Of a stretch of DNA of 64,000 bases, positions 1 through 64,000 are shown in pieces; the first letter of the stretch is position 1, and each line of letters begins with the position of its first letter. The position numbers and the translations under genes were made by a program. The stretch spans positions 62,001 to 126,000 of the forward strand of contig NZ_PIPN01000006.1 of NCBI RefSeq assembly GCF_003986955.1. The letters run 5' to 3'. The stretch comes from Aliidiomarina sedimenti. GTDB lineage: Bacteria > Pseudomonadota > Gammaproteobacteria > Enterobacterales > Alteromonadaceae. The notes beneath the pieces are model-generated. The model worked only from the letters and a program-made list of their open reading frames with translations. It ran no database searches and had not been told where the DNA came from.

Positions 1-644
1 ATAAAGACCGTCGCGTGCATGGCTACATAATGCATACTGGTGATCGCCAGACCCATAAAAACAGAGGCCAGCAGGTTTAACAGCAACGGGTGCTTAAGCA
101 CCGACGACAGCAGTGGGCGCACTGACAATGACAGCGTCGCAAGGACAATGGCAATCAAAATAGACAACACAAACATAAGCGGCTGGTACAGGCGCTCGGC
201 AGGCAATATCATCGCGCTCATGCCGATATAATGCATCAGCCCAATGCCCGCCCCCATCAGCACCCCGCCGACCAGCACATCGCGGATCTGCAGTGTCGGT
301 TTACTAATCACGGTTAACGTAACGTAACCCGCCAGTACTGCTGGCACCACTGACAGCGCGGTGCGTCCGGTATGGTAGTTAACATCCATCGGCAATTGAT
401 AAGACAGCATGCCGGTAAAATGCATGGCCCAGACCCCGGAGCCCAATGCCACCGCACCAAGCAAAGTCCAGGACACACGACTATTGGTCAGCTCACGGCG
501 ACGGATTAGCTGAACGTGATTAAAACTGGCAAAGGAGGCCAGCATCGCAATCAGGATAGAGAATGCAACCAGCCAGGTGGCATGCTCGCCCGCGTAGGCC
601 TGGGTTAAATCGGTCTGAGCCTGGGTAAAGGTAACAACCTGCAC
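1..644 (-). CDS. MHYT-domain membrane sensor protein (5' part only)
   Basis: The N-terminal 214 codons are visible; the rest lies beyond the window edge. The reading frame encodes several hydrophobic segments and three copies of the MHYT signature: MHFTGM near residue 74, MHYIGM near 137 and MHYVAM near 204. These repeats mark the MHYT integral-membrane sensor domain, proposed to bind a metal and sense a diatomic gas. In most family members it is followed by GGDEF and/or EAL domains that make or degrade cyclic di-GMP, but that part is not visible, so a c-di-GMP role is inference. The start is taken as GTG at 644 because AAGGA lies six bases before it. An ATG four bases upstream sits only two bases from the same Shine-Dalgarno and opens a different frame that soon stops. 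Confidence 0.85.
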   Translation of the reverse strand, partial: MQVVTFTQAQTDLTQAYAGEHATWLVAFSILIAMLASFASFNHVQLIRRRELTNSRVSWTLLGAVALGSGVWAMHFTGMLSYQLPMDVNYHTGRTALSVVPAVLAGYVTLTVISKPTLQIRDVLVGGVLMGAGIGLMHYIGMSAMILPAERLYQPLMFVLSILIAIVLATLSLSVRPLLSSVLKHPLLLNLLASVFMGLAITSMHYVAMHATVF

Positions 645-890
645 GCATAGTCCTTAGGTTAATTTGTCGCGAAGCCCTCGTAAGCATACTAGAAGAATAA
701 TATAAAAAGGCCCTGAAACTTCGCCAGTGTACCTTCTGCGCCGCAGTGCACACAAATAACCTCAGCAGTGGCAGAGTCCCCCGCGATGTACTATCTATTC
801 AGGTAGAACGCTATGCAGTACCGCAGGCCGCTTAACCGAGGCTTATTTTTTAACTGAACAATCAAAACAGATTGTTACCGGCACTAGCTT
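645..890. other. Divergent intergenic region
   Basis: This 246-base spacer separates the minus-strand MHYT gene from the plus-strand VTT operon and should hold both promoters. A TATATT stretch near 697-703 on the minus strand could serve as a -10 element for the MHYT gene, but no convincing -35 partner was found. No coding sequence is supported here. Confidence 0.4.
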
Positions 891-1652
891 ATGCAAAAAA
901 CATCGTTTCGTAGCGCTAAAATATCCCCGGCCAAACTGGCGCGCTGGCAGCTAGTGGTGGGGTTAATTGCCGTTGTAGCGATAATTGCTCTGGCATTCAA
1001 TGTTTCCAGCCAGCAATGGCAGGTTCTACTGCAGAGCCTGCTTACTGACCAGGGTTGGGCGGCCAGCCTGACCCTGATCGGGATCTATAGTCTGGCCGTT
1101 ATCGTTTTGCTGCCGCTGTCACCCTTTGCGGTCACTGCAGGTCTACTGTTTGGTTTCTGGCAAGGCGCGCTAATCGCACTTATCGCCTTAAATACCGGCG
1201 CTTTACTCAGTTTCTTAATCAGCCGTCATTTGTTAGGCCATTCGCTACGTCATTTGCTACGCCGCGGTAGCTCCAGCACTTCATTCCGGGCGGGCTCCAT
1301 GCGCCTTCTCACCAGTAACAACATCAGGGTTATCACCTTACTACGCATGAACCCCCTGGTGCCCTTCAACCTGCACAATTACCTGTACGGCGCCGCCACC
1401 ACCGACCTACGGCGTTATGTGTGGGGAACCTTGTTCGGTAGCGCCCCTTTTACCCTGGTCATGGTGTACTTCGGAGTGACAGGGCGTGTTATCTACAGCG
1501 CCGGAGCCTCTTTCGGGCCCTGGCAATACACCATGGTCGGGCTGGGGATCGTCTTATTACTTGTTTTGCTGGCGTTAACCAAATATGCCAGCTCAGCCAG
1601 CCATTTAAGTGACTCTGATGATTCAAAGGACTCCCGTGATTTGGGCGACTAA
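891..1652 (+). CDS. VTT/DedA-like (TVP38/TMEM64 family) membrane protein
   Basis: A 253-residue polytopic membrane protein. Hydrophobic helices lie at about residues 19-40, 55-80, 82-110, 165-190 and 205-228. The glycine-rich stretch GLLFGFWQGAL near residue 83 and the segment LLRMNPLVPFNLHNYLYG near residue 148 match the VTT (SNARE-associated) domain of TVP38/TMEM64 and DedA proteins, whose relatives include lipid scramblases and undecaprenyl-phosphate flippases. It is first in a four-gene plus-strand run; the next gene's Shine-Dalgarno overlaps its stop codon. With a lipid-type glycosyltransferase and a deacetylase following, a role in moving or recycling a lipid-linked sugar is plausible but inferred. 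The tail is polar and rich in Asp and Ser. No strong ribosome-binding site precedes the chosen ATG. Confidence 0.85.
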   Translation: MQKTSFRSAKISPAKLARWQLVVGLIAVVAIIALAFNVSSQQWQVLLQSLLTDQGWAASLTLIGIYSLAVIVLLPLSPFAVTAGLLFGFWQGALIALIALNTGALLSFLISRHLLGHSLRHLLRRGSSSTSFRAGSMRLLTSNNIRVITLLRMNPLVPFNLHNYLYGAATTDLRRYVWGTLFGSAPFTLVMVYFGVTGRVIYSAGASFGPWQYTMVGLGIVLLLVLLALTKYASSASHLSDSDDSKDSRDLGD

Positions 1653-1661
1653 GGAACAGCA

Positions 1662-2996
1662 ATGAAAATATTATTTCTCACCTCGCAGTTAGGCTTTGGT
1701 CATATACGGGCCGCCAATGCGGTGGAGCAAGCGTTGCAAGACCATTACCCAGACGTACGCTGTGAGTATCTTGACTTGTGGTCGCTGGTAGATGAGAAAG
1801 TCGCCGCTGCGGTAAAAGGCAGCTATCTTCGAATGACCCAGGACTACCCGGACTATTATCAAAAACTTTATGACCTGGATAAAAGTGTCTGGCAACAGCT
1901 CAGCGGCGAAACCCCTTTAGACGAAGGCATTAAACAATTCGTCGCCGACCAGCAGTTGCACTGGTTTCCCCGCCAGACCCGCTGGCTGCCTATGAGCCAA
2001 CATAAGCTGGATAGCGCGCTATTAACCAGTTATTTCCGTTTGCTGATTAACCAGGATGAACGAAGCCGCTATTCGATCATACTCCGCAGCTTATTAATGC
2101 TCATACGAACGGTGCTGTTACACCGCATGAAAGAACAGATAGAACGCATCGCACCTGACGTTATCGTGGCCACCCAAATGTACCCGGCTGCGCTGTTTTC
2201 GCGACTGAAACAAAAGCAACAGTTCAGCGATATCCCCTCGCTGGGCATAGTGACCGATTACGGCCTGCAAAAAGTGTGGGTAAAACCCACCACAGATGGC
2301 TATTGCGTGCCCTCATCGGGCGTTGCCGATCAATTGCTGGCGTGGGGCGTACCAGCGGGCAGTATCCATGAAACCGGAATTCCTCTGGACCGGCAATTCA
2401 ATAACCCGCCGCCTCAAAGCGAGGCGCGGGCAGCATTAAAACTGGATCCGCGTAAACCGACGGTGCTGGTGACCGGCGGTCAGTACGGAATTGGTCTGCT
2501 GCCAACCGTCGACTACCTGTGTAAGGCCGCCGATGAATGGCAAATACTGGTCACTGTCGGCAATGCCAGCAGCGACCAAGCCGCTTTGCAACGTTTACAG
2601 CAAACCTGCCCCGCTCAGCTGATACTTTTCGATTGGGTCGACAATATGGCGCAGCTGATTGCCGCCGCCGATGTGGTGGTTGGTAAACCCGGCGGTTTAT
2701 CGGTCAGCGAGGCGCTGGCTTGTGGCCGGCCCTTTTTTGCGACCTGCTCTCTGGGAGGCCAGGAAGCCCATAATGTCGAATTTTTAAGGCAGCAAGGCGT
2801 CGGCGATAAACTCGCTCCCGCGCAACTGGCGGCTCGCCTAAAGCAGTTATTTGCTAAGCCTGAAGTACTCGCTGCAATGCAGGAACGTGCCTATCTCACA
2901 GGCCACCGCAATGCGGCAGAGCAGGTAGCGATGCGTGTTATCGAGCGCCTGCCGGCTTCGTGCAGCCCAATGGCTGAGCCCAAGGTCGCTCAGTAA
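1662..2996 (+). CDS. MGDG synthase-type glycosyltransferase (GT28-like)
   Basis: A 444-residue protein with the two-lobed layout of monogalactosyldiacylglycerol synthase and processive diacylglycerol glucosyltransferases. The N-terminal lobe opens with GFGHIRAANAVEQAL near residue 11, the acceptor-side motif of this family. The C-terminal lobe has VLVTGGQYGIG near residue 268 and VVVGKPGGLSVSEALACG near residue 344, the glycine-rich nucleotide-sugar site shared with MurG. No signal peptide or clear transmembrane helix is seen, so it probably works on the inner face of the cytoplasmic membrane, adding a sugar to a lipid acceptor; donor and acceptor cannot be read from sequence. AAGGA sits six bases before the ATG and overlaps the upstream stop, which suggests co-translation with the VTT protein. 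Confidence 0.85.
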   Translation: MKILFLTSQLGFGHIRAANAVEQALQDHYPDVRCEYLDLWSLVDEKVAAAVKGSYLRMTQDYPDYYQKLYDLDKSVWQQLSGETPLDEGIKQFVADQQLHWFPRQTRWLPMSQHKLDSALLTSYFRLLINQDERSRYSIILRSLLMLIRTVLLHRMKEQIERIAPDVIVATQMYPAALFSRLKQKQQFSDIPSLGIVTDYGLQKVWVKPTTDGYCVPSSGVADQLLAWGVPAGSIHETGIPLDRQFNNPPPQSEARAALKLDPRKPTVLVTGGQYGIGLLPTVDYLCKAADEWQILVTVGNASSDQAALQRLQQTCPAQLILFDWVDNMAQLIAAADVVVGKPGGLSVSEALACGRPFFATCSLGGQEAHNVEFLRQQGVGDKLAPAQLAARLKQLFAKPEVLAAMQERAYLTGHRNAAEQVAMRVIERLPASCSPMAEPKVAQ

Positions 2997-3072
2997 GTAA
3001 CTGCCCACTGACTTATTGTTCAGTAGCTAGTTGTCCAATAATTAGCTGCCCAATAAACCAAGGATTCAGATT

Positions 3073-3663
3073 ATGTTCAGATTATATGCCTGGCGACTTT
3101 TGAACACCTGCTACCTGTGCTACGACAGAGCCTACCGCCGCTGGCATAAATTAGAGCCGGTTGATGATTTTTTGCAGGTGAAAAAGCAGCTTTATCAGGG
3201 GGAGCCTCAGGTATTTCGGGACGGTACCCAGGTCAAGGCAGGTGACGCGATACTGGTGCTGCATTTTAACAATGACTTTATGGCACAGTTACACCAGCGC
3301 ACTAAGCAAACATCGTCTCGTCGCGTGGCCTGGTTTTTTGGTAAAGCGCTGATAAGCTCCATGGCGCGGCTGCATGAGAGCCTGCAGGTGCAGTGTGCCC
3401 AACAAGAAATAAAAGCCATCACCGGCGTCACCTGGTTTAAAACTCACGGTGACAAAGTGGGCTTTGAAAGCCACCCATTGCCGGAAGGCTGGCGGCGGTG
3501 GCTATTGCACTGGCACTTCCGCCTGTTGCTGTTAGCCCTTTTTCCACAGTTGCAGGCGCACCAGAACCGTCAGCTTATACCCCACAGGTTTTGGCTAACC
3601 CCTGCACAGCTGCGTGATACCGTCGAAGGAAAGAGCTCCTATGTGGCCCAACGGCTTTCTTAA
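3073..3663 (+). CDS. Uncharacterised YkoP-like protein
   Basis: A 196-residue protein with no signal peptide. It has a basic, aromatic N-terminus, a central segment with the stretch AILVLHFNN near residue 60, and a hydrophobic patch near residues 142-157 (WLLHWHFRLLLLALFP) that may touch the membrane. It resembles, from memory, the YkoP-like family, which in Gram-positive bacteria is found beside or fused to polysaccharide deacetylases and near YkoN-type glycosyltransferases; the same three partners occur here. Its 3' end overlaps the deacetylase start by 23 bases, so the two are probably translated together. No catalytic motif is recognisable; a role in lipid-linked sugar processing rests on context only. 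Confidence 0.7.
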   Translation: MFRLYAWRLLNTCYLCYDRAYRRWHKLEPVDDFLQVKKQLYQGEPQVFRDGTQVKAGDAILVLHFNNDFMAQLHQRTKQTSSRRVAWFFGKALISSMARLHESLQVQCAQQEIKAITGVTWFKTHGDKVGFESHPLPEGWRRWLLHWHFRLLLLALFPQLQAHQNRQLIPHRFWLTPAQLRDTVEGKSSYVAQRLS

Positions 3664-4294
3664 TATCACCAGCCGGGGGCGTCGGTCTGAACCGCAGGTT
3701 TATCTGACCTTCGATGACGGCCCGGACCCACGGTTTACGCCAGCGATACTGGATACACTCGCGCAACATCAGATCAAAGCCAGTTTCTTCGTGCTCGGCG
3801 AAGCCTGTGCCGCTCATCCGGCGCTGGTCCGTCAGGCAGCACAGGCCGGGCACGATATTGGTATCCACAGCTACTCCCACGCACACCCCTGGCGGTTACC
3901 CGAAACCGAAGCCCGTGAAGAAATGCGCCGCTGCTACCATACGCTGGCCGACATAACCGGAAGCCCTCCCCGCCTGTTCCGCCCCGCTTACGGGCGCATT
4001 CGGCCAGCCACCCTGCAGCAAGCCAGCGCATTGCAGTTGCGTACGGTGTTGTGGAGCCGCAGCGTTATTGACTGGGGCACGTGGGGAACCTTAAGCGGAG
4101 TAAGCCGACGCCTCGCTGCAGTACGACCGGGGGATATCGTATTAATGCACGACGCACGGCCTGATGCCAACCGACCACAGGTTACCCAGACCGCATTGCA
4201 GAATTTCCTGCTCACCGACAAAGCCGCCAGCCTGAATTTTTGTGGGCTTTCGCAGCTATTAGAAAAAACCGGGGAGAGACACGCTCGCTCGTAG
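3641..4294 (+). CDS. Polysaccharide deacetylase-fold (NodB-like) protein
   Basis: A 217-residue NodB-homology (carbohydrate esterase 4) protein. The diagnostic motifs are present: TFDDGPD near residue 25 with the catalytic and metal Asp, HSYSHAHP near 75 with the metal-binding H-x3-H, RPAYG near 114, a WSRSVIDW segment near 133, and LMHD near 163 with the second catalytic His. Such enzymes remove N-acetyl groups from GlcNAc-type sugars. There is no signal peptide, so unlike peptidoglycan or chitin deacetylases it should act in the cytoplasm, perhaps on a lipid-linked sugar made by the upstream glycosyltransferase (inferred). An in-frame GTG at 3614 would add nine residues; ATG 3641 is preferred because AAGGA lies about ten bases upstream. 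Confidence 0.85.
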   Translation: MWPNGFLNITSRGRRSEPQVYLTFDDGPDPRFTPAILDTLAQHQIKASFFVLGEACAAHPALVRQAAQAGHDIGIHSYSHAHPWRLPETEAREEMRRCYHTLADITGSPPRLFRPAYGRIRPATLQQASALQLRTVLWSRSVIDWGTWGTLSGVSRRLAAVRPGDIVLMHDARPDANRPQVTQTALQNFLLTDKAASLNFCGLSQLLEKTGERHARS

Positions 4295-4480
4295 GCTAAC
4301 CGGTACCCAGCGGACGGAAGTTTGATTTTATAAACTGAATCGTAGTCACTTAACTAGTCCGCAGGCACTCTGGGATTCTCCAGTCGCTCCGCTAGCTTTT
4401 TTTAAACTGGCTTTTGATGAGAGCGCCAAGCTTTCCTATTCCTTCAAAGCGGCTGGAATAGACCGCAGCTTATAAGTCAT
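4285..4480 (-). pseudogene. Decayed StbE/RelE-type toxin gene
   Basis: The ATG at 4480 overlaps the end of the antitoxin remnant, in the usual coupled arrangement. The reading starts MTYKLRSIPAALKE and then hits an in-frame TAG. Homology to RelE/StbE toxins continues in shifted frames: KLGALIKSQFKK in a second frame, then LAERLENPRVPAD, another stop, and YKIKLPSAGYRLAYE in a third. Pieced together these cover most of a StbE-like mRNA interferase, but at least two frameshifts and two stops break it, and its C-terminus is lost where it abuts the deacetylase gene. No functional toxin can be made. Confidence 0.75.
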
Positions 4481-4721
4481 CCAAGGAAACCGTTATCGCT
4501 TGGTCTTTATCAGCGCGACGCTCCTCAACGAGCTTAGAAAGTTCGCAGTCTTCGATCATGTCCATCAGCGCTTCATAAGTTTCCGCAGGAATCAGATAGG
4601 CTACAGGTTTATTGCGGTTCAACACCGCTATTGGCGAACCACTGGTCTAGGAGAGCAAAGCCGACGGATTTTTCTTTAATTCTGATATATTTACAGAGAA
4701 ATTAGCTAATACTTGACGCAT
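4470..4721 (-). pseudogene. StbD/YefM-type antitoxin with a premature stop
   Basis: The frame starting at ATG 4721 reads MRQVLANFSVNISELKKNP and then hits an in-frame TAG at 4647-4649, codon 25. Beyond it the same frame continues without further damage through SPIAVLNRNKPVAYLIPA to a proper stop at 4470, for an 83-residue product if the TAG were sense. The sequence is a good match to the StbD/Phd-YefM antitoxin family. A single nonsense change has inactivated it, while the partner toxin is more heavily degraded; loss of the toxin before the antitoxin is the expected order of decay. It forms the distal cassette of the array. Confidence 0.8.
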
Positions 4722-4794
4722 AAGTACCTCTATTCAGGCCTATATTCAGGTCATAAATTAGCCCATATTTTCGTCGAGTGCTACGTGCACACAG

Positions 4795-4875
4795 GCCTAA
4801 CACCACTCTGACACTTCAAAACTCTGAGTTCTTGTTCGTAGTCGCTCCAGAGCGGACAAGCCCTGTTTGTTGCCT
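4795..4875 (-). other. Probable attC site (after the DUF4269 gene)
   Basis: The left core is GCCTAAC (GTTAGGC on the cassette strand) at 4795-4801. An inner stem CTTGT-CGCTC / GAGCG-ACAAG is visible around 4834-4865. The right core is unclear; GTTGCCT at 4869-4875 is the best candidate and departs from consensus. It separates the DUF4269 cassette from the decayed StbDE cassette. Confidence 0.45.
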
Positions 4876-4889
4876 TGGGTAACATGTTG

Positions 4890-5465
4890 CTATATGCAAT
4901 TTGCAACATGCGCTTTAAGCTCCTGTTCGGACCAGCGCTCCAGTTCAAGGACTGCAGCGTAGGGTTCGCCAGAAATCCCCAGAACCCGACAAATAGCGGG
5001 TTCTGTTTTGAGACCGCTTTCTTTAAGCTGGCGTATTCTGTCGATGAACTCATTACCCCCGACCTTTACAAGGCGTTTCATTACCTGATAATGACGAAAT
5101 GCAGCCTGCAACTGCACTGGGGTTTTTGACGCATAGACTTCAAATAAAAACTGGTTACAGTGAAACCGACCTAAAGCGTGATCGTTGCGTGGGCTCAGGC
5201 TGTATGCTTCATAGCCAGAATATGCCGATTCAAATTCCTCGATAAACGCTTCCTGTTCCTGGTACGTACAAACGATATCGATGTCGCTTTCGCTCGTATC
5301 CAGAGAAACAAATATCGTACTAACGACTTCCGGCGAATACGACTGCAGTTTATTAAGAACCTCCGATACGTGTATCGCTTTTTCGGCACGGACGATCTTG
5401 CTGTTCACTCGCCCAGAATCCTTATTATCTGTCTCAACTTTTCTATCGTATTCTTCTTGATTCAT
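4890..5465 (-). CDS. DUF4269 nucleotidyltransferase-like cassette protein
   Basis: A 191-residue protein. Near residue 60 it carries SLDTSESDIDIVCTY, the S-x-D-x-D pattern of nucleotidyltransferase-fold proteins and a hallmark of the DUF4269 family, followed by the family's FHCNQFLFEVY-like and QAAFRHYQVMKRL segments. The biochemical activity of DUF4269 is not established to my knowledge. ATG 5465 (MNQEEYDRK) is preferred over an upstream GTG at 5492 because the latter lies right at the cassette core and has no proper Shine-Dalgarno; neither start is strongly marked. The gene is the only one in its cassette, reads in the array direction, and is flanked by attC sites at 5484-5573 and, less clearly, 4795-4875. 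Confidence 0.75.
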   Translation of the reverse strand: MNQEEYDRKVETDNKDSGRVNSKIVRAEKAIHVSEVLNKLQSYSPEVVSTIFVSLDTSESDIDIVCTYQEQEAFIEEFESAYSGYEAYSLSPRNDHALGRFHCNQFLFEVYASKTPVQLQAAFRHYQVMKRLVKVGGNEFIDRIRQLKESGLKTEPAICRVLGISGEPYAAVLELERWSEQELKAHVANCI

Positions 5466-5483
5466 GCAATGATCTTGACTTGT

Positions 5484-5573
5484 ATATAACACCTGCTCAC
5501 AAGAGCGGCCAAATAAGGGCTGCGTTTTGGCTGTCCCAATACCAAAGAGAGCGATTGATGTGCCTTGTTAGGC
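5484..5573 (-). other. attC site (after the small membrane protein gene)
   Basis: A 90-base site with cores ATATAAC at 5484-5490 and GTTAGGC at 5567-5573. The TAA stop of the 62-residue membrane protein lies inside the right core (GCC TAA C on the cassette strand), a common arrangement in cassettes. Internal pairing is imperfect but visible. Confidence 0.65.
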
Positions 5574-5756
5574 TTGGCCATTTTTATCAGGCTTGTTTTT
5601 ATAACGTCCTATATAAATGCTCCCTAACCCTATCGCAAATATAACTGAACCTATAAGGGCAAACATTGGGTTTGGCGCTTTTAATGAAAATAGATTGAAA
5701 TAGAGCATTACTGCTAAACCCAAGCCACTTAAAAAAAGACCACTTAATTTATACAT
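5568..5756 (-). CDS. Small two-helix membrane protein
   Basis: A 62-residue protein with two hydrophobic segments (about residues 5-24 and 31-50) joined by a short NLFSLKAPNP loop, and a polar, lysine-rich C-terminus. No family is recognised. It is the sole gene of its cassette and its stop codon is embedded in the attC core. Small membrane peptides of this type are frequent in cassette arrays and some are toxins or stress peptides, but nothing in this sequence fixes a function. Confidence 0.6.
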   Translation of the reverse strand: MYKLSGLFLSGLGLAVMLYFNLFSLKAPNPMFALIGSVIFAIGLGSIYIGRYKNKPDKNGQA

Positions 5757-5779
5757 ATAGCCCTCGAATAGAATATCTG

Positions 5780-5828
5780 CTATAACCTGTCCAGCTCAAC
5801 AGGTGCGTGCTGATGCGTCTTGTTATGT
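5780..5828 (-). other. attC site (after the ParE-type toxin gene)
   Basis: A short 49-base site with cores CTATAAC at 5780-5786 and GTTATGT at 5822-5828. The toxin stop codon lies in the right core (ACA TAA C on the cassette strand). The GTTATGT core matches the core at the other end of the same cassette (ACATAAC at 6439-6445), which supports the cassette limits. Confidence 0.65.
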
Positions 5829-6122
5829 GCGTGGTAGATTCTGCCATCGTTCCGGCGCTTGTTTAGGATGAAATACTGCAAGTACGAGGATGAAGTTGTC
5901 TTCATTCCGATAGAGTACTCCATGAGGAAATGTATCGAGAGGCCAGCGTCGTATTTCATTTTCAAGAATTTGCATCGCCAACGGTCGCATAGCAATCGCT
6001 TTAACCGCGATTTCTAAGGCACTTTGAAACTGTACCGCTAAATCAGGGCTGATTTTGCGATAATAGCTTTTTTCCCGCCGAACATCCTCTCGGGCAGCTT
6101 CAAGGAAACGTACAGGTTTCAA
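5823..6122 (-). CDS. ParE/RelE-superfamily toxin
   Basis: A 99-residue protein with the compact RelE/ParE fold signature: MKPVRFLEAAREDVRREKSY at the start, an internal helix pair, then FPHGVLYRNEDNFILVLAVFHPKQ, the usual core strand and C-terminal basic segment. ParE toxins poison DNA gyrase and RelE toxins cut mRNA; which applies here cannot be decided by eye. The start is TTG, overlapping the antitoxin stop by four bases (TTGA), so translation is probably coupled and toxin yield kept low. Together with the upstream gene it forms a complete, apparently intact toxin-antitoxin cassette. Confidence 0.85.
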   Translation of the reverse strand: MKPVRFLEAAREDVRREKSYYRKISPDLAVQFQSALEIAVKAIAMRPLAMQILENEIRRWPLDTFPHGVLYRNEDNFILVLAVFHPKQAPERWQNLPRT

Positions 6123-6358
6123 CGATCATCAGCCCGAAGGTCCGCAAATACGTCGTCAGATGAGATCGTTTGCTCGCCGCCCTCAAGATATGCTTGATAC
6201 CTGCGATTTGCTTCATTTAGCCAAGCTTGTTCCACTCGTCGGGGATCAACGTTAGGGCGCTCATCGATACTCTCTAGCAGGTGAACGATTAACCGAGTCC
6301 GATCCTCTTTTGGAAGAGAAAGCGCCTCAGACTCGAGGATTTCTGCTGATATGGTCAT
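6119..6358 (-). CDS. Addiction-module antitoxin (TIGR02574-like)
   Basis: A 79-residue acidic protein with the pattern of the 'putative addiction module component' family: an N-terminal helix ending in LPKEDRTRLIVHLLESID, then a WLNEANRRYQAYLEGG segment and an acidic tail that would wrap the toxin. It precedes and overlaps the ParE-type toxin, the normal antitoxin-first order. A good Shine-Dalgarno (GAGGTGG) lies just before the ATG. Antitoxins of this class neutralise the toxin and usually repress their own promoter, which should lie in the short stretch between 6359 and the attC at 6439. Confidence 0.85.
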   Translation of the reverse strand: MTISAEILESEALSLPKEDRTRLIVHLLESIDERPNVDPRRVEQAWLNEANRRYQAYLEGGEQTISSDDVFADLRADDR

Positions 6359-6438
6359 AAACCACCTCGTTCAATATTTAACCATTAACACTCTACTACA
6401 CGAGAATGCGGAAATGAAGCTGGATACCAGCATTAAGC

Positions 6439-6510
6439 ACATAACGCCGCGCTCTGCGGAAAACTTGTAGCACAGCGGAAAGTTTGTTCGACAGCAGCGC
6501 TTTGTTACGC
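6439..6510 (-). other. attC site (after the zinc-ribbon/HEPN-like gene)
   Basis: A 72-base site with cores ACATAAC at 6439-6445 and GTTACGC at 6504-6510. Inner arms GCGCTCTGC and GCAGCAGCGC can pair. The gene's stop is in the right core (GCG TAA C on the cassette strand), and the same core variant recurs at the 5' end of this cassette (GCGTAAC, 7529-7535). Confidence 0.75.
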
Positions 6511-7509
6511 ATTTTCGCAAGCTCTCTCTATACCCAAACCTAGCTTTTGAAGAGCACTAAGCAGAAAATCAATATCTTTATCCTTTATCACAATCCTTTG
6601 CCCAGACTTGTAGGTGGCATCACCGGATTTTTCTATGTAACGTTCGTCCACAATTCCTTCGTTGTGCGCGAGCAGGTGTCTTTTCTGATAGATGATAGCT
6701 AGCTTCTTAAGCTCATCAGGAGACAACCAAGCATCAAATCCCTTTTGCACTGCTTTTTCCCACAAAGAACTAGCTTGATCTAAGCGCTGAAATGCATTGA
6801 AAGGAGCGTTTCCGAAGCGAGCGTACATCCCCTCGCAATACTTTTGAAAAGCTACGACACCGTCTGAAATACATGTTTCTATTATAGATCTGCATGTTAC
6901 CTCGGCATCATCCTTTCCCACCGATTCTGAAAGAGTAGTGCGAACCAACTCCACATTGTCTTTCTTGGCTCGGATCTTACGCAGTGAATCTGAAAACGTT
7001 CTCGTTACGGAGTTGTGCCCGCAAGCAGGGCAAAAATATGCACTACCAATAACCGCAAATCTTGAACGGCATTCTTCGCATTGAATTTCGAGCTGCATGA
7101 GTTCTGCAGCCTTGGCAGGGATGGCATGCGTGCGCTTTGGTCCGCCCGTCACTTTCATCGACATTGAAATAAAACTGTTTCTGGGCTGCTTTCGGTTAAA
7201 TTTCTGCGCGCCACTCCGCATGGCGTTGTGTATTTTTCCTTGGGCTACTGCAAACGCCTCCTCTTTCGCGTGCTCAACTTGATCGATAGTGAACCATTGA
7301 TCCGCCGGCGCCTCGCGTCTACACATGGGACACCACACTGCCTCATCTTTAAAGATATTACCCCAGTCTTCTTCGTTCACTTTAAATATGAACTCACAGG
7401 CCTCTTCCGGACACTGCTTGTCTATATAGCCTTTTTCGTCAGAGTGAATTGGGACAGAGACGGATTGGCCGTTCATTCGCTTCAACTCTTTAATCAAATC
7501 TTCGAACAT
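6505..7509 (-). CDS. Zinc-ribbon protein with a HEPN-like C-terminal domain
   Basis: A 334-residue protein of no family I can name. The N-terminal half holds two pairs of Cys clusters: C-x3-C near residue 33 with CPMC near 60, and CEEC near 146 with CPAC near 162, which look like two zinc ribbons. The C-terminal third is helical and contains KRHLLAHNEG near residue 275, an R-x4-H arrangement like the catalytic motif of HEPN ribonucleases found in toxins and defence systems. A zinc ribbon plus HEPN layout suggests nucleic-acid recognition and RNA cleavage, but this is inference. The gene fills a whole cassette bounded by matching GTTACGC cores. Confidence 0.65.
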   Translation of the reverse strand: MFEDLIKELKRMNGQSVSVPIHSDEKGYIDKQCPEEACEFIFKVNEEDWGNIFKDEAVWCPMCRREAPADQWFTIDQVEHAKEEAFAVAQGKIHNAMRSGAQKFNRKQPRNSFISMSMKVTGGPKRTHAIPAKAAELMQLEIQCEECRSRFAVIGSAYFCPACGHNSVTRTFSDSLRKIRAKKDNVELVRTTLSESVGKDDAEVTCRSIIETCISDGVVAFQKYCEGMYARFGNAPFNAFQRLDQASSLWEKAVQKGFDAWLSPDELKKLAIIYQKRHLLAHNEGIVDERYIEKSGDATYKSGQRIVIKDKDIDFLLSALQKLGLGIERACENA

Positions 7510-7528
7510 GAGGTTCCCTCACTCTGGT

Positions 7529-7535
7529 GCGTAAC
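7529..7535 (-). other. Cassette core site (GTTACGC on the cassette strand)
   Basis: GCGTAAC on the plus strand marks the 5' limit of the zinc-ribbon/HEPN-like cassette, because the same variant ends its attC at 6504-6510. To the right, GC-rich words (GCGCGCGTGC, GCATGCGCAC, 7550-7615) could form arms of a degenerate attC, but no right-hand core was found. Confidence 0.5.
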
Positions 7536-8107
7536 ATTTTAATAGTGAGCGCGCGTGCTATCCCCTATAAACTGAGCGTGCGCGATAACAAGCAAACCGA
7601 GCATGCGCACTAACTCAAGAATGTGCTAATGCAGCCTCTGTGGTTAGTAACGACCACTGGCATGAACGTGCCAAACACTAATCTAATCTAGGGGCAAAAT
7701 GAGCAATCGTAAGCAGCGAAAACGAATGTGAGATGGGCTCTTCCTTGAGGAAACAACGTGAGCGCGCTCATGAGCGGTTGCATTGGCAACTGCGTTCGCT
7801 TCGCCATCATCCATCGGCGTGCGCGTTTTTTATTTATAGCTCTAACTTACAAGATTGCTTGGGGTTCGACAAGTAACAAAACCGACAACCTTGGACGTTT
7901 CGAAGTGGCTACTTTGTGATAATAACTTATCCTGCCCCTACAGTAGAAAGCGCTAGAAACGTACACGCAAATGCTCCATATATAAAACATAAGAAATCTT
8001 TAAGAACTATATACATAACATTAAATTTAATTTCGAAATTGACGAGTAGAAGGTTTTGCTCTATATGTGAATCATTAAACATTTTAATGCACTATACGCG
8101 ATACAAA
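7536..8107. other. Long poorly coding stretch inside the array
   Basis: About 570 bases without a well-supported gene lie between the HEPN-like cassette and hipB. The left part has three related GC-rich words around 7550-7615 that may be the wreck of an attC site. A 47-codon plus-strand frame (7733-7876) is described separately. The right part (7880-8107) is very AT-rich and probably carries the hipB promoter. The segment looks rearranged. Confidence 0.4.
7733..7876 (+). CDS. Possible small ORF, basic 47-residue peptide
   Basis: An ATG-started 47-codon frame whose product begins MGSSLRKQRERAHERLHWQL and is strongly basic with a more hydrophobic tail. A shorter in-phase-shifted frame just upstream (7699, MSNRKQRKRM then stop) has a similar basic opening, so the two may be pieces of one older gene. 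No ribosome-binding site is evident and no family is recognised. Listed because small basic peptides occur in cassette arrays; it may well be non-coding. Confidence 0.2.
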   Translation: MGSSLRKQRERAHERLHWQLRSLRHHPSACAFFIYSSNLQDCLGFDK

Positions 8108-8446
8108 ATGCCAAAGTCCGCAGCAAGAAGTTACTCTCGCTACACTGAAGAAGCGCTAACATTGTTGGCGAAGTTGATTCGTGCCTCCCGGCTTGAACAA
8201 AAGATGAGCGCTCAGGAGCTGGCAGATCGTGCTGGCATCTCCAGGGGCATGCTATCTCGCATAGAGAAAGCCGATCCCAAATGCGAAATAGGCGCAACTT
8301 TTGAGGTCGCCAGAATTGTAGGAGTGACCTTATTTGAAGCAGAGCCTGGCCGACTAACTATGCAGCTAAAACAAGTCGAAGCAAAACTTGCTCTGCTTCC
8401 TAAAAGCGCCCGCAAGGCTAAAAGGAAAGTAATAGATGACTTCTAA
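8108..8446 (+). CDS. HipB-like helix-turn-helix antitoxin/repressor
   Basis: A 112-residue Xre-type regulator. The helix-turn-helix spans about residues 20-75, with MSAQELADRAGISRGMLSRI as recognition region, and the C-terminus is basic. Its downstream neighbour is a truncated hipA start that overlaps its stop by eleven bases, so it is read as the HipB half of a HipBA pair, which would bind operator DNA and restrain the HipA kinase. ATG 8108 gives a normal HipB-length start; longer upstream starts would add an implausible tail. It is on the plus strand, opposite to the cassette genes. With the toxin broken it would be an orphan regulator. Confidence 0.75.
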   Translation: MPKSAARSYSRYTEEALTLLAKLIRASRLEQKMSAQELADRAGISRGMLSRIEKADPKCEIGATFEVARIVGVTLFEAEPGRLTMQLKQVEAKLALLPKSARKAKRKVIDDF

Positions 8447-8597
8447 GCAAGACTATAAAGAAGCTTACGTCTGGATTTGGTTACCCGATGCGACAGAGCC
8501 CGTCGTGGCTGGTCGCCTCGCTAGAGCGGTGAGGCTTGCCGAAATATCAGAGAACACACCACCTACCAAGTTATCCATGCCCACCTCCTTGATTTAA
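8436..8597 (+). pseudogene. Truncated hipA (first ~29 codons only)
   Basis: The frame starts at an ATG overlapping the hipB stop and reads KEAYVWIWLPDATEPVVAGR, a good HipA N-terminus. After about codon 29 (near 8523) the similarity ends abruptly and the frame runs through unrelated sequence to TAA at 8595-8597. Intact HipA kinases have about 400 residues or more, so over 90 percent is missing. The break point coincides with a fragment that reads on the opposite strand, which suggests a recombination junction. Confidence 0.75.
8465..8578 (-). pseudogene. 5' fragment of an unknown minus-strand gene
   Basis: A textbook GGAGGTGG Shine-Dalgarno is followed at 8578 by ATG and a frame starting MDNLVGGVFSDISASLTAL; it stops after 37 codons inside the antisense of the hipA fragment. 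The strong ribosome-binding site and array-direction orientation suggest the genuine start of a cassette gene whose body was replaced when the hipBA sequence joined near 8523. The parent family is not recognised. Confidence 0.3.
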
Positions 8598-8614
8598 CTA
8601 CTTGTTTATCGAAA

Positions 8615-8689
8615 ACATAACGCCTCAATAACCGGTTCAGCTTTGCTACGTCCGGCGCCGAAGGCGCGTAGTTGATTGATTTGTTATGC
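8615..8689 (-). other. attC site (after the SIR2-like gene)
   Basis: A 75-base site with cores ACATAAC at 8615-8621 and GTTATGC at 8683-8689. Outer arms TCAATAAC and GTTGATTG pair, and the centre CTACG...CGTAG with GGCGCC forms a strong inner hairpin. This is one of the best-formed attC sites in the array. Confidence 0.8.
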
Positions 8690-8690
8690 A

Positions 8691-9782
8691 TTATTTACGC
8701 TTAGGAAAAAAATTCTTAATTTCGGAAATCGATTGATCAAATTTTAGTGGCCTGTACTCAAATCGCGCTAACGCACCTGGCCCCATAAGGTGTTTGAACC
8801 GCGCTTCCGTGACGCCAGACTCGTCAGGATTGTAGACAATAATCTTTTTAAGAACAGTATCACCGACAGTGCCTAAACCATATAGTAGTCTGAAAAAAGC
8901 ATCCGTTTCTGGAAGCGAATACCCGATGATAAATATATACTCTGCCTCCTCAAGCTCCTTAGCGGTGGTACTCCAAATAGTTGAGAGTAATTGATGGTAG
9001 TCTGCTTTATTCCACGCAGGAGGAACTATGACTGGCTCTGGTTTCACTTTTACATCAGTATGTTTCGTGTAGTACTCTTGAAGTTGGCTACCAATTGGAA
9101 TTTTGCAATTCCCTCGCTCTTCACTAAATCCTTGATAACTATATTTAGAAAAGTACTCCTGCAATGTAAGTGGTTGAACGGAACCACTATCTTCTCGCAC
9201 TGCCCAATTAAGAGAACCGTGTAACTTTAATAACGAAACAGGATAACTTGCGTTAACGGAAGGGCCGAAGCCATAAACAGGGCCTAGACCACATTTATGC
9301 ATTGCAACATCTAGAGCAATATCGTAGTTAAACGATATTACTGCTGGTTTTTTAACTGGGTGAGCTTCTTGTTTCAAATAACTAAGTAACTCAGCAAATT
9401 TTTCGTAGCTACTTGGTGCAAGTATGTATCGTCCTCTAGTCGGAAAATCTATCGTCCTCTCTAGAGTTACGACAATTAATTCTTTTAGAGACGCTATCGC
9501 GAACGGTATTTCGTCAGGTTCAAATCCAGGCAACTTTTTAAGTGCATTTGCGATTTCTAAAGCAGTAAATATTGACTCAATATTGTTTAGGTCAATTTGT
9601 GATTTTGAGTGAACAGATTGAAGTGAAGATATGGCTTTGAATACTCTCTCGAAGTCTTCATTTTTCCCTGCCACATCATTAGTACTTAGAAGCCTGGAAG
9701 CTGTATCCAGGAAATCGTTCATTAAAGGCGCACCACAATCTTTAGAAGCCCCAGCGCCTAGAATAAAAACTATATCACCCAT
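8691..9782 (-). CDS. SIR2-like domain protein (candidate antiphage NADase)
   Basis: A 363-residue protein that opens with VFILGAGASKDCGAP, the NAD-binding GAGAS motif of the SIR2_2 family. Further family landmarks are ISFNYDIALD near residue 148, LLKLHGSLNW near 184, PVIVPPAWNK near 250 and YIFIIGYSLPETDAFF near 280. SIR2-like domains of this kind occur in many phage-defence systems, where they deplete NAD during infection; that is family knowledge, and activity here is not shown. It is a single-gene cassette, AT-rich relative to the core genome, and lies next to the coiled-coil membrane protein cassette. AAGGAG stands eleven bases before the ATG. No partner domain is fused to it. Confidence 0.8.
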   Translation of the reverse strand: MGDIVFILGAGASKDCGAPLMNDFLDTASRLLSTNDVAGKNEDFERVFKAISSLQSVHSKSQIDLNNIESIFTALEIANALKKLPGFEPDEIPFAIASLKELIVVTLERTIDFPTRGRYILAPSSYEKFAELLSYLKQEAHPVKKPAVISFNYDIALDVAMHKCGLGPVYGFGPSVNASYPVSLLKLHGSLNWAVREDSGSVQPLTLQEYFSKYSYQGFSEERGNCKIPIGSQLQEYYTKHTDVKVKPEPVIVPPAWNKADYHQLLSTIWSTTAKELEEAEYIFIIGYSLPETDAFFRLLYGLGTVGDTVLKKIIVYNPDESGVTEARFKHLMGPGALARFEYRPLKFDQSISEIKNFFPKRK

Positions 9783-9801
9783 GTTGTAAGAGTCTCCTTA
9801 T

Positions 9802-9847
9802 GCATAATGCGCCGCCTGCGGCGTCATTCTTCAGTGGCTTGTTATGC
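9802..9847 (-). other. Short attC site (after the coiled-coil gene)
   Basis: A 46-base site with cores GCATAAT at 9802-9808 (last base off consensus) and GTTATGC at 9841-9847, enclosing a GCGCCGCCTGCGGCG hairpin. The gene stop lies in the right core (GCA TAA C on the cassette strand). It is shorter than usual attC sites and may be a degenerate form. Confidence 0.6.
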
Positions 9848-11185
9848 ATCCATTTTACTTAGCTTGCTCTCCAATTTCTGAAGAGTCGCTCGAATATCTT
9901 TTAATTCGGGTGATAAACTTTGCTCTTTGGTGCGTCGACTAGTAGGCTCGTCACTCACTAATCCGTGTTTTCGAAGCGGATCATTGTGAATTTGCATCAA
10001 TACACTTCTCACATAATGTGAATACTCTTCTCCCTTGCCAGCTTCTGAGGACAATTGATCCGAAAACCCGACGATTGATTTGGCTAGAGTGCTTTTATAT
10101 GCATAGTCTTCTGCGATATTCTTCTGCTTTACATACTGGGCTGCTGAAAACCAAGCACCACCTATGAGTATTGGAAGTAATGAAACTCTACCAACCATTG
10201 CTCCAGCACCTAAATTAGGGTCGCTCACAAGCCAAATACCCATAAGTACAGATGCAATTACAAATACGACCGAAGAAATTATCCACCCACGGATTAAATT
10301 TGGCTTACTAGCCCTATTGAATTGTTCGGTAAAGGCCGCACTCAATCCTTCTGCAGTTTTATACTCCAGAGCTAATTTTGCGCTTTTAATTAAGCTTTCC
10401 GCTTCTTCGTTATATTCCTTATGATCAGATTCATATTGCTCCAGAGTTGTTATGTATTTCTTTGTTCTTTGCTCTTGTTTTTCTAGCTGTGTTTCCCTCT
10501 CTAAAACTTTTTCACTAAAAGATTCTATAACTTCGTTGTGACTTTTTGCTTCTGAAAGTAAGTTCTCAATTTGCTCAGTCCTTTCCTCGTCTTGGTCAAG
10601 CATTGATTCTAATTCTGTGCGTTTTTGCAATGTTGCATCGGATAACATATTCAACTCATCCAATTCTTCTTGCAGCGAACTCATTTTTTCACCCAAATCG
10701 GCATGCGTGCTCTCGATTTCACTTTTTAGCACAAGACCTTCTTTCTTAACTTCCAAGATGGCCTCTATCTCTTCCGTCAAAGCTGCCGCTCGCTTTTGAA
10801 GGCTATCAAGGTGTTCTTCAAAAACTTCCTGGCGGTCGAATGATTTTCGAACACCCCAGCCTCTCAGGACAGGTTTGATATTGTCCAAGTAGGTACACAC
10901 GGAATTTAAATCTCTATTTTTTAATTGAGTATTTATATTCGAAAGTTGAGAAGCAAAGGAATTCCTCTCGCTGTGTGTTGAAGCTTGAATGAACTTATTT
11001 TCAGATTTAAGAGCAGCAGTTATGTCTACGAGAATGGCGTCAATACCGCCTTTAATTCCTTTCGCCGTATACTCTTGCTCTGGCCCAAATTGTTGCCCCT
11101 TATAGTGAGCCACCTTGATGGCTCTTAGGGATTTTCGAATCTCGTCTCTTAGGCTTCGAATCTGGTCAATAGTTTGTGTGCTCAT
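9842..11185 (-). CDS. Coiled-coil membrane protein, function unknown
   Basis: A 447-residue protein. Residues 1-115 are helical without clear motifs; residues about 118-290 are a long, charged heptad-like coiled coil rich in Glu, Gln and Lys; two transmembrane helices follow at about 302-320 and 333-350; and the C-terminus (about 350-447) is soluble with another short coiled coil at the end (LKDIRATLQKLESKL). There is no signal peptide, so the coiled coil is probably cytoplasmic and anchored by the helix pair. No family is recognised. It is a single-gene cassette next to the SIR2-like cassette. A membrane effector or scaffold role is possible but unsupported beyond topology. Confidence 0.65.
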   Translation of the reverse strand: MSTQTIDQIRSLRDEIRKSLRAIKVAHYKGQQFGPEQEYTAKGIKGGIDAILVDITAALKSENKFIQASTHSERNSFASQLSNINTQLKNRDLNSVCTYLDNIKPVLRGWGVRKSFDRQEVFEEHLDSLQKRAAALTEEIEAILEVKKEGLVLKSEIESTHADLGEKMSSLQEELDELNMLSDATLQKRTELESMLDQDEERTEQIENLLSEAKSHNEVIESFSEKVLERETQLEKQEQRTKKYITTLEQYESDHKEYNEEAESLIKSAKLALEYKTAEGLSAAFTEQFNRASKPNLIRGWIISSVVFVIASVLMGIWLVSDPNLGAGAMVGRVSLLPILIGGAWFSAAQYVKQKNIAEDYAYKSTLAKSIVGFSDQLSSEAGKGEEYSHYVRSVLMQIHNDPLRKHGLVSDEPTSRRTKEQSLSPELKDIRATLQKLESKLSKMDA

Positions 11186-11207
11186 GGATACCTTAATCTC
11201 TTAGGAA

Positions 11208-11312
11208 GCATAACGCCCCTGATCTGGCGCGAAAAGATGTTGGCGTGGCTTTTGCGTTTTTTGCAAAAGGCGTGACGACATACTTTTGTCGCTCAGGATC
11301 GGCTTGTTAGAG
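11208..11312 (-). other. attC site (after the DUF6988-like gene)
   Basis: A 105-base site with cores GCATAAC at 11208-11214 and GTTAGAG at 11306-11312. The arms (CCTGATC against GATCAGG-like sequence, and CGCCTTTTGC-type inner words) make it the longest and clearest palindrome of the array. The gene's TAA stop is inside the right core. Confidence 0.8.
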
Positions 11313-11903
11313 AGCGCCACGCCACTCGTTCCGCTTCTCTGCCAATTGATTCACGCCACCCTCATCGCCCACTAACTGCAATAGAAAGCACGCAATTAAA
11401 CTTGAATATTGATTTCGAACCTTTAAGAGCTTTTGAATCTCTTCGACCGGATAATTTGGCTCAATAGCCGAAGGTGAAATACGCCTGATGATGTGCTCTA
11501 TTCCTCCGTGAGTAAGGCCATGAAAGTCCTCACGATTTAGCTCAGACATTCCTTTAATGAATGCACCACCTGTTTCAGGATCATCACCAATATCCTTGAG
11601 CATGTCTTTAAATCCTGGATATTTTCTTTTTCCGAATTTTTCTACGGCTTCATCCGACGCATGGTCAAGCAACCACACGCCCCGTGTGTAGGCCTCATGC
11701 AAAGGTCTTAAAAGAGAAAATGCAGGGCCTGGAAGATTTCGGTCTACGAGCAGGGTCATTGCGTCCGTGATATCCAGCGCATGCTGGAGCAAGGCCACGC
11801 CCATGTGAATGCGGCTGTTGTTTTGGACGGGTATGTCGTTTGTCTTGCTATGAATCCACGCCCCAATTTCTTTTGCTTTCGCGACGCTTTCGCTGATATC
11901 CAT
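11307..11903 (-). CDS. DUF6988/DUF5677-like helical protein
   Basis: A 198-residue mainly helical protein. The stretches VALLQHALDITDAMTLLVD, SLLRPLHEAYTRGVWL and DFHGLTHGG resemble, from memory, the DUF6988/DUF5677 group of small HEPN-like proteins of unknown function. The start is ATG 11903 rather than 11939, because the cassette boundary core GTTAGAG lies at 11910-11916 and the region upstream is outside the cassette; AGAGAG between core and ATG can act as Shine-Dalgarno. It is the first cassette at the array's promoter-proximal end. Confidence 0.65.
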   Translation of the reverse strand: MDISESVAKAKEIGAWIHSKTNDIPVQNNSRIHMGVALLQHALDITDAMTLLVDRNLPGPAFSLLRPLHEAYTRGVWLLDHASDEAVEKFGKRKYPGFKDMLKDIGDDPETGGAFIKGMSELNREDFHGLTHGGIEHIIRRISPSAIEPNYPVEEIQKLLKVRNQYSSLIACFLLQLVGDEGGVNQLAEKRNEWRGAL

Positions 11904-11909
11904 AAAGCT

Positions 11910-11916
11910 CTCTAAC
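11910..11916 (-). other. Cassette boundary core at the array's upstream end
   Basis: CTCTAAC on the plus strand (GTTAGAG on the cassette strand) equals the core that ends this cassette's attC at 11306-11312, so it marks the junction between cassette and non-cassette DNA. In a complete integron attI would lie immediately to the right; no integrase or clear attI is seen there. Confidence 0.6.
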
Positions 11917-12233
11917 CTTTGTATAGTGTGTCTGCGCACTTTGCAGTTCGTTCAGCTAATGATTACCAATGCGTAAATTGCTGTCCAATAACTCATTCTT
12001 CCGCAAAACTTCCAGAACACGAAAAAGCCATTTGAGCATGCTCAGTCACCCTATTGGGTGAGTACGATATCTAACTTTGAATTTTGTTATGTAGTTGACA
12101 TTAAACGACTTAAAAACACAAAACAACAACAAACCGAGCAATCTTTCCTGTATAAGCGCGCAACGGCCTGAATCAGGCAAGGGAGTTTATCAAGCTCATA
12201 GCTCGGTTATGCGCTCAAAACTGCCATCAGCAC
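11917..12233. other. Non-coding spacer between the array and the gcv genes
   Basis: About 320 bases without a supported gene. It contains a palindrome GAGCATGCTC at 12034-12043, a small hairpin TCACCC-TATT-GGGTGA at 12046-12061, and isolated core-like words GTTATGT (12086-12092) and GTTATGC (12206-12212) that do not form attC structures. It could be a relic of attI or of lost cassettes, and should contain any promoter that reads into the array from the right. Confidence 0.4.
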
Positions 12234-12263
12234 AAACAAAAATGCCCTCCTAATTGGAGGGCA
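12234..12263 (-). terminator. Rho-independent terminator of gcvP
   Basis: On the minus strand an 8-bp GC-rich stem (TGCCCTCC / GGAGGGCA, loop of five) ends in TTTTTGTTTG. It lies about 40 bases past the gcvP stop. Confidence 0.9.
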
Positions 12264-12301
12264 TTAAACGGTTTATTTCCTGCGTTCTAGAAACTCAGAT
12301 A

Positions 12302-15184
12302 TTACCGATAACTATCAATATCCGGGCAGCTGCACACCAGATTGCGGTCACCATAGACATCATCAATACGGTTCACGCTTGGCCAGAACTTATCGATGGC
12401 TACGGCAGGTACCGGGTACGCGGCCAGTTGGCGGTCGTACGGGCGATCCCAGCTGCTATCGACGATATCGGCCAGGGTATGCGGCGCATTCACCAGCGGG
12501 TTGTTGTCCGCTGGCCATTCACCGGCGGCTACTTTCTCCAGCTCGCCTTTAATGCAGACCATGGCTTCAATGAAGCGGTCCAGCTCGGCTTTCGACTCGG
12601 ACTCGGTCGGCTCTACCATCAGCGTGCCAGCGACCGGGAACGACATAGTTGGCGAGTGGAAGCCGTAGTCCTGCAGGCGCTTGGCAATATCGATTTCGGC
12701 GATATCCGCTTTGTCTTTCAGCGGGCGTAAATCGATGATGCACTCATGCGCGACGCGGCCATTGCGTCCACTGTACAGAATCGGGTAGTGCTCACCCAGC
12801 TTAGTCGCCAGGTAGTTTGCGTTCAGAATGGCGGTTTCGGTCGCTTCACGCAGGCCGGCGCTGCCCATCATCGCAATGTACATCCACGAAATTGGCAGGA
12901 TACTGGCACTACCGTATGGCGCTGCTGATACGGCATGGTTACCATGCGCCAGCCCTTCGCCGTCCATCATTACGTGGCCCGGTAAGAAAGGTGCCAGGTG
13001 TTTTTTGACCCCGATAGGGCCCATGCCTGGTCCGCCGCCGCCATGTGGAATGCAGAAGGTTTTATGCAGGTTCAGGTGCGATACATCCGAGCCAATAAAG
13101 CCCGGCGAGGTAACCCCAACCTGAGCATTCATGTTGGCGCCGTCCATGTACACCTGGCCACCAAATTCATGCACGATGTCGCAGACTTCACGAATTTTCT
13201 CTTCGTACACACCATGGGTCGACGGGTACGTCACCATGGCGCAGGACAGGTTGTCACCGGCTTCTTCGGCTTTCTGGCGGAAATCGCTGACGTCGATATT
13301 ACCCTGGTCATCGCAGTCAACCACGATCACTTTCATGCTCGCCATTTGCGCTGAAGCCGGGTTAGTACCATGCGCTGAACTTGGGATCAGACAGATATCA
13401 CGATGCCCTTCACCACGGCTCTGATGATACTTCTGAATCGCCATCAGGCCAGCGTATTCGCCCTGAGCCCCTGAGTTTGGCTGCATTGACATGGCGTCAT
13501 AGCCGGTAATGTCCAGCAACCAGTCTGACAGGCTGGCAATCATTTGCGCGTAGCCACGGGTCTGTTCAGGTGGGCAGAACGGGTGCAGACCACCAAATTC
13601 TGGCCAGGTCACCGGGATCATCTCAGCTGTGGCATTCAGCTTCATGGTGCAGGAGCCGAGTGAAATCATCGAGTGGTTAAGTGCCAGATCTTTGTTTTCC
13701 AGCGACTTAATGTAACGCAGCATCTCGGTTTCTGAGTGATACGAGTTAAATACGTCGTGAGTCAGGAAATCGGTATCGCGCTGCAGGTTAAGAGGCAAGC
13801 TGTCGTCGCCGCCACTTACTTCAGAATCCAGTTTACCGACACTCAGGCCATGGCCTTCGCCAAGCAGGATATCAAACAGTTGCGCGACATCGGCAGCGGT
13901 TTTGCTTTCATCCATGCTGATACCAACCTGACCGTCGTGATCCAGACGCAGGTTCACTTCAGCGGCACGGGCACGCTCAATGATATCGCTCTTACTGGAG
14001 CGCACGTTCACTGTCAGGGTGTCGAACCAGCTGCCGTTGGTGACCGTCAGACCTTTTTCCTGCAGGCCTGCGGCAACGATATCAGTCAGGCGGTGAATGC
14101 GCCCGGCAATGTTCTTCAGCCCTTCAGGACCGTGGTAAACCGCGTAGAACGAGGCCATGTTGGCCAGCAGGACCTGCGCGGTACAGATGTTTGAGTTGGC
14201 TTTCTCGCGACGGATATGTTGTTCGCGGGTTTGCATCGCCATCCGCAGCGCCAGGTTGCCACGTGAGTCTTTAGACACACCAATAATACGGCCCGGCAAG
14301 GCACGTTTGAATTTGTCACGGGTGGCAAAGAATGCCGCATGTGGTCCGCCATAGCCCATTGGCACACCAAAACGTTGCGCCGAACCAAAGACCATATCCG
14401 CGCCCATTTCACCCGGCGACTTACACATCACCAGGCTCATCAGGTCGGTTGCGACCGCTACTACTGCTTTTTGCTTCTGCACCGCGGCAATCACGTCGCT
14501 TAAATCAAGAATATCGCCATTGTCGGCCGGGCTTTGCAGCAAGGCACCAAAGACTTCGTGGTCGGCCGCTTCGGTCCAGTCGCCTTCGATAATATCGAAA
14601 CCGAACATGTCAGCGCGCGCTTTAACCACGTCAATGGTTTGCGGGAATACGTTGTTAGCAATAAAGAATGCGTTGGACTTCGACTTAGCTACCCGCTTGG
14701 CCATGGCCATTGCTTCGGCTGCCGCTGTGGCTTCATCCAGCAGCGACGCACTCGCCAGCTCCATGCCAGTTAAATCCATGGTCATTTGCTGGAAGTTCAG
14801 AATAGCCTGCAGGCGGCCCTGAGCAATTTCTGGCTGGTACGGGGTGTACGCGGTGTACCAACCCGGGTTTTCCAGCACGTTACGGAGAATCACGTTCGGC
14901 GTCAGGGTGTCGTAGTAACCTGCCCCAATGTAGCTTTTAAACACCTGGTTCTTGCTCGCGATGGTTTTCAATTTTGCCAGCGCATCACGTTCTGTCATGG
15001 CCGTGCCAATGTTCAGAAAAGGCTCGCGCAAAATCGCACCGGGTACGGTTTGCGTGGTCATTTCTTCCAGTGACGATGCACCGACGGCTTGCAGCATGGC
15101 TGCGCGCTCATCTTCACTCGGGCCGATATGACGGGCCACAAACTCGTCGTGACGTTCAAATTGTTCCAGGGTTTTACCGCTCAT
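12302..15184 (-). CDS. gcvP: Glycine dehydrogenase (decarboxylating), P-protein
   Basis: A 960-residue P-protein, full length for the single-chain bacterial form. It decarboxylates glycine with PLP and passes the aminomethyl group to the lipoyl arm of GcvH. The N-terminal half keeps the pseudo-active fold ([14 protein letters not shown] near residue 12); the C-terminal half has [11 protein letters not shown] near residue 510 and [16 protein letters not shown] near residue 705, whose Lys binds PLP. Shine-Dalgarno AAGGTGA precedes the ATG. It is the last gene of gcvT-gcvH-gcvP, but a terminator-like hairpin precedes it, so its dose may be set separately. Confidence 0.98.
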
Positions 15185-15230
15185 GATTCACCTTGATTTA
15201 GCTAATGGCAATGTCGCTTACGTTGGCTAA

Positions 15231-15262
15231 GCGAAAAACAAGGCCCCGGCATAACCGGGGCC
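15231..15262 (-). terminator. Terminator-like hairpin between gcvH and gcvP
   Basis: On the minus strand GGCCCCGG-TTATG-CCGGGGCC, a perfect 8-bp GC stem, is followed by TTGTTTTTCG. It lies in the 98-base gap between gcvH and gcvP and probably ends part of the gcvTH transcripts. Confidence 0.8.
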
Positions 15263-15282
15263 CTGACATTCTGACAACCTGC

Positions 15283-15672
15283 TTATTCGTCTTCGATTGA
15301 CGCAGAATAGGCTTCTGCATCCAGCAGGTTGTTTAATTCATTTTCATCGTCTGCTTTAATTTTGAATAACCAGCCGTCACCGTACGGGTCGTTATTGACC
15401 ATTTCCGGTGAGTCTTCGAGGTCTTCGTTCACAGCCACTATCTGGCCGCTAATTGGCGCGTAAATATCAGACGCCGCTTTAACTGATTCTGCAACTGCAC
15501 AGTCGTCACCCACTGAGAAGGTATCGCCTTCTTCCGGCAGCTCGACAAACACCATGTCACCTAACAGTTCCTGCGCGTGTTCACTGATACCGACGGTGTA
15601 AACGCCTTCGCCTTCGTTACGCACCCATTCGTGCGACGCTGCGTATTTCAATTCTGTTGGAACGTTGCTCAT
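15283..15672 (-). CDS. gcvH: Glycine cleavage system H protein
   Basis: A 129-residue lipoyl carrier protein of normal length. The lipoylation site is the Lys in [15 protein letters not shown] near residue 65; the flanking glycine and the acidic C-terminal helix are conserved. GcvH shuttles the aminomethyl group from GcvP to GcvT and is re-oxidised by lipoamide dehydrogenase, which is not in the window. AAGGA stands nine bases before the ATG. It lies 69 bases downstream of gcvT. Confidence 0.98.
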
Positions 15673-15741
15673 TGTCTTGTCCTTTTTATATAGCTTTTTA
15701 AAAACATTGATTAACTAAGGTAGTCAGGCCCAGATGAAGCC

Positions 15742-16830
15742 TTAGTAAGCTTTCACCACCGCAGCGCCGTGACGAACGAAACCTGGCTTCACAACTTTTA
15801 CTGTAACCATTTTCTTGCGCATTTCCACCTCAGCAGTGTCCCCCACTGGCGTCGGTACCCGCGCCATGGCGATGCTGTAACCCAGGGTTGGCGAGAAAGT
15901 CCCTGAGGTTATCACGCCTTCACCACCTTCAACCTTCACTTTCAGTCCGGCACGCAATACGCCTTTATCTTCCATCACCAGACCGATTAACTTCTCAGTC
16001 CCTTCTGCTTTTTGCGCTTCCAGAACGTCACGACCAATGAACTTACGCTCAGCCGGTTCGAAGGCAACGCTCCAGCCCATGTTGGCGGCTAATGGTGATA
16101 CGGTTTCGTCCATGTCCTGACCATACAGGTTCATGCCAGCTTCCAGGCGCAGGGTATCACGCGCGCCAAGGCCACATGGCTCAACGCCATTGTCGAGCAA
16201 CTTGTCCCACACCGAGACGACTAATTCATTGGGGACGATAATCTCATAGCCAGCTTCACCGGTATAGCCAGTGGTGGCGACAAACAAATCACCCAGCTGC
16301 AGACCAAAGAATGGTTTCATTTCTTTAACCTGGCCGAACTGGTCGTCACCAAGCAAAATAGCAATTTTTTCCTGTGCCTGCGGACCCTGCAAGGCAATCA
16401 TCGCAAACTCGGTGCGCTCAGTGACTGACACGTCAAACTCACCTGCCTGCTTTTGCAGCCACTGCATGTCTTTGTCACGGGTTGCTGAGTTAACCACCAG
16501 ACGATACGAATCATCAGCAAAGTAGTACACGATCAAGTCATCAATCACGCCGCCCTGCTCATTCAACATACCGGTGTAAAGCGCTTTACCCGGCTGGGTC
16601 AGCTTGGCCACATCGTTGGCCAGTAAATAACGCAAATAGGCCTTAGCTTCAGGGCCGGTGGCATCCACAATAGTCATGTGCGAGACGTCAAACATGCCCG
16701 CGCGCTGGCGTACAGCATGGTGCTCCTCTATCTGAGAACCATAGTTCAGCGGCATATCCCAGCCGTGGAAGTCGACCATTTTCGCGCCTGCTGCCACATG
16801 GGCATCGTACAAAGGAGTTTTGCTAGCCAT
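15742..16830 (-). CDS. gcvT: Aminomethyltransferase, T-protein of glycine cleavage
   Basis: A 362-residue folate-dependent aminomethyltransferase that releases ammonia and makes 5,10-methylene-tetrahydrofolate. Landmarks are [11 protein letters not shown] near residue 20, GMFDVSHM near 45 (with the catalytic Asp region further on), and the C-terminal barrel with [15 protein letters not shown] near 315. First gene of the gcvTHP run; it is transcribed divergently from a LysR regulator. No glycine riboswitch was recognised in the 140-base leader. Confidence 0.97.
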
Positions 16831-16909
16831 TATGTTTACCGTATTCGCTTAAATTTAACGCGGATTATAGAGGTTTGAGCGCCCGGCAACAAATTAAAAA
16901 GGCAAATGA

Positions 16910-16936
16910 CACTATTTATAAAACTAATAATAAGTG
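16910..16936. promoter_or_regulatory. Candidate LysR-type operator
   Basis: An imperfect inverted repeat, CACTATT and AATAAGTG, brackets an AT-rich centre in the spacer between gcvT and the divergent LysR gene. Its size and place fit the T-N11-A class of LysR sites. Binding is inferred only from pattern. Confidence 0.35.
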
Positions 16937-16970
16937 GTAAAAATAATCTGTCGTTATAGAAAGGTGGCCG

Positions 16971-17804
16971 ATGAAACACATTCCGAGCGAAAATTTACGC
17001 GCATTTTTAAGCGTTTACGATCTGCAAAGCTACACCCTGGCGGGTGAGCGCATGGGCCGCTCGCAGCCGGCGATTAGTTTGCAAATAAAACGGCTTGAGC
17101 AAATGCTTAATACGAAGTTGCTGCAGCGCCAGGAGAACCGCATCCGGCTGACCGATGCCGGCGTCGAATTGTACCCGATGGCGCAGCAGTTGCTGAACCT
17201 AAATGACCAGATCATCGCGTTGCATAGCGAATCCAATCTGTCCGGTGAGGTTCGCCTGGGGATACCCAGTGAATTTGCCTCGACCTTGTTACCCAGTATT
17301 CTCGGTCAGTTTGCCAGCAGTTACCCGCAGGTGGCGCTGCAGGTGACCTCAGGGCTGAGCCGCGATTTGCGTCTCGGCGCCAGCCGCCGGCAGTTTGATA
17401 TTATTCTGACCGTGGCCGAAAGCGCGCCGGACAATGCCATTCTGGTCAAAACCGATCAGTTAGTCTGGGTTGCAGGCAGTCCCGACTTTAAACCCTCACA
17501 GCCGTTGGCATTGGTGATGGCGCCGGAAGGGTGTGTCTATCGTCGCCGTGCGGAAAAAATGCTCAGCGGGCATGGCTATAGAATCAGCTACACCAACAGC
17601 GATCTGGCCGGTATTTCCAGTGCCTTGCGCAGCGGACTGGGGGTCACTGTACTAGCTCGCTCCAGCGTACCGGTCGAACTGCATGAAGTTAAACACCCTA
17701 CACTGCCGGAGCTGGGCCAGATTAATATCTACCTTGAGCGCCATGGCCGCAGTGAAGACGCAGCCGAGCGCCTGCTGCGTTATATCGAAGAGGCGCTGCG
17801 CTGA
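16971..17804 (+). CDS. LysR family transcriptional regulator
   Basis: A 277-residue regulator. The N-terminal winged helix-turn-helix (about residues 5-62) contains GRSQPAISLQIKRLEQML, the LysR recognition helix; the remainder is a periplasmic-binding-protein-like effector domain with LSGEVRLGIP near residue 90 as hinge. AAGGTGG precedes the ATG. It is divergent from gcvT, so control of the gcv genes is a reasonable guess, but its sequence is not obviously GcvA and its effector is unknown. Confidence 0.85.
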   Translation: MKHIPSENLRAFLSVYDLQSYTLAGERMGRSQPAISLQIKRLEQMLNTKLLQRQENRIRLTDAGVELYPMAQQLLNLNDQIIALHSESNLSGEVRLGIPSEFASTLLPSILGQFASSYPQVALQVTSGLSRDLRLGASRRQFDIILTVAESAPDNAILVKTDQLVWVAGSPDFKPSQPLALVMAPEGCVYRRRAEKMLSGHGYRISYTNSDLAGISSALRSGLGVTVLARSSVPVELHEVKHPTLPELGQINIYLERHGRSEDAAERLLRYIEEALR

Positions 17805-17822
17805 CGCGGCTTATTTGCTGGC

Positions 17823-19007
17823 TTACTTACTTGCCTGAGAAAGAAAAAACTGTTTTAACAGCGGCTGGCGGTTGACCAGGTTAAGGCCGCGTCCGCGAAT
17901 AAAGCGCAGCAGCGGGTTGCTGCCACGGAACAGCTGATGGAAGCCTTCCATGACCGCAATATGCTGCAAAGCAGCGGCCTTGCGCGCGCGCTGATAGCCT
18001 CGCAGGGTGCGCATCAGTTCAGCTTCATCCCAGACCCCATTTAAGGTGCCTAACGCGGCCAGCCGTGCTTCCAGATCTCGCGCATCAGCCAGACCCAGAT
18101 TAGCACCCTGCCCGGCAAGCGGGTGAATGGTATGGGCGGCATCACCAATCAGCACCTGACGCTGGTACAACCATTGTTCGGCATAGCGCATCTGCAACGG
18201 AAAGTTACGTCGCGGCCCTTCCACGGTCAACAAACCAAGGCAGTTATCACTGGCGGCGGTCAGGCGATGATTAAATACCTCTTCATCTTCCACCGACCAT
18301 TGCTCTGCCTGCACGCTGGGCTGGCTCCAGACAATCGACAGCAAGTGGGGATCAGCCAGTGGCAACAGCGCCAAAGGGCCACCCGGCATAAAGGCCTGTC
18401 GGGCGATGCCCTGATGCGGTTTTTCACTGCGAATGGTGGCGACTAAACCCTGCTGTTCATAGTCTTTGAACACCATCGGCGTGTCTGCCTGGCTGCGTAA
18501 GGTGGATTGCGCCCCATCGGCGGCCACCAGCAACTGCGCCAGTACAATGTCGCCATTACTTAAGCTTAGTGTTACGTCCTGCTCACTGAACACCGGCGCC
18601 TCATGCTCGACCCCACTGAGTAGCTGCACGCCTGCGGCCTCAGCTTGCTGCCATAGCAGCGCTTCCAGTACCGCGTTTTCAACAATATGACCGAGCGTTG
18701 TGAAGCCGGCATCGCTGGCTGCAAATTCAATCTCAGCGCCATTGTCGCGATCCCAAACCTGCATGCCGGTGTACGGGCCAAGCCGTGCTTCCGGGAGCGC
18801 CTGCCACACGCCGATTTGTTCCAGCCAGTGGCGTGACCCTTCACTAATAGCACTCACCCGCAGTTGCTGGGTATCCGGGATCACGCCTTTGTCGGTCCGT
18901 TTTTCTACGACTACCACCTGACGACCACGCTTGGCCAGGCTTAATGCCAGGCTCAGGCCGATCATCCCGCCGCCAACCACCACTACCTGTGTACGATGCA
19001 ATGCCAT
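17823..19007 (-). CDS. ubiI: Ubiquinone biosynthesis FAD monooxygenase, UbiI/VisC type
   Basis: A 394-residue flavin hydroxylase. The FAD dinucleotide-binding motif VVVGGGMIGLSLA is at residue 9, the DG motif VAADGAQST near 162, and the second FAD motif LIGDAAHTIHPLAGQG near 287. UbiI adds the first ring hydroxyl (C5) in aerobic ubiquinone synthesis. It lies four bases from ubiH in the order pepP-ubiH-ubiI known from other gammaproteobacteria; the UbiI rather than UbiF label rests on that position. The shared strand and spacing suggest one operon from ygfB to ubiI. Confidence 0.85.
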   Translation of the reverse strand: MALHRTQVVVVGGGMIGLSLALSLAKRGRQVVVVEKRTDKGVIPDTQQLRVSAISEGSRHWLEQIGVWQALPEARLGPYTGMQVWDRDNGAEIEFAASDAGFTTLGHIVENAVLEALLWQQAEAAGVQLLSGVEHEAPVFSEQDVTLSLSNGDIVLAQLLVAADGAQSTLRSQADTPMVFKDYEQQGLVATIRSEKPHQGIARQAFMPGGPLALLPLADPHLLSIVWSQPSVQAEQWSVEDEEVFNHRLTAASDNCLGLLTVEGPRRNFPLQMRYAEQWLYQRQVLIGDAAHTIHPLAGQGANLGLADARDLEARLAALGTLNGVWDEAELMRTLRGYQRARKAAALQHIAVMEGFHQLFRGSNPLLRFIRGRGLNLVNRQPLLKQFFLSQASK

Positions 19008-19011
19008 CTGT

Positions 19012-20250
19012 TCAGTCTCCTGTTAAAGAGCGATAGCCCATGGCAGCACGTGCCAATGGGTAAGCCAGGGGTTTGCAGCTGCGCAGGGCGAGCAGACCCA
19101 TATTACGTGCTGCCCGCAATGGCGGGTAATGGTTGGAGAAGGTGCGTACCAGACCATCGGTTAAACCACCGATACGCTGGTAATCCTGTTGTCGCCTGCG
19201 CTCATAGGCAAGCAGGGTTTGGTGCGACCACCCCGGCTGCGCGGGATCATGGTCGGCGCTCAGTGCCTCAACCAGATCAAGCACGTCGCGAACGCCGAGG
19301 TTATAGCCCTGCCCGGCAATCGGGTGCAGCGTATGACAGGCATTGCCCAGTAACACTGTGCGATGATACACAGCGCGATCTGCCAGCAATAAATACAGTG
19401 GGTAACTCGCTCGGGTGTCGAGCCCTATACAGCGGCCGGCCCGATAACCAAATTCCTGCTGCAGAGCGCGCAAAAAGTCTTCGTCACTCAGTGCATTGTA
19501 ATACTCTGCATCGCTGCCTGCGACGCACCAGACCAGAGCCATTCGCCGCGGACCACATGGCAATAAGGCAATCGGCCCGTGCTCGGTAAAGCGCTCATAC
19601 GCCACGCCCTGATGGTCACGATCAAAGGTTACATTGGCAATCAGCGCGGTCTGCTGGTAATCGGTTTCACGACGCTGAATCGCAAGTTGATCGCGGATCA
19701 TGGAGCGGCCGCCATCGGCAGCAATTAAAAGCTGGCTGTGCAGGGTTTGCTGACCAGCGTTCAGTACCACGTTGTCGCGCTGATGCTCGAACGCAGTCAA
19801 AGGCGTATTGTCCAGCCAGGTCAGGTTTGCTACCTGCTGGCAGGCATGACGAACATCCTGTTGCAGTGCCTGAGCGGGGACTACCTGACCAAGTGCGTCG
19901 AGATTGAAATCAGCAGCGTGCAAGGAGGAACTTCCGGCCGCACCACGTTCAGATACATGGATATGCTGAATCGCCTGCGCCAGACGCTGGGCTTGTCCGG
20001 CGGGTTCATTCGTTTCGTTCGCTTTCCCTTTCCCTTTAAGCGCTGCAACCGGGTTCCACAGCCCGGCCTGCTGCATTGCCATCACCGTGGTATGGGCTAA
20101 CGCCAGTGTCCGCGGATCATTACTGCCAGGCGCACTGCCATCGAGTACCAGTATCGAGCGGTCCGGCATCGCTTTGGCCAGCAATAGCGCGGCTAAGCCG
20201 CCAACAACGCCGCCGCCACTTATGGTAATGTCCACAGAATTTGCGCTCAT
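19012..20250 (-). CDS. ubiH: 2-octaprenyl-6-methoxyphenol hydroxylase
   Basis: A 412-residue FAD monooxygenase paralogous to its neighbour. It has ISGGGVVGGLAALLLA at residue 9, IAADGGRSMIRDQL near 180 and LLGNACHTLHPIAGQGYNLG near 300; the GN-A-x-TLHPIAGQG form is characteristic of UbiH. It hydroxylates the C1 position of the ubiquinone ring precursor. Located directly after pepP, the conserved UbiH position. Confidence 0.92.
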   Translation of the reverse strand: MSANSVDITISGGGVVGGLAALLLAKAMPDRSILVLDGSAPGSNDPRTLALAHTTVMAMQQAGLWNPVAALKGKGKANETNEPAGQAQRLAQAIQHIHVSERGAAGSSSLHAADFNLDALGQVVPAQALQQDVRHACQQVANLTWLDNTPLTAFEHQRDNVVLNAGQQTLHSQLLIAADGGRSMIRDQLAIQRRETDYQQTALIANVTFDRDHQGVAYERFTEHGPIALLPCGPRRMALVWCVAGSDAEYYNALSDEDFLRALQQEFGYRAGRCIGLDTRASYPLYLLLADRAVYHRTVLLGNACHTLHPIAGQGYNLGVRDVLDLVEALSADHDPAQPGWSHQTLLAYERRRQQDYQRIGGLTDGLVRTFSNHYPPLRAARNMGLLALRSCKPLAYPLARAAMGYRSLTGD

Positions 20251-20292
20251 CTTTGCTTCTTCTTCGCTGTTCAGCCGTGCATGTACCCGGGC

Positions 20293-21615
20293 TTAGGTAA
20301 ATGCACCGGGCGTCATCAAATCTTCAATTTCTTCCACGGTCACCGGCACCGAGGCGGTCAGGTTTTCACAGCCATCCTCGGTGACCAGGATGTCGTCCTC
20401 GATACGGATACCAAGCCCACGGTATTCAGGCGGACACTCGGTTGCACTATCGATATACAGACCCGGTTCAATGGTAAGCACCATCCCCGGCTCCAGGAGG
20501 CGTGGTTCGCCATCGATTTTATAGGCACCGACATCATGCACATCCAGTCCCAGCCAGTGGCCAAGGCCATGCATAAAATAAGGCCGGTAATGGATGCCTT
20601 TAATGTTCTCCGCCACGGAGCCTTTTAACACCCCGACATCAATCAGGCCTTCGCTCAGAATTTTGGCGGCCACTTTGTACAGTTGCGGCAGCGTCACCCC
20701 GGGTTTGATCTGAGCAATCGCCGCCTGTTGTGCTTTCAGCACCCAGTTATAGAGACGCTTTTGCGCTGGGCTAAAACGGCCATTGACCGGAAAGGTGCGG
20801 GTAATGTCACTGGCGTAGCCCTGATACTCGCAACCGGCGTCGATCAGGACTAAGTCGCCATTTTTGAGTTGGGACTCGTTTTCGGTGTAATGCAAAATGC
20901 AGGCATTGTCGCCACTACCGCAAATGGTGCCGTAGGCGGGCCCGGCGGTGCCGCGCATGGCAAATTCGTGGTGTATTTCGGCGGCCAGCTGGTATTCATA
21001 GCGGCCCACTTTGCACATCGACATCGCCCGGCGATGGGCGTCCGCCGCTATCTGCGCAGAGCGCCGCATTAAGTTTATTTCAGCTTTGGATTTAAATAAG
21101 CGCAGTTCGTGAATAGCAGGTGCCAGGTCGTGGATTTGGCTCGGGCAGCCGTGCTTGCGTGATTCACTAAGCTTGTCCAGCCAGCGCTGACGTTGCTGGC
21201 GTTCGTCATTATCAACCTGATAACACCAGGCCACTGCATCATGACTACCGAGCAGCGACAGTACCTTGCGGTTGAGTTCATTGAGCTCACGAACCTTGGT
21301 TATTCCGGACAGCTCAGCGGCCTTGTCACAGCCAAGCCGACGCCCATGCCAGATTTCCTGCTCGCTATCGCGTGGCAGCACAAACAGGAACTCGTCCAGC
21401 GGTTCGCCGCTGACCAGCACCAGCCAGCCATCCGGTTCGTTAAGACCGGTTAGATAGAAAAAATCGCTGCGCTGACGAAACGGGAATTCGGTATCATTGC
21501 TGCGGGTAACCAGGCGGCCACCACGGATTAACAGCACCGTACCTGGTGCATAACAGGCAGCCAGCGCCTGGCGGCGTTGCTTCAGTTCTTCCACTGCAAT
21601 CGCGTCTTTCACCAT
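20293..21615 (-). CDS. pepP: Xaa-Pro aminopeptidase P
   Basis: A 440-residue pita-bread metallopeptidase that removes an N-terminal residue preceding proline. The five metal ligands are visible: two Asp in VLIDAGCEYQGYASDITRTF near residue 262, His in HGLGHWLGLDVHD near 355, Glu in LTIEPGLYI near 386 and Glu in GIRIEDDILV near 410. The AGGAG Shine-Dalgarno is only three bases from ATG 21615 but six from the next codon GTG (21612), so GTG may be the true start. It heads the ubiH-ubiI stretch after ygfB. Confidence 0.95.
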   Translation of the reverse strand: MVKDAIAVEELKQRRQALAACYAPGTVLLIRGGRLVTRSNDTEFPFRQRSDFFYLTGLNEPDGWLVLVSGEPLDEFLFVLPRDSEQEIWHGRRLGCDKAAELSGITKVRELNELNRKVLSLLGSHDAVAWCYQVDNDERQQRQRWLDKLSESRKHGCPSQIHDLAPAIHELRLFKSKAEINLMRRSAQIAADAHRRAMSMCKVGRYEYQLAAEIHHEFAMRGTAGPAYGTICGSGDNACILHYTENESQLKNGDLVLIDAGCEYQGYASDITRTFPVNGRFSPAQKRLYNWVLKAQQAAIAQIKPGVTLPQLYKVAAKILSEGLIDVGVLKGSVAENIKGIHYRPYFMHGLGHWLGLDVHDVGAYKIDGEPRLLEPGMVLTIEPGLYIDSATECPPEYRGLGIRIEDDILVTEDGCENLTASVPVTVEEIEDLMTPGAFT

Positions 21616-21659
21616 CTACTCCTGAACTCGCTGTCGCATGACCTGTCGCTTGACAGTGT

Positions 21660-22232
21660 TTAGTGCAATGTGTCCGAGCCTGGCGCTTGCGGGTGACGCA
21701 AGCCGGCTAATTCGTTGAAGCACATAATGGCAGAAATCCGTACGTACTCAGTGACTTCGTAGTACGCACGCTCGCCTTCGTCATCCGGCTCGACATCGTC
21801 AGACAGACGTGCGATTTCGCTTAAATCCTGAATTGCCTCGCGTAAATCTTCCGAAGCCTCGGCCAAATTCTGCTGATTCACCCCAAACCCGACCAGAAAC
21901 GACTGCACCCAGTCGGTTAAGGCCTTTAGTCGCTCAGCAAGTGGCTCTTCATCGCCTGGCAGCAATAACTGGAAGCTCATTTGCGGATCAGACAAGTCTT
22001 CACCCACCTGCTGGTGGACGTCGTTCAGCAGTGACTTCATGCCGACACTGAACGCCTGACCTTCATTCGCCAGGTCGATCATCAGACCGTGCCATTCACT
22101 TTGCTTAAGAGGCGCGCCACTGGCGACCAGCCCGCATAGCATGCCGTGGATTTCTGCGGCACATAGGAGCATATTTTCGCGCTCAAGATGTTGATTGAGC
22201 GCATCATATGCGCGTGCTATTGATTCTGACAT
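21660..22232 (-). CDS. ygfB: UPF0149 family protein YgfB
   Basis: A 190-residue acidic protein of the YgfB/UPF0149 family. The family body is clear: ENMLLCAAEIHGMLCGLVASG near the start, LLLPGDEEPLAERLKALTDWVQ in the middle, and YEVTEYVRISAIMCFNELA near the end. The start ATG 22232 (MSESIARAYD) fits family length and has GGA upstream; an in-frame ATG at 22277 would add fifteen residues. It precedes pepP, the standard order. Its molecular role is not settled beyond reports of regulatory functions in relatives. Confidence 0.9.
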   Translation of the reverse strand: MSESIARAYDALNQHLERENMLLCAAEIHGMLCGLVASGAPLKQSEWHGLMIDLANEGQAFSVGMKSLLNDVHQQVGEDLSDPQMSFQLLLPGDEEPLAERLKALTDWVQSFLVGFGVNQQNLAEASEDLREAIQDLSEIARLSDDVEPDDEGERAYYEVTEYVRISAIMCFNELAGLRHPQAPGSDTLH

Positions 22233-22429
22233 ATATTTTTTCCAAGCCATGTGAATGTCGCCCAAAAGAATTGCCATTATCCTAACACTGGCAGCAAGAC
22301 GGAGCCAGAAAAGTGCCAGCGCGCTGACTTTCCCCCGCTTAAGAATGCTGCAACTGAGATAGGCTCCAGTTGCATAATGATAGCAGTACAGCTATGCTCC
22401 GCCCTATAGAATCAAGAGGAAATTCGTAG

Positions 22430-22753
22430 ATGAGCGGTCACGCAATGGACATCAGATTACTCGATAGAAATTATCGGGTTATGTGCCCGGATGGTCAGGA
22501 AAGCGCGCTTCGCGAAGCCGCTCGCCAACTTGACCAGCGCCTGAATGAAACTAAGAGCGCCACCAAGCTGACCAATGTTGAGCAGATAGCGGTCATGACC
22601 GCGCTTAATATATGCCATGAATGGATAGAAGATAAAACTCAGCAGTCAAAGCATACAGCTGCGCTGGAGGACAAGGTTCGCCTGCTCCAGGCAACGATTG
22701 AGAAAGCCATGGGTGAACAAGCATCCAGCCAGGACGGCGACGAGTACAACTAA
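22430..22753 (+). CDS. zapA: Cell division protein ZapA
   Basis: A 107-residue protein with the ZapA layout: N-terminal beta region (MDIRLLDRNYRVMCPDGQE), a dimerising helix and a C-terminal coiled coil from about residue 60. ZapA bundles FtsZ filaments at the division site. AGAGGA lies nine bases before ATG 22430; a second ATG six codons in could also serve. It is divergent from ygfB and directly upstream of 6S RNA, the conserved enterobacterial order. Confidence 0.93.
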   Translation: MSGHAMDIRLLDRNYRVMCPDGQESALREAARQLDQRLNETKSATKLTNVEQIAVMTALNICHEWIEDKTQQSKHTAALEDKVRLLQATIEKAMGEQASSQDGDEYN

Positions 22754-22768
22754 GTAGACCAGAATTAT

Positions 22769-22950
22769 GCTCCCTGGGGTGTTAGCCAGTTGGTGAATGT
22801 CCCTGAGCCGATGTTTTCAGTTAAGGGTCCTGCTTGGTGGTCAGTGCGCAAGCCCGGCATGTACCGGGAAGCCTGCGACCATTCAATTCAGCACCCGCCT
22901 TGAGCCAGTGGGTTCAAGGGCTACCACGCAGCAGCGGCACCTTGGGGAGC
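22769..22950 (+). ncRNA. ssrS: 6S RNA
   Basis: The segment starts with CTCCCTGGGGTG and ends with CACCTTGGGGAG, which form the closing stem. It contains GTCCCTGAGCCGAT near 22800, the shared 6S signature, and the complementary AGCAGCGGC and GGGTTCAAGGGCTAC words near the 3' side, matching the E. coli 6S layout. 6S RNA mimics an open promoter and sequesters sigma-70 RNA polymerase in stationary phase. The location right after zapA is the usual one. Ends are estimated from the stem; the mature transcript may differ by a few bases. Confidence 0.93.
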
Positions 22951-22956
22951 ACCCTT

Positions 22957-23421
22957 CTACTCAGTTTCCGGGTCGGTTTCAGGATCAAAAGTTTCCGGGT
23001 CCGCCACCCCTAAATCAAAAATAAACTGATACCGGTCTTCCGGTGACAGCAACAACACATAGCGACTTGTACCAGCGGATTTATCACGCCCGCTTGCCCG
23101 GTATTGAAGGCGCAGACGCTCTTTCGACAATGCCGGCGCCAGCGCTGCATTATGGCAAGGCTCGACACCATCAATTCGGTCCAGTTCAATCCGCCAGCGA
23201 AAGGGCCCGGCGCGCACCCGCAATTCATCCCCAATGATATGGTATCGGGTCGACATCAGGATCCACATCGGTAACACCGCCGCCAGCAGTAGCAATACCA
23301 GCGCCAGCAATGCCCAACCGCTGATAGCCAACAATGAACTTGCCAACAGCACGAATAACGCCAGCGTGACCACCAGCAGCATCAGCCAGCTATCCACTTT
23401 TGAATTATGGATCTTATCCAT
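22957..23421 (-). CDS. Membrane-anchored PH-domain protein (bPH_4-like)
   Basis: A 154-residue protein with two transmembrane helices near the N-terminus (about residues 14-34 and 36-55) followed by a small beta domain (STRYHIIGDELRVRAGPFRW) typical of bacterial PH-like YdbT/bPH domains, and an acidic ETDPETDPETE tail. Function of such proteins is generally unknown. The start overlaps the amidohydrolase stop by eight bases, so translation is probably coupled. It faces ssrS tail to tail. Confidence 0.75.
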   Translation of the reverse strand: MDKIHNSKVDSWLMLLVVTLALFVLLASSLLAISGWALLALVLLLLAAVLPMWILMSTRYHIIGDELRVRAGPFRWRIELDRIDGVEPCHNAALAPALSKERLRLQYRASGRDKSAGTSRYVLLLSPEDRYQFIFDLGVADPETFDPETDPETE

Positions 23422-24988
23422 TGCCTGATTCCTCTTTAGCTTCCGCTACGATAGCGCGGACGTCGTCCAGCAGTTCACTGGCGTCGTACAAAATTCCGTC
23501 ACGAATGGTATATTTTATGCCGCTGGTCCGCGTTGGCTGATTATTTTCATCCAGCTGATAGTGGCCGGTGCCATACAAGACTTTAAAGTTGCGCAACGGA
23601 TTCTCTTCTACAATCACCAGATCCGCTTTTTTACCTGCAATCACACTGCCAATTTCGTGGTCCAGGCCAAGCGCTTCGGCGCCGTGCAAGGTCGCCGCCT
23701 GAATCACTTCCAGCGCATTAAAGCCAGCCTCGCGTAACAGCTCCATTTCCTGAATATAGCCGAAGCCATAAATTTTATAGATATAGCCCGCGTCCGACCC
23801 CAGCGTTATCCGTCCACCGTGGTTTTTATAGTCATTCAGAAAGCGCATCCACAGACGGTAGTTCTCGCGCCAGGCGACCTCGTCATCGGTAGTCCAGTCA
23901 AACCAATAGGAGCCGTGGGCATAGCGACTTGGGGTAAAGAAGTCCCATAACGTGGGCAAGGTGTATTCATCGTGCCACACCGCGGTGCGCTGCCGTTCAA
24001 GGTCACGACTGGCTTCATAAATGGTCAGCGTGGGGTTGATGGTAAAGTCGAGTTCGATCAGTTCGTCACGCACCTGATTCCAGCGCTCTGACCCTGGTTC
24101 TGCCGCCTGCTGCCAGAGACGTCCGGCTTCGCCAAAGCGATCCTGTTCATTCTGGTAGTTGTAGTCCGGTGAATAGTCCTGAATACGCTGACCGGTAAAC
24201 AGCGCTTCCGGCAGCCCGTACCAATGCTCCATACTATCCAGGCCCATACGCGCTGAATCCAGCACATTGGTCCGCACTACATTAAGCTGGGCGTGGTGCA
24301 TCATGGTGCCCAGCTCTTGCTGTTCTGCTTCATCCAGTGCCGCCGCAATAACCCGTGGCGGTGCACCAAAGAATTTAATCCCCGAGGCGCCTTCGCTTTT
24401 AATATGGCGCACCCAGTCACGAGCCTGCTCTGCAGTGATAATAGGTTCGACACTGCCCTGGCCAAAGCCAACGTACGGAATAATGCGCGGTGCCGCGATC
24501 TCTCCCCGCTCGGCGCGCTGTGCATGCTCCAACGTCCAGTCTAAGCCGTTAAAACTACCGGGTTCGCGAACCGTGGTAATACCATGCGCAAGCCATAGTT
24601 TGAGCACATAGTCAGCCGGGATATTTTCCGCCGAGCCGCCCATGTGTGCATGCATGTCGATAAACCCCGGTAATATGTAATGCCCGCTGACGTCGACTTC
24701 GACATCATCAGGGCCAGCCTCAGGGCGGCCTTCGTTGCGAATTGGTACACCGGGGTAGCCGACCACGGCCACCTCAACAATGCGATCCTGCTCGATAACG
24801 ATATCAACCGGCCCTACAGCTGGCGCGCCTTCGCCATTGATCAGGGTGCCACCACGCAGGATCATTCGCTGATACGGGCCCTCACCATTGCTGCGCTCAG
24901 TGGCACTCGGCGGCGCTGCCGATGCAGCCCAACTAACGGCTAAAATACTGCAAACAACAATCAGGGTGGAAAGACGGCGGGTTAACAT
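23414..24988 (-). CDS. Exported amidohydrolase
   Basis: A 524-residue metal-dependent hydrolase. Residues 1-24 form a signal peptide ending ASA, so the enzyme is exported. Metal ligands appear in order: HAH in FIDMHAHMGG near residue 113, His residues in MMHHAQLN near 227 and MEHWYG near 250, and Asp in TLGSDAGY near 394; a Lys in SGIKFFGAPP near 202 could be the bridging carbamate. It ends with the usual C-terminal beta domain (GKKADLVIVEENPL). Close to imidazolonepropionase/prolidase-type amidohydrolases; the substrate cannot be told. Confidence 0.85.
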   Translation of the reverse strand: MLTRRLSTLIVVCSILAVSWAASAAPPSATERSNGEGPYQRMILRGGTLINGEGAPAVGPVDIVIEQDRIVEVAVVGYPGVPIRNEGRPEAGPDDVEVDVSGHYILPGFIDMHAHMGGSAENIPADYVLKLWLAHGITTVREPGSFNGLDWTLEHAQRAERGEIAAPRIIPYVGFGQGSVEPIITAEQARDWVRHIKSEGASGIKFFGAPPRVIAAALDEAEQQELGTMMHHAQLNVVRTNVLDSARMGLDSMEHWYGLPEALFTGQRIQDYSPDYNYQNEQDRFGEAGRLWQQAAEPGSERWNQVRDELIELDFTINPTLTIYEASRDLERQRTAVWHDEYTLPTLWDFFTPSRYAHGSYWFDWTTDDEVAWRENYRLWMRFLNDYKNHGGRITLGSDAGYIYKIYGFGYIQEMELLREAGFNALEVIQAATLHGAEALGLDHEIGSVIAGKKADLVIVEENPLRNFKVLYGTGHYQLDENNQPTRTSGIKYTIRDGILYDASELLDDVRAIVAEAKEESGNG

Positions 24989-25047
24989 GGCATTGTCCTG
25001 TTATTCGATTTATCCTGCGAGTGTCGCAAGGGTCGAAAGGACAGTCA

Positions 25048-25683
25048 ATGGCGGAGCACAGGCAAGCCGGTATGCAAACGCAGAAAACAACCTCCTCAGA
25101 GCAGGCTCGCAGTTCGTTGCGCGAACGCCTGATTAGCCAGCGCAATGCATTGAATGCAGCGCAGCAGCAAGACGCCGCCAGCGCCTTAACCAGGCAGGCG
25201 CTTGCGCTACCCGAATTGCAGCAAGCCCGGCGCATCGGCCTCTACCATAGTGTCGGGGGCGAACTGAATACCGCGCCGTTAATTGACTCCCTGCTGGAGC
25301 AGGGCAAGCAGTTGGCGCTGCCGGTTTTACATCCGTTCAACCCGGGCCACCTGCTGATGCTCGACTACAGCAAAACAACGCCTATGCGCCCCAACCGCTT
25401 TGCTATCCCGGAACCGGTGCTGAGCTGCCAGGCTGTGGTGCCATTAGCGCAGATAGACTGCCTGCTGATCCCTTTGGTTGGTTTTGACCCCCATGGCAAC
25501 CGGCTCGGAATGGGCGGTGGCTTTTACGACCGCACCCTGGCCCCCTGGCTGGATGGCAAGCTACCCGGCTTAACCGTGTTCGGACTGGCCCACGATTGTC
25601 AGCAGGTCGAGCAATTGCCGGTAGCAAGCTGGGATGTCCCGATTAACGGCGTGATCACCCCGGGTCGCATCTGGCGCTTTTAA
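25048..25683 (+). CDS. fau: 5-formyltetrahydrofolate cyclo-ligase
   Basis: A 211-residue enzyme that converts 5-formyl-THF to 5,10-methenyl-THF using ATP. The family signatures are LRERLISQRNAL near the N-terminus and PHGNRLGMGGGFYDRTLAPW near residue 152, the nucleotide/folate site. ATG 25048 has AAAGGA seven bases upstream; a GTG at 25021 is less likely. In enterics fau (ygfA) follows zapA-ssrS directly; here two minus-strand genes intervene. A link to the folate-dependent glycine cleavage system nearby is natural. Confidence 0.92.
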   Translation: MAEHRQAGMQTQKTTSSEQARSSLRERLISQRNALNAAQQQDAASALTRQALALPELQQARRIGLYHSVGGELNTAPLIDSLLEQGKQLALPVLHPFNPGHLLMLDYSKTTPMRPNRFAIPEPVLSCQAVVPLAQIDCLLIPLVGFDPHGNRLGMGGGFYDRTLAPWLDGKLPGLTVFGLAHDCQQVEQLPVASWDVPINGVITPGRIWRF

Positions 25684-25778
25684 GCCGAGGTGATCCAGTG
25701 CCGGCCTGAAGTTGGCGAAGCTGCCGGGGCCACGTATACTAGACAGCATCCAGCGCTCACCAAAAGAAGAAGTCAATC

Positions 25779-26432
25779 ATGTCTGATCACGCTAAAAAAA
25801 TGGCCGCGGAAGCGGCACTCGAGTACATCAAACCCGGCACTGTTGTCGGTGTTGGAACCGGATCCACGGTCAACTATTTCATCGACGCCTTAGCCAGCAT
25901 GAAGCATGACATCGACGGTGCGGTGTCGAGCTCCAAAGCGTCAACCGAACGCTTAAAACAACATGGTATTGCAGTCTTTGACCTGAATGGGGTCAGCGAA
26001 CTGCCCGTTTACGTTGACGGTGCGGATGAAATTAACCGTCACCGGCAAATGATCAAGGGCGGCGGCGGCGCACTGACCCGCGAGAAAATTATTGCTGCGG
26101 TGGCCGACCGTTTTATCTGCATTGCCGATAAAAGCAAGCTGGTGACTGCACTCGGTGACTTTCCATTGCCGGTTGAAGTGATTCCGATGGCACGTTCTTA
26201 TGTCGCCAGACAACTGGTGAAGCTTGGTGGCGACCCGGTGTTACGTGAGGATTTTGTCACCGATAACGGCAACGTCATTCTCGACGTTTATAACCTAAAT
26301 ATCGGACGCCCTATTGAGCTTGAGGAAAAGCTCAATCAAATTACAGGGGTTGTAACCAATGGGCTGTTTGCTGCACGCGGTGCTGATATCGCACTGCTCA
26401 GCGATGGCCAAACCCTGACTACACTGGATTAA
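25779..26432 (+). CDS. rpiA: Ribose-5-phosphate isomerase A
   Basis: A 217-residue isomerase interconverting ribose-5-phosphate and ribulose-5-phosphate. Conserved blocks are [16 protein letters not shown] near residue 24, SSKASTER near 48, YVDGADEIN near 78 and [14 protein letters not shown] near 90, holding the catalytic Asp, Glu and Lys. It lies 12 bases upstream of serA, and the two are probably co-transcribed. Confidence 0.96.
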
Positions 26433-26444
26433 GGACATAGCCTG

Positions 26445-27677
26445 ATGGCGCCGACCGTTTCACTGGATAAAAGCCGCATTCGTATCGTACTACTTGAAGG
26501 GGTCCACCAAAGCGCCATTGACTGTCTCAAGCGCCAGGGCTATCACAATATCGACTGTTACCCGACTGCCCTGTCGGGCGACGAGCTTGACCAGGCACTG
26601 GCCAACGCCCACTTTGTTGGTATCCGTTCACGTACTCAGCTCAGTGCAGAGGTGTTGGCCAAAGCCACGAAACTGGCGGCCATTGGCTGCTTTTGCATTG
26701 GTACCAACCAGGTCGACACCGACGCAGCGAAACGACTTGGCATTCCGGTCTTTAACGCGCCGTTTTCGAATACCCGCAGCGTGGCTGAGCTGGTTCTGGC
26801 CAATATCATTATGCTGCTGCGCCGGATTCCGGAAAAAAATGCCGCCTGCCACCGTGGTGAATGGCCAAAAACCGCCAGTGGCGCGCATGAAGTTCGCGGC
26901 AAAGTACTGGGTATTATTGGCTACGGTCATATTGGTACCCAGCTGGGGATTCTTGCCGAACAACTGGGCATGCAGGTGCTGTACTACGATATTGAGGAAA
27001 AGCTCTCGCTCGGTAATGCACAGCAAATCAATGCGCTGACGAGCTTACTTGAACAAAGTGATGTGGTGAGTCTGCATGTACCGGAAACCCGCGAAACGCA
27101 ACAGATGATCGGCGCCAGTGAACTGGCCTATATGAAACCCGGCAGTAAACTTATTAATGCGTCGCGCGGCACCGTGGTCAATATCGACGCCCTGGTCGAT
27201 GCGCTGCAAAGCGGACACCTTAGTGGCGCTGCCCTCGACGTGTTCCCGGTTGAGCCTAAAGCCACCGACGACGAGTTTGTCTCGCCACTGCGAGCCTTTG
27301 ATAATGTGATTCTGACTCCCCATGTCGGCGGTTCAACCCAGGAAGCGCAGGAGAATATCGGCGTCGAAGTTGCCGGTAAGCTGACCAAGTACTCGGATAA
27401 CGGCTCGACTTTATCCGCGGTGAACTTCCCCGAGGTGTCGCTGCCGTTGCATGCCGATGCCAGCCGTTTGCTGCACATTCATAAAAACCAGCCCGGGGTG
27501 TTGCGCGAAGTAAACCAGACCTTTGCCGACTTAAATATCAACATCGCTGCGCAGTACCTGCAAACCGACAGCGAGATTGGTTATGTAGTGGTCGATATTG
27601 ACAGCGACCAGGCAGACGCCGTGCTGGAAAAACTTAAGAACATCGAGGGCACTATTCGGGCGCGGGTACTGCACTAA
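26445..27677 (+). CDS. serA: D-3-phosphoglycerate dehydrogenase
   Basis: A 410-residue enzyme for the first step of serine synthesis. The NAD-binding motif GIIGYGHIGTQLG is near residue 157; the catalytic Arg (INASRGTVV), Glu (FPVEPK) and His (LTPHVGGST) follow near 238, 267 and 291. A C-terminal ACT domain (about 335-410, HIHKNQPGVLREVN) should bind serine for feedback inhibition. AAGGA overlaps the rpiA stop. Serine made here feeds glycine and C1 units that the gcv genes also handle. Confidence 0.96.
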   Translation: MAPTVSLDKSRIRIVLLEGVHQSAIDCLKRQGYHNIDCYPTALSGDELDQALANAHFVGIRSRTQLSAEVLAKATKLAAIGCFCIGTNQVDTDAAKRLGIPVFNAPFSNTRSVAELVLANIIMLLRRIPEKNAACHRGEWPKTASGAHEVRGKVLGIIGYGHIGTQLGILAEQLGMQVLYYDIEEKLSLGNAQQINALTSLLEQSDVVSLHVPETRETQQMIGASELAYMKPGSKLINASRGTVVNIDALVDALQSGHLSGAALDVFPVEPKATDDEFVSPLRAFDNVILTPHVGGSTQEAQENIGVEVAGKLTKYSDNGSTLSAVNFPEVSLPLHADASRLLHIHKNQPGVLREVNQTFADLNINIAAQYLQTDSEIGYVVVDIDSDQADAVLEKLKNIEGTIRARVLH

Positions 27678-27718
27678 CCGTTGTCCGAAACGAAACATTA
27701 CCCAAACCATTGCCGACG

Positions 27719-29035
27719 TTAAGTTGCGCTGCCTTTTGCCTGCACTATCAATTCAGCAGGTATAACAAAGCTGAAGCGGCTGCCCTGGCCGACCTTGCTG
27801 TCAATTTGCAGTCGTGAACGGTGATGTTCAAGGGCATGTTTCACAATGGACAAGCCAAGTCCGGTGCCGCCGGTGGCACTGTTGCGGTCCGCGTCAATGC
27901 GGTAAAAACGTTCTGTTAAACGGCTTAGATGTTCAGAGCCGATGCCCGGCCCGGTATCGCTGATAGAAAACGCCGCCGCTAAATGGCGGCGCTGCCAGCT
28001 CAGGTTAATAGTGCCGCCTGCCGGGCTGTATTTAATTGCATTGGTTAATAAGTTCATCACCACAGCACGCAATTTATCAGCACTGCCATACACATTCAGG
28101 TGATCGTCCAGGCTCACTTCAATGCGGTGCTGCTTTTCGCTATTCAGTAACGAGACATCATGCACACAACTGCGGATCAGGGCGGCCATGTCGACTTCTT
28201 CAGTAAAACTGTCAGGGCCGCTGGACTCAATACGCGACAGCTCGAGTAGCTGATTCACCATATTCTGCATCCGTGCCGTCTGCGCAGTCATGTCATGAAT
28301 CGCTTTGTGCAGCTGTTTGGCTGGCAGCAGATCCGGCTCATCCAGCATTTCCAGATACCCCTGCATCACCGTCAGCGGTGTTTTCAGCTCATGCGAGACG
28401 TTGGCGACGAAGTCTTTGCGCATCCGCTCAAGTTTGGTCAGCTGCGTTACATCCCGGGCTATCAGCAGAAATTGGTTGTCAGCATAAGGCATAACCCGTA
28501 CTTCCACTTCCATACTCGCATGTGCCGGTGAATGCATGGTTACCGCCTGGCTAAAATCGCCGTTTTTAAAGAATTTAACGAAGCGCGGATGACGGATCAG
28601 GTTGGTGATACGGATGCCATTGTCACCCGGCCACTGCAGTCCGAAATACAACTGAGCCAACTTGTTGGCCCAGGTCACGGTGCCGTCTTCTTTTAGCACC
28701 ACCGCTGCATCCGGCATCGCTTCAGAGGCCTGACGAAAACGCTTGATCAGTGTACTCAGTGAACGTTGCCGTACCTGGTTGCGGCGCAGGGTGCGGTAGA
28801 TACCGTCAAAGATATCGGTCCACACCCCTTTGCCCATTGGCGGTAACAGGGTTCGGCTGTCCCACAGCCAGCCGGTCAGGCGGTTAATATAGTAATAGTG
28901 CCAGCAGAGCTTAAGCAGCAATGCCAGCGCCAGTGCCGGCCAGACAACATCGAGGTACCAGCCGACCAGCACAAACGGCAGCAGATAAACCAGCAAACCA
29001 CGGAGAATAGCGCTTAAGGTATAATTACGTCCCAT
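27719..29035 (-). CDS. phoR: Phosphate regulon sensor histidine kinase
   Basis: A 438-residue PhoR. Two membrane helices at the N-terminus (about residues 8-44) lack a large periplasmic domain, as usual for PhoR; a PAS domain spans roughly 95-195; the HisKA helix has FVANVSHELKTPLTVMQGY near 213 with the phospho-accepting His; and the ATPase domain ends in GGTGLGLSIVKHALEHH near 400. It senses phosphate through the Pst transporter and PhoU and controls PhoB. It begins immediately after phoB, so the two form an operon. Confidence 0.95.
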   Translation of the reverse strand: MGRNYTLSAILRGLLVYLLPFVLVGWYLDVVWPALALALLLKLCWHYYYINRLTGWLWDSRTLLPPMGKGVWTDIFDGIYRTLRRNQVRQRSLSTLIKRFRQASEAMPDAAVVLKEDGTVTWANKLAQLYFGLQWPGDNGIRITNLIRHPRFVKFFKNGDFSQAVTMHSPAHASMEVEVRVMPYADNQFLLIARDVTQLTKLERMRKDFVANVSHELKTPLTVMQGYLEMLDEPDLLPAKQLHKAIHDMTAQTARMQNMVNQLLELSRIESSGPDSFTEEVDMAALIRSCVHDVSLLNSEKQHRIEVSLDDHLNVYGSADKLRAVVMNLLTNAIKYSPAGGTINLSWQRRHLAAAFSISDTGPGIGSEHLSRLTERFYRIDADRNSATGGTGLGLSIVKHALEHHRSRLQIDSKVGQGSRFSFVIPAELIVQAKGSAT

Positions 29036-29722
29036 TTAACGCGCCGAAAACCGATAACCAACACCACGCACTGTCTGGACCAGGCGATCATGACCCGCCC
29101 CTTCGATGGCTTTGCGAAGCCGTCTGATGTGTACATCCACGGTACGGTCTTCAACAAAGACATTGGTGCCCCATACGTGATCAAGCAGCTGTTCACGGGA
29201 ATAGACTCGGTCCTGATGGGTCATAAAGAAGTGCAACAAACGGAACTCGGTGGGGCCCATATCAATCGCGCCATCATTGGCACTGACACGGTGCGACACC
29301 GGGTCCAGTTTAAGCCCTTCGATTTCGAGTGGTTCATCGAGGCTGGTCGGAGACACCCGGCGAAATACGGCCCGCATCCGCGCCATCAGTTCCTTGGGTG
29401 AGAAAGGCTTGGTGATGTAATCATCGGCTCCCACTTCAAGCCCTTTCACTTTATCCTCTTCTTCACTGCGCGCGGTGAGCATGATAATCGGGATGTGTCG
29501 GGTGTGATCCTGGCTCTTCAGGGTTTTTGCCAGTTGAATACCGCTCCCACCGGGCAACATCCAGTCAAGCAGCACCATATCCGGATAGGGCTCGACCACT
29601 GCATCCAGTGCTTTGTCATAGTCCCCTGCCTCAACCGGCTGATAACCATGCTGTTCCATAACGAATGCCAACATCTCCCGAATCGGAGCTTCGTCTTCTA
29701 CGATCAGAATCTTGCGCGCCAT
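29036..29722 (-). CDS. phoB: Phosphate regulon response regulator
   Basis: A 228-residue OmpR-class regulator. The receiver starts [16 protein letters not shown] and has the phospho-Asp in [12 protein letters not shown] near residue 54; the winged-helix effector has [20 protein letters not shown] near residue 165 and the [14 protein letters not shown] recognition region. ATG 29722 ([10 protein letters not shown]) is chosen because AGAGGA precedes it and it matches PhoB length. A Pho box lies upstream, so it should activate its own transcription. Confidence 0.96.
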
Positions 29723-29752
29723 GCCTAATCCTCTCTTTTGGTTAATGCAGGC

Positions 29753-29786
29753 ATTATGGGAGTATTGTATGACACTTTTATGACCA
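29753..29786 (-). promoter_or_regulatory. Pho box and promoter of phoB
   Basis: On the minus strand TGGTCAT-AAAA-GTGTCAT (29769-29786) gives two 7-base CTGTCAT-like repeats separated by four bases, the PhoB box. Ten bases later CATAAT (29753-29758) stands as -10, the canonical spacing at PhoB-activated promoters where the box replaces the -35. This supports autoactivation of phoBR. Confidence 0.85.
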
Positions 29787-29794
29787 CAGCGCAA

Positions 29795-29877
29795 TTGCGT
29801 CATCATTTGGTAAAAAACCGTTGCGCCATGAGTTGTTAAACGCTTGTGTCATCAATTGTTAAAAAAATTAGTTGCGC
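29795..29877. repeat. Three-and-a-half imperfect direct repeats upstream of phoB
   Basis: Units begin at 29795, 29821, 29844 and 29872 with TTGCGTCATCA, TTGCGCCATGA, TTGTGTCATCA and TTGCGCC, each of the first three continuing TTTGGTAAA, GTTGTTAAA or ATTGTTAAA. The period is 23-28 bases. They sit between the phoB Pho box and the plus-strand sensor kinase, and may be a multi-site regulator target. Confidence 0.6.
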
Positions 29878-29990
29878 CCCTTGGTCAGCTTGGTAGAGTA
29901 AACCTGCATCGACCATAAGAAGAACTTTAATCAGGTAGCCAGGGTTTAGGGCATGACAATAGATGTTTTCACGGCAGGGTTGGCCAAGTG

Positions 29991-31727
29991 ATGCAGAATC
30001 AGCAAATTTCCCGGTCACTGCTTACTCGTGTCCTGTCGGTATATTTTTTACTCACCTTCATGATTACCTGCGTGCACATCGCAGGCGAGTACTTTAATAC
30101 CAAACGTTACCTTGTCGCAGAGCTGGAAAACCAGCAGCACACCTTTGCTGGCAGCCTGACCCGTGCCTTATGGGAATTCAATTCCCCACAAATCAATGCC
30201 ATCGCCGAAGGTTTAATTAATATCCCCTCGATTGGCGGCGTTATTATCCGCGACGACGAAGGCAGTATTCTGGTTCAGTCAGGCACCACCTTCGAGCCTG
30301 CCCAGTTACCCGGCGATCAGAATGAAGCGGTTAACCTGACCGAACAAAATGGTGTATTTGGCCATTTCAGCCCGCTTATTTTTGAGTTCTCCGGGCAATC
30401 AACCCGGGTCGGCGATGTGGCCATTTTTTCCAACCGCAATGTTGCCATTGACCGGCTCAAAGTGAGTCTGGCGTTCCTCATCGGCAATGCCATTATCAAA
30501 AGCACCCTGCTTATTCTGATTTTCTCGCTCGCGTTCAGCCGCCTGCTCAGCCGCCCTTTCCAGCAGTTAAGCAAGCAAATTGAAACCTTTCATATCGATG
30601 ATCTGGATAACTCGCGTATTCACCTCAAAGACCAGCACAACAACGAGTTCACCCAGGTGGAAGACGCCTACAACCGGCTTATCGATAACCTGCAAAGCCA
30701 CCAGGCCGACCTCCACCTGACTGAACAAAAGCTGCGCCACGCCAATCAGCAACTGGACGCACAGAACAACCTGCTGGAACAGGAGGTTGCGCGTAAAACG
30801 TCTCGCCTTAGCCATCTGATGATGGACCTGGAAAACCGACGCCACGAACTGGAGCAACGCCAGTACAAGCTGGAGCAGGAAATTCGCCAGCGGAAGCTGA
30901 CCGAAAGTACCCTAAAACGAACCAACCAGCGACTCAAAGAATCACTCGAAACCCTGCAACGGGCGCAAAGCCAGTTGGTTGAATCAGAGAAGATGGCCTC
31001 GCTTGGGGGCCTGGTTGCTGGTATTGCACATGATATTAATACGCCGATCGGGATTGGTGTAACCGCCAGTTCGTTCCTTGCTGACCGTCTCGAGCAGCTC
31101 GCCATTGCGCTCGATGATAAAAGTCTGACCCAAAGTCAGTTAGGTCACTTCATCGCCGACGGCCGTGAAAGTGTGCAATTACTGGATAGTAACCTGAACC
31201 GGGCGAAAGACCTGATTGAAAGCTTTAAACAGGTGGCCGTGGACCAGACCTCGGACGCCATGCGAGAGATCGGCATATGCGAGTACGTAGACGGCGTGGT
31301 TCAGTCGTTGCGACCGAAATTAAAGCACACCCGCCATGAGGTCAAAGTTGAATGCGAAACCGACGTGCGTATTCGCTGCCTGGCCGGTTCGCTGGCACAG
31401 ATTCTGACCAATATGATCCTGAATTCGTTATTGCATGCGTTTGATGGCATCGACGAAGGCGTGATCCGCATCCGCCTGCGGGTCCACAACGACACCCTCA
31501 ATTGCACCTTTCAGGACAACGGCAACGGCATGACTCAGGATAACCTTGACCACCTGTTCGACCCGTTTTTCACCACCAGACCCAATGACGGCGGCAGCGG
31601 TCTTGGCACCCATATTATCCGTAACCTTGTGTGCCAGACACTGCACGGTGACATCACCGCTCATAGCGCTCCCGGCAAAGGTTTACGTTATGATTTCCAT
31701 TTTCCCGTTGAAGTGCTCGATCACTAG
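29991..31727 (+). CDS. Membrane sensor histidine kinase
   Basis: A 578-residue kinase with an N-terminal membrane helix (about 10-32), a sensor segment of roughly 125 residues likely in the periplasm, a second helix near 160-182, a HAMP-like linker, a long coiled coil (about 240-325) and a kinase core. The core has LGGLVAGIAHDINTPIGIG near residue 342, with the phospho-accepting His, and an ATPase region with LNSLLHAFDGID and GGSGLGTHIIRNLV. No response regulator gene is adjacent, and phoBR is transcribed divergently. GTG 29988 directly before ATG 29991 is an alternative start. Signal unknown. Confidence 0.85.
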   Translation: MQNQQISRSLLTRVLSVYFLLTFMITCVHIAGEYFNTKRYLVAELENQQHTFAGSLTRALWEFNSPQINAIAEGLINIPSIGGVIIRDDEGSILVQSGTTFEPAQLPGDQNEAVNLTEQNGVFGHFSPLIFEFSGQSTRVGDVAIFSNRNVAIDRLKVSLAFLIGNAIIKSTLLILIFSLAFSRLLSRPFQQLSKQIETFHIDDLDNSRIHLKDQHNNEFTQVEDAYNRLIDNLQSHQADLHLTEQKLRHANQQLDAQNNLLEQEVARKTSRLSHLMMDLENRRHELEQRQYKLEQEIRQRKLTESTLKRTNQRLKESLETLQRAQSQLVESEKMASLGGLVAGIAHDINTPIGIGVTASSFLADRLEQLAIALDDKSLTQSQLGHFIADGRESVQLLDSNLNRAKDLIESFKQVAVDQTSDAMREIGICEYVDGVVQSLRPKLKHTRHEVKVECETDVRIRCLAGSLAQILTNMILNSLLHAFDGIDEGVIRIRLRVHNDTLNCTFQDNGNGMTQDNLDHLFDPFFTTRPNDGGSGLGTHIIRNLVCQTLHGDITAHSAPGKGLRYDFHFPVEVLDH

Positions 31728-31777
31728 GCTACAATGCCTGCTCGCCCCAACCTAACCCTTGTTTCCGGAGTAACCCC

Positions 31778-32674
31778 ATGTGGTTTAAAAACCTGCGCGT
31801 GTACCAGTTTACCCAACCTTTTGCCGTCCCCGCTGATTTTGACAGCAGCCTTGCTGAGTACCTTTATCAGCCGTGCCAGCGCCATCAACTGGCCAGCTTT
31901 GGCTTTGTCTCCCCATTCGGCGAGCAGAGTGAAGTGTTGCATCACGCCATCGGCGATAATATTTTGTTGTGTGCGCGCAAAGAAGAAAAAGTGCTGCCAG
32001 CCAGTGCGATTAATGCGGAGCTGGATGAAAAGGCCCGCTCCTATGCCGAGGAATACGCCCGGCCTATGCCAAAGAAAGAACGCAGCGCATTGAAAGAAGA
32101 CATCGTCCACCAGATGCTGCCGCAGGCGTTTAGCCGTTTCAGTACCCAATGGGCATACCTTGATGTGAAAGGACAGCGGCTCTTTGTGGATGCCTCCTCA
32201 AGCAACAAAGCCGAAGACTTTAGCGCGCTGCTGCGCGGTGCCATTGGCTCGTTACCGGTCAAACCCTGGGGTGCTGAGCAGGCTGCCGAGACCTTTTTCA
32301 CCACCTGGCTGGAACAGCAAAGTGCCCCTGCCCCGTTCGAACTGGGCGGTGATGCTGAACTGAAAGGCAGCGGCGATGAACCTGCTGTGGTGCGGCTGAA
32401 AAAGCAGGAACTGGCCAGTGAAGAAATTCAAAGTCATTTGCAACACGGCAAAGTGGCGACCAAGCTTGGCCTGATATGGGACGAGCACATGAATTTCGTT
32501 CTCGAAGATGACTTTGCTATTAAGCGTTTGCAGTTCAGTGATGTGGTCAAAGAGAAAAACGACGACATGGCGGGCGCTGATAAAGCAGACCAGCTGGATG
32601 CAGACTTCAGTCTGATGGCACTGGAATGCAATGCCTTACTGGATGCCCTTGACCAAGCTTTGACGGAAAGTTAA
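31778..32674 (+). CDS. rdgC: Recombination-associated protein RdgC
   Basis: A 298-residue RdgC, normal length. It opens with MWFKNLRVYQFTQPF and retains QLASFGFVSPFG, the conserved N-terminal block, and KTPWGAEQAAE-like sequence near residue 165. RdgC forms a ring on DNA and limits RecA filament activity. GGAG stands nine bases before the ATG. Confidence 0.95.
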   Translation: MWFKNLRVYQFTQPFAVPADFDSSLAEYLYQPCQRHQLASFGFVSPFGEQSEVLHHAIGDNILLCARKEEKVLPASAINAELDEKARSYAEEYARPMPKKERSALKEDIVHQMLPQAFSRFSTQWAYLDVKGQRLFVDASSSNKAEDFSALLRGAIGSLPVKPWGAEQAAETFFTTWLEQQSAPAPFELGGDAELKGSGDEPAVVRLKKQELASEEIQSHLQHGKVATKLGLIWDEHMNFVLEDDFAIKRLQFSDVVKEKNDDMAGADKADQLDADFSLMALECNALLDALDQALTES

Positions 32675-32689
32675 CGCAGCAGCGTCCTG

Positions 32690-33523
32690 CTAGTCGCGTA
32701 AGGCACTTAGAATGCTTTGGTAGTCAGCCTGCACCGCAGGCTGCTGCCAGACACCCGGACGGGTGATACAGCCACTGCTGGCATACATTTTAAGCAACTC
32801 TTTTTCATCCGTAACCTTGATCTGCCCGGTCAAAACTCCGGCCAGCTGCATAAAACTCAGATACGACGGCTGTAAGCTGCCGATCCCTTCACGCCATTGC
32901 TTGTGTAAACGAATAATATCGGTGCTGAATTGCCAGCTGGTTAACACTTTAGTTCCCAGAGGCACTGCCAGGACCTGTTTCGCCGCATAATAATCCTCAA
33001 TATCACTCAGCTGGTCCTGTTCAACCACACTGAGCAGCGGCAACACGCCAATCCGGCTGCAGCTGCAGGCCAGAGCAAGTGTATGACTATGCAAATCCAT
33101 TTCGCCCGGATAATGATTGAGTAAGGTGACCGCGGCAGCGGTCAGATCCAGGCTTTGTCGCCACGCCTCACGCAGTTCGTCCTTGACCATCGCATCCTGC
33201 GCTTCATACAACCCTTCCAGCGCCATCGCCAATGCGACATTACGGATTTGCCAGAACCCCAGCCGCATAACGGCTTGCGGCAGATTTTCTGCTTTTACCG
33301 GGCGCCCCAGCCAGGCACTGTTTGCGATCCGCACCAGACGCGCACTTAAGGCCGGATCGCGTGCAATGATCGCTGACAGTTTGGGTAATGTCATCATGGG
33401 ATCGGCGACCGCCTGCTGCACCTGAATCGCGATTTCGGGCAAGCCTGGCAGCTTAATGCTGTCATCCTCTAACTGCTGACTAACCTGGTTCAATAAATCC
33501 GTATAAGTATGCATAGCTACCAT
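32690..33523 (-). CDS. HDOD-domain signalling protein
   Basis: A 277-residue protein built on one HDOD domain (about residues 18-215): LPGLPEIAIQVQQAVADP, IIARDPALSARLVRIANSAW and LPQAVMRLGFWQIRNVALAM are typical of this HD-related, usually non-catalytic fold. Such proteins act as adaptors in signalling, often with c-di-GMP or chemotaxis pathways. ATG 33523 could be replaced by ATG 33514 three codons later. Convergent with rdgC. Confidence 0.85.
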   Translation of the reverse strand: MVAMHTYTDLLNQVSQQLEDDSIKLPGLPEIAIQVQQAVADPMMTLPKLSAIIARDPALSARLVRIANSAWLGRPVKAENLPQAVMRLGFWQIRNVALAMALEGLYEAQDAMVKDELREAWRQSLDLTAAAVTLLNHYPGEMDLHSHTLALACSCSRIGVLPLLSVVEQDQLSDIEDYYAAKQVLAVPLGTKVLTSWQFSTDIIRLHKQWREGIGSLQPSYLSFMQLAGVLTGQIKVTDEKELLKMYASSGCITRPGVWQQPAVQADYQSILSALRD

Positions 33524-33650
33524 GTGTATTCTGGACTATTCGCAAGAGGCATAGTTTGTCGTGGATTGATTGTGAACGCAAGCATCGCCGTCGTCACAAA
33601 AACAGGATAAAATAGCCACCAATTTACTCATTGAAAGGCACCTGATATCC

Positions 33651-34874
33651 ATGACTCCAAGCTGGCACGATCTCGACATCGCCCCGGAATTGATAGAAGC
33701 CATGTTGCAACTCGGCCATAAAATGCCGACCCGCATCCAGCAACAGGTTATTCCTGAGGCGATGGCGGAGCATGACATCCTGGCGTCGTCCCCGACCGGG
33801 ACCGGTAAAACCCTGGCCTATCTGGTCCCAGCGTTCCAGCACCTGCTGGATTTTCCGCGCAGCGAACCAGGCAGTGCGCGGGTACTGGTGTTAGCACCGA
33901 CCCGGGAACTGGCTGCACAAATCCACGAGCAGGCGGCGATTATCTGTCAACACACCGGCCATCAGAGCTTACTGGTGACCGGCGGGGTCAATTTCGGCAG
34001 TCACCTGAGTGCGTTTGAAAGCAACCTGGATATTGTCATTTCCACACCGGGGCGTTTGCTTGACTACCTCGGTCAGGAGCGCTTTTCCGCTGAAGATATC
34101 GAATGGCTGATTCTGGATGAAGCCGACCGTATGCTGGATATGGGTTTCACCGATGCCGTCAGCAGTATTCTGGCGGAAGCCCGCCATGTCCGCCAGCGCC
34201 TGCTCTTCTCCGCCACGCTGGAAGGCGCTGCTATTCAGCGCTTCAGTAAAAGTACCCTGCTGGAGCCTGTCTATATCGATGCCCAACCGCCAAAGCGCGA
34301 GCGTGGCAAGATCACGCAGTGGCTGCATCAGGCCGACACCCTCGAACACAAGACCCAGTTACTGCAGGCATTGCTGAATGAACATACTCAGTCGGTGCTG
34401 GTGTTTGTTAAAACCAAAGAGCGGGTACTGGCACTGACCGAGCAGCTACGTGCTCTGAAATACCGGGTCAGCATGCTTCATGGTGACATGCCGCAGCATT
34501 CGCGCAATCAGGCGCTGGCAGACTTTTCCCAGGGCAAGAATGCGGTGCTGGTCGCAACCGATGTCGCCGCGCGCGGGATTGATGTTGATGACGTGCAACT
34601 GGTGGTTAACTTCGACTTGCCGCGCCGCGCCGATGTCTTTGTCCACCGTATCGGCCGCACGGGTCGCGCGGGTCGCAAAGGGCTCGCTGTGTCGCTGGTA
34701 GAAGCCCATGATGCGGATATGCTGGGTCGGGTCGAACGTTATCTTGGCGAGAAAATCGAACGTCGGGTGATTAAAGAGCTGCGCCCGCAATACAAGTTTC
34801 CACAGCCCGGAAAGAGTAAAAAGAAGAAAGCGACGGCAAAGAAAAAGCCATCCAGCAAACAAAAACGCCGCTAA
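33651..34874 (+). CDS. srmB: DEAD-box RNA helicase SrmB
   Basis: A 407-residue helicase. The motif series is complete: SSPTGTGKT (motif I) near residue 45, APTRELA, STPGR, LDEADRMLDMGF (DEAD box) near 160, SAT near 188, and HRIGRTGRAG near 330, followed by a lysine-rich tail. The start region and the QHLLDFPR segment match SrmB, which helps assemble the large ribosomal subunit. Its stop codon lies within the loop of a bidirectional terminator shared with the next gene. Confidence 0.9.
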   Translation: MTPSWHDLDIAPELIEAMLQLGHKMPTRIQQQVIPEAMAEHDILASSPTGTGKTLAYLVPAFQHLLDFPRSEPGSARVLVLAPTRELAAQIHEQAAIICQHTGHQSLLVTGGVNFGSHLSAFESNLDIVISTPGRLLDYLGQERFSAEDIEWLILDEADRMLDMGFTDAVSSILAEARHVRQRLLFSATLEGAAIQRFSKSTLLEPVYIDAQPPKRERGKITQWLHQADTLEHKTQLLQALLNEHTQSVLVFVKTKERVLALTEQLRALKYRVSMLHGDMPQHSRNQALADFSQGKNAVLVATDVAARGIDVDDVQLVVNFDLPRRADVFVHRIGRTGRAGRKGLAVSLVEAHDADMLGRVERYLGEKIERRVIKELRPQYKFPQPGKSKKKKATAKKKPSSKQKRR

Positions 34875-34891
34875 TTGCGGCGTTTTTGTTT
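34857..34891. terminator. Bidirectional terminator between srmB and the VanZ-like gene
   Basis: A perfect palindrome with 15-base arms (AAACAAAAACGCCGC and its complement) around a TAATT loop gives GC-rich stems with T-runs on both strands. Both genes' stop codons, TAA for srmB at 34872-34874 and TAG for the facing gene at 34871-34873, overlap in the loop. Confidence 0.92.
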
Positions 34892-35236
34892 ATACCAGCT
34901 GAAAACAATGAAGAAACTCAATGCCCCAGCCATGTCCGCCACGACATCCCAGCCATCGGCACCGCGGCCCGGTATATAATGCTGAATCCATTCAATCGCA
35001 ACCGCATACAGCAACAGCCAGCTCAATGACCATAGGTAGCGCAGACGAAAGGCGTACTGCATGCTCGCTGCCAGCACAAAGAACAGCCCAAAGTGAACCA
35101 CCTTATCAAGGTGAGCCACTGATGTGGGGCCTGCGGGTGGCGACTGCCAGAAAAACAATCCCGAGACCAGACAAAGAGTAAATACAAAAAGAGTTCGCGC
35201 TACTACGCTATTCAACAGTTTTCTCCGCTCGTTCAT
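34871..35236 (-). CDS. VanZ-like membrane protein
   Basis: A 121-residue protein with three to four membrane helices. HLDKVVHFGLFFVLAASMQY near residue 42 and IEWIQHYIPGRGADGWDVVAD near 81 are the recognisable VanZ/RDD-like signature (the D-KVxHF and the GR-x-xD-x-xD-xxAN-like blocks). The function of chromosomal VanZ-like proteins is mostly unknown. ATG 35236 with GGCGGT upstream is preferred over 35260. Its 5' end overlaps the thiI 3' end. Confidence 0.8.
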   Translation of the reverse strand: MNERRKLLNSVVARTLFVFTLCLVSGLFFWQSPPAGPTSVAHLDKVVHFGLFFVLAASMQYAFRLRYLWSLSWLLLYAVAIEWIQHYIPGRGADGWDVVADMAGALSFFIVFSWYKQKRRN

Positions 35237-36683
35237 AAACCGCCACATTGGTGTAGCCAAGTTCGCGCAAATGCAGCACCTGCATTCGGCTCATAATTCC
35301 CTGATCGCAGTAAAGCAAATATTGACGGTCTTTTGGAAGCCCTGCAAAGGCAGATTCGAGTTTAAAAAATGGTAAATGTTCAACTGAGTATTCGGTATTC
35401 TGCAACGGAGCCTGTTCAACTTCGTCATTGCTGCGAATATCCAGAATCACTTTTTCTAAGCTTGTATCGTTCACCGCTGCCGCCAGGGACACTTTTTCCA
35501 TCTGGGCGTCATGCAGTTGGCGAATATCGATGACCTCTGCATTATAGACCTGAGCTTCAATCATTTCGTCGGTGATCGCCTGCTCGGCCTGCTTCACTCT
35601 CTCCAGATCCGCTTTGACCGTTGGCTTATTCGAAATCACGCCACAATACTCTGGCATCGCGGCGGCCAAAGGTTCAGTGCCAATGCGGCGGGCGATATCA
35701 ACAATATCCTGCTTATCCATCGCGATCAGCGGCCGTAACACCAGCTTCGAGGTGACTTCGTCGATCACCGCCAGGTTGCTCAGGGTCTGACTCGATACCT
35801 GCCCCATCGCTTCACCGGTGACCAGCGCCTGGGCATTAACATAGCGAGTGGCCAGCGCAGCAGCCCGCAACATGGTGCGCTTCAAAACGACGCCCATCAG
35901 GCCATTGTCAACATGAGTGAGAATGACATCCACCAGTGGCGCAAAGTCAATGCTTACGAACTTCACTGGATGGGTCGGTGAAAAACGCTTCCACAGATAG
36001 TAGGAGATTTCACGCACTCCTGCCTCATGCAGGTCGCCGCCTAAGTTAAAAAAGCAGTAATGGGTGCGTGCCCCCCGCTTGATCATCTGATAGCTCGAGA
36101 CTGTCGAATCAAACCCGCCTGACATCAGCGACAGCACAGTTTCCTGACTTGGTAACGGAAACCCGCCGAGACCGGCAAAACGCCGTTCAACCAGGAATAC
36201 GTCGTCTTCAGCGATCATCAGTACCACTTCTTCCTCGGCACCTTTTAACTTCACCTGAGTGCCTTCGACCCGTTCCTTCACACCGCCGCCTATATAGCGC
36301 GCCAGGTCCTGGGAGGAAAACGAATGATGCCCTTTGCGTTTGACCCGGATAGCAAATGACTTACCCACTAACTGAGCACGCTTGAAGCTGAGAACCCAGT
36401 CGAGCAAAGTCTCGAAATCCGTCAGTGGATGATACTGCACACGTTCAAAATGAAGCACGCCCGGAGTTGACTGTAAACGCTCAACCACGGCGGTCGAGAG
36501 GGCGTCAGAGGGTTGCTCGGGCAACACAACTTCGATGCGATCCCAGAGCCATTTTACTTTAATCAGCGGATCCAGCGCTTTCAGCTGAATACGCAAATTC
36601 GCGGTCAGCAGTTTACCGTGACGCGAGCGCACTGATTTGCTTTTAACCGTAATTTCGGCCTGCAACCGAACAATATACTTCAT
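35208..36683 (-). CDS. thiI: tRNA 4-thiouridine synthase / thiamine sulfurtransferase
   Basis: A 491-residue three-part ThiI. An N-terminal ferredoxin-like and THUMP region (about 1-165) binds tRNA; the PP-loop LMSGGFDSTVSS near residue 187 activates uridine 8; and a C-terminal rhodanese domain (about 405-491) has LYCDQGIMSR with the persulfide Cys. It makes s4U8 in tRNA and sulfur for the thiamine thiazole. The long enteric-type form with rhodanese is present intact. Confidence 0.95.
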   Translation of the reverse strand: MKYIVRLQAEITVKSKSVRSRHGKLLTANLRIQLKALDPLIKVKWLWDRIEVVLPEQPSDALSTAVVERLQSTPGVLHFERVQYHPLTDFETLLDWVLSFKRAQLVGKSFAIRVKRKGHHSFSSQDLARYIGGGVKERVEGTQVKLKGAEEEVVLMIAEDDVFLVERRFAGLGGFPLPSQETVLSLMSGGFDSTVSSYQMIKRGARTHYCFFNLGGDLHEAGVREISYYLWKRFSPTHPVKFVSIDFAPLVDVILTHVDNGLMGVVLKRTMLRAAALATRYVNAQALVTGEAMGQVSSQTLSNLAVIDEVTSKLVLRPLIAMDKQDIVDIARRIGTEPLAAAMPEYCGVISNKPTVKADLERVKQAEQAITDEMIEAQVYNAEVIDIRQLHDAQMEKVSLAAAVNDTSLEKVILDIRSNDEVEQAPLQNTEYSVEHLPFFKLESAFAGLPKDRQYLLYCDQGIMSRMQVLHLRELGYTNVAVYERAEKTVE

Positions 36684-36741
36684 GGAAATACCTAACCTGG
36701 GGTGTGCACGGCATCTTAGGACAGCAAGATGCTACAACGAC

Positions 36742-36774
36742 GATGGCCCTGCCGGTTAAACCGGCAAGGCCATC
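36742..36774. other. Hairpin between thiI and pomB
   Basis: GATGGCC-x-TGCCGG and CCGGCA-x-GGCCATC form a strong stem with one mismatch. No T-run follows on either strand. A TATAAT at 36787-36792 on the minus strand could start a thiI transcript with this hairpin in its leader; alternatively it helps end pomB transcripts. Confidence 0.4.
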
Positions 36775-36812
36775 CAATGGCAGGCAATTATACAAAAAAC
36801 GGGGGGAGTCGG

Positions 36813-37739
36813 CTAGTTGCCTTGTTGAGTGCTGATTGGTCGTGACTCCATCGCACTGCCCTGCAGAATTGAAATTTCAACGCGGCGGTTGCGACGACGA
36901 TTATCATCGCTGTTGTTAGGGACCAATGGGCGCGTATCGGCCAGACCACGAACGGTCAGACGGCTCTCTTCAAAATTCTCGACATTGAGCATTTCTTCAG
37001 CCACCGCCACGGCGCGTGCACTGGATAAATCCCAGTTAGAACTGTGCATTTCTGAACGAATACGACGATTATCTGTATGTCCTGAAATGGTAATTTCACC
37101 CGGAATATCATTCAGCACTTCGCCAATGCGACGAATCACGCCACGGAACTGCGGCTGCAGGAAGGCTGACCCTTGTGGGAACGTGCCTTGTTCGCGCACC
37201 CGAATGATAATTTGCTGACCCAGGTTTTCCAGCTCTAATGCACCGTCTTCAATTTCCTGTTCCATTTCTTCGCGGATGCGGTTCATTGCCTGGTCAGTCT
37301 GCTCCTGCATCTGCATCATATCCATTTGCTCAGGAGACTGCTCCTCAGGCTCCGCCTCACCGCCTTCTTCCTGTTGCGGTCCACCCACATAGTCGTCCTC
37401 ACCGTCCTGGAAGTCCAGAGTCGACTCGGTCATGTCGCTGGTGACCTGCTGGATAGTTTCAATCGGCGTCGGCGTCGGACGGCCCGGACTGAACTCCTGG
37501 GCAATCACGCTGGTACCGCGGGGAATGTCTTCCACTTCAATGCGATTCTGCACACCGAAGGCATACTGCATCGAGCCCGCAATCTGCTTGAATTTAAGCA
37601 CATCCATTTCACTGAAAGCCAGCAGCAGGACGAAAAAGCATAATAGCAGTGCCATCAGATCCGCGAAGGTAGCCATCCAGGGCGCCAGACCTTTCGGTGG
37701 GCACTTAGGGCACTTTTTTTGCGGTTCCGGCAGAGCCAT
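36813..37739 (-). CDS. pomB: Sodium-driven flagellar stator protein PomB
   Basis: A 308-residue MotB-family protein. A short cytoplasmic start (KKCPKCPPKG) leads to one membrane helix with PWMATFADLMALLLCFFVLL, whose Asp carries the ion. The following FSEMDVLKFKQIAGSM plug region is typical of the Na+-type PomB. The periplasmic OmpA-like domain (about 180-295, TISGHTDNRRI, SSARAVAVAEEML) binds peptidoglycan. An acidic Glu/Gln-rich linker sits between. It begins three bases after pomA; Na+ use is inferred from family resemblance. Confidence 0.92.
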   Translation of the reverse strand: MALPEPQKKCPKCPPKGLAPWMATFADLMALLLCFFVLLLAFSEMDVLKFKQIAGSMQYAFGVQNRIEVEDIPRGTSVIAQEFSPGRPTPTPIETIQQVTSDMTESTLDFQDGEDDYVGGPQQEEGGEAEPEEQSPEQMDMMQMQEQTDQAMNRIREEMEQEIEDGALELENLGQQIIIRVREQGTFPQGSAFLQPQFRGVIRRIGEVLNDIPGEITISGHTDNRRIRSEMHSSNWDLSSARAVAVAEEMLNVENFEESRLTVRGLADTRPLVPNNSDDNRRRNRRVEISILQGSAMESRPISTQQGN

Positions 37740-37742
37740 AGC

Positions 37743-38501
37743 TTAACGCTCCTCTTCCACACGCTTCGACGAAGCGAGGTAGTTCTTTAACAGCGATTCG
37801 ATAATACGCGGGTTCTGGCCATCCTGAATACCAAGCACTGCATCCAGCATCAGTTCCTGATTCAGTTTTTCCTGTTCCATACGCAGTTTAAGTTTGTTCA
37901 CAATCGGCACACAGATAATGTTGGCGATGAAAGTACCGTACAGCGTGGTCAGCAAGGCGACCGCCATAGCCGGGCCGATCGCTTTTGGATCATCCATGTT
38001 AGCCAGCATCGCAACCAGACCGATCAGCGTCCCTATCATCCCCATCGCTGGCGACACATCGCCAATAGTCTGGAAAATATTGGCGCCACGGTCGTGTCGG
38101 TCATAGGTCAAATCAATGTCTTTTTGCATGGTAGTGCGCACGACTTCGGCGTCATGGCCATCCACCAGCATATCAATGCCTTTGCGAAAAAACGGGTTGG
38201 GGACTTCCGTTTCTTCCAATGCCAGAAAACCACCCTTACGCGCAGAATCAGCCATCTCCACCGCTTTGTCGATCAGCTCCTGGGGCTGTTCAATACGGAA
38301 AATGAAGGCCTTAACGGCGACTTTACCCGCGCCAAGGAACTGACTTAACGGATAGCTGGCCAGGGCGACAAATAATGATCCGCCAAATACGATAAAGATA
38401 GACGGCACATTCACATAGAGCCCAATGTCTCCGTTGAACAGCATCGCCATCGCAATGAAGGCGAGCGCCCCGATAATGCCGATTATTGTTGCTATATCCA
38501 C
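37743..38501 (-). CDS. pomA: Sodium-driven flagellar stator protein PomA
   Basis: A 252-residue MotA-family protein with four membrane helices: two near the N-terminus (about 2-22 and 30-50) and two near 145-165 and 178-200, around a cytoplasmic loop that contacts FliG. GDVSPAMGMIGTLIGLVAML and AVALLTTLYGTFIANI are family signatures. With PomB it forms the torque-generating stator. Preceded by a sigma-28-like promoter. Confidence 0.93.
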   Translation of the reverse strand: MDIATIIGIIGALAFIAMAMLFNGDIGLYVNVPSIFIVFGGSLFVALASYPLSQFLGAGKVAVKAFIFRIEQPQELIDKAVEMADSARKGGFLALEETEVPNPFFRKGIDMLVDGHDAEVVRTTMQKDIDLTYDRHDRGANIFQTIGDVSPAMGMIGTLIGLVAMLANMDDPKAIGPAMAVALLTTLYGTFIANIICVPIVNKLKLRMEQEKLNQELMLDAVLGIQDGQNPRIIESLLKNYLASSKRVEEER

Positions 38502-38595
38502 ACAGATCTCCCCGTTGTGTGTGTCTCAAGAAGAGGCGCTATTTTTCATCATCCGCGCTACACTAACAACCGCAATTTTTGTCGGTACTGTTAAT

Positions 38596-38622
38596 TCATC
38601 GGCGCCCGTGTCTATTTCTTTA
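38596..38622 (-). promoter_or_regulatory. Sigma-28 (FliA)-type promoter of pomAB
   Basis: On the minus strand TAAA-N15-GCCGATGA matches the flagellar sigma-28 consensus TAAA-N15-GCCGATAA in all but one base, with exact spacing. It lies about 95 bases upstream of the pomA start and fits late flagellar expression of stator genes. Confidence 0.75.
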
Positions 38623-38790
38623 CTAACTCTTTGCAAATTACTTCAGTCGCAAAGCCCACTGGCAGCCGTGCAGAGCACGCCTGGCAACGCTGGCAATTGA
38701 ATTTAGCCTGCAGGTTCTGTAAGGTTGCGAGATTAACATGGCGGCCCGTGTTGCAACACCGATGTGGCAGCATTCCGTGGAGAACATCTG

Positions 38791-39045
38791 ATGACTGATA
38801 GCAAAGACACCTCTGAGTTAACCTTCGAGCAAGCGATGAGTGAGCTTGAACACATTGTTAACCAGCTCGAACAAGGCGATTTGCCCCTTGAGCAGTCCCT
38901 GCAGCAATTTGAACGTGCCGTGGCGTTGTCGCGTATCAGTCAGCAAAAGCTGCAACAGGCTGAGCAAAAAGTCAGCGTATTAGTGCGCCAGGGGTCACAG
39001 GAAACTCTGCAGCCTATGTCCGATGACGAGGCCCCGTCAGCATGA
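38791..39045 (+). CDS. xseB: Exodeoxyribonuclease VII small subunit
   Basis: An 84-residue helical protein with SELTFEQAMSELEHIVNQLE and DLPLEQSLQQFERAVAL, the XseB signature. Several small subunits bind one XseA to digest single-stranded DNA. ATG 38791 follows GGAG by eight bases. Its stop overlaps the ispA start (ATGA), and the xseB-ispA-dxs order is the common gammaproteobacterial one. Confidence 0.94.
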   Translation: MTDSKDTSELTFEQAMSELEHIVNQLEQGDLPLEQSLQQFERAVALSRISQQKLQQAEQKVSVLVRQGSQETLQPMSDDEAPSA

Positions 39046-40007
39046 CCAGTCAGATGACGGACAACAGCGTGACGTCAACGACTGAGGATCCTGTGCTTAG
39101 CGACAAATTACAGGCGTACCGCCAGCGTCACAGTGACTTCCTGCAGATCCAGCTGACTGCCATCGATCCCGTCTGCCCTCGCCTGCATGATGCCATGCGC
39201 TATGCCGTCTTGCTGGGTGGCAAGCGAGTCCGTCCATTTTTGGTCTACGCGGTGGGTGAAATGCTCGGTGCCGAGGCGAAAAACCTCGATGGGGCAGCGG
39301 CAGCGATTGAATGCATTCATGCCTATTCGCTGGTTCACGATGATCTACCGGCGATGGACGACGACGATCTCCGCCGCGGTCAGGCAACCTGCCATAAAGC
39401 CTTCGACGAGGCGACCGCCATTCTTGCCGGCGATGCACTGCAGAGCCTCGCCTTTGAGCTAATCAGCCGTCCGCTTCCGGGTGTCAGTGCCGTGGTCCAG
39501 CTAAACATGGTACGAACGCTGGCGCAGGCAGCTGGCGCGCAGGGTATGTGTGCCGGCCAGTCGCTTGACCTGCGGGCCACCAACCGCCACGTCGACCTGG
39601 ATACCCTTGAACGTATTCACCACTATAAAACTGGTGCACTCATCGAAGCTGCCGTTGAACTGGGCCTTTTGCTTGCCAGTGACGTGGCAGCTAACACCAG
39701 GGCAGACCAGCAGAGCTGGCTGGAGACGAGTCATCATCTGCGCCAGTGGGCCCGTTTGATCGGGTTAGCCTTCCAGGTTCAGGATGATATTCTTGATGTT
39801 ATCGGCGACACTCAGGTCCTCGGCAAGCAACAAGGCGCCGATGCCGAACAGCAAAAATCCACCTATCCAGCGTTAATGGGGCTTGCTAGCGCCCAAAGCT
39901 ACCTCACCGAGTTAGCGCAAAAAGCGCTACACGCGCTGGATGCTATCCCGTACAATACTGAGGTATTAGCAGCATTCACCCATTACCTGATCACAAGAGA
40001 CCGTTAG
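39042..40007 (+). CDS. ispA: Farnesyl diphosphate synthase (geranyltranstransferase)
   Basis: A 321-residue prenyltransferase that condenses IPP with DMAPP and GPP to farnesyl diphosphate. The first Asp-rich motif is in LVHDDLPAMDDDDLRRG near residue 98, the second in QVQDDILDVIGD near 247, and GGKRVRPFLVYA near 60 binds substrate. It is some 20 residues longer at the N-terminus than the E. coli enzyme. Its product feeds undecaprenyl phosphate and ubiquinone synthesis. Confidence 0.95.
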   Translation: MTSQMTDNSVTSTTEDPVLSDKLQAYRQRHSDFLQIQLTAIDPVCPRLHDAMRYAVLLGGKRVRPFLVYAVGEMLGAEAKNLDGAAAAIECIHAYSLVHDDLPAMDDDDLRRGQATCHKAFDEATAILAGDALQSLAFELISRPLPGVSAVVQLNMVRTLAQAAGAQGMCAGQSLDLRATNRHVDLDTLERIHHYKTGALIEAAVELGLLLASDVAANTRADQQSWLETSHHLRQWARLIGLAFQVQDDILDVIGDTQVLGKQQGADAEQQKSTYPALMGLASAQSYLTELAQKALHALDAIPYNTEVLAAFTHYLITRDR

Positions 40008-40010
40008 TTC

Positions 40011-41873
40011 ATGACTGAAAGCACCTCTACAACACAGTACCCTGTGTTACGTCTGATTGACTCCCCTGCAGATCTGCGCGCGTTGCCCCGGCAAAAGCTC
40101 GACCAGGTGTGTAAAGAGTTAAGACAGTACCTGCTAAGTTCAGTCAGTCAAAGTTCCGGCCACCTGGCCAGCGGTCTTGGTACGGTTGAGCTGACCGTCG
40201 CCTTGCATAAAGTCTATCAAACGCCTTTTGATCAGTTAGTTTGGGATGTCGGTCATCAGGCCTATCCGCATAAAATTTTGACCGGGCGCCGCGATGAACT
40301 GTCCAGTATTCGCCAGAAAGACGGCTTACACCCTTTCCCGTGGCGCGATGAGAGCGAATACGATGTGCTTTCAGTCGGACATTCCAGTACCTCAATCAGT
40401 GCCGCTTTAGGCCTTGCCATTGCCGCTGAGAAAGAACGTCAGAACCGCCGGGTAGTCGCTGTCATTGGTGATGGCGCGATGACGGCCGGGATGGCGTTTG
40501 AAGCGATGAACCACGCCGGCGATATTAAACCGGATATGCTGGTGATCCTGAACGACAACGAAATGTCGATTTCGGAAAATGTCGGTGCACTGAACAATCA
40601 TTTCGCCCGCTTGCTATCCGGTAAGGTGTATACCTCGCTGCGCGAAGGCTCGAAAAAAATGCTGCGCGGTATGCCCACAGTCCGCGAACTGGCCAGCCGT
40701 GCCGAAGAACACATGAAAGGGATGGTGACCCCGGGCACCATTTTTGAAGAACTAGGCTTTAACTATATCGGCCCAGTCGACGGCCATGACGTGACCACTC
40801 TGGTGGAAACCCTCGAGAACATGCGCTCACTGAAGGGGCCCCAAATTTTGCATGTGGTGACGCGCAAAGGTAAAGGTTACGAACCAGCCGAAAAAGACCC
40901 AATCGGCTACCACGGTGTGCCGAAGTTTGACCCCGCCATTAATCAATTGCCGGCCAGTAAACCTGGGCTGCCGTCATACTCGAAAATTTTTGGTGACTGG
41001 CTGTGTGAGATGGCCAGCGAGGACGATAAGCTGGTCGCTATTACCCCCGCCATGCGCGAGGGGTCTGGCATGGTTGAGTTTTCACAACGTTTCCCTGACC
41101 AATATTACGATGTGGCCATTGCCGAGCAACACGCGGTTACCCTGGCTGCCGGCCTTGCCATTGGTAAACGCAAACCTGTGGTTGCTATCTACTCAACGTT
41201 CTTACAGCGTGGCTATGACCAGCTGATTCATGACGTTGCGCTGCAGAACCTGCCGGTGCTGTTTGCGATTGACCGGGCTGGTATTGTCGGTGCCGACGGA
41301 CCGACCCATCAGGGCGCCTTTGACATCAGCTTCCTGCGTTGCATTCCAAACATGGTCGTGATGACACCCAGCGATGAAAACGAATGCCGTCAGATGCTGT
41401 ATACCGGTTACCACCTGCAACAACCTGCTGCGGTGCGCTATCCACGCGGCAGCGGCACAGGATGCGAACTGGAGTCTTTGCAGGCGATGGAACTGGGTAA
41501 GGCGACCGTGCGCCGCCAAGGGAGTAAGGTTGCGATCCTTAATTTCGGCACCTTGCTGCCTGAAGCCATGCAGGCCGCCGAAGCGCTGGATGCCACTGTT
41601 ATCGACATGCGCTTTGTCAAACCGATGGATGCAGAGGCCGTTAAAAAAGCCGCGGCTGAGCACGACTTGCTGGTTACAGTGGAAGAAAATGCGGTTGCCG
41701 GGGGTGCTGGTAGCGCCGTCGCCGAATTGCTAATGGCTCAGCCACAGCCTTCCCCACTGCTTATGCTGGGCCTACCGGACAGCTTTATCAAACATGGTTC
41801 ACAGGCTGAAATACGGGCTGAACTGGAACTTGATGCGGCAGGTATTGAAGCCTCGATCCGAAAGCGCTTATAA
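40011..41873 (+). CDS. dxs: 1-deoxy-D-xylulose-5-phosphate synthase
   Basis: A 620-residue thiamine-diphosphate enzyme, the first step of the MEP isoprenoid pathway. [20 protein letters not shown] near residue 150 is the ThDP motif; [15 protein letters not shown] near 79 and [15 protein letters not shown] near 368 are conserved active-site blocks. It lies three bases after ispA. The last six bases, including the stop, overlap the stop of the facing pgpA. Confidence 0.97.
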
Positions 41874-42341
41874 CCAGCCCATAGCGAGTACTGCATGAAT
41901 GATTGCCAGGCTCGCTAAACCAGCCAGAATGTCATCCACCATAATGCCCAGGCCGCCATGCATATGGCGGTCAAGGTAACGGATTGGCCATGGTTTGAGA
42001 ATATCGAAGATACGGAACAGAATAAACGCCAGCAATAAGGTGCTTACGCTTACTGGAACTGCAATCATCGCCACCATATAGCCCGCTATTTCGTCCCACA
42101 CAATAGACGGGTGATCATGCTCGCCCATTGCCTTAGCGGTATAGCCACACAGGTAGATTCCGACCAGGAATGCCACTACCGTGGCAATAATGAAGCCTGT
42201 AGTGCCCAGATACGATGCCAGCCACACCACCGGAATCGCGGCTACTGTCCCCATGGTACCTGGCGCCTTCGGGAACAGGCCACTACCAAACCCCAATGAA
42301 AGGAAATGAAGCGGGTTTTTTAACAGGTGACGGTAACTCAT
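41868..42341 (-). CDS. pgpA: Phosphatidylglycerophosphatase A
   Basis: A 157-residue integral membrane phosphatase that makes phosphatidylglycerol. [21 protein letters not shown] near residue 17 and [11 protein letters not shown] near 87 are PgpA signatures, and [10 protein letters not shown] near 137 holds conserved acidic residues. It overlaps dxs tail to tail by six bases, and follows thiL on the same strand. Confidence 0.95.
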
Positions 42342-42429
42342 CCGGGTGTCCTTATCGTCTGTTCGCTGAAGTAAAGATAAGCCGGGTTAAGCTACCCAGC
42401 TCTCACTTGTTTTGACTTACTTTCAGGTA

Positions 42430-43407
42430 CTAAAGTGTAGCCATACCAAAGTGTTGATAGCCTAATCCAGAGGCGGTTACTTCGTTATCGCCATCAAAAA
42501 AACGCAATCCTGGCTGTCTGTCGATCTGACCAATACAGGTAATATCTACCCCGGAATGGGTCAGCGCGGTTTCCAGCGAGCCACGCATTTCTTCAGGAAT
42601 GGTAAAACAAAGTTCGTAGTCGTCGCCACCGTGCAATGCGTAGTGACGTTTCTGCTCAAGTGGCAATGTGTTGAGCGTATCAGAGTATGGCAGTTGGGTC
42701 AGAAACAAACGCCCGCCAACCTCAGAACGTTTTAAAATATGTTGCAGATCGGCCGCTAATCCATCCGAGACATCAATACAGCTGGTCGCCATGCCGCGTA
42801 GAGCCTGCCCTAAGGACACTCTCGGTGTGGGGTAAAAGAGACGCTCTTCGAGCTTTTTCTGACCCGCGCTGGATAGCTCTAAATCGTCACGCTGCGCAGC
42901 AAGCGCAGCTGCGGCGTCGCCTAAGGTACCACTGACAAATATCCAGTCACCTGGTTTAGCCCCGTGGCGCACCAGGGTTTGCCCTTCCGGCAGCAGGCCC
43001 TGAGCAGTCAGGGTTAAGGTCAACGGGCCACGGGTAGTATCACCGCCGATCAGCTGGCAATGGTAATAACCAGCCAGTTCATGCATTCCTGCAGCGAATT
43101 CACTCAGCCATGTATGGTCGGCTTTGGGTAGGGTAATCGCCAGCGACAACCATGCAGGTTCAGCACCCATTGCCGCCAGGTCTGACAGATTGACCGCCAC
43201 CAGTTTGTGCCCAAGGGCGCGCGGTGGCACTTTGTCATCAAAGTGAACGCCCGCTACCATGGTGTCTGTGGTAACCGCGATTTCTGTGCCCGGCGTGGTT
43301 TTTACCACTGCACAGTCGTCGCCCTGCGCGAGCTGAACGTCACGGCGCGACTGGCCATGATGACGAAAATAACGCTCGATTAGTTCGAACTCGCTAAGAA
43401 CAGACAT
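42430..43407 (-). CDS. thiL: Thiamine-monophosphate kinase
   Basis: A 325-residue ATP-dependent kinase producing thiamine diphosphate. QGDDCAVVKTTPGTEIAVTT near residue 27, DLAAMGAEPAWLSLAI near 75 and IDVSDGLAADLQHIL near 212 are the conserved metal and substrate blocks; HGGDDYELCFTI near 262 follows. The product is the cofactor of Dxs, encoded nearby. Placed 14 bases after nusB. Confidence 0.95.
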   Translation of the reverse strand: MSVLSEFELIERYFRHHGQSRRDVQLAQGDDCAVVKTTPGTEIAVTTDTMVAGVHFDDKVPPRALGHKLVAVNLSDLAAMGAEPAWLSLAITLPKADHTWLSEFAAGMHELAGYYHCQLIGGDTTRGPLTLTLTAQGLLPEGQTLVRHGAKPGDWIFVSGTLGDAAAALAAQRDDLELSSAGQKKLEERLFYPTPRVSLGQALRGMATSCIDVSDGLAADLQHILKRSEVGGRLFLTQLPYSDTLNTLPLEQKRHYALHGGDDYELCFTIPEEMRGSLETALTHSGVDITCIGQIDRQPGLRFFDGDNEVTASGLGYQHFGMATL

Positions 43408-43421
43408 ATCGCAAACCAGTT

Positions 43422-43841
43422 TTATTGTCGCGCCGAACGCAGACTGTCAACCGCTTTGTCGAGCACGCCGTTGACAAAACGGTGGCTGTCATCGGCGCCG
43501 AATGCTTTGGCTAACTCAATCGCTTCGTTCATGACCACCTTATAAGGCACATCCACGCGGAATTTCAGCTCGTAGGCGGAGACACGCAAAATCGCCCGCT
43601 CGATCTGATCTAAATCCGCAAACGGCCGGTCGGTAAACGGCGACAATGAGCCGTCCAGTGAACTGGCCTGGGTTGCGACGCCCCGGATCAGATCCTGAAA
43701 GTAATCAACATCGACCTTGCTAACGTCATTGTCAGTCAAAAACTCAGCCTCAATATCACTGATACTGTTTTTCGAAAGCTGCCATGAATAAATAGCCTGA
43801 ATAGCCAAGCGACGTGCTTTACGGCGTGCTGCTGGTTTCAC
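43422..43841 (-). CDS. nusB: Transcription antitermination factor NusB
   Basis: A 139-residue all-helical protein. [18 protein letters not shown] near the N-terminus is the arginine-rich RNA-binding region, and [30 protein letters not shown] is the C-terminal signature. With NusE it binds boxA of rRNA leaders. It follows ribH by eleven bases, the standard ribH-nusB-thiL-pgpA order. Confidence 0.96.
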
Positions 43842-43852
43842 AATGATTATCC

Positions 43853-44317
43853 TTACAACTGTTGCAGAACGTTGACCATTTCAAGGGCGCTCAATGCAGC
43901 CTCTGAGCCTTTATTGCCGTGCTTTACGCCAGCCCGATCAATGGCCTGTTCGTCGGTGTCGGTAGTAATTACACCAAAAGCTACCGGAATGCCGGATTGC
44001 ATGGCAACCTGAGCCAGACCTGAGTTCGCCTCACCAGCAACAAAGTCAAAGTGTGGTGTACCACCGCGAATAACCGCGCCAATCGCGATTAAGGCATCAT
44101 AATGGCCACTTTCTGCGGCTTTTTTCGCCGTTAACGGCAGCTCATACGCCCCTGGCACACGAATCACGGTAATGTCATCCGCGTTGACCTGGCCGATACG
44201 CTGAAGTGTGCCTACTGCACCTTCCAGTAACGCGTCGACGATAAAGCTGTTAAAACGAGATACCACGATGGCAAATTTTTTACCCGGCGCTGCAACGCCA
44301 CCTTCAATTGTCTTCAT
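43853..44317 (-). CDS. ribH: 6,7-dimethyl-8-ribityllumazine synthase
   Basis: A 154-residue enzyme for the penultimate riboflavin step. [18 protein letters not shown] near residue 17, [18 protein letters not shown] near 54 and [17 protein letters not shown] near 79 mark the substrate site, including the catalytic His. Other rib genes are not in the window. Confidence 0.96.
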
Positions 44318-44442
44318 CTTATGTCCTAAATACGGTCATTGACCGTAAAATACCCAGTACACCAGGTTGCGCAGACTGCTTTCATGCTCTCGGTTGCGAC
44401 AAACCCAGTCTAAAAATGGCGCGTAGTTTACCACATTGCGTA

Positions 44443-45108
44443 TCAGCGCGCACGAAACCTGTACAAAAGCTCATTGCTAGCGGCATCTTCAGCAACCATT
44501 TCGAAATTGTTCTGTTCAAACTGATTGCGGGCAAAGATATTGGCCCGCGAAGTCGGGAATAAGACCGACTCGACGTCCCACTCTTCACGCACCCACTGCG
44601 CTATGTTGGCCACTAAGCGGTTGCTGTGTTGAGCGGATTGCCCCGCTTCATTTAACCAAAAGGTTATTTCAAACTGATAGTCTTCCGGATCAAACCCGGG
44701 TACGTCACTGCGGTCTTGCACCCGACTGATAAACAATGCGCCGCGCAGCTGGCGGTGTTGGGGTTCGAGAATGACGTAGGTATAGGCTGCACCCTCGTTG
44801 TGCTGCTGAACATGGAACTGAATGGTGTCGGTATGGCTTTCCAGAGTCTGTTTCGAGGTCGGCCAGCCCCAGCCTAAGGTCTCATACAACATTCGGCGGG
44901 ATGCCTGGGCGGCACCGTAATAGGCCACACTGTCGTTCTCGCTTAGTACCACGAAGCGCCAGTCGTCCTGATATTCCTGGGGAGCTTCATATTGCGTTAA
45001 ATCGCTTTGCCCTGTCGCCGTGAACGCCCATAGCAGCATGCTCAAGATCAAGGGCCCAACCATGCTGACCTTGATAGGGGCGGATCGCTTTTCAGTCTGT
45101 TTTTCCAT
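44443..45108 (-). CDS. Membrane-anchored or exported protein, possibly GNAT-like
   Basis: A 221-residue protein with a hydrophobic N-terminal segment (about residues 17-33) that may be a signal anchor or signal peptide, followed by a soluble domain. The end (WVREEWDVESVLFPTSRANIF...FARNQFEQNNFEMV) recalls the C-terminal helix-strand of GNAT acetyltransferases, where an N-terminal strand pair precedes. No acetyl-CoA motif is obvious, so the call is weak. It overlaps the acyltransferase gene by one base and probably shares its transcript. Confidence 0.55.
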   Translation of the reverse strand: MEKQTEKRSAPIKVSMVGPLILSMLLWAFTATGQSDLTQYEAPQEYQDDWRFVVLSENDSVAYYGAAQASRRMLYETLGWGWPTSKQTLESHTDTIQFHVQQHNEGAAYTYVILEPQHRQLRGALFISRVQDRSDVPGFDPEDYQFEITFWLNEAGQSAQHSNRLVANIAQWVREEWDVESVLFPTSRANIFARNQFEQNNFEMVAEDAASNELLYRFRAR

Positions 45109-45689
45109 TAACCATTCCTCGGGTTCTTGCCCTGCGCCTGTCCGGTAAATGCCTGCACTTTTTCCAGCGCCAGCTGAATATTATCGCAAACGTCCATAGG
45201 GTCGCCGATCCGTACCACTTTACGGGCATAATCAAGTGCGACTGGAATAACAGGCACTTTCGCCTGACTGGCTATATGGAGAAAGCCGGTTTTCCACGCG
45301 GCTACTTTCTTACGGGTGCCTTCCGGCGCGATTACCAGAATTAGCTGGTCACGTTTGGCAAAGGCTTCACACATGGTGTCGACCACCCCTTGCCCTTTCC
45401 CGCGCTCCACCGGAATACCACCGATACGAGTGAAAAATCCTTTGAGTGGAAAACGAAACAACGAATGCTTACCCAGAAAGGCAACTTGCAAACCTAACCG
45501 AAACTTCACCATCAAACCAACCATGAAGTCCCAGTTGGAGGTATGTGGCGCGATAGGAATGACCCCTTTCGCCAGGTCTGGCAATTGCCCTTCAATTCTC
45601 CAGCCGCCGAGCAGACGAAGCCCGACGCCACCCAACCAGTAAAGGAAACGGTTCGCTTTTACTGGCAAACCGGCCGTTCGTTGTGTCAT
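45108..45689 (-). CDS. 1-acyl-glycerol-3-phosphate acyltransferase-like protein
   Basis: A 193-residue PlsC-family protein. PHTSNWDF near residue 48 is the catalytic H-x4-D motif; GGIPVERGKGQG near 91 and IAPEGTRKKVAAWKTGF near 116 are the substrate-binding blocks. It should transfer a fatty acyl group to a lysophospholipid at the cytoplasmic membrane. It is shorter than classical PlsC and closer to the small stand-alone family often annotated as glycerol acyltransferase. Confidence 0.87.
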   Translation of the reverse strand: MTQRTAGLPVKANRFLYWLGGVGLRLLGGWRIEGQLPDLAKGVIPIAPHTSNWDFMVGLMVKFRLGLQVAFLGKHSLFRFPLKGFFTRIGGIPVERGKGQGVVDTMCEAFAKRDQLILVIAPEGTRKKVAAWKTGFLHIASQAKVPVIPVALDYARKVVRIGDPMDVCDNIQLALEKVQAFTGQAQGKNPRNG

Positions 45690-45704
45690 ACGCGCCTGTA
45701 CCTG

Positions 45705-46568
45705 TTAATTGAGTTCTTCGAGACGCGCCCGAATTTCCCGCAGTTTACGCTTCACTTTGCGCTGGTTCTCAAGACCCAAACGTAGCATTTGCTTCTGCGC
45801 CGCAGGCAAAGACTCCAGATCCGGGTCGGCAAAGGTATACATTACACTATCATCTGATAAGGCAAGCAGTCCTTCAGGTTCCGGGGTCGCCAGCAGCACA
45901 TCGATGGCGTCCTGAATCTGTACCTGAAATGTCTCATCCGGATGGGCTATTTCAGTAAAGGCCTGTTCAAACAAAGGCTGATAGGCTTCATACAGGTTGA
46001 CCACCACTTCGCTGTCAAGGCTCACAAACCAGTCTACCAACTCATCGTAACGGGCAAAGCTGCGTTCGTCGATATACAACTGGTTATCGACTTCCTGAGT
46101 GGTGAAACGAGCGTCAGGGCTACTCACACCGGCGCTTTCCCGGATCACCTCACCATCGCTTAAGTTATGTACAAAAATAACCATATCACGGACCAGGTGC
46201 TCACTGCGCAAAGGACGCACATTTTGCTCGCGCTCTTCGAGCTCTGCTAACAGTGGTTCCGTACTTTGATTCAGCTCTGGCAGTTCAATTTCCGGCTCCG
46301 GGTCTGGCTCAGGGTCGACGTCTGCTGTCGAATCAGGCTCAGGCAAGGGCATGTAGTCCGGTAATGGTTCAGGTTCGGGCTCAGGGTCCGGTAATGGCTC
46401 AGGCTCACTGACCTCGACCGGCACTGACTGGCGGCTATCCGGCTCCTCATCAGAACCTGACCACCATAAAACGACAACCACCAGTAATAAAATTACCAGG
46501 GCAAGGGCAATAAGCGTTATAAGGCCGCGCTTAGGCGTGTTCGATTGAGCAGGATCGTGTTCACTCAT
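45705..46568 (-). CDS. DUF3014 family membrane protein
   Basis: A 287-residue protein with a short cytoplasmic start, one membrane helix (about 14-37), a long Pro/Glu-rich linker (about 40-95) likely in the periplasm, and a helical domain (about 100-287) of the DUF3014 family (LRSEHLVRDMVIFVHNLSDG, YEAYQPLFEQAF). Function unknown. The repeated PEPEP linker spans space, perhaps the periplasm, as in TonB-like proteins. Confidence 0.85.
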   Translation of the reverse strand: MSEHDPAQSNTPKRGLITLIALALVILLLVVVVLWWSGSDEEPDSRQSVPVEVSEPEPLPDPEPEPEPLPDYMPLPEPDSTADVDPEPDPEPEIELPELNQSTEPLLAELEEREQNVRPLRSEHLVRDMVIFVHNLSDGEVIRESAGVSSPDARFTTQEVDNQLYIDERSFARYDELVDWFVSLDSEVVVNLYEAYQPLFEQAFTEIAHPDETFQVQIQDAIDVLLATPEPEGLLALSDDSVMYTFADPDLESLPAAQKQMLRLGLENQRKVKRKLREIRARLEELN

Positions 46569-46579
46569 GGCTAAATCCT

Positions 46580-47356
46580 TTAAATTTGTTCTGGACGGGT
46601 AAATACCAACTCTGTATCTGAAGACAACGCCGCATCGAATTTATATCCCGCGCTGTTAAAGGCTTTTAATGCCTGCACGTCGGCTGGCTGGTTTTCCGCG
46701 ATAAAACGCGCCATTAAGCCCCGTGCCTTCTTAGCATAGAAGCTTATTACCTTTAACTGCCCATTTTTGCTGTCTTTAAATACAGGTGTTACCAGCGTTG
46801 CTTGCAATTTACCCTTGTTAACAGCCTTAAAATACTCGTTGGACGCGAGATTTACCAACACTGTATCGCCAGCACTGGCCAGATCTTGATTCAGTTGTTC
46901 GCTAATCCGGTCACCCCAAAACTGATACAGATCTTTACCCCGGCTGGTAGTGAGTTTGGTCCCCATCTCGAGCCGGTACGGCTGCATCAAATCGAGTGGC
47001 CGCAAAACACCATAGAGGCCGGACAGAATACGCATGTGCGTTTGAGCATAGTCAATCGCGTCTGCGCCTAGCGTAGTCGCATCCAGCCCTGCATACACAT
47101 CGCCGTTAAATGCAAATACTGCCTGTTTCGCGTTCTGTGGTGTGAACGGCCGTTGCCAGTCACTAAAGCGTGCAGCATTAAGACCCGCTAATTTATCACT
47201 GATTTTCATCAATGAACCCAGTTCCTGAGGCGATAAAGTTCGCGCCCGCTTTACCAGTTGTTCCGCCTCATCGAGTAACCGCGGCTGACTATAGGTCTCG
47301 GTTGTTGCCGGGCTTTGATAGTCGAGATTTTTCGCTGGGGAAACAACAAATAACAT
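46580..47356 (-). CDS. yaaA: Peroxide stress protein YaaA (DUF328)
   Basis: A 258-residue YaaA. It opens [16 protein letters not shown] and ends with the [19 protein letters not shown] segment typical of the family. In E. coli YaaA lowers intracellular iron during peroxide stress. The start at 47356 is chosen over 47392 because it matches the family N-terminus and has GAGG nine bases upstream. Convergence with no neighbour; the pilus operon is divergent upstream. Confidence 0.93.
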
Positions 47357-47563
47357 AGGTAACCGCCTCACTGAAGTTGAATAACGTTTCATGACATTTC
47401 TTTTCGTATACTACCAAGAGTTGACCCAATTTACCTCCGCAACCCGCTTTAGCCTCTTGCTGTACCAGCGTATTTTTCGAATTAAACCAATTTTTCAACC
47501 CGTTAAACTGAACCCAGTAGAATGTTTGTTTAAAAATTAATCTTGTTCTATTGGTTTGATTAC
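47357..47563. other. Intergenic spacer between yaaA and the pilus promoter
   Basis: AT-rich and without a supported gene. It should contain the yaaA promoter on the minus strand. No riboswitch, repeat or strong hairpin was noticed in this part; the riboswitch leader starts further right. Confidence 0.4.
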
Positions 47564-47592
47564 TTTACAGTCGATCCTGACAGCAATATTAC
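47564..47592 (+). promoter_or_regulatory. Candidate sigma-70 promoter of the pilus operon
   Basis: TTTACA (47564-47569) and TATTAC (47587-47592) are separated by 17 bases and would start transcription near 47600, about 45 bases upstream of the c-di-GMP aptamer. The match is five of six and four of six bases. Confidence 0.45.
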
Positions 47593-47642
47593 AAATTATT
47601 AAAAGTTGCTGGTAACCGCGCTTAATAACGGGTTACGCATAT

Positions 47643-47728
47643 TGAAAAGGCAAACTCATCGAAAGGTGGGGACGCAAAGCTACCTGTCTAAAGAATGGCA
47701 ACATTCCAGGATCGAGGGGATACCTAAC
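47643..47728 (+). promoter_or_regulatory. Cyclic-di-GMP-I (GEMM-I) riboswitch
   Basis: The aptamer core is clear: AAAGGCAAACTCATC, the GAAA tetraloop of P2, GGTGGGGACGCAAAGC, then the P3 arm TACCTGTCTAAA-GAATGGCAACATTC with its GNRA-like receptor partner, and CAGGATCGAGGGGATACC. The GGGACGCAAAGC block and the GAAA loop are diagnostic of class I. It lies 175 bases upstream of the pilin start on the same strand and should let cyclic di-GMP control the pilus operon. Confidence 0.92.
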
Positions 47729-47792
47729 TTGACTGTCATTTTAGTGCACTTCGGTTATGTTTTGTCCTTCTCCGTTGGATTACGCCAATGAG

Positions 47793-47889
47793 CCTTGCGT
47801 TGTTTACTTCAATACTGTTCATCAACCAAGCAGTACCCATGGGCATGTCCCATATATAACAATGCAACACAACGCAGGTCTTTACCTGC
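47793..47889 (+). promoter_or_regulatory. Possible translational expression platform of the riboswitch
   Basis: A hairpin GCAGGT-CTTT-ACCTGC (47874-47889) ends two bases before the pilin Shine-Dalgarno AGGAG (47891-47895). Its 5' arm can instead pair upstream: CCTTGCGTTGT (47793-47803) with ACAACGCAGG (47869-47878). The two structures exclude each other. No terminator was found, so translational or processing control is the likelier mode; this is inference. Confidence 0.4.
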
Positions 47890-47902
47890 CAGGAGAACGA
47901 CC

Positions 47903-48367
47903 ATGAAAAAACTCGTACTAGCGACGGCCATTGCGGCCGCAACCACCATGTCTATGACTGCGCAGGCTCAGGAAGTTGGAACCTTTGATATCGATGTCAA
48001 CGTTGTTGCCAGCTGTGATTTAGTTGCCAACGGGGTCGATTTTGGTGATGTCGACGTATTCGCCGACATTGATCTGGTGACCGCCGCGGCACCAGCAACC
48101 CTCGATATAACCTGCACCAACGGCGCAAGTTACGATATTCTGTTAGGCCACTCAGGAGAGCTAACCCACGCTACTGCTGCACCGGTTACCTATAGCCTGT
48201 TCCAGGATGCTGCATTCACCACAGTCTGGAACGATACAACCGATACCCGCACCGAAACAGGTGACGGTGCTTTACAAAGCTACGACGTGTTTGCTCAACT
48301 GGCCATTGATAACACCACGGAAGTTGGTGCTTACACTGGAACCGTAAACGTAACCGTTAACTTCTGA
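47903..48367 (+). CDS. Spore-coat-U domain pilin (Csu-like major subunit)
   Basis: A 154-residue exported protein. Residues 1-22 form a signal peptide ending AQA. The mature part is one SCPU domain: VVASCDLVANGVDFGDVDVF, LDITCTNGASYDILL, and the ending YTGTVNVTVNF that would serve as the donor strand/beta zipper region. The two Cys form the family disulfide. AGGAG stands seven bases before the ATG. It is the first gene of the operon and the likely main shaft subunit of an archaic chaperone-usher pilus, as in Acinetobacter Csu. Confidence 0.88.
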   Translation: MKKLVLATAIAAATTMSMTAQAQEVGTFDIDVNVVASCDLVANGVDFGDVDVFADIDLVTAAAPATLDITCTNGASYDILLGHSGELTHATAAPVTYSLFQDAAFTTVWNDTTDTRTETGDGALQSYDVFAQLAIDNTTEVGAYTGTVNVTVNF

Positions 48368-49119
48368 TGAAGTCCCCTGCAACTAAGCTACAACAGACCG
48401 GTCGCACCGGTCTGTTGGTTTGCGGCTCGCTGGTATTATTGCTGGTACTTTTGCTTTTGGTCCCGGCCCACGCCAGTAGCTTCACCGTGCAACCCATTCG
48501 CGCCGAGCTTTCTGCCAATCAGCAAGTGTTTGCAATGCGTGTGCGCAACACCAGTTCAAGCGACGTTTCGATTCAGCTTGATGTTAAACAATGGCAACAG
48601 GCCAACGGCCACGAGCTCTACACAGACACCGATGAACTTCTCGCAGTCCCACCTATTTTCACGGTGGCGGCGAACCAGACTCAGACTATTCGTGTCGGCC
48701 TGCGTCGGGCACCGGATCCGGAGCTGGAGCTAAGCTATCGCCTCTATCTGCGTGAACTGCCGCCGGCAGACGACCATTCAAGTGGAGTCAAAATGGCGCT
48801 GAATATCGGTGTACCGGTATTTGTCGAACCGACTACCGGCAGCGCTAACCACCAGCTGGAATGGCAGACCTTGCTCAATAACCAAGGCAGGCAGGTGATA
48901 TCAGTGGTGAATCACGGCAACGGTCATGCGCAAATAACGCGCTTGCAAGCCAGCTCTTTAAGTCAGGATTTTAGCCGGTCACTGAACGATTATGTGTTAC
49001 CGGGCGCCAGTCGCACATGGGTTTTGCCGTCTGACTTTGCAGTAAGCGACAGCAGCGCCCTGCAATTAAGAGCGAGAGTGAATGGCAACGAACAGTCACG
49101 CACCGTTCAGCTGGACTAA
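48367..49119 (+). CDS. Periplasmic pilus chaperone (CsuC-like)
   Basis: A 250-residue PapD-type chaperone with a signal-anchor-like hydrophobic start (about 18-36, ending AHA). The first Ig domain carries FTVQPIRAELSANQQVFAMRVRN and the second MALNIGVPVFVEP. It holds subunits by donor-strand complementation and hands them to the usher. Its start overlaps the pilin stop by one base (TGATG), giving coupled translation, and its end overlaps the usher start by 38 bases. Confidence 0.9.
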   Translation: MKSPATKLQQTGRTGLLVCGSLVLLLVLLLLVPAHASSFTVQPIRAELSANQQVFAMRVRNTSSSDVSIQLDVKQWQQANGHELYTDTDELLAVPPIFTVAANQTQTIRVGLRRAPDPELELSYRLYLRELPPADDHSSGVKMALNIGVPVFVEPTTGSANHQLEWQTLLNNQGRQVISVVNHGNGHAQITRLQASSLSQDFSRSLNDYVLPGASRTWVLPSDFAVSDSSALQLRARVNGNEQSRTVQLD

Positions 49120-51781
49120 ATTCCTTTCAATACTTGTCTTTACTGGTTGTTGCTTGCTGTCATTGGTTACCTCGCCAGCCGTGGCCAGGCCGCTTTTTAG
49201 CCAGCCAGTAGCCAGTGCAATAAGCACGGTACGGTTAGGTGACTGGCAGGACAGAACCCGGTTAGTACTGGAAGGTGTCAGCGGAATGAGTGCAGAGATA
49301 GAGCATGGTAGTTCGGCCACCGAACTGTCACTGCTATTTTATTTCCCTGAAGAACACGATTTTCCAAACTGGTTAGAGCAAGTCATTCCGGGCGACCACC
49401 CAGCGTTACAGCGCGTTCAGATAAGCGATCTTCAGAGTAAAAGCGCCCGCGTCAGATTTCATTTCCATAGCCCTGTCAGCCTCAACATATTTGATTTGCG
49501 TCCAATGGAAGGGTTCCAGTTCCGGCTGGTGCTTGATTTCTATCAGTTGGCGAAGGTCAGTAGTGAGCAATGGCTGGATGTGTTCATAAACAATAAAGGG
49601 GGCTTTGGCACGGTGCTGGCACTTACCACACTTGACCACGATGTATTTCTGGCTGGCAGTGACCTTGAGCGCTGGCGTATCGAGCTGCCCGCTGAGGCCT
49701 ACGTGACGCATTACCAGCAGCCTTATTATTCATTGCGACAGCTTGGTGTGCGCTATCAGATAAACCCGCAGCAATTGCAGCTCAATATTGAAGTACCTGC
49801 TGCTCAGTTTGCCCGCCTGCGCCTGCGCGGTCACGAGCGGGAACGCCCTCAACTGACAGCATCCAGTCTTGGCGCATTTTTCAACTACGACCTGAATGCC
49901 ACTGAGCGCGAGGACGACCTAAGTGCGTCCGGGTTACTCGAACTCGGCCTGTTTAACCGCTGGGGCAGTGGCTCCACCCGGGTACTCGCGCGCAACGAAT
50001 CCGAGTACCATGAACAAGGGGTCATTCGACTCGATACCCAATGGCGCTATGACAACCCCGAGCGCATGACCACCCTTATTGTTGGCGACAGTATCAGCCG
50101 CAGTGCCAGTTGGAACCGGGCCACTCGCTTTGCCGGCGTGCAATGGGGCACCAATTTCAGTACCCAGCCCGAGATGCTGACCATGCCAACTCTCAGTTTT
50201 GTCGGCGAAGCCAGCCAGCCGTCGACGATTGATCTCTTTATCAACGAAGCATTGCGCTTCCGTACTGAGGTACCCGCGGGGCCTTTCAGTATCGACGATC
50301 TGCCAGCTATTACCGGCTACGGCGAAGCACGCATGGTGGTTACCGATATTCTTGGCCGCGAGCAGGTCATCCAGCAAAACTATTTTGCCAACCGCCGTAT
50401 GCTGCGGGCAGGCCTGCATGATTACTCCATCGAGCTGGGTTATATCCGGCAAAATTTCGGCTTACGCAACGATGACTATGGGCCGGGGATGGTTAGTGGG
50501 CTGCATCGCTTTGGCCTGACCAATAATTTCACCTCCGAGGTGCATCTTCAGGCCACCACAGAGCAGCAGCTTGGTGGGGTGGGCGCCAGCTATACCCTGC
50601 CCTGGAACAGCCTGGTTCACGCCGCGGTTGCTACCAGTTATGGTGATGGCCGTCGTGGTCAGTTGCTTAGTATTGGTATGCAGTACCAGCGTCGCCGGTT
50701 CAATTTCGGCATAGACGCCGAAATCGCCAGCGATAACTTCGAACGTGTGGGCAGTACCCGCTTCGCTTTTGTTCCGCGCCAGCAACTGCGCGCTTTCAGT
50801 AGCTACTCGACCGCACGCAGTGGCACCTTAAGTCTGTCCTATACTGAGCAGGATTTTCGCACCCGGCAAGGCATCCAGTTTATAAATGCGGGCTACAGCA
50901 TCCAGTTCGCCCGCTTTGTCAGCCTGCGCTTCTCCGCTCTGCACTATCTGGATGACGAGGACACCCGGTTCAACCTGACCCTGAGTGTTCCACTAGGCTG
51001 GAACCGCACCAGTGCCAGCGTCTCCGCGCAAAACCGTGGCGACGACACGTCAGGCTATGCGCAACTGCAACGGAGTCTGCCCAGCGGCACCGGGGTCGGC
51101 TACCGCCTGCGTCAGGGTCTCAGTGAGCGGGATTTAAGCCTGGCGAGCATTCAGTATCAAAACGACCATGCCCGATACAGTATGGACATTTCAAAACGCC
51201 AGGATATGACCGCAACCCGCGCCGGATTGCGTGGCGCCTTTACCCTCATGCATGGACAATTATCAGCAAGTCGCCAGCTCAACCGAAGTTTTGCGCTGGT
51301 TCAGTTGCCAGACTTTCCGAATGTCCGGGTGTACGCAGATAACCAGCTGGTTGGACGAACCAACGACAAGGGTAATGCGATGATCCCGCGTTTACGACCC
51401 TATCAGCGCAACCGCATCCGGATTGAGCAAGCCGACTTACCCATGAACGCTACGATTGATTCGCTGGAACAGGAAGTCGCGCCATATTATCGCAGTGGGA
51501 TTAAACTTGAGTTTCCGGTGCGGCTGACACGCAGTGCCTTTTTCCGCATTCTGTTGCCAAACGGTGAGCCGGTCCCGGTCGGAGCGACCGCAAGCAGTAC
51601 CAACGACAACAGCTTTATGGTTGGGCACCGCGGCGAAACCTATATGACCGCGCTGCAAGAGCGCAATGAAGTCCATGTGCGCTGGGGCCGGCAACGCTGT
51701 TCATTCGTACTCAGCGTGCCGCTAAGCGATGACGCCCTGCTCGATTTAGGCACGGCAACCTGTCACCCTGAGGCACACTAA
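49082..51781 (+). CDS. Archaic chaperone-usher outer membrane usher with N-terminal AMIN-like domain
   Basis: An 899-residue outer membrane usher. After a signal peptide (about 1-35) comes an extra region (about 48-155) with the twofold pattern of AMIN domains: VRLGDWQDRTRLVLEG...LSLLFYF and VQISDLQSKSARVRFHF...FQFRLVLDF. The usher N-terminal domain follows (WLDVFINNKGGFGTVLAL, YYSLRQLGVRYQI, about 163-240), then the beta-barrel with plug (GDSISRS, PSTIDLFINEALRFRTEVPAG, FSIDDLPAITGYGEARMVV) and the C-terminal domain ending CSFVLSVPL. It exports and polymerises the pilins. AMIN domains usually bind peptidoglycan or septal sites; the fusion is unusual. Confidence 0.88.
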   Translation: MATNSHAPFSWTKFLSILVFTGCCLLSLVTSPAVARPLFSQPVASAISTVRLGDWQDRTRLVLEGVSGMSAEIEHGSSATELSLLFYFPEEHDFPNWLEQVIPGDHPALQRVQISDLQSKSARVRFHFHSPVSLNIFDLRPMEGFQFRLVLDFYQLAKVSSEQWLDVFINNKGGFGTVLALTTLDHDVFLAGSDLERWRIELPAEAYVTHYQQPYYSLRQLGVRYQINPQQLQLNIEVPAAQFARLRLRGHERERPQLTASSLGAFFNYDLNATEREDDLSASGLLELGLFNRWGSGSTRVLARNESEYHEQGVIRLDTQWRYDNPERMTTLIVGDSISRSASWNRATRFAGVQWGTNFSTQPEMLTMPTLSFVGEASQPSTIDLFINEALRFRTEVPAGPFSIDDLPAITGYGEARMVVTDILGREQVIQQNYFANRRMLRAGLHDYSIELGYIRQNFGLRNDDYGPGMVSGLHRFGLTNNFTSEVHLQATTEQQLGGVGASYTLPWNSLVHAAVATSYGDGRRGQLLSIGMQYQRRRFNFGIDAEIASDNFERVGSTRFAFVPRQQLRAFSSYSTARSGTLSLSYTEQDFRTRQGIQFINAGYSIQFARFVSLRFSALHYLDDEDTRFNLTLSVPLGWNRTSASVSAQNRGDDTSGYAQLQRSLPSGTGVGYRLRQGLSERDLSLASIQYQNDHARYSMDISKRQDMTATRAGLRGAFTLMHGQLSASRQLNRSFALVQLPDFPNVRVYADNQLVGRTNDKGNAMIPRLRPYQRNRIRIEQADLPMNATIDSLEQEVAPYYRSGIKLEFPVRLTRSAFFRILLPNGEPVPVGATASSTNDNSFMVGHRGETYMTALQERNEVHVRWGRQRCSFVLSVPLSDDALLDLGTATCHPEAH

Positions 51782-51804
51782 TGGTTCTGATAAAGGTACC
51801 TACT

Positions 51805-52242
51805 ATGACAACGAAACAGTGCACGGCTCTAGCCAGTCTCGCCTGCCTGCTGGTTTCAGCACCTGCTCTGGCAGATTGCACCATTAGTGCTGAAGGGCTT
51901 AGTTTCGGCCAGTATGACGTGTTTGACGAGTCGCCCACTGAAGGCGTAGGTAACCTGACTGTCAGCTGTACGCCATCAACCAGCTATACCGTGCTGCTGA
52001 GTGCAGGAACGGGTAGCTACACTGAACGCTATTTAACGGGCGACCAGTCAACACTTATCTATAACCTCTATATAGATGCAGCCTACAGCCAGGTGTGGGG
52101 GGACGGCAGCGGAGTTTCCACCGTGGTCTCAGGTACAACCGATGGCGCAGCGAACCATGATCTGTACGGACGTATTCCAGCGCGACAGAATGTAACCCCC
52201 GGCCTGTATACCGACACCATCACAGTGACCGTTGAGTTTTAA
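51805..52242 (+). CDS. Spore-coat-U domain minor pilin
   Basis: A 145-residue exported protein with a signal peptide (about 1-23, ending ALA) and one SCPU domain (CTISAEGLSFGQYDVF, LTVSCTPSTSYTVLLSAG, DTITVTVEF). It resembles the first pilin of the operon and may be a minor or tip subunit. ATG 51805 is preferred over 51781 because AAAGG lies about eight bases upstream and it gives a proper signal peptide. Unlike CsuE it has a single domain, so no classical two-domain tip adhesin is encoded in this operon. Confidence 0.85.
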   Translation: MTTKQCTALASLACLLVSAPALADCTISAEGLSFGQYDVFDESPTEGVGNLTVSCTPSTSYTVLLSAGTGSYTERYLTGDQSTLIYNLYIDAAYSQVWGDGSGVSTVVSGTTDGAANHDLYGRIPARQNVTPGLYTDTITVTVEF

Positions 52243-52250
52243 AATAAAAA

Positions 52251-52270
52251 GGCCAGCTAAAAAGCTGGCC
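52251..52270. terminator. Terminator between the pilus operon and secF
   Basis: GGCCAGCT-AAAA-AGCTGGCC, an 8-bp stem. On the minus strand it is followed by TTTTTATTTT, ideal for ending secDF transcripts; on the plus strand only TT follows, so its effect on the pilus operon is weaker. Confidence 0.8.
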
Positions 52271-52290
52271 TTCATTGAGTAAACGTAGCG

Positions 52291-53247
52291 CTACAGCAGG
52301 TTGTCCTGCTCTTCGCCTTCTTTCTCCACCTCTGGTGGCATCAGATCTTCCCGCGAAATACCCAGCGCTACCATGATGGTAGTACGGGTAAATGTCGACG
52401 AGTAGGTACCCACTACCACACCAACCAGCATCGCCAGAGCAAACCCACTGACCATCTGACCGCCGAAAAACAGCAGCGTGAAGAGCACCATAATGGTAGT
52501 CAACGAGGTAATCAGAGTTCGGCTCAGACACTGACTGAGTGAAATATTGATCACATCCGGCACTTCCGTGTTGCGCAGCTTACGGAAATTCTCACGAATA
52601 CGGTCTGAAATAACAATACTGTCATTCAGCGAGTAACCGATTACCGCAAGCAATGCAGCCAGAATCGTCAAATCAACTTCAATTTGCAGGATCGAGAACA
52701 AACCGAGGATCATCACTACGTCCTGCACCAAGCCGATCACAGACGCCAGCGCAATCCGCCATTCAAAGCGGAATGACACGTAGATAAGGATACAAATCGC
52801 CGCTACTATCATCGCCAGGCCACCGGCTTCTGCCAGCTCCTCACCGACACTCGGGCCGACAAACTCAACCCGGCGCATCTCCAGATCACTGTCGACTTCG
52901 CTGCGAAGGAGTTGGAACAGGTTATCGCCGACTGAATCAGCGTCCGCCATTTCTGGCCGTGGCGGCACCCGAACCAGGATATCGCGTGACGAACCGAAGT
53001 TTTGCACCACGGCGTCACCCAGTTCGTTGTCTGCCAGCACATCACGTAGCTCGGCTAAGTCTGCTGGCTGCGAGAAACCGACTTCTACCAGCGTACCACC
53101 GGTGAAATCGAGTCCCCAGTTCAGCCCTTTGCCAGCCATACTCACTATCGCCACCAGTAACAATATGACACTGAGAATCGCCGTTGGAGTGCTCAGTTTC
53201 ATAAAGTTTAAGGGGCGGTTTTCATCAACCTTTGTAATCTCAAACAT
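52291..53247 (-). CDS. secF: Protein translocase subunit SecF
   Basis: A 318-residue six-helix membrane protein, with LNWGLDFTGGTLVEVGF near residue 48 (the periplasmic P1 start), SVIGLVQDVVMILGLF near 165 and AVIGYSLNDSIVISDRIREN near 205. With SecD and YajC it uses proton motive force to complete Sec-dependent export. Placed nine bases after secD. Confidence 0.97.
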   Translation of the reverse strand: MFEITKVDENRPLNFMKLSTPTAILSVILLLVAIVSMAGKGLNWGLDFTGGTLVEVGFSQPADLAELRDVLADNELGDAVVQNFGSSRDILVRVPPRPEMADADSVGDNLFQLLRSEVDSDLEMRRVEFVGPSVGEELAEAGGLAMIVAAICILIYVSFRFEWRIALASVIGLVQDVVMILGLFSILQIEVDLTILAALLAVIGYSLNDSIVISDRIRENFRKLRNTEVPDVINISLSQCLSRTLITSLTTIMVLFTLLFFGGQMVSGFALAMLVGVVVGTYSSTFTRTTIMVALGISREDLMPPEVEKEGEEQDNLL

Positions 53248-53256
53248 TCTAATCCC

Positions 53257-55107
53257 CTAAATGGATAGCTTGCTGAGGCGTTTCTGACGGCCCCACGCGA
53301 AGTTGACGATGGCACGGGTACCGATGATAGCGGTAAACATCGACGTCAAAATACCTATCGCCAGTGTCACTGCGAACCCTTTAATAGGTCCGGTGCCCAC
53401 TGCGAACAGGATAATGGCCGCAATCAGAGTGGTAATATTACCATCCGCAATCGATGACAACGCGTTGTCATAGCCGTGTTTAATCGCCTGCTGCGGGCTG
53501 CGCCCCTCGTTTAGCTCTTCCCTGATACGCTCGAAAATAAGCACATTGGCATCAACCGCCATGCCCACCGTTAGCAGAATACCGGCCATGCCCGGCATGG
53601 TCAGAGTAGCCCCCGGAATAAGCGACATAACGCCGACAATCAGGATTAAGTTGGTAAACAGCGCAGCGTTGGCAACTAAACCGAACTTGCGATAGTAAAT
53701 ACCCATGAACAGCAGCACCAGAACAAAGCCCGACACAATGGCAGTCAGACCGTCACGAATATTCTGTGCTCCTAAGCTTGGGCCCACAGTGCGTTCTTCA
53801 ACAATCTGAATCGGTGCTATCAGTGCACCGGCACGCAGCAAGAGCGCCAGGTTCTGTGCATCGGCAGGTGAACCGACACCAGTAATGCGGAAATTCGAGC
53901 CCAGACGCGCCTGAATCGTCGCAACTGAAACAACCTCTTCCACACGCTCAAAGTCAATGCGCCCGTCTTCAGTGGTTTCACCAGTCGCAATAAATTCAAT
54001 GAAAACCGTCGCCATTGGGTCACCAATGCGGTCACGGGTTGCCAGTGACATCATATTACCGCCGGCAGAATCAAGCTGGATGTTCACCTGCGCCCGATTG
54101 TTTTCATCAAAACCCGAGTTTGCATTAACAATGTGGTCACCGGTAAGAATAACCCGGTTTTCCAGCAACTGCTGACCGCCGCCGCGCACGTCATACAGGC
54201 GGCTACCAAAAGGTACTCGTCCTTCCTGTGCATCACGTAAGTCATTCTCGGTATCCACAAAACGGAACTCCAGAGTTGCCGTGGCGCCAAGAATTTCTTT
54301 CGCCCGTGCGGTGTCCTGCACCCCCGGTAGCTCAACCACTATACGGTCTTGCCCCTGACGTTGAATCACCGGCTCAGCAACGCCCAGTTCGTTAACCCGG
54401 TTGCGCAGAATGGTAATATTCTGAGAAATCGCATTGACCCGGGTTTCCTGCAGATACTCATCTGTCATTTCCAGGCGAAGCGAATTCGAATCACCATCGG
54501 CATCTGTGGTGTAACCCTGGTAGGTATTGCGCAAGGCATTGTTGGCTTGCTCTAAATCCTCAGCGGTACGCAAGGTGATCAGAACATCGTTACCGTCTTC
54601 CTCAACCCCACTATAGCGAATACCTTCGTCACGTAAGCTACTGCGGACTTCAGTCACCATTTGCTCACGGATTTTCTTCATCGCTTCTTCCATGTCCACT
54701 TCCATCAGGAAGTGAACACCGCCACGTAAATCCAGACCCAGTTTTAATGGCTGACCACCAAGGGCCGCCAGCCAGGCCGGTTGAGCAGGGGCCAGATTGA
54801 GCGCAACAACGTAATCGCGACCAAGCTCAGTCGCCAACACGTCCTGCGCAGCAAGCTGTGCACCATCCGAGTTAAGACGGATCAGGATCTGACCGTCTTC
54901 CATGCTAATTCCACGTGGCTCAATGCTTTCAGACCGCAATACGGACTCGACCTGCTGCAGAGTAGTGGTATTTATCTCCCCGCTGCGCGTTGCCGAAATC
55001 TGAACAGCAGGGTCTTCCCCATACAAATTAGGCAACGCATACAGGGCCCCGATGAGGATCACGGCGATCACCATCAGGTACTTCCACTTCGGGTAATAAT
55101 TTAACAC
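53257..55107 (-). CDS. secD: Protein translocase subunit SecD
   Basis: A 616-residue subunit. The first helix (about 8-26) is followed by a large periplasmic domain with [21 protein letters not shown] near residue 118 and [26 protein letters not shown] near 270; five C-terminal helices include [21 protein letters not shown] near 490, the conserved proton-path region. Full length and undisturbed. Confidence 0.97.
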
Positions 55108-55131
55108 GAGTACGTCCTTCCAGAGCGGGCG

Positions 55132-55467
55132 TTACAGAGTTTTGATAGTACCTTTTGGCAGAACCGCAGCAACAGCACTTTTCTGCACTGTCATTTCCAC
55201 GCCTTCTGCAACTTCAACTACCATGAAATCATTGTCGTCTGATACTTTCACAATGCGCCCTACCAGGCCACCCTGAATCAGCACTTCGTCACCTTTGCCC
55301 AATGCCTGAACCAGGTTTTTATGCTCTTTTACTCGCTTGCTCTGTGGGCGATAAATCATGAAGTAAAAAACCAGACCAAACAGTGCCAGCATGATAATCA
55401 ATGAAAATGTGCCACCTTCCGCCTGGCCCGGTGCCGCAGCGTGTGCGCTTGAAATTAGAAAATCCAT
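55132..55467 (-). CDS. yajC: Sec translocon accessory protein YajC
   Basis: A 111-residue protein with one membrane helix (about 20-40, FSLIIMLALFGLVFYFMIYRPQ) and a small cytoplasmic domain containing VQALGKGDEVLIQGGLVGRI. It associates with SecDF. In most gammaproteobacteria tgt lies just upstream; here a sigma-54 activator gene and its terminator occupy that place. Confidence 0.95.
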   Translation of the reverse strand: MDFLISSAHAAAPGQAEGGTFSLIIMLALFGLVFYFMIYRPQSKRVKEHKNLVQALGKGDEVLIQGGLVGRIVKVSDDNDFMVVEVAEGVEMTVQKSAVAAVLPKGTIKTL

Positions 55468-55572
55468 AGTAGTTCCTCTGTAAATTGTAATAAATTAGGG
55501 CGTCATTCCAGTGAGTTATTGGGTCCACCGGAGTGACACACAAGCATTACCGACTAAAATATTTTTAAAATA

Positions 55573-55599
55573 GCGCCGCATTCTACCTAAAAGCGGCGC
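55573..55599 (-). terminator. Terminator of the sigma-54 activator gene
   Basis: On the minus strand GCGCCGC and GCGGCGC form a 7-bp GC stem with a 13-base loop, followed by TATTTTAAAAATATTTT. It lies 13-39 bases past the gene stop and separates it from yajC. Confidence 0.75.
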
Positions 55600-55611
55600 A
55601 AATCTAAACGG

Positions 55612-57186
55612 TCAGGCGTCGATCCCCATACTTCGTAAGCGTCTGAGTAAACCAATTCTCGACACCTGCAATCGCGTTGTCATTTGCTCCAGATCGCCGG
55701 CACAGTCCTGATAGGCCTGCCGCAGCTCACTGTCCGGGATATCCCCGACCGCGCGCAACTGCGGATGACGTTTTATCAACTCGTACACAGAGCCCCGCGA
55801 AATACCTAGTTCATCGGCGGTCGCCTGCATGTCGTAGCGCTGATTCTGCAGTGCTTTAAGCAGCTCGTCCTGAGTAATCTGGCTCGGTTTGCGACGTTTT
55901 ATTGTCGCTGGCTCTTCAACACGCCCGGTTTCGCCCGTTACTGAGCTGTGGCTTAAACTGGCCAGTACATGCGGATCCATTTGCAGGTGCTGATCGCCAC
56001 GACTATCAACCACCAACTGGCGGGTTATATTCAGCAACTGACGTACATTTCCCGGCCAGGGAGCCTGCATCACCTGACGAACCAGGTCGCAACTAAGCCA
56101 CGGCGCCTCAAATGAGACTGGCAGACTATCGCTGCCTTCAACTTTTAGCCAGTGCCCCCGCAGAAAATTACGTAATAAAGCCGGAATATCTTCACGTCGT
56201 TCTGCTAACGGCGGTAAGAATATCTGATAACTGCTCAGGCGGTGCAACAGGGGCTGCTTAAATTCGTTCTCGCCCTGCGCTTCCAGGTTGGCATCGGTCG
56301 CGGCGATAACCCGCACATTCACCTGGTCGGCCTCAGTCGACCCTACCGGCACCACTTGCTGACTTTCCAGTGCACGCAACAACATCGCCTGCACATCCTG
56401 GGAGGCCTCGCCGATTTCATCCAGAAACAAAGTCCCTTGATGAGCAGCCTGAAAGTACCCTTTGCGGTCCGTGGAGGCGCCGGTGAACGCACCTTTGACC
56501 GCGCCAAATAACTCGGACACTGCCAGCGACGGCTGCATGGCTGGAATATTTGCGACAATAAACGGCTTGCCAAAACGCTTTGACTGACGCCGGATAGCCT
56601 GAGCCACTAGTTCTTTACCGGTACCTGTGGCCCCGCGAATAAGAACCGGCTCATCCATCGACGCCACTTTACCGATGCGCTCGCGAACCTGCTGCACGCC
56701 ATGGCTAATCCCAACCAGACCCAGATCATCCTGCAGCATAGCGGGTTCCGGCATGCACTTAATGAAAAGCATCACGTGGTCACCGAGGCAAAGTTCGACC
56801 CCCTGCTCCAGGCTCTGCTGGTCTATTCGAAGCTGATCCTGTAATACCTCGCCGTTCAGTGAAACCGGCGCTGAATAGTCCTGACGCCGCAATATAAACG
56901 TCAACCCACCTTCCCGCACCAGCCGCATCGACTTGCGGCTGACCTGAGGTACCGACAAGCCCTGACCAATACTGCTTGTAGTGGTATGAAACTCCGGCCA
57001 ATGGCGATTAATTTCCTGCTCGCCAAACTGCATTAAGCCATCCAAAGCACAAAACTCTCCGAGTCGGTTCGGATCCGGGTGACAGGCAATAATTGCAACG
57101 GGTAACAGCGCATCCCGATTGCTCTTGCATACCGCCTGACCGCGATTAGAGAACTGTTGTGTAGGCTCGTCAAAATGATTACTCAC
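55612..57186 (-). CDS. Sigma-54-dependent activator with N-terminal FHA-like domain
   Basis: A 524-residue bacterial enhancer-binding protein. The N-terminal part (about 60-165, LSVPQVSRKSMRLVREGGLTF...LCLGDHVMLF) looks like an FHA domain rather than a receiver. The AAA+ core (about 175-400) has GATGTGKELVAQAI (Walker A), SELFGAVKGAFTGA (the sigma-54 contact loop), GTLFLDEIGEASQDVQ (Walker B) and an R-finger region. A Fis-type helix-turn-helix at the C-terminus (ATADELGISRGSVYELIKR) binds enhancers. FHA-type activators respond to phospho-Thr signalling and often serve type VI secretion; no such genes are near. Targets unknown. Confidence 0.88.
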   Translation of the reverse strand: MSNHFDEPTQQFSNRGQAVCKSNRDALLPVAIIACHPDPNRLGEFCALDGLMQFGEQEINRHWPEFHTTTSSIGQGLSVPQVSRKSMRLVREGGLTFILRRQDYSAPVSLNGEVLQDQLRIDQQSLEQGVELCLGDHVMLFIKCMPEPAMLQDDLGLVGISHGVQQVRERIGKVASMDEPVLIRGATGTGKELVAQAIRRQSKRFGKPFIVANIPAMQPSLAVSELFGAVKGAFTGASTDRKGYFQAAHQGTLFLDEIGEASQDVQAMLLRALESQQVVPVGSTEADQVNVRVIAATDANLEAQGENEFKQPLLHRLSSYQIFLPPLAERREDIPALLRNFLRGHWLKVEGSDSLPVSFEAPWLSCDLVRQVMQAPWPGNVRQLLNITRQLVVDSRGDQHLQMDPHVLASLSHSSVTGETGRVEEPATIKRRKPSQITQDELLKALQNQRYDMQATADELGISRGSVYELIKRHPQLRAVGDIPDSELRQAYQDCAGDLEQMTTRLQVSRIGLLRRLRSMGIDA

Positions 57187-57368
57187 GCGCCCTCCTTTTT
57201 AAACGGCATCGCCTTGTTATTGCAGTTGTTTAGAGTGACTTGTGCTCATTCTTCCACTCCATTCTTCCATAAGTAATGGCCATACTAATAACTAAAAGCG
57301 TTTGAAACCAGATATAATGCTGGCACACTTTGTTCTTTCAACACATTATCCGGGTTCTCACCACTTTT

Positions 57369-57986
57369 ATGCTGGACTGGTTTTATATTACAGATCTGCT
57401 GGGCGTTGCTGTTTTTGCAGTGTCAGGCACACTGCTCGCGTTTCGCAAGCACATGGACGGGTTTGGCGTGGTCGTACTGGCGTCATTAACTGCAATTGGC
57501 GGCGGCACCACTCGCGATTTGATTCTCGATGCACCCGTTTTCTGGTTGCACGATGCGACGTATTTCGTGGTCATTCTAAGCGCGGCCATGCTGACCATTG
57601 GCTGGCTGCGTTTTCGCGCTTATATTCCGGTTAACCGGCTCCTCTTAGCGGACGCGTTGGGTATTGCGTTTTTCACCGTGCTCGGTGCAGAGAAAGCACT
57701 CAACAGCGGTGTTAGCGGTTTCACTGCCATTATTCTTGGCACCATGACCGCGGTCTTTGGCGGTATGTTGCGTGACGTTGTCGCCCGCGAAGTACCGCTG
57801 GTACTGAAAAGCGAGCTCTACGCCACGACCTGCATTGCCGGGGCCACCGCCTTCGTCCTGTTGTACCCGTACAGCGACGCTCTGGCGATGATTGTCGCAT
57901 TGGTTATCACCTTCACGTTACGGATGGGCGCACTGCGCTACCACTGGTCGCTGCCGGTATTTAACGAGCAACAGGATAAGCACTAA
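57369..57986 (+). CDS. Trimeric intracellular cation channel (TRIC/UPF0126) family protein
   Basis: A 205-residue protein with seven membrane helices in two repeats. The glycine-rich GTLLAFRKHMDGFGVVVLA near residue 22, AIGGGTTRDLILD near 46 and the matching GTMTAVFGGMLRDVVAREVP near 132 are the family hallmarks of YicG/YadS (two UPF0126 repeats), homologous to TRIC channels. ATG 57369 is chosen; a TTG at 57330 would add a non-family tail. Physiological ion and role are uncertain. Confidence 0.85.
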   Translation: MLDWFYITDLLGVAVFAVSGTLLAFRKHMDGFGVVVLASLTAIGGGTTRDLILDAPVFWLHDATYFVVILSAAMLTIGWLRFRAYIPVNRLLLADALGIAFFTVLGAEKALNSGVSGFTAIILGTMTAVFGGMLRDVVAREVPLVLKSELYATTCIAGATAFVLLYPYSDALAMIVALVITFTLRMGALRYHWSLPVFNEQQDKH

Positions 57987-58060
57987 ACGAAACCGGAATT
58001 GCATTCACTCTTCGGCTCTTAACGTCATAAAAATTACTAATCACTAGTTTGAGGTAATGC

Positions 58061-59356
58061 ATGTTAAGTATCATAGGACTGGTTGGCGGCCTGGGGCTGC
58101 TCATTGCAATGACACTGCGGGGTTGGAACCTTTTCATCAGTGCTCCCCTGTGTGCGCTGTTGGTCGCTCTGACCAGCGGTATTCCGGTTTTTATCGGTGA
58201 GATAAACTTCGTCGAAAATTATATGGACGGGTTCGCCGGCTTTGTTGCTGCCTGGTTCTTTATGTTTTTACTCGGCTCTATGTTCGGTAAATTCATGGAA
58301 GACACTGGCGCTGCCGACAGCGTGGCGGAGTGGATTGTCGGTCGTATCGGAATGAAAAACGCGGTGCTGGCAGTGGTTCTCGCCTGTGCCATTTTAACCT
58401 ACGGTGGCGTCAGTGTGTTTATCGTCGCATTTTCCGTTTACCCGATGGCATTGTCTTTATTCAAGGACGCCAATCTGCCCCGCCGTTTTATTCCCGCCGC
58501 GCTGGCATTTGGCTCAGTCACCTTCACCATGACCTCAGCGGGTTCACCGGAGATCCAGAACTGGATCCCGATTGCCTACCTTGGCACCTCGCCGTACGCA
58601 GCCTGGGAAGTCAGTCTGGTGGTGGCGGTATTTATGGCCATTATCGGTTACTGGTGGTTGCGCCATATGATTCTGGCAGCAATTGCCCGCGGTGAGCAGT
58701 TTCAGTCGCGGGCCAGCGATCCTGAGGTGGCTGACCGTCGGCGTCCACACCCGATTACGGGCCTTATTCCACTGTTAGTGGTGCTTTCACTGTCATTCTT
58801 TTTTCACGAGCGGCTGCAGCAAATGGCGCTCATCGTCGCCTTGTCAGGCGGTGTTCTGAGTCTGACCCTGATTAACTGGCGCTACTTTCACAACATGCAG
58901 AACGCCATAAGCGACGCCACCACAGGGGCCCTGATTGCAATTGGTAACACTGCGGCAGTGGTCGGTTTTGGTTCGGTGGCTAAGGTGACACCGGGGTTTG
59001 AGGCGGCGGTTGTAGCGATGACGGCAATCCCGGGCAATGAACTGGTTGGCGCGGCCATCGCGGTAAGCGTTATTGCCGGGTTAACCGGCAGTGCATCCGG
59101 TGGTCAGGCAATTGCTCTGCCGGAAATCGGTCCCCATTATCTGGATGCCGGCGTTCACCCTGACGAACTGCACCGGATTGTCTCGATATCATCAGGCGCA
59201 CTCGACTCCCTGCCGCACAATGGTTACGTGGTCACCACCATCCGTGCCATCTGCAACGAAACCCACAGCGCCGCCTACGGGCCGGTTGCTGCGGTGACCG
59301 TCGTGGTGCCAGTGGTCGGTCTGGCGCTGGCTATTGCACTGTTCAATTTATTCTAA
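58061..59356 (+). CDS. GntP family permease
   Basis: A 431-residue permease with about twelve membrane helices. MFGKFMEDTGAADSVAEWI near residue 73, FGSVTFTMTSAGSPEIQNWIP near 148 and LTGSASGGQAIALPEIGPHYLDAG near 345 are typical GntP/citrate-type motifs. GntP members import gluconate or similar acids; the substrate here is not clear and no catabolic gene is next to it. GAGGTAAT precedes the ATG. Confidence 0.87.
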   Translation: MLSIIGLVGGLGLLIAMTLRGWNLFISAPLCALLVALTSGIPVFIGEINFVENYMDGFAGFVAAWFFMFLLGSMFGKFMEDTGAADSVAEWIVGRIGMKNAVLAVVLACAILTYGGVSVFIVAFSVYPMALSLFKDANLPRRFIPAALAFGSVTFTMTSAGSPEIQNWIPIAYLGTSPYAAWEVSLVVAVFMAIIGYWWLRHMILAAIARGEQFQSRASDPEVADRRRPHPITGLIPLLVVLSLSFFFHERLQQMALIVALSGGVLSLTLINWRYFHNMQNAISDATTGALIAIGNTAAVVGFGSVAKVTPGFEAAVVAMTAIPGNELVGAAIAVSVIAGLTGSASGGQAIALPEIGPHYLDAGVHPDELHRIVSISSGALDSLPHNGYVVTTIRAICNETHSAAYGPVAAVTVVVPVVGLALAIALFNLF

Positions 59357-59384
59357 CAAGACGCTATTCTAAGACCACTACGAG

Positions 59385-59415
59385 CCAGGGAGTGCCTCTG
59401 AAAAGCACTCCCTGG
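59385..59415. terminator. Hairpin between convergent GntP and TIGR03545 genes
   Basis: A perfect 11-bp stem, CCAGGGAGTGC and GCACTCCCTGG, with a nine-base loop. There is no T-run on either side, so it may be a Rho-assisted or RNA-stabilising element rather than a classical terminator. Confidence 0.5.
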
Positions 59416-59432
59416 TCAGCAATCAACTCTGC

Positions 59433-61214
59433 TTAACCGCCGCCGAGCCGACCCCGGATTACGTCGCGCAAACGGTTTTCTAATTCATCCCGGGCGCTGT
59501 CACGCAGATTATCCAGCTCTTCATCAAGCATGCCCTGAAGGGTGCTTTCGCGCTCTTCAGCCAGGCTACGCAGTTGCTGGATTTGCTCCAGGCGCGGTTG
59601 AATATCGCCTAGCGCTTCGTCCACCTGGCCCTGTAAGCGCGCCCGAACATCAGCCAACTGACTACTGGCATACTCCTGAACAACGCCTGATAAGGCGGAT
59701 GAGAGCTGATTATCAAGGTCAGAATCAATCCGCAGTCGCGGTGAACCAATGCTGCCTTCAAGGCCAATATCGAGATCAAAGGCATTGATTTGTTGCAACG
59801 CACTGCCAAGCATCCCGGTCCAGCTGCGCTCTCCTTCTGTGCTCAGCTCAACCGCACTTAGGTCAGCATTGCCGCCACCACTAAAGCGACCGTTTTCAAT
59901 GCGGATATCACCGCGGCTGTTAATCATCGCCTCGGCCATATCAATACGAATATCACGCTGCTCAAGCAGCGTTTGCGCCGACAGTTGAGCCCCTTGCAGC
60001 GCCCATTGCTGCTGACCGCTGAATTCTATAGCTTCATTAATAAAGAAGTTACCGTCCGCATTCAGACTCTGCCAGTAAGGGGTTTCACTAAGCTCAAGAC
60101 GATAGGTGGTCGGGCTGCCAATACGCTCATGCTGCCAGGTAATATTGTCCCAGCGCAGCGCCAGGTCAACGTCGCCGATACGCATCGAGGTCGTCGCCAG
60201 TGCAATCAAAAATACCGGCCGGTTGCCACGGTCGAAATCAATATGGCGCCCTTCCCAGCGAGTAGGCTTGTCTTCTGCTTCACGTTGCAGCATCGGCGCG
60301 ACAAAGTCATAAGCGACCAGTGCATAATCGGTCCATCGCTGCACCTGCGGCCCGAATAAAATACCAGCCATATCACTAATAGCGTCATCGTCCATCGCAA
60401 TCAGTCTGCGGACCCGGTCAATATCTGCCGAGGGCGCATCACGCAAACGCTGGACGTCTTCACTGACCTGCTGGTACGCACTTTCGACCGAGTTTTTAAA
60501 CTCGCGTACCGCATCGCGATCCGTGCGCATGTCATCACGCAGTTCACTCAGGGTCTGACGCAATTCTTCGAACTCTTCTATCGAGCGCGGCCGCGCTTCG
60601 CGCAAAGCCTCTAACCGTTCTTCATAGCTCTCAATACGCTCGCTATCCGGCAGCTCGTCACGACGACCCTCAACATTGTCACGGCTTTCGCGGCTGCGGG
60701 TTGAGGTAGTTTCAATAACTTCAGGGGTGCGAATTTCACTGCGTTCAAGTAACTCATCGACGTCCGGAAATTCAAAGCCAAGCTCGGCGAAGCGCTCGCC
60801 CCAGGTCGGCGTGTCACCCTCAGCTTCCCGCTCAGCAATATAATCGGCACGAACTTTACCCCGGCTTTCGCGCTCAACCCCCATCACAATGCCATCAGCA
60901 TTGAGCTCATCGATATAGATACGCCCAATCATCGCTTGCAACAGCTGCATTTCAAAGGCGACGCGATCAGCCTGAAAGCGGTTTAGCTCAGGCGTTTCAG
61001 GGTCGGTAAACTGAACCTTTTGCAGCTCCAGCGCGAAAGGTGACCAGCGTAAGTCGAGCTTATCAATATTAACTTCTGCCCCATTTACCCGGGTTAGGCC
61101 GGTGGTCAGGCCCCAACGCATCAGCGGTGCCGCAAATAAATACACCAGCAGAAAAAGAACGGCAAAAAATCCAACGAACGTCAGCAGGCCCTGCCAGCGA
61201 ATATACTTATTCAT
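59433..61214 (-). CDS. TIGR03545 family protein
   Basis: A 593-residue protein with one N-terminal membrane helix (about 10-32) and a large periplasmic part. Residues about 40-110 (VNIDKLDLRWSPFALELQKVQF) resemble the AsmA-like N-terminal repeat; a long acidic/arginine coiled region (about 170-260) and C-terminal helical segments follow. TIGR03545 proteins are found next to TIGR03546 proteins in many gammaproteobacteria, as here. Function unknown; AsmA-like relatives move lipids or affect envelope assembly. Confidence 0.82.
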   Translation of the reverse strand: MNKYIRWQGLLTFVGFFAVLFLLVYLFAAPLMRWGLTTGLTRVNGAEVNIDKLDLRWSPFALELQKVQFTDPETPELNRFQADRVAFEMQLLQAMIGRIYIDELNADGIVMGVERESRGKVRADYIAEREAEGDTPTWGERFAELGFEFPDVDELLERSEIRTPEVIETTSTRSRESRDNVEGRRDELPDSERIESYEERLEALREARPRSIEEFEELRQTLSELRDDMRTDRDAVREFKNSVESAYQQVSEDVQRLRDAPSADIDRVRRLIAMDDDAISDMAGILFGPQVQRWTDYALVAYDFVAPMLQREAEDKPTRWEGRHIDFDRGNRPVFLIALATTSMRIGDVDLALRWDNITWQHERIGSPTTYRLELSETPYWQSLNADGNFFINEAIEFSGQQQWALQGAQLSAQTLLEQRDIRIDMAEAMINSRGDIRIENGRFSGGGNADLSAVELSTEGERSWTGMLGSALQQINAFDLDIGLEGSIGSPRLRIDSDLDNQLSSALSGVVQEYASSQLADVRARLQGQVDEALGDIQPRLEQIQQLRSLAEERESTLQGMLDEELDNLRDSARDELENRLRDVIRGRLGGG

Positions 61215-61216
61215 GG

Positions 61217-61735
61217 TTAGCCTCCCCGTAGCCCGTTAACACGCTGATACACACTCCAGAATTTGGAGCCTTTCAACGCCTGCACAACTTTGAGTTTCAC
61301 AAACCAGGCCTGAACCCGTTTGCGATAATTAATAATCAGATAATAACTGATAAACAACCAGACTGGTGCAAACGCCAGTGCAAAAACCAGCGATCCTAAG
61401 GTGATGGTGTGGTTAAACTGCAGCAGCCGTGCCAGCGGGTTGTCATACAGACTGACCCAAAGGCCCTGCAAGGCATCGGCCTGAAGTAAGGCCTCACCAA
61501 TCCAGTCGGCGACCGGATCAAACAAATAGGCCACACCGGAAAAGAAAATCCAGGCCAGCAGGAAGCCGCTGAAATTAACCCGCAGCGACATGGCAAGAAA
61601 CAGAATCACTAAATTATGCAGACTAAATAGCGGCGTCAGCCCCATGATCATGCCAAGGACAAAGGCCCAGGCGATTGCCCAGGGCCCCGACTCCGAGTTC
61701 AGCGCTTTGAGCAAACGGGCAAGCATTCCTAACAT
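61217..61735 (-). CDS. TIGR03546 family membrane protein
   Basis: A 172-residue protein with four to five membrane helices (about 16-35, 40-60, 62-80, 110-135). GMIMGLTPLFSLHNLVILFL near residue 28 recalls the DUF2062 family. It pairs with the TIGR03545 gene two bases downstream on the same strand. Function unknown. Confidence 0.82.
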   Translation of the reverse strand: MLGMLARLLKALNSESGPWAIAWAFVLGMIMGLTPLFSLHNLVILFLAMSLRVNFSGFLLAWIFFSGVAYLFDPVADWIGEALLQADALQGLWVSLYDNPLARLLQFNHTITLGSLVFALAFAPVWLFISYYLIINYRKRVQAWFVKLKVVQALKGSKFWSVYQRVNGLRGG

Positions 61736-61763
61736 AGAATACCCTCGTTAAAGTAATGGTTGG

Positions 61764-62849
61764 TTAGTCAGCTGCCCCAAGCTCTTTGGCCCTCTGCGCG
61801 GTTTGTGTTGTCAGCGCGGGATCCTGAGGCTGCCATCCCTGTGTATTTTCCAATACCAACTGAGCCATCATATCGATGTGCGCATTGTCGGCATTGAGAC
61901 ATTCAATGTACTGATAGGTTTCGCCGCCCGCTTCGATAAAATACTCGCGGTTCTCTTCACCAATTTCCTCAATAGTTTCAAGACAATCGGAAGAAAAACC
62001 CGGGCAAACCATCTGCACCGACTTGACGCCTTTTGCAGGCAACGCCTTTAACGTTTCATCGGTATAAGGCTGCAACCATTCCTCGCGACCAAAGCGCGAC
62101 TGGAAGGTTGTCATGTACTCATCTTCGCCCAAATCTAAGTATTCCGCCACCAGCCGCGTGGTTTTATAACATTCGCAGTGGTACGGGTCGCCCTCAAGCA
62201 GGTAACGTTTGGGCACGCCATGGTAGGAAAACAGCAGCTTGTCGGTGCGTCCGTGTTCGGCCCAATGCGCCTTAATTTTCTCGGCGACGGCGGCAATGTA
62301 TGGCGGGTAATCCGGGTAATGGCTGATAAAACGGAAATCCGGTAACCAGCGACGACGGGTAAAGTCCGCCGCAATGTCATCAAAGGTAGACGCCGAGGTG
62401 GAGCCCGAATACTGCGGATACAATGGCAGCACCACCAGCTTACGCACACCGGCCTGCATCAGTCCTTCAATGGCGTTATGGATAGACGGCTGCCCATAAC
62501 GCATGGCAAAGGCGACTTCGACGCCATCACCGAACTCTTCAGCCAGCTTAACCGCTAAGGCGTCCCGCTGCGCCTGAGTGTGAAACATCAGTGGCGAGCC
62601 TTTGTCAGTCCATACAGTCCGATAGGCTTTCGCTGAACGGGCCGGGCGAATCCGCAAAATCACCCCGTGTAAAATAACTTTCCACAGCAAACGCGGTACT
62701 TCAACCACCCGCGGGTCGGACAGAAACTGGCCCAGATAGCGCCGTAACGCCGACGTGGTTGGCGCTTCAGGTGTGCCAAGGTTGGTAATCAGCACGCCAA
62801 TTTTGCCGCGTTCGCCATGTTTAAAGTCAGACCGCCCGTTGTACTTCAT
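61764..62849 (-). CDS. hemH: Ferrochelatase
   Basis: A 361-residue enzyme inserting Fe(II) into protoporphyrin IX. GVLITNLGTPEAPTTSALRRY near residue 18, SYHGVPKRYLLEGDPYHCECY near 208 (with catalytic His) and CPGFSSDCLETIEEIGEENRE near 284 are the signatures. The enzyme is slightly longer than E. coli HemH at the N-terminus. AGGAAA precedes the ATG. Confidence 0.96.
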   Translation of the reverse strand: MKYNGRSDFKHGERGKIGVLITNLGTPEAPTTSALRRYLGQFLSDPRVVEVPRLLWKVILHGVILRIRPARSAKAYRTVWTDKGSPLMFHTQAQRDALAVKLAEEFGDGVEVAFAMRYGQPSIHNAIEGLMQAGVRKLVVLPLYPQYSGSTSASTFDDIAADFTRRRWLPDFRFISHYPDYPPYIAAVAEKIKAHWAEHGRTDKLLFSYHGVPKRYLLEGDPYHCECYKTTRLVAEYLDLGEDEYMTTFQSRFGREEWLQPYTDETLKALPAKGVKSVQMVCPGFSSDCLETIEEIGEENREYFIEAGGETYQYIECLNADNAHIDMMAQLVLENTQGWQPQDPALTTQTAQRAKELGAAD

Positions 62850-63012
62850 ATTCTGTTTTCCTTTCTACAAAATTTGCGCCATTATAAACGACAATCCTGG
62901 CCATTAAGTGCGCTTTATACGAATTAGCTTAATCTAAAGTTCAGTTCGTTGACAGACTTCGCCCCTGGCCTGGTTTTAAGCTAAAATTTTGGGTTCATAT
63001 TTTTGGAGTAAC

Positions 63013-64000
63013 ATGCGTAATACAGCGTTGATCATCGTTGATGACCTGGCCGACTGGCAGCCCTACCACCCGAGCCAATCCGTTATGAGTGCCCGTGAAT
63101 ATATGCAACAGGCGGGCGCACGGCATCGCGGTACGATTATTAATTTATGTGCCGATTTGTCTTACCTTTCGACCGGCTACTACGTCAGCCTGCTTGCCGA
63201 AGCGCGAGGTCAGCGTGCACTGCCCTCGGCAGGCGTAATGAACGACCTGGCTAACCTGGATCACTACCAGCTGTTTTTGCGGGACATGAGCCGCCAGTTG
63301 AACCGCTATAGCAACTCCGAGCGCGCCAGCATTCTGATTTGTTTCGGACAAACAGAGTCCAGCGAGTTAACTGAGCTGGCACGCCATTTATTTGAAGCCT
63401 ATCCATGCCCGACATTGCAGGCGACCTTTATCCGTAACGGGCAGAACTGGACAATCGAGAAGCTTAGCAACCGGCCATTGAACGAGCTTAACGACGAGCA
63501 GCAGACTTTATTTGCCAATGCACTGGATGCCTTCAACAAGCGGGTCTGGCGCAAAGCCCGTGCGCGCAAAGAATACCGCTACGATCTGGCAATTCTGCAT
63601 GACCCGGATGAAAAAATTCCGACCAGTGATAAAAAGGCGCTGCAAAAATTTATTCAGGCCGCACGCTACAATGACATGGACTCTGAGCTGATCACGGCCG
63701 ATGACTACAGCCGCCTGCTCGAATTTGACGCTCTTTTTATTCGCGAAACCACCCGTATAAACCACCATACCTATCGCTTTGCCAAAAAAGCGCAGGCCAA
63801 CGGGCTGGTGGTGATTGACTCGCCGGAAGCGATTTTAAAATGCGCCAATAAAGTCTTTTTACATGAGTTGTTGGAAAAGAATAAAGTGCCGATGCCCCGT
63901 TCCGAGTTACTTATCGACGGCGACAATCTGGACTATGCCGCCATTGGCGACAAACTTGGCTACCCGGTGGTGCTAAAGATTCCAGACGGCGCATTCTCGA
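63013..64000 (+). CDS. RimK-like ATP-grasp protein with RLAN-type N-terminal domain (5' part)
   Basis: The first 329 codons are visible; the gene runs past the window edge. The N-terminal half (NTALIIVDDLADWQPYHPSQ, NLCADLSYLSTGYYVSLLAEARG) matches the RLAN domain that precedes RimK-type ATP-grasp ligases. From about residue 195 the pre-ATP-grasp region begins (YDLAILHDPDEKIPTSDKKAL), and AILKCANKVFLHELLEKNKVPMP near 278 starts the ATP-grasp domain. RimK relatives add glutamate or other amino acids to peptides and proteins; this two-domain family's substrate is not established. GGAG stands five bases before the ATG. Confidence 0.85.
   Translation, partial: MRNTALIIVDDLADWQPYHPSQSVMSAREYMQQAGARHRGTIINLCADLSYLSTGYYVSLLAEARGQRALPSAGVMNDLANLDHYQLFLRDMSRQLNRYSNSERASILICFGQTESSELTELARHLFEAYPCPTLQATFIRNGQNWTIEKLSNRPLNELNDEQQTLFANALDAFNKRVWRKARARKEYRYDLAILHDPDEKIPTSDKKALQKFIQAARYNDMDSELITADDYSRLLEFDALFIRETTRINHHTYRFAKKAQANGLVVIDSPEAILKCANKVFLHELLEKNKVPMPRSELLIDGDNLDYAAIGDKLGYPVVLKIPDGAFS

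Follow-up and report, generated by a model that had tools for sequence, protein, structure and literature searches.

An AMIN domain on the usher of an archaic chaperone-usher pilus locus in Aliidiomarina sedimenti, and its possible role in tying the pilus to the cell wall

To our knowledge, it is not settled what determines the position of usher pili on the cell, or which structure besides the outer membrane bears the pulling force on them. The window (that is, the whole 64,000-nt stretch analysed) encodes an outer-membrane usher of 899 aa with an N-terminal AMIN domain (49082..51781, + strand; ORF, Pfam and NCBIfam). An usher with a module of wall-binding type makes both pilus placement and force uptake directly testable. 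The analysis covered what this N-terminal module is, where it occurs and what it might do.

The genes around the usher, all on the + strand, encode an SCPU-type (spore coat protein U) pilus subunit (47903..48367; PF05229, 4.3e-20), a PapD-like periplasmic chaperone (48367..49119; PF00345, 6.8e-18), whose gene shares a 38-nt overlap with that of the usher, and a second SCPU protein of 153 aa with a single SCPU domain (51781..52242; PF05229, 1.5e-34). The start of the first subunit was chosen by eye at ATG 47903, the longest ORF beginning at TTG 47795. Also read by eye, its product carries an extension after the signal peptide, ahead of the first cysteine, as would fit a polymerising subunit bearing a donor strand. 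In the second SCPU protein the first cysteine follows almost directly after the signal peptide, and the lack of a donor-strand extension suggests that this protein is probably the tip subunit. SCPU subunits and a PapD-like chaperone share the usher operon both in the window and at L205 (Pfam), and an identical gene order was found at L033, L034, L035, L094, L096 and G1300, with neighbours identified by eye; the four-gene operon is common to all three lineages of AMIN-ushers described below. The locus is a minimal archaic (Csu/sigma-type) chaperone-usher pilus system, made up of a polymerising subunit, a chaperone, an usher and a probable tip subunit.

The usher itself begins with an apparent signal peptide (about residues 1-36, 49082..49189, + strand; read by eye without a predictor), and since the AMIN domain (residues 44-160, 117 residues; 49211..49561, + strand; profiles, HMMs and predicted fold) follows it, a periplasmic position is expected. 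Downstream on the same strand lie the N-terminal chaperone-subunit binding domain (NTD; residues 161-256, 49562..49849), the barrel region (residues 257-820, 49850..51541; PF00577, 2.4e-37) and a PapC_C domain (residues 821-880, 51542..51721; PF13953, 6.1e-14), so that both domains that define the usher class are present. PapC_N was not listed by Pfam for the whole protein. The NTD nevertheless matched the NTD of FimD in fold (1ze3_D; Z 8.6, 84 residues, rmsd 2.6), a value just above the level that the tool calls "common" and with several usher NTDs ranking together, and our own usher-NTD HMM, built with the window sequence among others, also supported it. Neither a secretin domain of the PilQ type (whole usher, Pfam, E<=10) nor an amidase domain (Pfam) was listed. 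The initial annotation had placed an AMIN-like extra part at residues about 48-155, close to the module found here, and had described the usher as some 100 residues longer than Csu-type ushers; the latter is only roughly right, the excess being 67 aa relative to CsuD and 123 aa relative to G329, the nearest usher without the module (776 aa).

Is the module truly an AMIN domain? A beta-rich insert resembling AMIN by chance could be suspected because the window usher scored 11.9 bits against Pfam AMIN (PF11741), under the gathering score of 20.5, and because the trimmed module had no Pfam family listed. Three other copies of the Aliidiomarina type likewise scored 12.3, 15.6 and 15.9 bits, that is, under the same cut-off, which is a detection threshold and not a biological feature; run on a single sequence, Pfam lacks the sensitivity for the window copy. 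However, L145, an usher of the same group, carried Usher, PapC_C and AMIN in Pfam, the last with 35.2 bits against the cut-off of 20.5, and five of the seven rows of the usher-AMIN alignment A4 had a match to PF11741 at E<=1, the row of the window usher being one of the two without. The isolated window region matched NCBIfam AmiC (4.2e-6). Searched against the PDB, the A4 profile (seven usher modules) retrieved E. coli AmiC (4bin) with an E-value of 1.1e-19, positions 4-115 of 117 aligning with 21-133 and thus covering the whole AMIN domain. By hhalign, the usher AMINs matched eight AmiC AMINs (probability 99.2, E 1.6e-19, 26% identity; control probability 0.7). An HMM made from AmiC AMINs only matched all seven AMIN-ushers (16.8-31.6 bits; 28.0 bits over residues 44-155 in the window usher) and gave a positive score in none of five ushers lacking AMIN. 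Both arms of the AMIN motif are conserved among the usher AMINs, as are arginines R60 and R148, and the module is kept in ushers that share merely 41-43% identity.

The AMIN fold consists of two four-stranded sheets; in the model, the module forms eight strands plus one short helix. It aligned with AmiC 4bin over 112 residues (VIA-align Z 14.2, rmsd 2.8 A), with Myxococcus PilQ 3jc8 at Z 12.3, and its Foldseek match to AMIN had an E-value of 1.4e-6; the fold is thus that of AMIN and not an unrelated one, in a prediction rather than a solved structure. The AlphaFold2 model used comprised AMIN and NTD (pLDDT 75.7, pTM 0.54, relative domain placement not interpreted) and was the only one retained, as the whole usher (37-899) modelled from a single sequence reached a mean pLDDT of 34.7. 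Taken with the profile, hhalign, the AmiC-only HMM and the Pfam AMIN of L145, the predicted fold makes a chance resemblance extremely improbable, and the assignment of the module to the AMIN family is secure, its structural part being predicted. This bears out the initial reading of an AMIN-like domain on the usher.

Among the matches examined, two related genera contributed five species with an AMIN-usher, and a further one occurs in a more distant gammaproteobacterium, whose usher has two tandem AMINs, one above the Pfam cut-off. On an Acinetobacter plasmid (n=1), an AMIN-usher is flanked by two IS6-family transposase genes. The AMIN of the Acinetobacter usher is divergent (19% identity to that of the window; no AMIN listed by Pfam at E<=1), an observation that speaks against wall tethering. 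A local AMIN HMM, built from usher AMINs, AmiC AMINs and both AMINs of G1300, found the module in 14 of 145 usher ORFs, corresponding to six genomes, many of the ORFs being redundant. The genome searches were overlapping samples (1623 genomes counted altogether), and the survey tables were judged by where a match starts, among the matches listed, with <=30 loci per search and 20 stretches read. A scan with two AMIN-region peptide patterns returned three loci, G1300 being absent since the scan confirmed only relatives of the window protein. Among 50,697 phage records 19 matched the usher, and none of the 10 listed extends before residue 218; viral contigs held no relative of the Acinetobacter usher. 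The long N-termini of L066 and L085 were rejected as AMIN by the local HMM and resemble extra usher N-terminal domains; G308, whose profile match starts at residue 140, was also dismissed, as no AMIN was seen in its ORF.

In a tree of the usher part only, with AMIN left out, the AMIN-ushers formed one group (support 93/90). This group includes G329, which has no AMIN module yet keeps the operon; an earlier 24-row usher tree, now superseded, placed it alike. G329 has probably lost the module, which indicates that AMIN is dispensable in some such systems, and provides a natural AMIN-less control. As to the origin of the module, the usher-AMIN HMM matched AmiC ORFs down to 7.8e-11 and PilQ-type ORFs no better than 1.3, and PDB PilQ reached 0.0038 with the A4 profile, so that AmiC is a likelier source than PilQ. 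The AmiC of the host genome itself scored 0.027, and recent copying of its own amiC is therefore not indicated. In the AMIN-only tree, usher AMINs stood apart from AmiC AMINs (92/93), but this tree is short, has a long Acinetobacter branch and carries a long-branch flag, and we give it no weight.

The module might merely stabilise or help fold the usher, or bind another periplasmic ligand, peptidoglycan binding having been lost. The divergence from AmiC (the 26% identity above) and the AMIN-less G329 would fit this; however, purifying selection acts on the module, whose dN/dS of 0.063 is close to the low value of the barrel, and both motif arms are retained, and we regard this reading as quite improbable. 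Given this constraint and the recurrence in three lineages, the outcome that the initial annotation had named as refuting, an unconserved region, did not occur.

A different alternative would have AMIN act in assembly, replacing the N-tail and helping to recruit or release the chaperone-subunit complex rather than binding the wall. The FimD match begins at FimD residue 29, so AMIN and linker take the place of the FimD N-tail, which in classical ushers supplies about 60% of the chaperone-binding surface according to a passage of PMC9452303. Moreover, the linker from the last AMIN motif to the first NTD strand (residues 155-163, 49544..49570, + strand) is only 9 aa in the window usher, as in all five Aliidiomarina-type ushers, which would limit the reach to the wall and set AMIN beside the chaperone site. 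However, linkers of 53 aa in Acinetobacter and 48 aa in G1300 let AMIN stand far from that site, and in G329 the NTD starts, by eye, only about 8 residues after the signal peptide, yet chaperone and subunits are kept, which means that tail and AMIN are both unneeded there. A role in assembly is accordingly unlikely.

We favour, as reasonably probable by analogy with known AMIN proteins, a tether: AMIN would bind peptidoglycan and hold the usher to the wall beneath the outer membrane, with or without an effect on placement, so that the pilus base would be held against pulling. Membership in the AMIN family by itself proves no ligand. In P. aeruginosa PilQ, as stated in parts of PMC5285504, AMIN-bearing fragments pull down with peptidoglycan and recruitment to septum and poles requires AMIN; recruitment of M. 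xanthus PilQ also requires it (passage of PMC10653833). By analogy with AmiC and PilQ, the usher AMIN may bind preferentially where peptidoglycan is stripped, at the septum and the poles, and usher insertion, hence pili, may be placed there; within wall tethering, such preferential placement is conceivable, falling somewhat short of probable. AMIN could instead be a general peptidoglycan anchor all around the cell. Neisseria PilQ has AMIN domains and peritrichous pili, and anchoring against force has been suggested (both in parts of PMC5285504), so AMIN need not imply polar placement; the recruitment of AmiC and PilQ by AMIN to septum and poles (PMC5285504, PMC10653833, in part) weighs against this reading, which forms part of the probability given to tethering and is by itself rather doubtful. 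Since the same fusion exists in other bacteria, it is probable that the wall holds some such pili or determines where they stand. More tentatively, AMIN-ushers may form a distinct subfamily whose pili are directed to septal and polar peptidoglycan and kept there by AMIN, convergent with the type IV pilus secretins and spread between genera on mobile plasmid cassettes. If true, two unrelated gates, secretin and usher, have both recruited AMIN. No paper joining 'AMIN domain' and 'usher' was found among open-licence PMC papers, consistent with the initial statement that no example was known.

Among known systems, the Csu/sigma pathway is like the window locus in barrel, PapC_C, FimD-type NTD and an operon with chaperone and SCPU proteins. 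CsuD (832 aa, gene 1135-3633) shares 30% identity with the window usher over usher residues 218-895, a match that does not reach the AMIN region, and the Csu operon encodes a 339-aa tip adhesin, CsuE, whereas the last gene here encodes the short single-domain SCPU protein. AmiC has the same AMIN by predicted fold and profile; in the window protein, however, it is fused to an usher. FliO, in which AMIN or LysM occurs according to a passage of PMC12403147, is likewise a case in which an appendage machine that spans the envelope gained AMIN in particular lineages, but belongs to the flagellar export apparatus in the inner membrane. The PilQ secretin is likewise an outer-membrane pilus gate with a periplasmic N-terminal AMIN, single or tandem, and is close in predicted fold, although its sequence match is far weaker than that of AmiC, and both its gate (a secretin multimer rather than an usher barrel) and its pilus are unrelated to those of the usher.

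The usher is encoded by the third gene of a four-gene operon on the forward strand, in a genome of 2.85 Mb (10 contigs). The operon encodes a spore coat protein U (SCPU) type pilus subunit (47903-48367, start codon chosen by eye), a PapD-like chaperone (48367-49119), the 899-residue usher with its Pfam Usher and PapC_C domains (49082-51781) and a second SCPU protein (51781-52242). The initial annotation had proposed an AMIN-like domain on this usher, a proposal borne out by profiles, by an HMM built from AmiC alone and by the predicted fold, and the assignment as AMIN is secure. The isolated region scored 11.9 bits with PF11741, below the cut-off of 20.5, and the domain may therefore go unnoticed in routine annotation. 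The NCBIfam AmiC model gave 4.2e-6 with the region by itself and 4.1e-5 with the full-length usher, and the sole phmmer match in the PDB was E. coli AmiC (4bin; 0.027). When an HMM was built from eight AmiC AMINs, usher sequences excluded, it gave 28.0 bits over residues 44-155 of the window usher and matched each of the seven AMIN-ushers supplied, with 16.8-31.6 bits for the best stretches, including both AMINs of G1300, a more distant gammaproteobacterium; among five AMIN-less ushers, three gave nothing and two gave -3.6 and -4.1 bits in another part of the protein. When seven usher AMINs were aligned (five single-AMIN proteins and G1300 twice, the window and A. soli being near copies), the alignment found 4bin with E 1.1e-19, covering positions 4-115 of its 117; PilQ came next (0.0038), and unrelated proteins began at 0.024. 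Comparison of the usher AMINs with the eight AmiC AMINs by hhalign gave a probability of 99.2 (E 1.6e-19), the control with the operon's own beta-rich chaperone giving 0.7.

The fold comparison agreed with the proposal. An AlphaFold2 model made from four sequences covered residues 37-253 with a mean pLDDT of 75.7, and in it the AMIN module consisted of eight strands and one helix; VIA-align ranked AmiC first (Z 14.2, rmsd 2.8, 112 residues) and Myxococcus PilQ second (Z 12.3), and 4bin was the only Foldseek match at or below 0.001 (1.4e-6). The FimD N-terminal domain fitted model residues 123-211, after the AMIN (Z 8.6). The protein thus runs from the signal peptide through AMIN, usher N-terminal domain and barrel to the C-terminal domain.

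In the open-licence PMC literature, no paper was found that combined 'AMIN domain' with 'usher' or 'chaperone-usher'. AMIN domain with fimbria led to type IV pilus work (by title), to M. xanthus PilQ or to PMC7565204, the available excerpts of which concern no more than an amidase and a distinct pilin, and to no usher fusion; 'outer membrane usher' with 'peptidoglycan-binding' gave no such fusion by title. The observation of an AMIN on this usher is confirmed, and the proteins make up an archaic usher subfamily with wall-binding-type domains, found in no paper of that literature.

The AMIN extension recurred among homologous ushers, in 5 of 395 genomes sampled from the family, in G1300 and on an Acinetobacter plasmid. 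The five family genomes, which include A. soli, Pseudidiomarina halophila and A. indica, were the same as those found within the genus (4 of 17) and a second genus (1 of 26). About 12 kb from its AMIN-usher, the A. indica genome also encodes another usher, which has no AMIN. In the order (394 genomes) and class (369 genomes) samples, only the window's own usher match, among the matches listed, started before residue 157; where residues 8-162, the AMIN region, were matched in these listings, the matches sat in separate ORFs of 381-637 residues. L093, the one inspected among these, is AmiC-like, as are comparable family ORFs. The phylum sample of 398 genomes, which overlaps with those above, yielded one genome with such an usher: G1300, which belongs to a different family of the class. 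Its usher ORF has 1134 residues and two AMINs (E 9.1e-10 for residues 95-205 and 0.006 for 245-350, using an HMM of the five Aliidiomarina-type AMINs), with a Pfam AMIN match above cut-off. In its congener G1450 the matching pieces are split over two contigs, with a stop; the two represent 2 of 6 genomes of their genus. Other usher architectures were also encountered: L066 and L085 (ORFs of 936 and 1029 residues, class search) have an apparent second, tandem usher N-terminal domain ahead of the normal one (HMM E 4.4e-8 and 2.8e-6), and L014, L015, L052 and L053 (usher ORFs of 1120-1283 residues) match the query's final ~60-80 residues more than once, which hints at PapC_C repeats.

In a 31-usher tree that used the usher part only, with G1450 scored as AMIN though its AMIN part sits on a different contig, the eight AMIN-ushers and the AMIN-less usher of a relative (G329) were separated from the rest by a branch supported at 93/90, below the program's star. 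An inner seven-row group including Acinetobacter was supported at 100/99, as was the placement of G329 next to P. halophila. The AMIN label must change twice on the tree, versus a mean of 7.2 in shuffles (0 of 500 that low). The simplest reading is one gain and one later loss, plus a tandem duplication or second gain toward G1300.

Among loci read for gene order, the order SCPU-chaperone-usher-SCPU was also found in L033, L034, L035, the AMIN-less L094, L096, the Acinetobacter plasmid locus L205 and G1300, neighbours being identified by Pfam for the window and L205 and by eye in the remaining loci. A. soli, whose usher is 96% identical and which is the closest named relative noted, has the same operon surroundings as the window; in the other loci the surroundings differ. 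When the window usher was searched against 72,556 plasmid records, at least 80% was covered in 28 of them. The match on pXMC5X702-195k (Acinetobacter pseudolwoffii, chicken faeces) spanned residues 24-894 (97% covered, 39.3% identity); the 14 other matches listed started at residue 148 or later. The plasmid protein is annotated just as usher; its AMIN scored 23.3 bits with the AmiC-only HMM and was not listed by Pfam. The four-gene operon is complete at 4600-9155 of L205 (NZ_CP084301.1), on a plasmid typed mobilizable, and lies between a pair of oppositely oriented IS6-family transposase genes (regions 82.6% identical over 823 bases), possibly representing a mobile pilus cassette. By megablast, 146 plasmid records matched some part of this stretch, its own record alone reaching at least 80% coverage.

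When the window usher was compared with that of A. soli, dN/dS was 0.063 over the AMIN codons (27 synonymous and 8 non-synonymous differences). The signal peptide gave 0.51, the N-terminal domain 0.015, the barrel 0.053 and the C-terminal part 0.091; versus another genome, G229, synonymous sites were saturated. The strand motifs TRLV and RLV[LI]DF are preserved in ushers of just 41-43% overall identity. Eight positions are invariant across the seven usher AMINs, including the first-motif arginine and the last-motif R-L and D, and the eight AmiC AMINs likewise keep these arginines and the final aspartate throughout.

The signal peptide, together with the established topology of ushers, should place the AMIN in the periplasm, where, by likeness to AmiC and PilQ, it probably ties the usher to the cell wall and may also position it at the septum or pole. 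The AMINs of AmiC and PilQ reportedly bind peptidoglycan: according to the available excerpts of PMC5285504, P. aeruginosa PilQ fragments with AMIN sediment with peptidoglycan, and AMIN deletion in this PilQ delocalises the machine; excerpts of PMC10653833 and PMC12403147 report, respectively, that septal/polar recruitment of M. xanthus PilQ requires its AMIN and that the FliO AMIN matters in Campylobacter. The linker from the AMIN to the usher N-terminal domain measures 9 residues in the five ushers of Aliidiomarina type, whereas the other two lines have linkers of 53 and 48, so the reach of the AMIN differs between lines, which argues against a simple tethering picture. The main rival lacking wall binding would have the AMIN work in pilus assembly: by fold alignment, it occupies in Aliidiomarina-type ushers the position of the FimD N-terminal tail, which grips the chaperone (PMC9452303). 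Wall binding is the likely function by analogy with AmiC and PilQ.

The putative tip subunit (51781-52242 in the window, 8643-9155 in L205 and 10177-10650 in locus L165) is a single SCPU domain, judged by eye to be without a donor-strand extension. In this it differs from the Csu system, in which the tip adhesin CsuE has 339 residues.
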